35,879 bases of DNA, from the NCBI GenBank assembly GCA_945869825.1, contig CAMBQF010000014.1, positions 1 to 35,879 on the forward strand, written 5' to 3'. Origin of the DNA: Chitinophaga pinensis (GTDB lineage Bacteria; Bacteroidota; Bacteroidia; CAMBQF01). A program made the translations under genes and the position numbers. A model generated the notes under the pieces. It was given only the letters and a program-made list of their open reading frames with translations, did not search any database and was not told where the DNA came from. Within the stretch, counting starts at the first letter, position 1. Each line of letters begins with the position of its first letter. Below, piece after piece: positions 1 to 35,879 of this stretch.

Positions 1-783
1 CGTGAATATCCTGATGGGCACGTAGAGAAAGTATCTACACGCAAGCGCCCCGGCACTGTTGCGGTATGTGCGGCTATTAAGCATAAATATAAGGTTGAGG
101 CTGTGCCCCACCTTATTTGTGGTGGCTTTACCCGAGAAGAAACGGAATATGCCCTTATGGATTGCCATTACCTTGGTATAAACAACGTATTGGCCCTGCG
201 TGGCGACCCTGTAAAAGGCGAAACGGGCTTTACACCTACCCCTGGTGGTAACCGCAGCTCGTTGGAGTTGATTAACCAGATACAAAACCTTAATGCAGGC
301 AGATATTTGCATGAAGAGATGGAGGCCCCGGCACCTACTGACTTTTGTATTGGTGTTTCGGGATATCCTGAGAAACACTTTGAAGCTGCTGACCTGCAGA
401 CCGACCTTGCCTTTTTAAAACAAAAGGTTAATGCAGGCGCAAACTTTGTGGTAACACAGCTTTTTTATGATAACCAGAAGTATTTTGAATACGTTGATGC
501 CTGCCGTGCTATGGGAATTAACATACCTATTATACCGGGTCTAAAGCCTATTACAACCTTAAAGCAAATAGAAATTCTGCCTAAGATATTCTACATCAAC
601 TTTCCTACTGAATTGAAAGAGCAACTAGACCGTTGTAAAACCGATACAGATGTTAAAGAGGTTGGTATTGACTGGGGTATTAAACAAGCTAAGGAATTGG
701 TTAACTACGGTATCCCATCATTGCATTACTATACTATGGGAAAATCGCAGGCTGTTAGTCGTATTTTGCGCGAAGCATTTTAA
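1..783 (+). CDS. metF: methylenetetrahydrofolate reductase, 5'-truncated at window edge
   Basis: Open frame 1 from base 1 (REYPDGHVEKVSTRKRPGTVAVCAAIKHKYKVEAVPHLICGGFTREETEYALMD...NNVLALRGDP...FVVTQLFYDN), MTHFR family; the listed GTG start at 103 is internal. Confidence 0.93.
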   Translation, partial: REYPDGHVEKVSTRKRPGTVAVCAAIKHKYKVEAVPHLICGGFTREETEYALMDCHYLGINNVLALRGDPVKGETGFTPTPGGNRSSLELINQIQNLNAGRYLHEEMEAPAPTDFCIGVSGYPEKHFEAADLQTDLAFLKQKVNAGANFVVTQLFYDNQKYFEYVDACRAMGINIPIIPGLKPITTLKQIEILPKIFYINFPTELKEQLDRCKTDTDVKEVGIDWGIKQAKELVNYGIPSLHYYTMGKSQAVSRILREAF

Positions 784-2009
784 TCAACCAGGGTTATTAC
801 AAAGCCCAGCTTTTTTAATTCTTCCCAATAACCTGGGAATGATTTATTTACTACTTCTGGATTTTCAATACTAACACTGTCAACTACCAATGCAAGCGGT
901 GCCAATGCCATAGCCATGCGGTGGTCGTTATAAGTATTAAAATGCAAGTCCTCTATTTTAGCAAGTGGGGGACTTATTTTTGCCCAGTCCTCCCCTACCT
1001 CAACACCAATACCTAGTTTCTCTAATTCATTTTTCAGGGCGGCAATGCGGTCTGTCTCTTTAATACGCAGTGTTTGTAAACCCGTAAGTGTAAACTCCAT
1101 ACCTAACCCCGCAGCTGTTGCAGCAACAGTTTGGGCCAAATCGGGTATATCGGTAAAGTCAAATTCAGCATCATCAATATCCAATTGTTTCTTCTGCTTT
1201 TTAATATGCACACCAATATCGGCAGGTTTGCATTTAAGGTCAAAAACCGCTTCGTATAAATCAACTATCCCACTATCCCCTTGCGATGATATGATAGGTA
1301 GGTTTTCTAGCACTATATCAGCCTCTTTAGCCACCGCTGCTATTTCGAAAAAGTATGATGCTGCACTCCAGTCAGGTTCTACTTCAAAATCATCATTTAA
1401 ATAACGGGTATGGATAATTTTAAAGCCCCCGTCAACCTCTTCTATCTCAGCGCCAAAATGCTGCATTAAATGGGCAGTCATTTCTATATAAGCATACGAT
1501 ATAACATCGCCATCAAATAATATCGTTAAGCCATTATCTAATACTGGAGCTATAAGCATTAGGGCAGTTATAAACTGGCTGCTAATATCACTGCGTATAG
1601 TAACCGTATTATTCAGGCTGCGGCTGCCTTTTACAGTTACCGGCGGGTAGCCCTCAATCCCCGTATAATTAATCTCTGCACCCATACTTCGCAGCGCATC
1701 AACCAAAGGCCCAATGGGGCGTTGCTGCATGCGTGCACTACCCGTAAGTGTAACTTCTGTTGGTTGGGTTGCATAATAGGCCAAAAGAAAGCGCATAGCT
1801 GTGCCCGCATCGCCAACATCAGCCATTGTGGTTTTAGATTCTAATATGCGTTTAAGCACCTGCGTATCTTCTGCTGCAGATAAGTTATGTATGGTAAAAG
1901 GCTCTTTACACAATGCCTGTATTATAAGCGCACGGTTGCTCAGGCTTTTTGAAGCGGGTAAGGCAATGGTACCTTTTACGGTTTTGGTAAGATGTGTCAG
2001 CTTAATCAT
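780..2009 (-). CDS. aroA: 3-phosphoshikimate 1-carboxyvinyltransferase (EPSP synthase)
   Basis: 409 aa; LPASKSLSNRALIIQAL, GDAGTAMRFLLAY, RIKETDRIAALKNEL, YNDHRMAMALAPLAL motifs. Confidence 0.95.
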   Translation of the reverse strand: MIKLTHLTKTVKGTIALPASKSLSNRALIIQALCKEPFTIHNLSAAEDTQVLKRILESKTTMADVGDAGTAMRFLLAYYATQPTEVTLTGSARMQQRPIGPLVDALRSMGAEINYTGIEGYPPVTVKGSRSLNNTVTIRSDISSQFITALMLIAPVLDNGLTILFDGDVISYAYIEMTAHLMQHFGAEIEEVDGGFKIIHTRYLNDDFEVEPDWSAASYFFEIAAVAKEADIVLENLPIISSQGDSGIVDLYEAVFDLKCKPADIGVHIKKQKKQLDIDDAEFDFTDIPDLAQTVAATAAGLGMEFTLTGLQTLRIKETDRIAALKNELEKLGIGVEVGEDWAKISPPLAKIEDLHFNTYNDHRMAMALAPLALVVDSVSIENPEVVNKSFPGYWEELKKLGFVITLVD

Positions 2010-3427
2010 TATTCTCCAAAAAATTCTCCACTAAAGTTAATAAGGTACAACCTTTCTGTAGCCCTTGTCATAGCCGTGTAAAGCCAGCGTTTAAACTCTA
2101 TGCCAGTTATATCTTTAGGCATAAAACTCTGCTCTACATATACATGGTTCCACTGGCCACCCTGGCTTTTATGGCAGGTTACAGCGTAAGCAAACTTTAC
2201 CTGCAATGCATTGTAGTATGGATTCTTCTTTAACTCGGCCATACGCTGGCGTTTTTGCGGCAGGTGCTCATATTCATTCATCAATGCTTCATACAGCATA
2301 CCCGAATCTTCATACGCCAAGGCGGGAGCATCGCTATACAAGGTACTAAGCAATAATTTAACTTCCATAGCCGGTTCGCCCGGGTAATCAATCATTGTAA
2401 CAGATGCATCAACAAAACGAAAACCATATTTTTCTTCAATACCCCTTACCTTTTCAATGGCTAATATATCGCCATTGGCTATAAAACCTGCCTTAGACGA
2501 TTCATCTAACCAATAGTAGTTGTTCTTTACAACCATTACATAATCGCCTGCGCAAACCTCTTCAAACTGCTGCATAATGGCAGCGCGTATACGTCCGTTA
2601 TATGCAACCGCGCGTTTGTTCGACCGTGTAATAAGCACTGTCCCCTCAACACCATATTTATTGTATGAACTTTCTAAATGCTCTTGCAATTCGTACCCCT
2701 CAACCCTTATCACATCTTTAAAATTTGCCAGCTCTATGCGCGGTATTGCCGGCTCTTTATCGTGCATGGTACTGCGCAAAACCGTAGCATTATATAATAT
2801 CCCTGATTCCTTTTGTTGCCTTACTACTTCTGTCAATTCAAAAACAGAAACCCGCATGCCAAAAAGCTGTTTTAAGAAATTGGGGTTTAAGGCCGGGCTT
2901 TCGTCCATACCTACCGGAGGCAGCTGGGCGGTATCGCCACTAAAAATCAAGCGGCAGTTGTGCCCAGTAAAAACATATTCAGCAAGGTCTTCAATAAGGC
3001 TGTTGCTTTCAAAAAAGCCATTATCAACTCCCTTATGCCCTATCATAGATGCTTCATCAACAATAAAGACAGTATTGGCGTGCATATTTGGCGACAATGT
3101 AAAACGTATACCTCCACCCTTTGTGCTAGTAGGCTTATATATTTTTTTGTGCACTGTTAAAGCAGGTTGCTGTGCATAGCCTGCTAAAACTTTTGCCGCC
3201 CGCCCTGTAGGTGCCAGCAACACTACCTTGAATTTAAACTGGGGCAATATTCTTGACAAAGCCGCTATCATAGTAGTTTTACCTGTACCCGCATAGCCTT
3301 TTAATATAAAGGTCTCGCTCTCGCCCGAGTTTGCTATATATGTTGCAAGCATATCTGCCAAAAGGCTTTGTTGCTCTGTAGGTGTATAGGGTAGCGATTG
3401 TAAAAGGGCTTTTGCCAGGGGTTGCAT
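2009..3427 (-). CDS. ATP-dependent RecD/Pif1-like DNA helicase
   Basis: 472 aa; Walker A GYAGTGKTT, Walker B FIVDEASMIG, SGDTAQLPPVG, C-terminal UvrD_C-like YAVTCHKSQGGQWNHVYVE and YTAMTRATERLYLI. Confidence 0.88.
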   Translation of the reverse strand: MQPLAKALLQSLPYTPTEQQSLLADMLATYIANSGESETFILKGYAGTGKTTMIAALSRILPQFKFKVVLLAPTGRAAKVLAGYAQQPALTVHKKIYKPTSTKGGGIRFTLSPNMHANTVFIVDEASMIGHKGVDNGFFESNSLIEDLAEYVFTGHNCRLIFSGDTAQLPPVGMDESPALNPNFLKQLFGMRVSVFELTEVVRQQKESGILYNATVLRSTMHDKEPAIPRIELANFKDVIRVEGYELQEHLESSYNKYGVEGTVLITRSNKRAVAYNGRIRAAIMQQFEEVCAGDYVMVVKNNYYWLDESSKAGFIANGDILAIEKVRGIEEKYGFRFVDASVTMIDYPGEPAMEVKLLLSTLYSDAPALAYEDSGMLYEALMNEYEHLPQKRQRMAELKKNPYYNALQVKFAYAVTCHKSQGGQWNHVYVEQSFMPKDITGIEFKRWLYTAMTRATERLYLINFSGEFFGE

Positions 3428-3443
3428 ATTGCAAAGGTAGGTT

Positions 3444-3478
3444 AGAAAAAAACAAAAAGGCCCGCATTTCTGCAGGCC
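3444..3478 (-). terminator. Rho-independent terminator downstream of TonB-dependent receptor gene
   Basis: Minus strand GGCCTGCA-GAAA-TGCGGGCC followed by TTTTTGTTTTTTT. Confidence 0.75.
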
Positions 3479-3508
3479 ATTAATACGCTTCGCGTTGAAC
3501 GCTAAATG

Positions 3509-6166
3509 CTAGTAAGTAATAGTTAACGAAGTATTAAACCTACGGCCCATACCTACATATACAGATGCAGAAGTAGCATCAAAATTTTGGCCGAATGTAG
3601 TAATGCCGTTGTTGGTAGCATCGGTTATATACAACGCATTAAATACGTTAAATATGCTGGCCCTAAAATCAAATCTAACCTTTTTACCTGCCATAAAACC
3701 ATATCCGGCATGAAAATCTAATAACCAGTAATCGGGCATTTGCCAGCTTTGGCGACCTGCATTTGCTCCGTCTAATAAAGTAGGATCAAAATCGGCATAA
3801 TTTTTACCGAAATAGTTAAACTGGGGTTTAAAATACAATCGCTTAACAGGCTCGTAACGTATGCTTGCAGCGGCAGTAACCTGGGCAGCATCGCCCACTT
3901 TAACACCTTGTGCATCAAAGTATTTTTTAGCAATTACATTTGCTTGGTCGTCTAAAACCCTGGCTGTATCTTTAGATGTCCAAATCCAATCGCCTAACGA
4001 TAACATACCTTCAACTGTAAGTGTTTTATTAATTTTATACACTGCATCAAATTCAATACCTGTGTGGCGAGCATTCATACCGTTAATGTTGTAAGAGTAA
4101 TCTTCGCCATTGTAGTTAATGGTTTGGGCAAAATCTAACGGACGGTTGCGCCAAACTGTGTAGTAGGCATTAATATTACCAGAGAATTTACTAGAACCGT
4201 AAGAATAACCCAGCTCTCCGGCAAACACGTTTTCATTAGCGCCATTTACTGCAACATCATTACCTACGCCTGTAGTGCGGGTAAATACGTTAGAAAAGCG
4301 GGGGGCACGGCTAAAAACACCTCCATTAACATAAATGTTCATCCGCTCAGTAAGGTTGTAGTTTGCCCCACCTTTAAATGTGTAGCCAGGGTAATATTTT
4401 ACAGGGCTTTTTTGGTACTCGCCGGTTACCGTATCTTTTTTCAGGAAATAATCAACACGCTGGTAGGTATTAAGCGCGCCCGATGCGTTAACAAATGCGC
4501 TCCAGTTACCGCCTTTGTACTCAGCAAGGCCAAAGGCTCCAAGCCAATTTACACGGCCACCAAAGTTGTAACTAAAGCGGTCTTGGGTATCATCAATAAT
4601 TTGGGTTCCGGTAGAGTTTTGGTTGGTATTAAGTGCAAAAACAACATCGCCACCCATAAAATCGTAAACAGAGCGATATTTGGTGCTTTTATATGTGCGT
4701 AAATCTAAACCACCAGAAATAGTCCAGCCACTGGTTGGCTTATAGTTAAATGTTGATAGAACACCATACCAACTGTGGTTATTTATAGATGCTCTTAAGT
4801 ATGCTGAAGAAAACTGAACGTTTTGGCCGTTAACTACTGTTTGGTTAAGGGGGTTGGTTTGGTTGTTATTTATAGCGGCTTCAAAAGAGTATGTTCCGGT
4901 AGCCGTATCGGGTTGTACCGATGATGATGACGGGGCTAATGCAGTGCCGCCGCCCTGACCAAACGATGCATATACTATGTTAGATAAATAAAATTTATCA
5001 TTGGCCTGCCAAGAGTGTCGGAATGATATAACAGGTTTGTGAAAAAAGTTTATACGCTCGCTTAATACATTGCCATACACATTCTCCCTGCTTTGGTTAA
5101 CTGCCCCCCAGTTTTGGTTAAAACGCGAGCCTCTTTCTTTGAATAATGAAAGTTGCTGATCGTTCCAGCCAAGCTCTTTTGCCATATCGTGGCTGTAGGT
5201 TGCAATAGCCTGGCGGAATGAGCGCTGCCCATGCATTTGCGGAGCACCAAAGCCTGAAAGGCTAAACATATGGTTACCAACTTTTTTATCTACTTTAAGG
5301 TAGTAAAAAAACATACGAGACCATGTTCCGTCGACCCATCCGTCATTACGTTTAAAAGAGCCGGCTGCTGTTATTGCCCAACCATGCTTTAACTGGCCGC
5401 TGGTATAGCTAAGTATGCTACGTAATGACAAGTTATTGCCGTACTCTTGCTTAAAGGTAAGCGCGGGTTTGGCATCAAAACCGCTGGTAATAATATTAAT
5501 GGTACCCCCTACAGATGGCACTGCAAGCTTAGAAGCACCAAGGCCGCGTTGTACCTGCATAGTGCGGGTAATATTATCAAGACCAAACCAGTTTGACCAA
5601 AACACCGAACCGTTTTCCATATCATTCATGGGTATACCATCAACCATTACAGCAACGTTGCGCTGGTTAAAACCACGTATAGTTATACGGGCATCGCCAT
5701 CGCCACCGCCACCTTGGGTAGCATAAACACCAGGCGTTGTGTTTAGTATCATTGGCAAGTCTTGCGAGCCTAACTGTTCTTTAATTTTTTCAGCGGGGAT
5801 GTTAGAGAAGGCAACCGGTGTTTGGCGGTTAATAGCTATATCGGCAAATACTTCTACCTCTTTAATAACATTTGCCTGTAACTGTATATTTATAAAAACC
5901 GAATTTCCATCAACCTTTACTTCTTTATTTTCAGTTTTATAACCAGAAAACTGGACAGCCACGTTATAGGTACCATTAGGTACTTCTAAACTAAAATTAC
6001 CGTCTATATCGGTTATTCCGCCTTTGCCCGGGGCGTAAGTTACAGTGGCTCCAATAACGGTTTCGCCCGTTGCAGCGTCTTTTACAGTGCCCTTAATAGT
6101 GCCTTGGGCAAGCACAGTTGTAGATGCAATAACCAGTATTGCCAACAGGGTAAGCAGTTTTTTCAT
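3509..6166 (-). CDS. TonB-dependent receptor with CarboxypepD_reg-like N-terminal domain
   Basis: 885 aa; signal peptide, GTIKGTVKDAATGETVIGATVTYAPGKGGITDIDGNFSLEVPNGTY, plug domain ITIRGFNQRNVAVMVDGIPMNDMENG, C-terminal beta-barrel. Confidence 0.92.
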   Translation of the reverse strand: MKKLLTLLAILVIASTTVLAQGTIKGTVKDAATGETVIGATVTYAPGKGGITDIDGNFSLEVPNGTYNVAVQFSGYKTENKEVKVDGNSVFINIQLQANVIKEVEVFADIAINRQTPVAFSNIPAEKIKEQLGSQDLPMILNTTPGVYATQGGGGDGDARITIRGFNQRNVAVMVDGIPMNDMENGSVFWSNWFGLDNITRTMQVQRGLGASKLAVPSVGGTINIITSGFDAKPALTFKQEYGNNLSLRSILSYTSGQLKHGWAITAAGSFKRNDGWVDGTWSRMFFYYLKVDKKVGNHMFSLSGFGAPQMHGQRSFRQAIATYSHDMAKELGWNDQQLSLFKERGSRFNQNWGAVNQSRENVYGNVLSERINFFHKPVISFRHSWQANDKFYLSNIVYASFGQGGGTALAPSSSSVQPDTATGTYSFEAAINNNQTNPLNQTVVNGQNVQFSSAYLRASINNHSWYGVLSTFNYKPTSGWTISGGLDLRTYKSTKYRSVYDFMGGDVVFALNTNQNSTGTQIIDDTQDRFSYNFGGRVNWLGAFGLAEYKGGNWSAFVNASGALNTYQRVDYFLKKDTVTGEYQKSPVKYYPGYTFKGGANYNLTERMNIYVNGGVFSRAPRFSNVFTRTTGVGNDVAVNGANENVFAGELGYSYGSSKFSGNINAYYTVWRNRPLDFAQTINYNGEDYSYNINGMNARHTGIEFDAVYKINKTLTVEGMLSLGDWIWTSKDTARVLDDQANVIAKKYFDAQGVKVGDAAQVTAAASIRYEPVKRLYFKPQFNYFGKNYADFDPTLLDGANAGRQSWQMPDYWLLDFHAGYGFMAGKKVRFDFRASIFNVFNALYITDATNNGITTFGQNFDATSASVYVGMGRRFNTSLTITY

Positions 6167-6186
6167 GCGGTTTTCTGTTTGATAAA

Positions 6187-6215
6187 AAAAGGCTAATGTT
6201 TTGCATTAGCCTTTT
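6187..6215 (-). terminator. Rho-independent terminator downstream of T9SS-sorted protein gene
   Basis: Perfect 12-bp stem AAAAGGCTAATG-TTTTG-CATTAGCCTTTT with a T-tract on the minus strand. Confidence 0.8.
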
Positions 6216-6237
6216 AGCATAAACTCTATTTATAAAC

Positions 6238-7239
6238 TTAGTTTATAGTTACTTTTTTAATGGCTGTACCTTTAGCGGTTTCTATTCTCACAAGGTAAAG
6301 ACCTGAGTTAAAACCGTAAGTATCGAACTTAGTAACTTTAACACCTTTTTCAGGAGCTATAGTCATAACCAACTGGCCAGATACGTTGAATACTGTAATA
6401 GCTTTAATATCTTCAGACATACGCACGTTTACAACATTAGTAGCTGGGTTAGGGTAAACTGTTGCAGTAAGAATTTGGTTAGTTTCACCAACACCTACAG
6501 TATTACAATCGCAAACGTGAGCTCCAAGTTCAGTAAAAGTATTGTTAGGTAGTGTATCCCATTGTGTTGCAGGGTTCCATGCACCGGTATAAGGCACCCC
6601 TGGGTTAGTTTTGGTTCCGTTTAGTACACCTGGTTTACGAATCATAGTTTGGTTTTGGGTCCAGTAACGTAAAAAATAAACGTTTGAAGCAATACCGCTG
6701 CCTGCATCGTACGATGAGTATGGAGGAATGTTAGTCCATGCCGCAGTACCACCAGTGCTACCGGTTGGTTGCTCACCAATCAAACCAAAAATATCTACAT
6801 ATACCCACGTTCCATTTACATTTTTCTCTAATGATATTGCATCATCGCCATTAAAACACATGGTACGCAAGCTTCCGCTGGTAGGGTTGCAGCTGGTACA
6901 AAGTTGTACGTCTGCTTTTACAGAAAGGTCAGCAAAAGGTATCGTATCTGTTCCCAAATCGGTAGTATTAATTACAATTACATATACATCTTTAGAAGCT
7001 ATTGTAGCGTTTGGCAGGGGTAAAATCTCGTTAGCTGCGGCTACTGTAGTACCATTAGACCAACGGATAAGGCGGTAATCAGATAAATTGATAGCGGCTC
7101 CGGTTGGATTATAGATTTCCAATGCTTTATTGTTAAAAGAACCCTCTACATATTCAGAGATAAAAAGATCGCTACAATTTTGCGCATTAACGGCTAAGCC
7201 AGCTAAAACCATTAAACAGGTGTAAAATATTTTCTTCAT
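6238..7239 (-). CDS. secreted lamin-tail-like domain protein with T9SS type A C-terminal sorting domain
   Basis: Start probably MKKIFYTCLMVLAGLAVNAQ (7239), not MRHKINY (7260). N-terminal SEYVEGSFNNKALEIYNPTGAAINLSDYRL is lamin-tail-like; C-terminal VYPNPATNVVNV...GLYLVRIETAKGTAIKKVTIN is a T9SS sorting domain. Confidence 0.85.
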   Translation of the reverse strand: MKKIFYTCLMVLAGLAVNAQNCSDLFISEYVEGSFNNKALEIYNPTGAAINLSDYRLIRWSNGTTVAAANEILPLPNATIASKDVYVIVINTTDLGTDTIPFADLSVKADVQLCTSCNPTSGSLRTMCFNGDDAISLEKNVNGTWVYVDIFGLIGEQPTGSTGGTAAWTNIPPYSSYDAGSGIASNVYFLRYWTQNQTMIRKPGVLNGTKTNPGVPYTGAWNPATQWDTLPNNTFTELGAHVCDCNTVGVGETNQILTATVYPNPATNVVNVRMSEDIKAITVFNVSGQLVMTIAPEKGVKVTKFDTYGFNSGLYLVRIETAKGTAIKKVTIN

Positions 7240-7257
7240 ATAATTTATTTTATGGCG

Positions 7258-7265
7258 CAAAAATA
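7258..7265 (-). promoter_or_regulatory. -7 element TATTTTTG upstream of the 7239 start
   Basis: Matches Bacteroidota TAnnTTTG consensus; no good -33 element at N19-21. Confidence 0.4.
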
Positions 7266-7332
7266 TAACTAATTGCCGATAAAAACAGGCACTTAATCAT
7301 TTCTTAACCATTTTGGAACATAAATGATAGTA

Positions 7333-7911
7333 TTAAGGCAGAGTGTTTACCACTTTTTCGATTACTTGCGCAAAATTGGCATGTTCTAAAGCCAGTACTT
7401 TTTGCTGGACAACTGCAGGGGTATCAGTAGGTTCTAACATTACTTTTGCCTGAAAAAGGTGTTCGCCATTATCGTAAACCCTATCAACATAGTGTATGGT
7501 TATACCGCTTTCTTTTTCGCCAGCGGCAACAACAGCCGTATGTACATGTATGCCATGCATGCCTATGCCGCCATATTTTGGCAACAATGCAGGGTGAATA
7601 TTTACAATACGGTTTGGGTAAGCTTCGATAAGGTATTCAGGTATCAACCATAAAAAGCCTGCTAAAACTATAAAGTCTATCTGGCTAACATACAGCTCCT
7701 GTAACAGGGTTTCTGTTTGGGTAAATTCAGCTTTAGAGGGGATAACATAGGTTTCAATATTAAAGCTTTTGGCAATATCCAACACGCCAGCATTAGCCTT
7801 GTTTGATACCACCAAGGCTACTTCTATGGTAGGATGGTCTTTAAAATATTCGACAATTTTTTTTGCGTTGCTGCCGCTGCCGCTGGCAAATATGGCTAAT
7901 CGTTTTTTCAA
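7333..7911 (-). CDS. purN: phosphoribosylglycinamide formyltransferase
   Basis: 192 aa; RLAIFASGSGSNAKKIVEYF, IVLAGFLWLIPEYLIEAYPNRIVNIHPALLPKYGGIGMHG. Confidence 0.95.
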   Translation of the reverse strand: MKKRLAIFASGSGSNAKKIVEYFKDHPTIEVALVVSNKANAGVLDIAKSFNIETYVIPSKAEFTQTETLLQELYVSQIDFIVLAGFLWLIPEYLIEAYPNRIVNIHPALLPKYGGIGMHGIHVHTAVVAAGEKESGITIHYVDRVYDNGEHLFQAKVMLEPTDTPAVVQQKVLALEHANFAQVIEKVVNTLP

Positions 7912-7923
7912 GGCTAAATTTTG

Positions 7924-8586
7924 TTACAGCTGTTTTCTTTCTTGTCTCTTTTTAATACTCCCCTTTACCAGGCGGTAAATTTCGCCAAAATAAACGCTCA
8001 TATTAGCATCCCATAGCAGCGAGTTAAAATTTTCTTTCATCTGCCTGTTGCCCACCGGCACTAAACGTAGCCCCAAGCCAACGCCTACACCAAGCCAGCG
8101 AAATATTTTATACTCGGCCATAAACATAGGCTCAACTGTGATAATACCACCTTTGGCAAACTCTTTTAGCGTACCAGCCTTATTATTATAGGTATAAGAT
8201 GATGCTCCAAAACCTAGCTCGAACGGAACGGTAAATTCCCATTTTTTTATACGAGCCACTACTATGTTTGAGTAGAACGACACAAGCCCATAGTTAAGTT
8301 TGGCTGCAACAGTATCAACCCCTACAGAATCTGAAGGCACTATTTTATTACGGTAAATATTACTATTTAGCCATTCTATTGCCAAGCCAACTCTTGCATA
8401 GTTTCCAAACCTAAGTCCGGCGCCAAGGGCTGTCATACGGGCGGGGGTGTTGGTAATAAACGACCCGTGAGAGTCCCAACGGAAAATGAGTTTGGGCTTT
8501 TTTGTAAATGATGTGCGGATAGAGTCGGCCAGTGACTGCCCATTAGCAGCAAGCCCCAGCCCCATAAACAGGACTAAGGCTTGCAT
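7924..8586 (-). CDS. conserved hypothetical, secreted/outer-membrane-like protein
   Basis: The ORF track start at 8613 is TTG; first ATG is 8586 (MQALVLFMGLGLAANGQS signal peptide). Aromatic/Gly-rich beta-strand-like sequence. Confidence 0.6.
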   Translation of the reverse strand: MQALVLFMGLGLAANGQSLADSIRTSFTKKPKLIFRWDSHGSFITNTPARMTALGAGLRFGNYARVGLAIEWLNSNIYRNKIVPSDSVGVDTVAAKLNYGLVSFYSNIVVARIKKWEFTVPFELGFGASSYTYNNKAGTLKEFAKGGIITVEPMFMAEYKIFRWLGVGVGLGLRLVPVGNRQMKENFNSLLWDANMSVYFGEIYRLVKGSIKKRQERKQL

Positions 8587-8616
8587 TACTATATATTTAA
8601 GTTTATTAGGCAAATA

Positions 8617-9678
8617 TTACTTTTTAAACTTACCCTGCGATAGTGCAGTGTAGTTTGCTAAGTTGTACAAAAGGCGTGCCCCAACGTTAGCATCCCATTC
8701 ATCCATCCCAGGTGCAACCTCGTTAAGGTCGAAACCTATGATGCGCTTTTTAGCAGCAACTACTTTCTTAATTAAATAAACAGCCTGGTGAAACTCTAAG
8801 CCGCCTGCAACAGGTGTACCTGTATTAGGGCAAAGTTTAGGGTCAAGGCCATCAATATCAAAAGATATATAAACGTTTTGTGGGAGGGCTTTTACTATAG
8901 CATCGCAAATTTTTGCAAAAGTGGTACCCTCATACATTTGTTCAGCTATATCAGCCCAGTAAAAGGTATTAATACGCTTAGGGTTAAAGTTGATGATATC
9001 AACTTCTTCCTGACAAATATCGCGTATACCAACCTGGACAATTTTTTCAACCTCTTTTATTTTTAGGGCGTTGTACATTATAGAAGCGTGAGAGTATTCA
9101 AAACCTTCGTAGGCTTCGCGCAAATCGGCATGGGCATCAATTTGCAAAATACCAAATTTGCCAAATTTTTGGGCCAAAGCTTCCATAAGGCCCAGTGGGG
9201 TGCTATGCTCGCCGCCTAATACTCCAACAATTTTACCTTGGTCAAGGTATTTTAGGCTGCGGGTTTTAACCCATTTGGCAAGCTCTTTTCCGGTTTTATT
9301 AACCTCAGCAATTAATTTTTTAGCCCCTTTGCTGGTTTCGGCATCGCCACCATCAGCCAAAAAGTCAAAATATTTTTCGGTTTGCTCTCGGGTTTCAATG
9401 CTTTTCTTAGCCCACTTTTCCGATATATCTTCCATAGCCACGCCCAATTTCCAGGCATCTTTTACGCCTTCAAAGTAAAGGTCAACCTGCATTGATGCAT
9501 CAAAAATAGCCTCAGGACCATGGGCTGTGCCGCCACTATAGGATGCTGTACCATCCCACGGCACAGGAATAATTACAACTTCAGCATCATCAGTGTCAAA
9601 AGGTAAACCAAACAGGTTGTTATTTATGTTGCCCGGGGCATTTGGGTCAAAATTTTTTATTTTATCTTTTTTAGTCAT
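8617..9678 (-). CDS. arginase/agmatinase-family (ureohydrolase) protein
   Basis: GGEHSTPLGLMEAL, LQIDAHADLREAYEGFEYSHASIMYN and YISFDIDGLDP are metal-binding motifs of the ureohydrolase family. ATG at 9678 preferred because a -7 element lies over the upstream 9699 start. Confidence 0.88.
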   Translation of the reverse strand: MTKKDKIKNFDPNAPGNINNNLFGLPFDTDDAEVVIIPVPWDGTASYSGGTAHGPEAIFDASMQVDLYFEGVKDAWKLGVAMEDISEKWAKKSIETREQTEKYFDFLADGGDAETSKGAKKLIAEVNKTGKELAKWVKTRSLKYLDQGKIVGVLGGEHSTPLGLMEALAQKFGKFGILQIDAHADLREAYEGFEYSHASIMYNALKIKEVEKIVQVGIRDICQEEVDIINFNPKRINTFYWADIAEQMYEGTTFAKICDAIVKALPQNVYISFDIDGLDPKLCPNTGTPVAGGLEFHQAVYLIKKVVAAKKRIIGFDLNEVAPGMDEWDANVGARLLYNLANYTALSQGKFKK

Positions 9679-9696
9679 GGCTATATTATTTAGCGG

Positions 9697-9704
9697 CAAA
9701 GGTA
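9697..9704 (-). promoter_or_regulatory. -7 element TACCTTTG, ureohydrolase gene
   Basis: Perfect TAnnTTTG, 18 nt upstream of ATG 9678. Confidence 0.45.
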
Positions 9705-9736
9705 AAAAGAATATGCAACCACCGGATTGCTAAAAC

Positions 9737-9770
9737 AAAAAGCCCTGACTCGTAAGAACCAGGGCTTTTT
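9737..9770 (-). terminator. Rho-independent terminator downstream of HU gene
   Basis: AAAAAGCCCTG ... CAGGGCTTTTT stem-loop with T-tract on both strands. Confidence 0.8.
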
Positions 9771-9788
9771 ATTTGAGTAAAATACTAA

Positions 9789-10061
9789 CTATTTTACTTT
9801 GTCTGATAACTCAGTACCGGCTTTAAACTTAACCACTTTTTTAGCGGCAATTTTAATTTCTTTACCGGTTTGAGGGTTACGGCCTTTGCGGGCAGCACGT
9901 TTAGCTACTGAAAAAGAGCCGAAGCCTACTAGGGCAACACGGTCACCTTTTTTAAGAGCTTTAGTGGTAGCGCTTACAAAAGCGTCAAGAGCTTTTTTAG
10001 AGTCAGCTTTAGAAAGTTTAGACTCAGCAGCGATAGCGTCGATTAATTCTGCTTTGTTCAT
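9789..10061 (-). CDS. HU-family DNA-binding protein
   Basis: 90 aa; [29 protein letters not shown]...[37 protein letters not shown]. Confidence 0.97.
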
Positions 10062-10108
10062 AGTGTTGAAAAAGTTTTAGTTGTACTATTTGTTTAACTA
10101 ATGTGAAA

Positions 10109-10138
10109 CAAATGTAAAAGCTATTTCGGTATTGTCAA
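10109..10138 (-). promoter_or_regulatory. Bacteroidota-type promoter for HU gene: TTG-N19-TACATTTG
   Basis: Minus strand TTG (10138-10136), 19-nt spacer, TACATTTG (10116-10109). Confidence 0.65.
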
Positions 10139-10299
10139 GTGTTTTGACAAAAAAAATCGCTATGTGTTAATAAAAATGGGGCATTGTTAATATCGTGGTC
10201 CTATAACCTAATCACAGCAGGCTTATTAAAGTAGTCCTGCCAAAGTTTCTCTGTATATACAGGCATTGCAGTACTATATATATATGTACCCCTTATATA

Positions 10300-11256
10300 C
10301 TATATAAACTGGGCACCATCCTCAATCTTATTCCCGGCCAGATATTCGTGTATTTTCATTCGGCGTTTGCCGGGTGCTTGCAGTTCCAACACATCTAAAT
10401 AACCACCCGCAGCAAACACTTTTAAGTAGCTCTTATTGTCCGTTTCTATAGTTCCTGTGGCATTGGTATTATCGGCAAGGGTTAACTGCGTGCTATATAC
10501 TTTAATATCGCTTTGCTTACCATCTACACCTATATATATAGTATAAGCAGCTGGGTATGGACTTAAACCCCGCACATGGTTATGTATTTGCTGTGCGGTT
10601 TTGGTCCAATCTATTTTGCATGTTTCCCTAAATATTTTGGGTGCATGCTTAATGTCTTTTTCTTCAACCTGGTCTTGCGGAATAGGTTTAACATTATTTG
10701 CTTCTATAGCCTGTACTGTTTTTACTACCAGCCCTGCACCTACTTCCATTAACTTATCGTGCAGAATGCCTGCATTATCATCGGGCCCTATGGCCAAACG
10801 TTCCTGAAAAATAATATCGCCAGTGTCTATAACATGCTTCAAAAAGAAGGTGGTAACGCCCGTTTCTTTTTCGCCATGTATAATAGCATGGTTTATGGGT
10901 GCCGCACCGCGGTACTGAGGTAGCAATGATGCATGTAAATTAAACGTGCCCATAGGGGGCATATCCCAAAGTGCTTCGGGCATCATTCTAAATGCAACAA
11001 CAATTTGCAGGTCGGCTTTTAAGGCACGTACCTCATCTAAAAAAGCAGGGTCTTTTAAATTGGTGGGTTGCAATACATGCAGGTTGTGCTCCACCGCGTA
11101 TTGCTTAACGGCCGATTGTGAAATTTGTAAACCACGGCCCGATGGTTTATCGGGGGCGGTTATTACCCCTACTATATTACATCCGTTTTTAACTAATGCA
11201 TCTAACGATGCTACTGCAAATTCGGGTGTACCTAAATATATAATGCGTAACGACAT
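10300..11256 (-). CDS. fmt: methionyl-tRNA formyltransferase
   Basis: SLRIIYLGTPEFAVASLDAL, HASLLPQYRGAAPINHAIIHGEKETGVTTF; start ATG 11256 preferred over 11274, which overlaps a -7 element. Confidence 0.95.
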   Translation of the reverse strand: MSLRIIYLGTPEFAVASLDALVKNGCNIVGVITAPDKPSGRGLQISQSAVKQYAVEHNLHVLQPTNLKDPAFLDEVRALKADLQIVVAFRMMPEALWDMPPMGTFNLHASLLPQYRGAAPINHAIIHGEKETGVTTFFLKHVIDTGDIIFQERLAIGPDDNAGILHDKLMEVGAGLVVKTVQAIEANNVKPIPQDQVEEKDIKHAPKIFRETCKIDWTKTAQQIHNHVRGLSPYPAAYTIYIGVDGKQSDIKVYSTQLTLADNTNATGTIETDNKSYLKVFAAGGYLDVLELQAPGKRRMKIHEYLAGNKIEDGAQFI

Positions 11257-11263
11257 ATTAATA

Positions 11264-11271
11264 CAAAGGTA
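11264..11271 (-). promoter_or_regulatory. -7 element TACCTTTG, fmt
   Basis: Perfect TAnnTTTG with 7 nt to the ATG. Confidence 0.45.
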
Positions 11272-11551
11272 CAATGTTGTAGTGTAGCATTACATACCTA
11301 TTATATTGTATATAATAGTAATTCGCTTTTTAATTGCACTAGCAACTTGCAAAAACATGCTTTTATGGTATTTCAATTTTAGTGCTAAAACAGTTTTTGC
11401 AAACTCATAGCAAATGGAAAGTGAATTTCAGATACAGATACACATTTACACTAACAAGATTTATTGTATGTCTTCTATTCGCAATTTCAATAAAAAATAA
11501 AAATGCAATTTACCTTTCATTTTTTATCATCAATATTTTTATTTGCAACAA

Positions 11552-11581
11552 AAATCCCCGCCTCTTTCGAAACGGGGATTT
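11552..11581 (-). terminator. Rho-independent terminator downstream of H1-like gene
   Basis: AAATCCCCG ... CGGGGATTT stem; T-rich on the minus-strand 3' side (TTTTTGTTGC). Confidence 0.7.
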
Positions 11582-11616
11582 AGCAGAATTAATCGAAAAT
11601 TCCTTTTAGAGAAAAA

Positions 11617-12000
11617 TTACTTTTTCTTTTTAGGAGCCGCTTTTTTAGCAACTGGTTTAGCAGTTACTTTTTTAGCTGGAGATTTTTTTACTGCCGGTTT
11701 TTTAGCGGCTACTTTTTTAGGAGCTGCTTTTTTTGCCGGAGCTGCTTTTTTTGCTACTGCTTTTTTTGCCGGAGCTGCTTTTTTAGCTACTGCTTTTTTA
11801 GGAGCTGCCTTTTTAGCTACTGCTTTTTTAGGAGCTGCTTTTTTTGCTGCTGGTTTAGCAGCTGCTTTTTTAGGAGCGGCCTTCTTAGCTGCAGGCTTTG
11901 CTGCTGCTTTTTTGGCTGGTGCAGCTTTTTTAGCTGCTGGCTTTGCAGCCGCTTTTTTCGCAGGAGCGGCCTTTTTTGCTGTTGAAGTTTTTGTTGCCAT
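11617..12000 (-). CDS. histone H1-like Lys/Ala/Pro-rich repetitive DNA-binding protein
   Basis: 127 aa almost wholly built of KKAAPAKKA / KKAAAKPAA / KKAVAKKAAP units. Confidence 0.85.
   Translation of the reverse strand: MATKTSTAKKAAPAKKAAAKPAAKKAAPAKKAAAKPAAKKAAPKKAAAKPAAKKAAPKKAVAKKAAPKKAVAKKAAPAKKAVAKKAAPAKKAAPKKVAAKKPAVKKSPAKKVTAKPVAKKAAPKKKK
11640..11975. repeat. degenerate tandem coding repeat (GCTGCTTTTTT-type units) within the H1-like gene
   Basis: Visible repetition of 'ggagctgcttttttagctactgc' style units; encodes the K/A repeats. Confidence 0.75.
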
Positions 12001-12360
12001 ATTTCTTTTTTAGTTTGATTGAAATATTATACATAGTTACTATCAAACGCTCATAAATGCTATACCCCCATGCAAAGATTTATTAACAGCCAACAAGGGT
12101 GTTTTTGTTAATTACTCAAAATAATTAAACAAAAAAATAAACAAATTTTTCTGAACATACTGATTTTACTATATGTTCAGCAGCGATACGAAAAGTGTTG
12201 TAAAAATATATCGGCAAAAATATTATTTACTATTGCGCAAAAAAATAAAAAAAAGCTGCAGAATATAATGACTTACATGTAAATTATGAAACGCTACACG
12301 CCTTTATTTACAAGCTACACAGAAGATGAAAGAAAACAAGAAGAGTGGGTGAAAGAAAAT

Positions 12361-14964
12361 TTACTTACCTATTAATTTTTTTATTTCGTTTAGCTTCATC
12401 AACGCTTCAACAGGTGTAAGTGTATTGATGTCTATGCCCTGCAATTCGCTATGAATTTGTTCCAACACAGGGTCATTCAACTGAAAGAAACTTAATTGCA
12501 TACCTGCTGCAGCCGCCTGTACATCTGGCTTTCCGGCTGCACCACCAGCGTGTGTTTGTTCCAGTTGTTTTAAAATTTCGTTTGCACGCGATAAAACTTT
12601 TGCAGGCATGCCGGCCATTTTTGCAACGTGTATACCAAAACTATGTTCGCTACCACCGGGTGTCAATTTCCGCAGAAAATGCACTTTGCCGTTCGCTTCT
12701 TTAACAGAAACATTATAATTTTTGATGCGGTTGAACTGGTCTGCCATGTCATTTAACTCATGGTAGTGGGTAGCAAATAATGTTTTTGCCTTTGCTGTTG
12801 GGTGTTCATGTATAAACTCTGCAATGGCCCATGCAATAGATATGCCATCGTAGGTACTTGTGCCACGGCCAATCTCATCTAACAACACCAAACTGCGATT
12901 GGTTAAATTATTTAGAATGCTTGCTGTTTCATTCATCTCTACCATAAAAGTAGATTCACCCGACGATATATTATCTGATGCGCCAACGCGTGTAAATAAT
13001 TTATCTACCAACCCTATACGTGCCGATGTTGCGGGCACAAAACTACCCATCTGCGCAAGCAATACTATCAATGCTGTTTGACGCAGCAGCGCGCTTTTAC
13101 CGCTCATGTTAGGGCCGGTAATTACAATCATTTGCTGGTTGGTATTGTCCAGATAAATATCGTTTGCAATATATACTTCGCCAACAGGTAATTGCTTTTC
13201 TATAACAGGGTGGCGGCCGTTGCGTATGTCTATTATAAAGTCTTCTTCTATTGCTGGCTTTGTGTAATTATTTTCTTCAGCCAGTATAGCAAATGACATT
13301 AAACAATCTACCCTTGCAAGTAACGATGCATTAAGCTGAACAGGCTTTATATACTCGCCTGTGGCCAGTACCAAATCGTTGAACAACTTGGTTTCCAATG
13401 CAAATATTTTATCTTCTGCACCTAATATTTTTTCTTCGTACTCTTTTAATTCAGGTGTTATGTAACGCTCTGCATTAACTAACGTTTGCTTGCGTATCCA
13501 ATCAGTTGGTACTTTATCTTTATGTGCATGGGTTACCTCAAGGTAATAGCCAAACACATTGTTAAACGCCACTTTTAACGATGTAATGCCCGTGCGTTCA
13601 ACCTCTCGTTTTTGTATTTGTAATAAATAGTCTTTGCCTGAGTATGCTATTTTGCGCAGCTGGTCTAACTCTTCAGAAACTCCTTCGTTAATTACATTAC
13701 CTTTGTTAACCAACACCGGTGCTTCGGCATTCAATTCTTTTTCTATGCGCTCAACTAATGTTGTGCAATTATTTAGCTGTTCGCCAATGGCACGCAGCGC
13801 GGTATTTTTTGATGCATCGCAAATGGTTTTTATTGCCGCAGAAAATTGCAATGCTTTTTTAAGCTGATACAACTCGCGTGGAGAAATACGTAATACCGAC
13901 ACACGTGAAATGATGCGTTCTAAATCGCCCACCAATTTTAGGTGATTGGTAATTTCTATATTAAGGTCTTTGTTCTTTAAAAAATAATCAACCACTTCAA
14001 GCCTGTCTTCAATTGGCTGGCGGTCTTTTAGCGGAAGTGCTACCCAACGTTTCATTAAACGCGAACCCATTGGAGTAACTGTCTTATCAATTATATCAAT
14101 AAGTGTTACTGCATTTTCATTTAATGAATAAGAAAGCTCCAGATTGCGGATAGTAAACCTGTCTAACCAAACATAACGGTCTTCATCAATACGCGCTATG
14201 CCGGCAATATGCGCGGTTTTATCCTGCATATTTTCGTTTAGGTAATGCAGTACCGCACCTGCGGCAACAATACCTAAATCTAACTCATCAACACCAAAGC
14301 CTTTTAACGATGCTGTACCAAAATGCTTAAGCAATAAGTTACGTGCAAAATCAGTTTTAAAAACCCAATCGTCTAGCGTATAAGTATAGTACTTATCAGT
14401 AAAACTTTCTACAAACGCTTTGCGGTTATTTTTTTCAAATATAACTTCGGTAGGCCTAAAGCTTTGCAGCAACTTATCTATATATGCATGGCTGCCTTGT
14501 GCAACTAAAAACTCACCAGTTGATACATCAATAAAAGCAATGCCACAGTGCTTAACATCAAAATGTATACAAGCTAAAAAGTTATTGTTTTTATGGTCAA
14601 GTATTTTATCGTTGTATGCTATACCGGGCGTAACTAAATCGGTAACACCACGCTTAACAATATTCTTTGTCAGCTTTGGGTCTTCAAGCTGGTCGCAAAC
14701 GGCTACGCGCAAACCCGCACGTACCAGTTTAGGCAAATAGGTATCTAACGAGTGATGGGGAAAACCGGCAAGCTCTATATGTGATGCAGAACCATTGGCA
14801 CGCTTGGTTAAAACAATACCTAAAATTTTAGCAGCCTTTACTGCATCCTCTCCAAAAGTTTCGTAAAAATCGCCAACGCGAAAAAGCAGCAAAGCATCGG
14901 GGTACTTGCCCTTAATCTCTGCATACTGTTTCATCAAAGGTGTTTCGCTACTGCCTTTTGCCAT
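12361..14964 (-). CDS. mutS: DNA mismatch repair protein MutS
   Basis: 867 aa; N-terminal [34 protein letters not shown], Walker [43 protein letters not shown]. Confidence 0.98.
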
Positions 14965-14993
14965 GTTGCGAAAATAGTTAATTCAACCAAGAG

Positions 14994-15024
14994 TTTGCTG
15001 CTTATTTATTAGCAACTACATTTG
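14994..15024 (+). promoter_or_regulatory. full-consensus Bacteroidota promoter with no clear downstream gene: TTTG-N19-TACATTTG
   Basis: TTTG 14994-14997, 19-nt spacer, TACATTTG 15017-15024; ATG 15029 follows 4 nt later but its frame stops at codon 5. Confidence 0.6.
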
Positions 15025-15223
15025 AAACATGAAACCATGGTAAAAAAAGAGTTTTTGGATTACTATTGCATTACTTATGCCTGTGATGTTTTGGATTATT
15101 ATATGTTTTCTGTTAGGTCAGGAAATACCTTTATTATTTTGAGAACTTTGCTTTTTAGCCTACTTTGTATCTCTATTTAATATACCATTGCAGGTTATAT
15201 TTTATATAGCTAATTATAGAAAG

Positions 15224-15254
15224 TTGAGCACTAACCACAAGTATAGTATTTTTG
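15224..15254 (+). promoter_or_regulatory. Bacteroidota-type promoter TTG-N20-TATTTTTG for the 15325 gene
   Basis: TTG 15224-15226, 20-nt spacer, TATTTTTG 15247-15254. Confidence 0.6.
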
Positions 15255-15324
15255 TACTTTTATTATTGAATGTTACAAGCATTACATATATATTAATAAG
15301 TGTTTATTATTTTAAAAAAGAATA

Positions 15325-15843
15325 ATGCAGGCAAATTTCTACCCAATAAACAAAAGCAGGTTTGTACTAATGTTGGTATTTTTTGTACTGCTTGCCATAG
15401 GCAGCCTTACAGGTATATACTATATATATACCCACCCAAACGATGATGGCTATGTATACATGCCACGCATAGTTATAGCGTTACCAATATTAGGTGTATT
15501 AGGAATTATTTTTGCCTTGTTAAATATATTCTCAGGCAAAAAGGGGTTAACAATCAGCACTGCGGGGCTTGCATTAAACTATGGCTTAAATAAATTTGGC
15601 CCCATTGCGTGGACAGACATTGTGAGCGCCAACAAAAAGCGTTATCTGATGAACAACTACCTGGTTGTTTATTTAAAAGACCCTGCTGCATTTGTTGCCA
15701 CGCGTAAAGGGTTTAACAAACGGATGTATAATGAGAATTGGTCGGCGCACGGTTCTCCGTTGGTAATAAACGCTACTCAACTAACCGGTGATATGGACAC
15801 CATACTTGCCGAAATAAAAAGCAGAATTACGGTTAGTGCATAA
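15325..15843 (+). CDS. two-TM membrane protein of unknown function (PH-like C-terminal half possible)
   Basis: 172 aa; two hydrophobic helices then ISTAGLALNYGLNKFGPIAWTDIVSANKKRYLMNNYLVVYLKDP. Family name not assigned without a search. Confidence 0.7.
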   Translation: MQANFYPINKSRFVLMLVFFVLLAIGSLTGIYYIYTHPNDDGYVYMPRIVIALPILGVLGIIFALLNIFSGKKGLTISTAGLALNYGLNKFGPIAWTDIVSANKKRYLMNNYLVVYLKDPAAFVATRKGFNKRMYNENWSAHGSPLVINATQLTGDMDTILAEIKSRITVSA

Positions 15844-15846
15844 ACT

Positions 15847-15885
15847 ACTAAGCCCCGGCAAATACCAAGGCTTAGTGGCTTTTAA
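15847..15885 (+). terminator. possible terminator of the 15325 gene
   Basis: ACTAAGCC...GGCTTAGT 8-bp stem followed by ggctttta; weak T-tract. Confidence 0.4.
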
Positions 15886-15896
15886 AAGTATAGAAA

Positions 15897-16307
15897 TTAC
15901 GACGCTTTTTTTGCGGGCACTACAACTTTACGCACTGGCGGGTTGTTTTGCACAGGGCTGCGCTTTACCAACCCAATGCGTTGCATAAAGGCCCTGAACC
16001 TACTGGCGCTTTTACCTACTTTGGTGCCGCTTACTTTTGCCCTTACCTGTTTTTCAAACGCCTGGTATTCTTTGGTTTTTACTACCTCGTTATAAATACC
16101 ATTTAGTGTTTGGTTAGATAATATGGCAGGCGATGCTGTTGTATTACTATTGTTGGTGTTGTTATTATTTACGCTGGTATTGTTAACGGGCGGCGTTGGT
16201 GTAGGCTGACTATTAGTTCCACCTTTTAATCCTCCGTTTTGACTGTAAGCTGCTGCGCAGAAGTAACTACTTAGAATTACTATAACTGCAATAACTTTTG
16301 TTTTCAT
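15897..16307 (-). CDS. secreted Asn/Thr/Pro-rich protein with basic C-terminus, unknown function
   Basis: 136 aa; signal peptide MKTKVIAVIVILSSYFCAAAYSQ, low-complexity PTPTPPVNNTSVNNNNTNNSNTT, Lys/Arg-rich tail. Confidence 0.65.
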   Translation of the reverse strand: MKTKVIAVIVILSSYFCAAAYSQNGGLKGGTNSQPTPTPPVNNTSVNNNNTNNSNTTASPAILSNQTLNGIYNEVVKTKEYQAFEKQVRAKVSGTKVGKSASRFRAFMQRIGLVKRSPVQNNPPVRKVVVPAKKAS

Positions 16308-16413
16308 GGTTGTATAACCTGGTTACCCTAATATATTCAATCTACGTGCCAAACTCTGCATTGCTCTATTGACAGGCATTTAAAGCCAATTTTTAAGCCC
16401 TGTAATTTATAGC

Positions 16414-16421
16414 TACCTTTG
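16414..16421 (+). promoter_or_regulatory. -7 element TACCTTTG, 4 nt before ATG 16426
   Basis: Perfect TAnnTTTG; weak -33. Confidence 0.45.
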
Positions 16422-16425
16422 CCCA

Positions 16426-16743
16426 ATGGCAGATTTTACAGCACTGGTTACCTATTATACACAAGAGCAGGGTGGACGAAAAACACCTATTGGCGCTGAA
16501 TATAACCCTGTACTGCGTTTTGAAAACGTAGAGGGAAACATTGCAGCCGACCAGGATTTTACAGGCCGTACCGATGTTTTTCCCGGCGAAAGTATAGAAA
16601 CAGAATTTACATTGCTACGCAAAGAAGATTTGGAAAACAGCTTGTATTTAGGCCAGAATTTTGAGCTGACAGAAAGCCGTGTACCCATTGCTACAGGTGT
16701 AGTATTGGAAATACAAAACATAAAACTGAAAAAGAAAAGCTAA
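16426..16743 (+). CDS. small stand-alone protein resembling EF-Tu C-terminal (domain 3) beta-barrel
   Basis: 105 aa; VFPGESIETEFTLLRKEDLENSLYLGQNFELTESRVPIATGVVLEIQNIKL resembles the EF-Tu PGD...[21 protein letters not shown] layout. Confidence 0.65.
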   Translation: MADFTALVTYYTQEQGGRKTPIGAEYNPVLRFENVEGNIAADQDFTGRTDVFPGESIETEFTLLRKEDLENSLYLGQNFELTESRVPIATGVVLEIQNIKLKKKS

Positions 16744-17261
16744 TGCGCAAACTGGCAAACGAAGAGCTTAACCGTTTAAGCAGAGAAGAGTTTAGGGATG
16801 CTGACAAGCGTAAGCTGATTATTATATTAGACAATGTGCGCAGTTTAAATAACGTTGGCTCCGTATTCCGCACAGCAGATGCTTTTTTAGTAGAGGCCAT
16901 TTATTTATGCGGTATTACCGGTACGCCACCCAATAAAGAAATTTACAAAACAGCATTAGGTGCTGACGAAACCGTAAGCTGGAAATACTTTGCCACCACA
17001 ATGGAAGCAGTAGAAGCCTGCAAACAAAACGGCTATGCTGTTTATTCAGTAGAGCAAGCCGAGGGCAGCATTATGCTAAATGATTTTACCTCAAATAATG
17101 ATGCCACTGCTTTGGTATTTGGCAACGAAGTAAACGGGGTAGATATTGATGTTATCAATGCATCAGCCGGGTGTATAGAAATACCACAAGACGGCAGCAA
17201 ACACTCGTTAAATATATCAGTAAGTGTAGGTATTGTTGTGTGGCAGGTTGTTAAAACATAA
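16743..17261 (+). CDS. SpoU/TrmH-family RNA 2'-O-methyltransferase
   Basis: 172 aa; LIIILDNVRSLNNVGSVFRTADAFLVEAIYLCGITGTPP, ALVFGNEVNGVD, IEIPQDGSKHSLNISVSVGIVVWQ. Confidence 0.93.
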   Translation: MRKLANEELNRLSREEFRDADKRKLIIILDNVRSLNNVGSVFRTADAFLVEAIYLCGITGTPPNKEIYKTALGADETVSWKYFATTMEAVEACKQNGYAVYSVEQAEGSIMLNDFTSNNDATALVFGNEVNGVDIDVINASAGCIEIPQDGSKHSLNISVSVGIVVWQVVKT

Positions 17262-17287
17262 TATATAAAGAACTGTTTTTAAAGCTT

Positions 17288-17983
17288 ATGAATAAGATGA
17301 GAGTAGATATATGGTCGGATGTGGTATGCCCGTTCTGCTATATTGGCAAACGCCAGTTTGAAATTGCGCTGGACCAGTTTGAACATAAAGACAAAGTTGA
17401 AGTTACCTGGCATAGTTTTCAGTTAGACCCTAATACGCCTAAACCGGCTGTTGGCAATATATACGACATGCTATCAAAAAAGTACAGTTTGACTTTGGAA
17501 AAAGCCAAAGAAATGACACAGGGTGTGATAGATATGGCTGCATTGGTTGGTTTGTATTATGATATGGACAAAGCTAAACCCAGCAATACGTTTGATGCCC
17601 ACCGCCTGATACATTTAGCCGCTAAAAACGGCTTGGCTGATAAGGCTGAAGAAACATTTTTCTCGGCTTACTTTACCAAAGGCGCTGATATTTCTGACGA
17701 AGAAACATTGAAAAACCTATCGGCTGAAATTGGATTAAATGCTGCTGAAGTAGATGCTGTTTTAGCAAGCGATGAGTTTGCCGATGCCGTGCGAATGGAC
17801 CAATATAAAGCCCAACAAATGGGAATTAAAGGTGTACCGTTTTTTGTGGTGAACCAACAATACGGAATATCTGGTGCGCAAGGTGGACAGGTAATTTTAA
17901 AAGCCCTGCAAGGTATTTGGGCCGAGCAAAACCCCGCCCCTGCAACTGATGGCGAAAGCTGTGAGGTTGATGGTGAATGTTAA
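17288..17983 (+). CDS. DsbA-family oxidoreductase (FrnE-like)
   Basis: 231 aa; MRVDIWSDVVCPFCYIGKRQFEIAL (CPFC active site), GIKGVPFFVVNQQYGISGAQ. Confidence 0.9.
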   Translation: MNKMRVDIWSDVVCPFCYIGKRQFEIALDQFEHKDKVEVTWHSFQLDPNTPKPAVGNIYDMLSKKYSLTLEKAKEMTQGVIDMAALVGLYYDMDKAKPSNTFDAHRLIHLAAKNGLADKAEETFFSAYFTKGADISDEETLKNLSAEIGLNAAEVDAVLASDEFADAVRMDQYKAQQMGIKGVPFFVVNQQYGISGAQGGQVILKALQGIWAEQNPAPATDGESCEVDGEC

Positions 17984-18044
17984 ATAATTATCAGGCTGTA
18001 ATTTATAGATAAAACCGTGCTACTAATCATCAAAAATTAGTACA

Positions 18045-18311
18045 ATGGAAGATTCTAAAAAAGTAACACAACCAAAAAATTACAATAAAGCAGCTTACGC
18101 TATATTTGTAATTGCTGCTATTGTATTTCTGTTTACGGATAAGGACACTAGCAATACGGCTATATTTTTAGGTGTAGCCATAATATTCGATCCCTTTGAT
18201 GTAAACCAGAAATGGGCAGAAAGGCCCTATTGGCAAAAGGCTTGGCTAATTATCCATTTAGGTGCCGCAGCTGCTGCGTTTGGATATCTTATTGGAAAAG
18301 ATTTACTTTAA
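18045..18311 (+). CDS. small two-TM membrane protein, unknown function
   Basis: 88 aa; hydrophobic helices YAIFVIAAIVFLF and AWLIIHLGAAAAAFGYLIG. Confidence 0.6.
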   Translation: MEDSKKVTQPKNYNKAAYAIFVIAAIVFLFTDKDTSNTAIFLGVAIIFDPFDVNQKWAERPYWQKAWLIIHLGAAAAAFGYLIGKDLL

Positions 18312-19843
18312 AACTGGAAGTAAATAAAGGGCTGTATCTCGGCTGATTTAACCTGTATAACGATATAGGCAATAACCAATATTAAAGCCGCTTTACCAAT
18401 AAGCGGGGTATTAGTTACTACTTTTTGCAAGCCCATTTTAAAGCGCGTTGGGGTAAAGTGCATTAAATAACCCAACACTACCAATACAATTACGTTAGGG
18501 TAGCCCTTGATAAAGCCAATCCAAATTTCGGGGTGGAAAGCATAAACAATGCGGCCCATTACCTGGTGCGCCACATCAATATTCGGGGCGCGGAAATATA
18601 TCCAGCAGAAACATACAAAATGGAACGTAAAGAATATACCTACTAATTTGGTAAAGGTATTTTTCCGTACATCAAATACAGTGCGAATAGCTTTATCAAA
18701 ACCAAGTGCGAGGCCATGCAAAGCACCCCATAAAATAAACTGCCATGCAGCGCCGTGCCATAAGCCACCAATAAGCATGGTTATCATTTGGTTTACATAC
18801 TGCATTACTTTGCCCTTACGATTACCGCCTAACGATATATACACATAATCGCGTAACCAAAATGAAAGAGACATGTGCCAACGGCGCCAAAACTCAGTAA
18901 CATCGGCACTTTTATATGGCGAGTTAAAGTTTGGTTTTAGGGTATAACCAACTAACTGTGCAATACCAATGGCCATGTCAGAATAGCCAGAAAAATCGCA
19001 GTATATCTGCAGCGCATAAGCATATACCGCGGCCAGATTTTCAAAGCCTGTATAAAGGCCAGGATCGTCAAAAACACGGTCTACAAAATTGGTGCTTATA
19101 TAATCAGATATAACAGCCTTTTTAAATAAACCGGTGGCAATTAAAAACACTGCACGGCCAAATTGTGCTTTAGTAATGGTGGTTTTTACCCTTATTTGTG
19201 GCAGGAAGTCGGCAGCGCGAACAATAGGCCCTGCAACCAAATGCGGGAAGAAGGTAACGAAAAAAGAAAAGTCTAAAAACGATTTGGTAGGCTTAAGCTG
19301 CCCACGGTAAATATCAATAGTATAACTCAGCTTTTGAAAGGTAAAGAATGATATACCAACGGGTAGAATCATGTTGTCAATATTGAAATAGCCCACCCAA
19401 CTGGCTATGTTTATTGTCTCTAAGCCATTGTTTAGTATGTTGGAAATAGTCTCTGTATCAACCCCGACATTTTTTAAAATAAAGCCCGCGTATTTAAAAT
19501 AAACAAGGGCCCCCAGGTTGACGAGTAAGCTGGCTATTAACCACCCCTTTTTACCCCCTTTGGTTTGTGATGCTTCTATGCGGTTACCGATTAAAAAATC
19601 GAGAATTGTGGAGCCCACCAACATAAACACAATGGTACCACTGGATTTATAGTAGAAGAAAAGCGAGAACAATGTAAGGTAAAACGTGCGCGTAAAAGTG
19701 TTGCGGTATACCATGCCGTATACCAGCATAAAAGCCGCAAACATCCATACAAAATAGCCCGTGTTAAAAAGCAACGGCTCTTTGGCATTGTATTCTAACA
19801 AGCCGTTAAGTTTACTAAAATCTATATTGGGCCACGTAAACAT
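18308..19843 (-). CDS. MBOAT-family membrane O-acyltransferase (AlgI/PatA/DltB-like)
   Basis: 511 aa; EFWRRWHMSLSFWLRDYVYISLGGNRKG, MLIGGLWHGAAWQFILWGALHG. Confidence 0.92.
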   Translation of the reverse strand: MFTWPNIDFSKLNGLLEYNAKEPLLFNTGYFVWMFAAFMLVYGMVYRNTFTRTFYLTLFSLFFYYKSSGTIVFMLVGSTILDFLIGNRIEASQTKGGKKGWLIASLLVNLGALVYFKYAGFILKNVGVDTETISNILNNGLETINIASWVGYFNIDNMILPVGISFFTFQKLSYTIDIYRGQLKPTKSFLDFSFFVTFFPHLVAGPIVRAADFLPQIRVKTTITKAQFGRAVFLIATGLFKKAVISDYISTNFVDRVFDDPGLYTGFENLAAVYAYALQIYCDFSGYSDMAIGIAQLVGYTLKPNFNSPYKSADVTEFWRRWHMSLSFWLRDYVYISLGGNRKGKVMQYVNQMITMLIGGLWHGAAWQFILWGALHGLALGFDKAIRTVFDVRKNTFTKLVGIFFTFHFVCFCWIYFRAPNIDVAHQVMGRIVYAFHPEIWIGFIKGYPNVIVLVVLGYLMHFTPTRFKMGLQKVVTNTPLIGKAALILVIAYIVIQVKSAEIQPFIYFQF

Positions 19844-21085
19844 TTATTTATTCATTATTTTTATATACTCGTCGTATGATTTTAAAATAGCATTAAGCAG
19901 CAACTGCCCCTGCAGCTTATAACCCGCACGCTGAAAGTGTATTCCATCTCCAGCCATTAGCGCATATTTGCGCCAGTTTTTTGCAGAGCCAAAGCCACCG
20001 GTTATGTCAAACATATTCCAAACCGCAAGTCCATTAGCTTTTGCAAAGCCGTCAATAATACCTGCCATTTTAGCAATGTTAGCGTTATTGTATTTTCGGC
20101 GTTTAAAACAATCGGGCGGGGTGGTTAAAATAAAGCTTGCCCAGGGGTTGTTATCCTGTAAATGCGTAATAAGGCTATCGATATCTTTTACCATTTGTAG
20201 CGAATCAAATTTAACACCGAAAGCTTCGTTTGTACCCAATGAAATAATGATAAGCTGTGGGCCTAATACTTGGGTTTGCTGGGCAAATAAAGGCGCACTG
20301 GCATAGTTGGCATACTGTGCTCCATTAACACCTGCTACATGGTATACAATACCCGGCTTTTCATTTTCCATAACAAAACCGTAGTACTGCATATGTGTTG
20401 CCGATGCATTGGGCTTATCATTTTCGAGCACCACATAGTTTGTTAAGACTGGCATTTTTAACGACACAAAACCCGGAGCAATTTCATGGGTAGAAGCATC
20501 AACATAATTACTTGGCTTAGCGGTATCGCCTACATTTATAGCATACGAATCGGGGCCGCTGTTGTACAGTATACCTAAATGGTTAAAGTTATAGTCTGTA
20601 CTATCGGCCAGATTGGTTTTTAGGGTAAGGCGGGCGTACTGATTAGTGGTATTGAGGTAAAACCCGGTAACGCCAGTGCGGCTATTATAGGTAGGCTGCA
20701 CATTGCGCCCCGCTTCCCAGATTGCATTACTGGAGCTGCGGGTAGATGGAGGACCATTTGAATTTGCCTGCTTGTATGGAAACACTAAGCCACGGCCCGA
20801 GTTGCCAAAGGTGGTTTGCAAACCCATCCGCACTTCCCTGCTAAGGAAATCGGCCTGTATGTGAGAGTCACCAATATGGAGCACGTTAATCTGGTGCACC
20901 TGCTTTTTTTCCAGCATATATAACAGCTGAAAAAAGGGTTTTAAATTTTCAGGATAGGATATAACATTGGGGCGCACAACCATGGGGTGGTTTTCCACCA
21001 ATTGTGCTTTAGTACCCAGTACCAAAAGCAAGGCTATAAGCAGGCTACAGGCTCTTCTTCCGCTGCTCATGTTTAAACTTTTCAT
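19844..21085 (-). CDS. SGNH/GDSL-like hydrolase (second copy)
   Basis: Block I VLHIGDSHIQAD, block III-like IISLGTNEAFG, block V GDGIHFQRAGYKLQG. MSSGRR at 21070 is an alternative start. Confidence 0.85.
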   Translation of the reverse strand: MKSLNMSSGRRACSLLIALLLVLGTKAQLVENHPMVVRPNVISYPENLKPFFQLLYMLEKKQVHQINVLHIGDSHIQADFLSREVRMGLQTTFGNSGRGLVFPYKQANSNGPPSTRSSSNAIWEAGRNVQPTYNSRTGVTGFYLNTTNQYARLTLKTNLADSTDYNFNHLGILYNSGPDSYAINVGDTAKPSNYVDASTHEIAPGFVSLKMPVLTNYVVLENDKPNASATHMQYYGFVMENEKPGIVYHVAGVNGAQYANYASAPLFAQQTQVLGPQLIIISLGTNEAFGVKFDSLQMVKDIDSLITHLQDNNPWASFILTTPPDCFKRRKYNNANIAKMAGIIDGFAKANGLAVWNMFDITGGFGSAKNWRKYALMAGDGIHFQRAGYKLQGQLLLNAILKSYDEYIKIMNK

Positions 21086-22388
21086 ACATTATTGTTTGCA
21101 TTAAAATGCCCGCCAACTTACGGCCACCGGCAAACTTTAAGTGGGTATAATCTTTATTGGCTAATGGTGGTTTAGCATCGGCATAAGTAATCATAGAGCC
21201 TTCGCCGCCCATGGCTTCAAATAAATTCCAGAAAGCAACACCCGTTTTGCTGGCAATGCGGCGCTGAGCTTCTACTAAATAGGGGATGCTCTTCATAGTA
21301 GCATAGGTGCCTGTAGCTTTGCTGCCACGGTCGCTAACGCTAATAAGCAAAATGCTTGCCCCCGGGCAATTCTTCTTCAGTTTCTCTATCACCTTAACCA
21401 TATTATTTTCGTAGCCTGTAAATTTGGTTACCCCTTCGGCAGCCACATTTAAGCCGTATTGCAGTATTATTAGTTTATAGTCGCGCAACGAATCAAAATT
21501 GGCCAGCATATAATCATCCACATTAAGCAATGCAGCACCTGAATTGCCTCGGAGTGAAAGGTTGTCTACGCTTATGCCGGTAGTATCTTCCAGCGTTACG
21601 CCATATACCTCGCCACCGCCGCCAAAACTTAAGGCTGCCGATTTAATACTATCGCCCTTAACTGTTAGCTTGTGCGCACCCTTGCCTGACTGCATAGCAT
21701 AGCTTTGCGGACCTTTAGCATTTATATTTATACTTACGTTTGATGGTGTTGTAAAGTTGCCATAAAAAAGATTTACGGAGTTGAATCTGCGCAAGTGCGG
21801 GCTGCCTTTTACCCCCGCGTAATTTACTGTTGCACCGGCTGCCGGAACATATGAATTACAAGAGAAGCCGAGGCTTGCCGCCGATGGTTTGCCGTTAAGT
21901 CCTGTATAGGTTGTCCAATTATCGCTAAAGGTGTGGCTAACTGTTTGCCTGAACTGATTAACCTCTGATGTAATAGGTACAAAGCCCACTCCATTGCCGC
22001 CAAACTCTGATTGCAATGAGTCGCGCAGGGTGGCAGTAAGGATATCGCCCTCAATAAATGAATCGCCAAAAAAGGCAATGTGCAATGGTTTTTTAACGGT
22101 ATCTAACTCGCAGAGGGCATCTAAAAACAGTTTCAGTGCCGACTTATCGTTGCTATAATCTTCAAAGCAAGTAAGGCCCGTTTTGCAGGTATCAACAAAC
22201 TTGGGTTTTACTTTTTCTATGCCTGCTAATGTGGTGTCTTCCTGTTCTTTGCGGACATCAGAAAGCAAATCGACAGGCTTAAGGGTATAGCCGAAAACGG
22301 TTATTGCTGTATTGGTAAATGAGAGGCCAACCAACACTGTAAAAATGATGAATACGAAGGCGAAAGACTGTCCGATATAATTTTTCAT
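21045..22388 (-). CDS. SGNH/GDSL-like hydrolase (first copy)
   Basis: Block I IAFFGDSFIEGD, IILQYGLNVAAEG, block V NKDYTHLKFAGGRKLAG; N-terminal signal anchor. Confidence 0.85.
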   Translation of the reverse strand: MKNYIGQSFAFVFIIFTVLVGLSFTNTAITVFGYTLKPVDLLSDVRKEQEDTTLAGIEKVKPKFVDTCKTGLTCFEDYSNDKSALKLFLDALCELDTVKKPLHIAFFGDSFIEGDILTATLRDSLQSEFGGNGVGFVPITSEVNQFRQTVSHTFSDNWTTYTGLNGKPSAASLGFSCNSYVPAAGATVNYAGVKGSPHLRRFNSVNLFYGNFTTPSNVSININAKGPQSYAMQSGKGAHKLTVKGDSIKSAALSFGGGGEVYGVTLEDTTGISVDNLSLRGNSGAALLNVDDYMLANFDSLRDYKLIILQYGLNVAAEGVTKFTGYENNMVKVIEKLKKNCPGASILLISVSDRGSKATGTYATMKSIPYLVEAQRRIASKTGVAFWNLFEAMGGEGSMITYADAKPPLANKDYTHLKFAGGRKLAGILMQTIMYEKFKHEQRKKSL

Positions 22389-22394
22389 TTTGCC

Positions 22395-23678
22395 TTAGAG
22401 GATTTGCATACGGTACGAATCCAAACGTATCAGTATAAATAATAAAATAGTGAAGCCTAACAATGATGAACCGCCGTAGCTAAAGAACGGCAGCGGGATA
22501 CCAATAACAGGCATTAAGCCCAATGTCATCCCCACATTTACCATTAAGTGGAACATAAGAATAGACGCTACACCATAAGCATAAATGCGGGTAAAGGGCG
22601 CTTTTTGCCGCTCTGCAATGTATATGATGCGGAGTATGAGTGTCATAAACAAGAGCAAAACCGCACTGCTGCCAATAAAGCCCCACTCCTCACCCACCGT
22701 GCAAAAAATAAAGTCGGTATCTTGTTCAGGAACAAAATCGTATTTGGTTTGGGTGCCTTTGGTCCAGCCTTTGCCTACCAGGCCGCCAGAGCCAATGGCA
22801 ATTTTAGATTGGTTTACGTTGTAAAGAATGCCCTTTTCGGCAATCTTTCGGTTGCTCTCGTCTATCTTACCCAACAGCGCATTAATACGTATACTTTGGT
22901 GAGGTTTTAGCACCTTGGTAAAAATATAGTTGACGCTGAAAGTGAATGCAACGGCCATACCAGCTACAGCTGCTACCCTAAGCAGGCGCGAAAACCTGCG
23001 TTTGCCAAAAAACATGAACACCAGTATTGCAGCCGCCCCAATAATAGCGAACAGTATTGTTTTTTCTACCAGTAACGATAGTATAAACAGCAGCGCAACA
23101 GCAAAACCTAAAAGCAAAAAGCCACCAGGCAAACCTTCGCGGTATAAAACAAATACGAATGAAAAATATACAATTGCCAAACCTGTTTCATTCTGCATTA
23201 AAATAATAATCACTGGCAGCAAAATAAGGGCGGCACTGATAAGCCTTGTCTGTAGCTTATCCATTTTAATATTAATCTCGCCTAAGTAGCGTGCCAACGC
23301 CAAACAGGTGGAAAACTTAGCCAACTCGGCAGGTTGTAAAGAAAAGCCGCCGCCAATATTAAGCCATGAATGGGACCCTTTAACCTCTTTGCCTAAAAAT
23401 ATGGTAGCTACAAGCAATACCATCATAAAAGCATAAATCCAAAAAGAGAAGGTGGGGAAGAGTTTACCATCGGTAAAAAGGATAACAGTACCTACCAGGG
23501 CGCATATACCAATAAACATGGCCTGTTTACCGTATTGCATATCAAGATCGAAAAGGCTAATGTTTTCAGGGTCGTAAACAGCAGCATAAATATTAAGCCA
23601 CCCCATAGTTACTAAGGCAATGTATATAACCAGCAAAGGCCAGTCTATATTTTGTACTATGCTGCGCTGCTCTCTCAC
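22395..23678 (-). CDS. rodA: rod shape-determining protein RodA (SEDS glycosyltransferase)
   Basis: 427 aa; multi-TM, GSHSWLNIGGGFSLQPAELAKFSTCLALA, PEQDTDFIFCTVGEEWGFIGS, PLPFFSYGGSSLLG. Confidence 0.95.
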   Translation of the reverse strand: MREQRSIVQNIDWPLLVIYIALVTMGWLNIYAAVYDPENISLFDLDMQYGKQAMFIGICALVGTVILFTDGKLFPTFSFWIYAFMMVLLVATIFLGKEVKGSHSWLNIGGGFSLQPAELAKFSTCLALARYLGEINIKMDKLQTRLISAALILLPVIIILMQNETGLAIVYFSFVFVLYREGLPGGFLLLGFAVALLFILSLLVEKTILFAIIGAAAILVFMFFGKRRFSRLLRVAAVAGMAVAFTFSVNYIFTKVLKPHQSIRINALLGKIDESNRKIAEKGILYNVNQSKIAIGSGGLVGKGWTKGTQTKYDFVPEQDTDFIFCTVGEEWGFIGSSAVLLLFMTLILRIIYIAERQKAPFTRIYAYGVASILMFHLMVNVGMTLGLMPVIGIPLPFFSYGGSSLLGFTILLFILIRLDSYRMQIL

Positions 23679-23679
23679 G

Positions 23680-25533
23680 TTATTCGTCTACAGGGGTTGC
23701 ACTTGTTTTATTTTCATACACAGGTAAAACCACACCTTCCATCATGCGTTTCTCCATCTCGGGGCGCTTTGTTTTACCTTTAAGGTACTTCTCAATCATA
23801 AGCGATGCGATAGGCGCTGCCCATGTTGCTCCAAAGCCTGCATTTTCTACATACACCGCTATGGCAATTTTAGGATTAGCCACAGGGCCAAAACAAATAA
23901 AGATAGAGTGGTCTTTACCATGGGGGTTTTGTGCCGTGCCTGTTTTACCTCCCAATACTACACTATCTATTTGGGCAATACGGCCGGTACCATTTGTCAT
24001 TACATTTGCCATAGCATCTACCACTACATCAAAATACTTTTTCTGCACTTTGGTATAATGCTTCTCTCCAAACTTAGGGTTGTAAACTCCAATAGGTTTA
24101 TCGCCCACCTTTTTTATAGCATGCGGAAGTATGTACCAGCCACGGTTTGCCAGTGTAGCCGTGTAGTTAGCCATTTGTAAAGGGGTAACCCCCATCTCGC
24201 CCTGGCCAATGCCCAGCGATATTACAGAAAGGGCTTTCCAACGGCCTTTGCCATACATTTTGTTGTAATACTCTGCCGACGGTACGTTACCGCGAAGTTC
24301 GTTTGGCAAGTCGGAAGGAAGTTTAGCCCCAAAGCCGAAGCTCATAATATAATCGCGCCAGGTGCGGTAACCCGCCTCTGAAGGTTTGTAATGCTCTACA
24401 ATGCTGCGGAACACATTACAGTAATAAGCGTTACACGATGTAGTGATAGAAAATTTTAAATCGACAGGGCTGGCATGTGCATGGCAACCAACGTGTACCC
24501 CACCTGCGCTAAAGCCACGGTTGCAGCTATAACGTGTATCTGGCGTAACAACACCAATCTCTTGCCCTACCAGTGCATTTGCAATTTTAAATGTAGATCC
24601 TGGTGGGTATGATGCCATAAGGGCGCGGTTAAACAACGGCTTCATGGTATCGCGCAATAGCACAACATAATTTTTAGAGCGCTCGTGGCCCACCAGTAAG
24701 TTAGGGTCGTAGGTAGGGCTTGAAACAAGGGCCAGAATTTCTCCTGTAGCTGGTTCAATAGCTACAATAGAACCTATCTTATTCCTCATCAGCTTCTCGC
24801 CATACTCTTGCAAGTCAAGGTCGATACTGGAAGTTAAATCTACCCCTGCAATGCCCAGGGTGTCAAAACGGCCATCGGCAAAGGCGGCGCGCTCGCGGTT
24901 AAATACATCTTTCTCTACGTGCCTAACTCCCCGAATACCACGAAGTGGAACCTCGTACGATTTTTCTATACCACTAAGCCCAATGTAGTCGCCCATTAAA
25001 TAGTACGAACTGTCTTTTACAATCTTCTCGCTAACCTCGCCTACGTAGCCCAACAAGTGGGCGCCTACATTTTTAGGGTAGTTACGTATGGTACGCGCCT
25101 GCACATAAAAGCCCTGAAAATCGTAAAGTTTTTCTTGCAGGGCAGCATAGGCCTTGCCCGATAATTGCCCTTCGAAAACGGCAGGTTGGTACCAGGGGTG
25201 TTTTTGCTTTTTAAGCTTGGCAAACCTGTCGTTAAAACCTTTTGTATCAATATTAATAAGCCGGCAAAGCTCTGTAGTATCGCAATCTTTAACCTGGTTG
25301 GGGATAACCATTAAATCGTATGCGGCCTGGTTGGCAACCAGCAATTTGCCTGTACGGTCATATATAACCCCGCGGGGCGGATAATCTACAATACGGCGGA
25401 TGGCATTGTTTACCGACATAATTTTGTACTTATCGTCAACAATTTGTATAAAAAACAACCTGCCTATGTAGGTTAAGCAAATAGCTACAACCAAGCCTGC
25501 AATAACATATTGGCGAGATGAAAGCTGTTTCAT
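23680..25533 (-). CDS. mrdA: penicillin-binding protein 2
   Basis: 617 aa; YPPGSTFK (SxxK), SxN-type SCNAYYCN, KTG-type GGKTGTAQNPHGKDHSIFICFGP; adjacent to rodA. Confidence 0.95.
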   Translation of the reverse strand: MKQLSSRQYVIAGLVVAICLTYIGRLFFIQIVDDKYKIMSVNNAIRRIVDYPPRGVIYDRTGKLLVANQAAYDLMVIPNQVKDCDTTELCRLINIDTKGFNDRFAKLKKQKHPWYQPAVFEGQLSGKAYAALQEKLYDFQGFYVQARTIRNYPKNVGAHLLGYVGEVSEKIVKDSSYYLMGDYIGLSGIEKSYEVPLRGIRGVRHVEKDVFNRERAAFADGRFDTLGIAGVDLTSSIDLDLQEYGEKLMRNKIGSIVAIEPATGEILALVSSPTYDPNLLVGHERSKNYVVLLRDTMKPLFNRALMASYPPGSTFKIANALVGQEIGVVTPDTRYSCNRGFSAGGVHVGCHAHASPVDLKFSITTSCNAYYCNVFRSIVEHYKPSEAGYRTWRDYIMSFGFGAKLPSDLPNELRGNVPSAEYYNKMYGKGRWKALSVISLGIGQGEMGVTPLQMANYTATLANRGWYILPHAIKKVGDKPIGVYNPKFGEKHYTKVQKKYFDVVVDAMANVMTNGTGRIAQIDSVVLGGKTGTAQNPHGKDHSIFICFGPVANPKIAIAVYVENAGFGATWAAPIASLMIEKYLKGKTKRPEMEKRMMEGVVLPVYENKTSATPVDE

Positions 25534-26051
25534 TACTGGTTGGATTTTCCTTTAGAGAAAAACTGCTGGCTGATAAATATCAAAACTAAGGTAAACAACG
25601 TGCTGGCAAAAATTTTAAGCAGCATTCGTGGAAGTTCGTCAAAACGGAAAAACTCTAAGAAGAAGAGCACAAAGTGGTGCACAAATACCAATATGCCTGA
25701 GTATAGTAAGTATTTAGGCAGGCCTAAGTAACCAATGGTTGGTTTAAAGTAAAACTCGAACCCCTCGCGCGGAGAGATAAGCCTGATAATATAAGGGCGA
25801 AGCAGACCCATCCACAAACAGGCGGTGGTGTGCATACCCAGAGTATCAGAAAAAATATCCATGGTAAGGCCAGTAATAAATGCCAGTACCAGCACCATTG
25901 CCCTTGGGGTTTCAATAGGTAAAGCCAGGATAAAAAGTACATAGAGGTAGGGGTTGAGGAAACCCGAAATCTCTACCTGGTTGAGCACCAAAATCTGGAG
26001 GCCCAACAGCACTATAAAGCGAAGAATATTAAATACTATCTCAATCCCCAT
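25533..26051 (-). CDS. mreD: rod shape-determining protein MreD
   Basis: 172 aa multi-TM protein between mreC and mrdA; FITGLTMDIFSDTLGMHTTACLWMGLLRPY. Confidence 0.88.
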   Translation of the reverse strand: MGIEIVFNILRFIVLLGLQILVLNQVEISGFLNPYLYVLFILALPIETPRAMVLVLAFITGLTMDIFSDTLGMHTTACLWMGLLRPYIIRLISPREGFEFYFKPTIGYLGLPKYLLYSGILVFVHHFVLFFLEFFRFDELPRMLLKIFASTLFTLVLIFISQQFFSKGKSNQ

Positions 26052-26898
26052 TATTATCGCCTTTTTCTACGTCTTTAATTGTTTTCTGCTGTAAGCTATC
26101 ACGCTCTGAACGTGTTACATCCTTTATTACATAAACATAAGACAAGGTTGTAAAATTGGTTGAGAGTTTAACCTTGATATTATGGAACGAGTCGTTGGGT
26201 TTTTCATCTAACGATTCAACCACACCCACCATAATATCTTCAGGAAAAATATCAGAATAGCTGGTAGTAACAATGGTATCGCCTTTTACAAGCTTAACAT
26301 AAGAAGGAATATCTTTCAAGTAACCAAAATCGGGGTTTCCGCCTTCCCAAATTAATGAGCCAAAGTAGCCGCTTTTTCTTATTTTAGCACTAACCTTAAC
26401 AGCCTTGTGCAAGAATGAGAGTACCGTTGCGTAGTTTGGCGACACATCTTTTACAACACCCACAATGCCATTGGGCGATATAACCCCCATTTTAGGCTGG
26501 ATGCCTTGCAGGCTGCCTTTGTTTAGCGTGATGTAGTTGTTGCGGCGGTTAGTAGAGTTATTGATAACCTTAGCATTGGCATAGGAATACTTTTGGGCAA
26601 AGATGGTATCGTTTTTTACAAAGAACTTCTTGTCGGTAATTTCATAGGCAGCAGGTAGCATGGCACGCAGGCGGGCGTTTTCTTCAGCCAAATCGGCATT
26701 GGCCGTTTTAAGGGTAAAGTAATCGGTAATTTCAGACTGGGTTTCGTAAACCTTTCCAGAAACGGTATTTGCCGAGTTGAAATACTGGGTGTTATGATAA
26801 TTATTGTTGCTAAACAGCAATACCAGAGCACCAATTTGTAAAAACAAAAAGAGAATAAAAAACCACGAGCGTATTAAAAAATTAATGAGGTTCTTCAT
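26041..26898 (-). CDS. mreC: rod shape-determining protein MreC
   Basis: 285 aa; N-terminal TM, coiled region, NYITLNKGSLQGIQPKMGVISPNGIVGVVKDVSPNYATVLSFLH. Confidence 0.95.
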   Translation of the reverse strand: MKNLINFLIRSWFFILFLFLQIGALVLLFSNNNYHNTQYFNSANTVSGKVYETQSEITDYFTLKTANADLAEENARLRAMLPAAYEITDKKFFVKNDTIFAQKYSYANAKVINNSTNRRNNYITLNKGSLQGIQPKMGVISPNGIVGVVKDVSPNYATVLSFLHKAVKVSAKIRKSGYFGSLIWEGGNPDFGYLKDIPSYVKLVKGDTIVTTSYSDIFPEDIMVGVVESLDEKPNDSFHNIKVKLSTNFTTLSYVYVIKDVTRSERDSLQQKTIKDVEKGDNNGD

Positions 26899-26933
26899 TC
26901 TCTTTCCCTTGCTATAAAAGGCTTAGCGCCTTA

Positions 26934-27956
26934 CTATTTAATAAGGAATTGGAAATTGTCGATATTTTTAAGGGCGATGCCAGTACCGCGTGCAACAGCA
27001 CGTAGAGGATCTTCTGCCACGTGTACGGGCAGTTTGGTGCGCATAGAAATACGTTTATCTAAGCCACGAAGTAATGAGCCACCGCCGGCCATGTAGATAC
27101 CTACACGGTAAATATCGGCAGAAAGTTCAGGTGGGGTCATTTCCAGTGCTGAAAGGATTGCCGCCTCGATTTTAGAGATTGACTTATCCAAGGCATGGGC
27201 AATTTCCTGATACGAAACGTAAATCTCTTTCGGGATACCCGTCATAAGGTCGCGGCCATGTACGGCGTAATCAGGTGGTGGGTTGTCAATCTCGGTCATA
27301 GCCGCACCCACGTTTATTTTTATTTGCTCGGCCGAACGTTCACCAATTAAGATGTTGTGCTGGCGGCGCATATATTCTTCAATATCAGCAGTAAACTCGT
27401 CACCCGCAACGCGTATAGACTTATCGCACACAATGCCACCCAAGGCAATAACGGCAATCTCAGAAGTACCACCGCCAATATCGATAATCATGTTACCTAC
27501 AGGCTCGGTTACGTCTATACCCATACCAATAGCGGCTGCCATAGGTTCGTGGATAAGATACACCTCTTTAGCGCCGGCATGCTCGGCACTGTCGCGAACG
27601 GCACGTTTCTCAACCTCGGTAATACCCGAGGGGATACAGATAACCATTTTTAGCGAAGGGCTAAACCACTTCTTGCCAGAGTTAATCATCTTTATCATGC
27701 CGCGAATCATGTGCTCTGCGGCGTGGAAGTCGGCAATTACCCCATCCTTAAGCGGACGGATAGTCTTTATATTTTCGTGGGTTTTTCCATGCATTTGCAT
27801 AGCTTTTTTGCCCACGGCTATAACTTTACCCGTTGTTCGGTCAACAGCTACAATAGACGGTTCGTCTACTACAACCTTGTCGTTATGTATAATGATCGTA
27901 TTGGCTGTGCCAAGATCAATCGCAATTTCTTGCGTTAAAAAATCAAACATTCCCAT
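26934..27956 (-). CDS. mreB: rod shape-determining protein MreB
   Basis: 340 aa; IAIDLGTANTIIIHNDKVVVDEPSIVAVDR, IDIGGGTSEIAVIALGGIV, YMAGGGSLLRGLDKRIS. Confidence 0.97.
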   Translation of the reverse strand: MGMFDFLTQEIAIDLGTANTIIIHNDKVVVDEPSIVAVDRTTGKVIAVGKKAMQMHGKTHENIKTIRPLKDGVIADFHAAEHMIRGMIKMINSGKKWFSPSLKMVICIPSGITEVEKRAVRDSAEHAGAKEVYLIHEPMAAAIGMGIDVTEPVGNMIIDIGGGTSEIAVIALGGIVCDKSIRVAGDEFTADIEEYMRRQHNILIGERSAEQIKINVGAAMTEIDNPPPDYAVHGRDLMTGIPKEIYVSYQEIAHALDKSISKIEAAILSALEMTPPELSADIYRVGIYMAGGGSLLRGLDKRISMRTKLPVHVAEDPLRAVARGTGIALKNIDNFQFLIK

Positions 27957-27993
27957 GTGCTACAACTATTGTGTAACGGTTAGATTAAACGTG

Positions 27994-28001
27994 CAAATAT
28001 A
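27994..28001 (-). promoter_or_regulatory. -7 element TATATTTG upstream of mreB
   Basis: Perfect TAnnTTTG about 38 nt upstream of the ATG. Confidence 0.45.
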
Positions 28002-28195
28002 GTTAGCTAAATTACACGCCTGCATGTGCATTTGAAAATAACCTTTCAACTTTTTGTAAAAATTATTAACCGAGATGTGAACTATTTTTTCGCTAAAAGT
28101 TCGGCTTTTAGGTCTTAGCGAAAGCGGGCATACGCCCATTTCTATATTTTTCACAATTAATTTCTGCTATAAAAAAACAGAAACTAAGTGGTTTG

Positions 28196-29722
28196 TTAGT
28201 GTTTAAAGTGCCTATGACCGGTTGTAACCATAGCCATGCCATTATTGTTGCAATAGTCTATGCTTTCCTGGTCTTTAATGCTGCCGCCGGGTTGTATAAC
28301 GGCATGTATGCCCGCGTTGTGTGCAATTTCAACACAATCAGGAAACGGAAAAAAGGCATCAGATGCCATAACTGCACCATTTAATTCAAAGCCGAATTTT
28401 TTGGCTTTAGCAATGGCTTGCTCCAGCGCATCAACGCGCGATGTTTGCCCTGTACCCGATGCCAATAGCTGACCGCCTTTTACCAGAATGATGGCGTTGC
28501 TCTTGGTGTGTTTAACCAGTTTGTTGGCAAATAATAAATCATCAACCTCTTGCGCGGTTGGTTGTATGGTAGTAACCGGCTTAAGGTCGGCAGCGGTTTC
28601 GGTAAACGTATCAAAATCTTGTACCAAAAGGCCATTTAGCAATGTGCGTACCTGTTTTGGCTGCATAGCAAAACCATCTGTAGCTAAGATAATGCGGTTC
28701 TTTTTGCCTTTTAAAATCTCCAGTGCGTCCAATTCAAATTCAGGCGCAATTAAAATTTCGAAAAACAGCTTATCCATTTCTTGCGCGGTAGCAACATCTA
28801 TGCGCCTGTTGGTAATTAAAATACCGCCAAAGGCCGAAACAGGGTCGGCTGCAAGGGCGGCCAAATATGCCTCTTTTACAGTTGGGCGTGTAGCAACACC
28901 ACAGGCATTATTATGCTTTATGATGGCAAATGCAGTATCCTCAAAATCGCGGATAAGGGCCATAGCAGCATCGGCATCTAACAAATTGTTGTACGACAAT
29001 TCTTTACCATTCATTTGTTGAAAAACCTCATCTAACTTGCCATAAAATGCTGCCTGTTGGTGAGGGTTTTCGCCGTAACGAAGGTGTGAAGATTGGGTAT
29101 GGCTCAGCTTAAATGCATCAACTGAACTATCGCGGTTGAAATAGTTAAATATGGCACTATCGTAATGCGATGTTACATTGAAGGCGCGGGCTGCAAACAA
29201 ACGGCGGTCGGCAATATCAGTCTGCCCGTTTTTATCTTCAAGCAACGTCAACAACGGGGCGTAGTCGGCTTTAGAAGACACGATAACCACATCGTTAAAA
29301 TTTTTAGCCGCAGCGCGGATTAGCGATATGCCACCAATATCAATCTTTTCAATAATATCAGGCTCGGCAGCACCAGAAGCTACTGTAGCCTCAAAAGGGT
29401 ATAAATCAACAATAACTAAATCAATACCCGGAATTTCGTATTCTGCAATCTCGGCAATATCGCTGTTGTTGCTGCGGCGGTTTAATATGCCACCAAATAC
29501 CTTTGGGTGAAGGGTTTTAACCCGTCCACCTAAAATTGACGGGTAGCCTGTAAGGTCTTCTACCGCGGTAACGGGTATGCCCAACCCTTCTATAAACTCT
29601 TGTGTACCGCCTGTTGAGTAAAATTCTACGCCTAACTGGTGTAGTTTTTTGATGATTGGCTCAAGGCCGTCTTTGTAAAAAACAGAAACTAAGGCACGTT
29701 TAATGCTTACCGGGTGTGACAT
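28196..29722 (-). CDS. purH: bifunctional AICAR formyltransferase / IMP cyclohydrolase
   Basis: 508 aa; IKRALVSVFYKDGLEPIIKKL, STGGTQEFIE, GRVKTLHPKVFGGIL, LRYGENPHQQAAFYG, KHNNACGVA. Confidence 0.97.
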   Translation of the reverse strand: MSHPVSIKRALVSVFYKDGLEPIIKKLHQLGVEFYSTGGTQEFIEGLGIPVTAVEDLTGYPSILGGRVKTLHPKVFGGILNRRSNNSDIAEIAEYEIPGIDLVIVDLYPFEATVASGAAEPDIIEKIDIGGISLIRAAAKNFNDVVIVSSKADYAPLLTLLEDKNGQTDIADRRLFAARAFNVTSHYDSAIFNYFNRDSSVDAFKLSHTQSSHLRYGENPHQQAAFYGKLDEVFQQMNGKELSYNNLLDADAAMALIRDFEDTAFAIIKHNNACGVATRPTVKEAYLAALAADPVSAFGGILITNRRIDVATAQEMDKLFFEILIAPEFELDALEILKGKKNRIILATDGFAMQPKQVRTLLNGLLVQDFDTFTETAADLKPVTTIQPTAQEVDDLLFANKLVKHTKSNAIILVKGGQLLASGTGQTSRVDALEQAIAKAKKFGFELNGAVMASDAFFPFPDCVEIAHNAGIHAVIQPGGSIKDQESIDYCNNNGMAMVTTGHRHFKH

Positions 29723-29750
29723 GCTGATAATGGGTGGAAATTTGAAAGAG

Positions 29751-29758
29751 CAAACTTA
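29751..29758 (-). promoter_or_regulatory. -7 element TAAGTTTG upstream of purH
   Basis: Perfect TAnnTTTG, 28 nt upstream of the ATG. Confidence 0.4.
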
Positions 29759-29822
29759 GTAAATAACCTTACACAAAATTGGGTATTTATAAACAAAATT
29801 GGGTGTTAATGGCGATTTACCT

Positions 29823-30001
29823 GCCGACAGCTTTATTACTTTTTGCTTGTCCAAAAAGTAACCAAAAAAGACACCACGCCGCATCAAGTGCGGGGCAGGC
29901 TCAAGCAAATACACTGCAATTTTGCTCTCGCACTAGGCTAACCACACTAATTGCCTTGCAAATCCCGATAGCTATCGGGATTGTGTCCGCAACGGGCGTG
30001 G
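29823..30001. repeat. structured intergenic element (copy 1), hairpin TTACTTTTTG-cttgtc-CAAAAAGTAA
   Basis: Shares GCCGACRGC...CTTTTTGCTTG..CAAAAAG.AA.CAAAAAA with the element near 33338; contains further stems. Confidence 0.6.
29961..29982. repeat. 22-bp perfect palindrome AATCCCGATAGCTATCGGGATT
   Basis: Read directly; equals its own reverse complement. Confidence 0.9.
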
Positions 30002-30152
30002 ACTACCCACACACAATATAATAAAACAGTATATGAATGCATTTTCGCTGGATGAGCATCCTCAATCAGATAATTTGGTAATAAGCGAATTAGATAATTA
30101 AATAATGTTGTAACTTTTGGGGTAGTAGTTGGTCTTACCAAAAACTACAAAC

Positions 30153-30812
30153 ATGCAACGGTTATCCTGTTTACTAATTATTTTTGCTGTTGGCCTTTTC
30201 GCTTGCGATAGCGAACCCGACAATGATCCCACTTCAGAATCATATCTACCATTAGCTGTTGGCAACTATTGGGTTTATAAAACATACTCGACAGATTCAA
30301 ACCAATATAATCCGTTAAACCTTACTTATATTCAAGAAGACAGTATTTATGTTGACCGATTTGAGATATTGGAAGACGATACATTTTATGTTTTAAAAGG
30401 TGTACCTGCGCATATGCTAGGAGAATATAATCAAAATGGAGAGGTCTACCTCCGAGATTCTTCGGAGGTTATATTTGGTATCAATAATAAGAAAATATTC
30501 ATGCCATTTTGGGGCAATTTATACAGGAATCTATATATTGATTATGGTACAACACAAAATGGAATACCGAGCATATATCGGGAGTATATAGAACACACAC
30601 CAGATGACTCATCTATCACTACTCCTCAAAGCACTATATATTGGATTTATCAGATATCAGGTTACTATTGTACAGATTACGATACAATTTTGAATGATCC
30701 AGGAGATTGTAATAAATTATTCAGTAGATATTTTGCACAAAATGTAGGTATGGTATGCGATTATGAGGGAGATAGCCTGTATGCTTTTCTTTCAAGGTAT
30801 CATATACAATAA
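30153..30812 (+). CDS. putative lipoprotein, unknown function
   Basis: MQRLSCLLIIFAVGLFAC|DSEPDNDP signal with lipobox LFAC; YLPLAVGNYWVYKTY motif common in Bacteroidota lipoproteins. Confidence 0.7.
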   Translation: MQRLSCLLIIFAVGLFACDSEPDNDPTSESYLPLAVGNYWVYKTYSTDSNQYNPLNLTYIQEDSIYVDRFEILEDDTFYVLKGVPAHMLGEYNQNGEVYLRDSSEVIFGINNKKIFMPFWGNLYRNLYIDYGTTQNGIPSIYREYIEHTPDDSSITTPQSTIYWIYQISGYYCTDYDTILNDPGDCNKLFSRYFAQNVGMVCDYEGDSLYAFLSRYHIQ

Positions 30813-30901
30813 TGCAATAAAGTACCATAATAGGTACAATTTGTCCATTGTAAAGGGTGTTGTTATTGCTGATATTTGCAGTGTACTTAAAACATACGGC
30901 T

Positions 30902-31774
30902 ATGAAAAAACAATTAATAATTACCGCATTTATCCTATTGGGTTTTACTGCCAATGCACAACTACTTAATATGGATTTTGAGAATTGGGACTCTACCGAT
31001 GTAGGGTACCCGCTACCCGATAACTGGGTTATTGGCCAGGGTACGGGGCAGTTTGGTATCTATAAGGATAACAATCCACAAAACGGTGCCTATGCCATGA
31101 CATTATCGCGCTGGTATTACTATACGTTTGACGATGCGGTACAATCGGCACCGGCACCCTTTAAACCGGCAGAGTTGAGCGGGCATTACCGCTACACCGA
31201 CAACCAAATAGTGCAAGGTGAAGAAGAGCCTTATAATGATACCGCACACGTATATGTATTTGCTACTAAATGGAATGTACAAAGCCAGCAAAGGGATACG
31301 CTGGGCCAAGGCAGCCTGGATTTGCACGGTGCTGAAAACTGGACATTTTTTAACTGTCCTATATACTATACCGGCAACGGGCTGCCCGATAGTGTTACCA
31401 TACTTTTGGCGCCAACGGAAAGACACTTAAACTCGCCCAACGGATTGTGTCTTGCAAGCACTGATGGATATTGCTCGTTTTTTACGGTAGATAATTTATC
31501 GCTATCGGAAACGGTTACCGATGTTGCAGAGAAGCCTGCCGATAGGTTTAAGCTTTACCCCAACCCTGCCAGTGATGAATTGTATGTTGGCACTAACAAT
31601 AACATGCAAACCTATGGTTATTTCATTTACGATGCGATGGGCAAAAGGGTTGGCAGTGGTAATTTAGGCACTGAGAACCGCCAGGTTGATATAACAGGTT
31701 TGGCTAGCGGGTTGTACACCCTGACTATATACGAAAATTACGAGGCAACAACATTGACATTTGTAAAACAGTAA
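30902..31774 (+). CDS. secreted protein with T9SS type A C-terminal sorting domain
   Basis: MKKQLIITAFILLGFTANAQ signal; LYPNPASDELYVG...ITGLASGLYTLTIYENYEATTLTFVKQ C-terminal domain. Confidence 0.85.
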   Translation: MKKQLIITAFILLGFTANAQLLNMDFENWDSTDVGYPLPDNWVIGQGTGQFGIYKDNNPQNGAYAMTLSRWYYYTFDDAVQSAPAPFKPAELSGHYRYTDNQIVQGEEEPYNDTAHVYVFATKWNVQSQQRDTLGQGSLDLHGAENWTFFNCPIYYTGNGLPDSVTILLAPTERHLNSPNGLCLASTDGYCSFFTVDNLSLSETVTDVAEKPADRFKLYPNPASDELYVGTNNNMQTYGYFIYDAMGKRVGSGNLGTENRQVDITGLASGLYTLTIYENYEATTLTFVKQ

Positions 31775-31815
31775 CTTGCTTTCTTCTGTTTAGTTCTAAA
31801 GTTTAGTTGAGTTAC

Positions 31816-31851
31816 AACCCTATATTTGAAAGTAATTTCAGCTATAGGGTT
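31816..31851 (+). promoter_or_regulatory. hairpin/inverted repeat in front of AraC-family gene, overlapping a TATATTTG element
   Basis: AACCCTATA-tt-TGAAA-gtaa-TTTCA-gc-TATAGGGTT; TATATTTG at 31821-31828. Confidence 0.6.
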
Positions 31852-31865
31852 ATTTATTTAGCAGT

Positions 31866-32726
31866 ATGAAAAAAGCGATACCCATACACGATTTTAACGA
31901 AGAGGACACCAAAAATGTGCCCGTACGCTACATTCAGCTAAACCCCCTAACTGAATATGATATAGCACCGCCACACCGCCATAACTATTACGAGGTATTC
32001 TTTTTTACCAAAGGCGGCGGCTACCATTATATAGATTTTGTGCAACACCCCGTGGCCGATAACAGCGTGCATATTGTATACCCCGGGCAGGTGCATGTGC
32101 TTAGCCGCGAGCTTAATACCAATGGAGCTGTAGTACATTTTTCGCGCGAGATTTATGATGATATCACCACCCAAAACGGACAACTTCCGTTGGTGCAATT
32201 TCTTAACAGCAATACCTTTTTGCATATAGAAAATACGCCCGAAGAACAGGACAAACTGAATACCGTTTTAACCCAGCTGAAAAGAGAATACCAAAGCAAC
32301 AACCCCGAGGCTGAGATATTAAAAGCCTACCTGCATATATTGCTTATAAAGTGTATTCGCCTGTTTGATAAAAAGCACCCCGATTGGCAGGAAAATGCTA
32401 CGGGCTTGTATAACGATTTTAGGGCCCTGGCCGAGGATAACTTCCTGGAACAGAAACAACCGGGCTATTATGCCGAGCGGCTTAAAATAAGCGAACGTAA
32501 GCTTAACGATATTTGTAAAAAAGCAACGGGTGTTACCGTGGGCGATTATTTAAATAACCGCATAATACTGGAGGCTAAGCGCCTGCTTTGTAACTCGCCG
32601 CTAACGGCAAAAGAAGTAGCGTTCTACCTAGGCTTTAACGACCCCTCTTACTTTAACCGCTTTTTTAAAATTAAAACGGGGCTTACTGCGCTGGAGTTTA
32701 GGCAGATAGCGGATAAGCGGGTGTAA
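31866..32726 (+). CDS. AraC-family transcriptional regulator
   Basis: N-terminal cupin-like PPHRHNYYEVFFFTKGGGYHYIDF; C-terminal HTH ERLKISERKLNDICKKATGVTVGDYLNNRIILEAKRLLCNSPLTAKEVAFYLGFNDPSYFNRFFKIKTGLTALEFR. Confidence 0.93.
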   Translation: MKKAIPIHDFNEEDTKNVPVRYIQLNPLTEYDIAPPHRHNYYEVFFFTKGGGYHYIDFVQHPVADNSVHIVYPGQVHVLSRELNTNGAVVHFSREIYDDITTQNGQLPLVQFLNSNTFLHIENTPEEQDKLNTVLTQLKREYQSNNPEAEILKAYLHILLIKCIRLFDKKHPDWQENATGLYNDFRALAEDNFLEQKQPGYYAERLKISERKLNDICKKATGVTVGDYLNNRIILEAKRLLCNSPLTAKEVAFYLGFNDPSYFNRFFKIKTGLTALEFRQIADKRV

Positions 32727-32729
32727 TAA

Positions 32730-33227
32730 TCAGGCTTTCTTTCCTTTATAGTCTTTAATACCGAATTTGGGTGGGTTTTGTTGTTCGTAGTACCCATCGA
32801 TGTAAAGCTCAGGGCCATAAGATGCTTTAACGGCTAACTGGTCGCAGCGGTTGTTTTCTGCATTTTCGGCATGGCCTTTTACCCAGTTGAATTTTACTTT
32901 ATGGTTGGCCATAACGGCTAACAGGCGTTGCCACAGGTCGGGGTTTTTTACTTCTTTCCAGTTTTTACGTACCCAGCCGGCAATCCACTTTTTCTCAATA
33001 GCATCAACTACATATTTAGAGTCGGAATATACATTGATATTCATTCCGGGGTTTTTAAGCTGCTCAATGGCTACAATAACGCTTAGCAACTCCATACGAT
33101 TATTAGTGGTGTAGCGGAAACCGGCAGCCAGCTCTTTGCGGTGCTGACCCGATAGCATAACAATGCCGTAGCCTCCCGGGCCGGGGTTGCCGCGCGCTGC
33201 ACCGTCTGTATAGATACTGATTTCCAT
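32730..33227 (-). CDS. rnhA: ribonuclease HI
   Basis: MEISIYTDGAARGNPGPGGYGIVM, TNNRMELLSVIVAIEQL, VYSDSKYVVDAI, WVKGHAENAENNRCDQLAVKA; the ORF track start at 33236 is TTG, ATG is 33227. Confidence 0.95.
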   Translation of the reverse strand: MEISIYTDGAARGNPGPGGYGIVMLSGQHRKELAAGFRYTTNNRMELLSVIVAIEQLKNPGMNINVYSDSKYVVDAIEKKWIAGWVRKNWKEVKNPDLWQRLLAVMANHKVKFNWVKGHAENAENNRCDQLAVKASYGPELYIDGYYEQQNPPKFGIKDYKGKKA

Positions 33228-33233
33228 TTGGGG

Positions 33234-33241
33234 CAAAATTA
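33234..33241 (-). promoter_or_regulatory. -7 element TAATTTTG, 6 nt before rnhA ATG
   Basis: Perfect TAnnTTTG. Confidence 0.4.
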
Positions 33242-33246
33242 CTGGA

Positions 33247-33281
33247 TTAATTCATAATGCAGAATGCAAAATTCAGAATGT
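33247..33281. repeat. degenerate heptamer tandem array (5 units)
   Basis: TTAATTC ATAATGC AGAATGC AAAATTC AGAATGT. Confidence 0.55.
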
Positions 33282-33337
33282 TTTAACTCATCAGCTTTTC
33301 TAAGGCAATAGAAAAACTATTTGTTGCTTTGTCCTTT

Positions 33338-33540
33338 GCCGACGGCACTTCCTTTTTGCTTGATCAAAAAGGAAGCAAAAAATCAACGGCTGATATTTCT
33401 CACCGACCTGCTACGGGTTGTGAGCTAAACCGCGCAAACTCGTCAACCTAAGGCTGACTCAAACAGTGCGCGCTTGCCTCCCCGCCAAGGCGTGGAGACG
33501 CTCACTTTCCTTGCAGGTGCCCGTCTCGAAATATAGGCCG
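33338..33540. repeat. structured intergenic element (copy 2), hairpin TTCCTTTTTG-cttgat-CAAAAAGGAA
   Basis: Hairpin 33349-33374; related to the 29823 element; downstream stem CTCAC...GTGAG. The 3' boundary is uncertain. Confidence 0.5.
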
Positions 33541-33605
33541 GACTTTATTTTCACAGATTACCATAGGACGAAATAATATGGAATTAATCTACCTGCGAAT
33601 AACTA

Positions 33606-33633
33606 TCAACTGTCAGTTATCAGATTTCAACTA
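33606..33633. repeat. degenerate heptamer tandem array (4 units) ending at the kbl stop codon
   Basis: TCAACTG TCAGTTA TCAGATT TCAACTA. Confidence 0.5.
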
Positions 33634-34824
33634 TTTTATCACACCCAGCTCTTTACCTACTTTGGTGAAGGCAGCGATGGCTTTGTCGAGGTGATGGCGA
33701 TCGTGGCCGGCTGACATTTGTACGCGTATGCGGGCTTTGTCTTTTGCCACTACAGGGAAGAAGAAGCCTATTACATAGATGCCCTCGGTTAGCAGCTTAG
33801 CGGCAAACTCCTGTGCTAGCTTAGCATCATATAACATTACGGGTACTATGGGGTGTATGCCGGGCTTAATATCAAAGCCAGCTTCGTTCATTTTGCTGCG
33901 GAAGTACAAGGCATTATCCATCAGCTTATCGCGCAACTCGGTGGTTTCCTGTAATAAGTCTAACACCGCTATGCTTGAGCCTACAATGGCCGGGGCCAGT
34001 GAGTTAGAGAACAAGTATGGGCGCGAGCGTTGACGTAGTATCTCTATAATTTCTTTTTTGCCTGATGTAAATCCGCCCATAGCACCACCCAGGGCTTTGC
34101 CAAGGGTACCGGTGATAATATCTATTTTGCCTATTACGTTGTGATGCTCGTGCGTGCCGCGGCCTGTTTTACCCAAAAAGCCCGATGCATGGCACTCGTC
34201 AATCATAATAAGGGCGTTGTATTTTTCGGCCAATTTTACAATCTCGTCCAACGGGGCGATAGTGCCATCCATAGAGAAGACCCCATCGGTAACAATAATG
34301 CGGCTGCGTTGGGCTTGTGAGGCGATAAGCTGCGCCTCTAAATCGGCCATATCGGCATTTTTGTAGCGGTAGCGTACTGCTTTGCAAAGGCGCACCCCAT
34401 CGATAATAGATGCATGGTTTAGCTCATCAGAAATGATTGCATCTTCTTCGCCAAACAAAGGCTCAAACACCCCGCCATTGGCATCGAAAGCGGCTGCATA
34501 CAGGATGGTATCTTCTGTACCCAGAAACTCAGATATTTTCTTTTCGAGGGTTTTGTGGATGTCTTGCGTGCCGCAGATAAAACGTACTGACGACATACCG
34601 AAGCCATGGGTGTCAAGCGTTTTGTGTGCAGCCTCAATAACCTTTGGGTGGCTTGATAGGCCCAGGTAGTTGTTGGCGCAGAAATTTATCACCTCGCTAC
34701 CATCAGTCAGCTTAATATCTGCACCCTGTGGGGTAACAATAACACGTTCTGCTTTATATAAACCCGCTTCGCGGATACCGGCTAATTCGCCTTGTAGTTT
34801 TTCTTGAAAGTCTTTTGGATACAT
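33631..34824 (-). CDS. kbl: glycine C-acetyltransferase (2-amino-3-ketobutyrate CoA ligase), PLP-dependent
   Basis: 397 aa; [82 protein letters not shown]. Confidence 0.93.
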
Positions 34825-34850
34825 GCTGTAAAATTAAGCAATTTTACCTC

Positions 34851-34863
34851 ACCCCCTAACCCC
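34851..34863. repeat. ACCCCCTAACCCC element, left copy
   Basis: Inverted copy at 35693-35705; the left copy sits in the longer ccccatctcctaaagtgagaggggg hairpin. Confidence 0.7.
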
Positions 34864-34894
34864 ATCTCCTAAAGTGAGAGGGGGAATTATTTCT

Positions 34895-34902
34895 TATGTT
34901 TG
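34895..34902 (+). promoter_or_regulatory. -7 element TATGTTTG, 4 nt before methyltransferase ATG
   Basis: Perfect TAnnTTTG. Confidence 0.4.
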
Positions 34903-34906
34903 GAAA

Positions 34907-35707
34907 ATGGAAACGCCTGATGATTATAAAGAGAGTAACCGTATAGCCTGGAACCAACGGGTAGAACCACACTTACAATCGGAGTTGTACGATTTGGAGG
35001 GGTTTAAAAGTGGCGCAACATCGCTTAACCAAATTGAACTGGATTTATTGGGCAATGTTAGCGGCAAAAGTATTTTGCACCTGCAATGCCACTTTGGGCA
35101 GGACAGTCTTTCGCTGGCGCGCATGGGGGCTAAAGTAGTAGGGGTTGATTTATCAGACAAAGCCATAGAAACCGCTAAAAACCTCAACACCGAGCTTAGG
35201 CTTGATGCTGAATTTGTATGCTGCGATGTGTACGATTCCCCTAACCATATCAACCAACAGTTTGATATTGTTTTTACTACTTACGGTACCATTGGTTGGT
35301 TGCCCGATATGGATAAATGGGCAGGCGTTGTAAGCCACTTTTTAAAGCCCGGCGGCAAACTGGTGTTTGTGGAGTTTCACCCTGCGGTGTGGATGTTTGA
35401 CGATGATTTTACGCATGTGGCCTACAATTATTTTAATGCTGATACCATTGTAGAAACTACTGAAGGTACTTATGCTGACCGCAATGCAACTATAAAAACT
35501 GAAACTGTGAGCTGGAACCATGACCTGGGTGAAGTGCTAACGGCATTGCTTGGTAAAGGGTTGAAGATTGAATCGTTCAAGGAATATGATTACTCGCCCT
35601 ACAATGTTTTTAGAGATATGGAGCAGATAGGCGAAAGGCAATACCGTTTAAAGAAAATGGGGAATAAATTGCCGATGGTGTATTCTGTGGTAGGGGTTAG
35701 GGGGTAG
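34907..35707 (+). CDS. class I SAM-dependent methyltransferase
   Basis: METPDDYKESNRIAWNQRVEPH; SILHLQCHFGQDSLSLARMGAKVVGVDLSDKAIETAK; FDIVFTTYGTIGWLPDM. ATG 34907 preferred over GTG 34874. Confidence 0.9.
   Translation: METPDDYKESNRIAWNQRVEPHLQSELYDLEGFKSGATSLNQIELDLLGNVSGKSILHLQCHFGQDSLSLARMGAKVVGVDLSDKAIETAKNLNTELRLDAEFVCCDVYDSPNHINQQFDIVFTTYGTIGWLPDMDKWAGVVSHFLKPGGKLVFVEFHPAVWMFDDDFTHVAYNYFNADTIVETTEGTYADRNATIKTETVSWNHDLGEVLTALLGKGLKIESFKEYDYSPYNVFRDMEQIGERQYRLKKMGNKLPMVYSVVGVRG
35693..35705. repeat. GGGGTTAGGGGGT, inverted copy of the 34851 element, inside the end of the methyltransferase CDS
   Basis: Exact reverse complement over 13 bases. Confidence 0.7.
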
Positions 35708-35784
35708 GAATTAGTTGTTTTAACACCCACATAAACCAGTTAGCAAACTGATTGCATTGTATTTAGAAAGTGTTTTGCTATCTT

Positions 35785-35792
35785 TAAATTTG
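35785..35792 (+). promoter_or_regulatory. -7 element TAAATTTG upstream of the last partial gene
   Basis: Perfect TAnnTTTG, 17 nt before ATG 35810. Confidence 0.4.
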
Positions 35793-35809
35793 AATTTAAA
35801 CGCCTTGGC

Positions 35810-35879
35810 ATGAAAAGACTTTTACTCTACGTATTGGCATTGTTTACAGTTGTTGCTGCCCAAGGGCAAACGGTGCAAC
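35810..35879 (+). CDS. secreted protein, 3'-truncated by window end
   Basis: ATG 35810, MKRLLLYVLALFTVVAAQGQTVQ... signal peptide. Confidence 0.6.
   Translation, partial: MKRLLLYVLALFTVVAAQGQTVQ

Follow-up and report, generated by a model that had tools for sequence, protein, structure and literature searches.

Two intergenic regions in a 35,879 nt stretch of Chitinophaga pinensis DNA (contig CAMBQF010000014.1 of assembly GCA_945869825.1; this whole stretch is the window, and all coordinates refer to it) contain related hairpins, raising the question of whether these mark copies of a single structured element and, if so, how it came to multiply. The first-pass annotation had proposed two related elements, each with a short start sequence and a 10 bp stem, under selection for their structure. 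Direct reading of the window agrees with every coordinate that it gave: copy 1 starts with GCCGACAGC (29823-29831) and has stem arms TTACTTTTTG (29836-29845) and CAAAAAGTAA (29852-29861) around the loop CTTGTC (29846-29851), whilst copy 2 starts with GCCGACGGC (33338-33346) and has arms TTCCTTTTTG (33349-33358) and CAAAAAGGAA (33365-33374) around CTTGAT (33359-33364). The A:T to C:G difference between the stems is real, and is compensated on both arms; an added outer pair, C33348-G33375, brings the stem of copy 2 to 11 bp.

The hairpin core has two matches in the window against an expectation of 0.04, and two were never reached in 100 shuffles. Relative to dinucleotide shuffles, the copy 1 and copy 2 regions fold with z scores of -3.8 and -4.2 on the + strand and of -2.6 and -4.7 on the - strand; as both strands fold better than the shuffles, folding cannot tell which of them matters.

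Structure of the two element types

The hairpin accounts for one half of a larger fold, the pairing of its loop with the tail downstream having previously been missed. Judged by its sequence, the 5' module of these elements is an H-type pseudoknot, in which the loop CTTGNN pairs with the bases just past the A-rich run. It consists of a stem, S1, of around 11-13 bp that is A-T-rich beside the loop; a second stem, S2, of 4-6 bp between loop and tail; and an A-rich connector, L3. The parts of both copies are as follows.

29823-30014, + strand: copy 1, a type A element of about 190 bp, aligned with type A copies from three genomes
29836-29861, + strand: copy 1 S1, TTACTTTTTG/CAAAAAGTAA with loop CTTGTC; compensatory changes across copies
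29862-29869, + strand: copy 1 A-rich spacer L3, CCAAAAAA, between S1 and S2
29870-29873, + strand: copy 1 S2 3' strand, GACA, pairing with loop TGTC (29848-29851) as a pseudoknot of only 4 bp
29874-29880, + strand: copy 1 long-range closing helix, 5' strand CCACGCC, pairing with GGCGTGG at 29995-30001
29879-29893, + strand: copy 1 nested hairpin CCGCATCAAGTGCGG, missing in most type A copies
29961-29982, no strand: copy 1 nested perfect palindrome AATCCCGATAGCTATCGGGATT, replacing the AATT of other type A copies
29995-30001, + strand: copy 1 closing helix, 3' strand GGCGTGG
ending at 30014, + strand: copy 1 conserved 3' end GTGGACTACCC..CAC, from the alignment of type A copies
33338-33541, + strand: copy 2, a type B element of about 205 bp
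33348-33375, + strand: copy 2 S1, CTTCCTTTTTG/CAAAAAGGAAG (11 bp) with loop CTTGAT
33376-33381, + strand: copy 2 spacer L3, CAAAAA
33382-33386, + strand: copy 2 S2 3' strand, ATCAA, pairing with loop TTGAT (33360-33364) as a pseudoknot
33387-33399, + strand: copy 2 closing helix, 5' strand CGGCTGATATTTC, pairing with GAAATATAGGCCG at 33528-33540
33431-33472, + strand: copy 2 inner arm CGCGC..GCGCG, with compensatory changes in all five pairs
33436-33444 and 33456-33466, + strand: AAACTCGTC and GACTCAAACAG, the conserved internal loop of type B within the inner arm

The description of two related elements holds for the hairpin module, which is common to both, but the copies are not one element: past the A-run their bodies are of two types, A and B, each closed by a long-range helix (CCACG/CGTGG in type A, CGGC/GCCG in type B). 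Covariation is seen in the closing and inner helices of both types; across 32 type A copies the CCAC/GTGG pairs are invariant, and the three pairs inside them covary (C-G, A-U and others). The type A body runs from GACACCACG to CGTGGACTACCCACCGCAC, and for the majority of the 52 listed copies the flanks diverge immediately afterwards, such that unrelated flanks meet a shared, sharp 3' end, whilst the 5' side is variable. Some Oscillospiraceae copies have their parts in the same order as type A, running from CACCAGGGGGC to GCCCCCTGGAC. Copy 1 has two extra nested palindromes; one related to AATCCCGATAGCTATCGGGATT occupies the same place in the C31 copy (L034). In type B, the outermost S1 pair is A-U in eight of 17 copies and C-G in seven, and the internal-loop motif AAACTCGTC/GACTCAAACAG follows 14 of 120 pseudoknots in a diverse set, as against none in reversed controls; it is seen in other Bacteroidota and is also present in Cardinium. 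Overall, the elements are non-coding, chromosomal and dispersed, with sizes of around 165-250 bp.

Covariation extends well beyond the two copies in the window. In S1, two-sided changes affect six of the 11 pairs (38 cells, compared with 8.5 after shuffling). Changes in the loop dinucleotide go along with changes in the bases that follow the A-run, giving the combinations CTTGAT..ATCAAG, CTTGAA..TTCAAG, CTTGAC..GTCAAG, CTTGGC..GGCCA, CTTGCC..GGGCA, CTTGCT..GAGCA, TTGTGC..GCACA and CTTGTC..GACA. The complement that forms S2 is present in 49 of 57 distinct sequences, drawn from Bacteroidota and Clostridia and found with a pattern that left the loop dinucleotide and tail free; when loops were shuffled among tails, a procedure that leaves the kinship among the 57 in place, the mean was 13.8 and the maximum 26, none of 10,000 shuffles reaching 49. 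In the related chromosome CP096135.1, there are copies in which S2 has been wholly replaced yet is still complementary (GGCAG/CTGCC and CGGCT/AGCCG). The loosened scan for such replacements was noisy, with 46 matches against 28 in the reversed sequence, and hence only those with the full S1-L3-S2 anatomy were counted. L3 also tracks the stem, CAAAAA accompanying CTTTTTG/CAAAAAG stems and CAAAGAAAA accompanying TTTCTTTG/CAAAGAAA stems; to go by the letters of these copies, this correlation could reflect either an alternative pairing or a third strand that lies against the stem.

Distribution and variation between genomes

At least 13 copies lie at different loci in the genome from which the window comes (2.98 Mb in 189 contigs). 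With these and the strong stem covariation, the earlier proposal of related elements under selection on structure is supported. CP096135.1, from Sphingobacteriales bacterium JAD_PAG50586_3 of the same genus (4,155,772 bases), contains 61 matches to the core pattern and a single match to its reversed control. The exact pattern was found in at least 118 stretches of GTDB contigs, in Bacteroidota, Clostridia/Oscillospiraceae and Cardinium. The genomes richest in copies are Cardinium cBcalN2 (G358; 99 matches in the 1 Mb genome of this endosymbiont), Bacteroidales bin-499 (57), Clostridia Lapin-022 (G349; 45), Taibaiella soli (34), G047 (27) and an Oscillospiraceae bin (G351; 22), although several of these are metagenome bins, in which a contaminating contig could inflate the count. 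Tandem arrays with units of around 250 and 380 bp are found in G021.

Copy number is as patchy as it is high: model R1 (E<=1e-4, strict filters) matched 22 of 297 Bacteroidota genomes, and none of the 195 other genomes in the class of G351. Viral contigs, phages and plasmids gave no match to the element, and a candidate Proteobacterial version of the hairpin, looked for in viral contigs alone, was not found there.

The copies, including both in the window, are intergenic, and occur in every gene arrangement with no fixed link to one gene; the repeats appear to overlap small spurious ORFs. With neighbouring genes called by a simple ORF rule, 24 of the 61 copies for which both could be called sit between convergent genes. 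In a search for an autonomous partner, no gene family recurred beside 153 pseudoknots except two-component genes, which are common anyway.

Comparison of orthologous intergenic regions revealed sites that are filled, empty, occupied by the other type, or swapped in their interior. Between rnhA and an aminotransferase-family gene (by Pfam), which we take to be kbl (2-amino-3-ketobutyrate CoA ligase), the window has a type B element, a sister genome (G002) has a type A element in the same orientation, and CP096135.1 has neither. At the purH site, type A in the window corresponds, by eye, to the 5' module followed by the beginning of a type B body in G002. Another site (C1) has type B in two genomes and type A in a third, whilst at C108 the window's genome and G002 have both ends in common but differ in the pseudoknot and the body. 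Both the window's genome and G002 carry the C105 copy, whose site is empty in CP096135.1, as is the site corresponding to one further G002 copy. Since the sister genomes are only around 80-95% identical, target duplications and exact junctions are unreadable. Orthologous sites vary between sister species in the presence, type or interior of the element, differences that could also stem from loss, gene conversion or vertical inheritance.

One reading of these data is that the repeats are host-kept structured small RNAs, or elements at mRNA 3' ends, which act in regulation or transcript stability and have been multiplied by ordinary recombination. The strong structural covariation and the placement of 24 of 61 copies between convergent genes would fit such a role, but orthologous sites can have one body in place of another, or have gained or lost the element altogether, the genes alongside are unrelated and point in all orientations, and there is no match in Rfam; we consider this very improbable.

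Possible routes of multiplication

We instead favour, as reasonably probable, the reading that these are small non-autonomous dispersed repeats, probably mobilised in trans. The copies would be non-autonomous mobile elements that spread when some enzyme, acting in trans, recognises the strand folded into the pseudoknot, be it RNA or single-stranded DNA. Recombination between copies would then swap bodies behind the common 5' module, and if copies also serve the host, for instance in 3'-end processing or in the stability of mRNAs, that role would be a secondary one.

Two rival routes may be considered. The first is that the repeats are REP-type elements, moved by RAYT/TnpA-REP or by an IS200-like Y1 (HUH) transposase whose substrate is a hairpin in single-stranded DNA. 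Y1 genes are found in the genome of the window and in its sister genomes, and within a single type A subfamily of CP096135.1 the orientation of 29 of 35 copies is biased between the chromosome halves (reached in 5 of 2,000 shuffles), which hints at a replication-linked single-strand step; however, this bias was picked out post hoc, other subfamilies gave no significant result, and GC skew defines the chromosome arms poorly, one switch, near 2.9 Mb, fitting the bias and one other not. The Y1 family (PF01797) is moreover absent from Cardinium G358, Clostridia G349 and Oscillospiraceae G351, with their 99, 45 and 22 matches, and these three copy-rich genomes disfavour mobilisation of the RAYT/REP kind. 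In the window's genome it is other short palindromes that flank the Y1 genes, the three such genes checked have no element match beside them, and across the 20 kb stretches containing the three Y1 genes of CP096135.1 the sole match is around 11 kb away. It therefore seems quite improbable that such enzymes move the element.

The second route is RNA-mediated, or retro, mobility, with a reverse transcriptase recognising the pseudoknot at the 5' end of the transcript and insertion occurring at a fixed 3' end. This would be consistent with the sharp 3' end and variable 5' side of type A copies and with the conservation of bases in the type B internal loop; RNA pseudoknots also typically have an A-rich L3 next to a stem rich in A-U pairs. 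Against this, there is no reverse transcriptase among the recurrent neighbours of the 153 pseudoknots, and the two strands fold comparably well. We regard this route as improbable.

A further reading, to us unlikely, is that the repeats form a new selfish class, present in Bacteroidota and some Clostridia, with S2 as an exchangeable recognition code: in a given lineage both of its strands would change together whilst S1 and L3 are kept, a trans factor or partner strand would tell lineages apart, and bodies would be traded behind a shared pseudoknot.

Comparison with known repeats and pseudoknots

Neither the gathering nor relaxed thresholds of Rfam 15 yielded a match to the element, and it was not found in a literature search by sequence and topic, which covered open-access papers and left subscription papers outside. 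Structures have been reported near the tnpA genes of Bacteroidetes subclass 2.6 (PMC6006769) and might be related to it; the relevant passages of that paper give no sequence to compare.

The element resembles REP/BIME sequences and their RAYT partners, as these are likewise short palindromic, intergenic, multi-copy chromosomal repeats of patchy distribution, thought to move as single-stranded hairpins. However, REPs are hairpins of 20-40 bp, whereas the element combines a pseudoknot with a body of 100-150 nt; S1 lacks the GT[AG]G foot, type A having CTTTA, TTTCA or similar 5' of it; and, unlike RAYT systems, several copy-rich genomes have no Y1 gene, and the element does not flank those Y1 genes that were checked. 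With MITEs and the small mobile sequences RU-1/2/3 and ERIC of enterobacteria, repeats of around 100-250 bp that are presumably moved in trans, it shares a short, non-coding, dispersed and multi-copy nature, with presence or absence varying between relatives, but there are no terminal inverted repeats of the MITE kind between the 5' end ATTACTTTTTG and the 3' end CCCACCGCAC of type A.

H-type RNA pseudoknots, such as the ToxI-type antitoxin RNAs, are alike in that a loop pairs, across an A-rich connector, with a strand downstream, a pairing that here shows compensatory changes both in the 49 of 57 sequences and in the replaced S2 pairs. ToxI, though, consists of short repeats in tandem next to a toxin gene, whilst the element is dispersed and intergenic with a large, variable body. 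Many copies lie at contig ends, such that the repeats appear to break assemblies. A covarying pseudoknot in intergenic repeats of two phyla offers a handle on an undescribed way in which small pieces of DNA multiply, and the mover, if found, could be a new nucleic-acid enzyme. In kind, these are repeats like REP, ERIC and MITE sequences; what is new is that their pseudoknot covaries, that bodies are exchanged behind it, and that they are spread across two phyla.

Repeats nested within the elements

A separate palindrome family, CCCGATAGCTATCGGG, is present in multiple copies in the window's genome:

window 29961-29982, C120:1821-1845, locus L034 and contigs C94, C24, C34 and C56: CCCGATAGCTATCGGG family

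Two type A elements contain a copy of this family at an identical A/T-rich position, which suggests that this position is an insertion site of the palindrome. A nested insertion is found in the sister genome CP096135.1, within the A-rich connector L3 of a pseudoknot module:

G001:C1:772722-772739 (L285): pseudoknot module with palindrome CCCGACGATAAATGTCGGG in L3

In Cardinium cBcalN2, the AAACTC-hairpin-CTTCAAACA arm is an independent repeat module, occurring also alone, without the pseudoknot, in both orientations (L413).

Arrays, clusters and uniform copies

Copies are also grouped, in one case as six core matches in less than 20 kb:

G021, loci L211, L212 and L213: tandem arrays of type B-like units, approximately 250 and 380 bp
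CP096135.1, 3458358-3477524, all six minus strand: cluster of five TCTTTG-type core matches and one type B

Some units in the arrays are separated by a further hairpin, TTTTCTTTTCAAGAGAAAAGAAAA. The elements of Clostridia bin Lapin-022 (L085, L101 and related loci) are highly uniform and at least 290 nt long, with a GC-rich hairpin preceding the pseudoknot and conservation running at least to CTACTACGCAGGAAC.

Other repetitive features of the window's genome

window 11617-12000, minus strand: low-complexity ORF, 127 aa, built of 15-nt repeats
L051, L052 and L053 (contigs C9, C120 and C47): three Y1_Tnp genes, each flanked by its own short palindromes

The ORF product is Ala/Lys-rich, and by eye resembles histone H1. 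The palindromes flanking the Y1_Tnp genes are CCCCGGCCTTTAGGTCGGGG, GGGCTTTAGCCC and CCATGGTTTCAACCATGG; together, these genes and palindromes probably represent REP/RAYT systems, separate from the pseudoknot elements.
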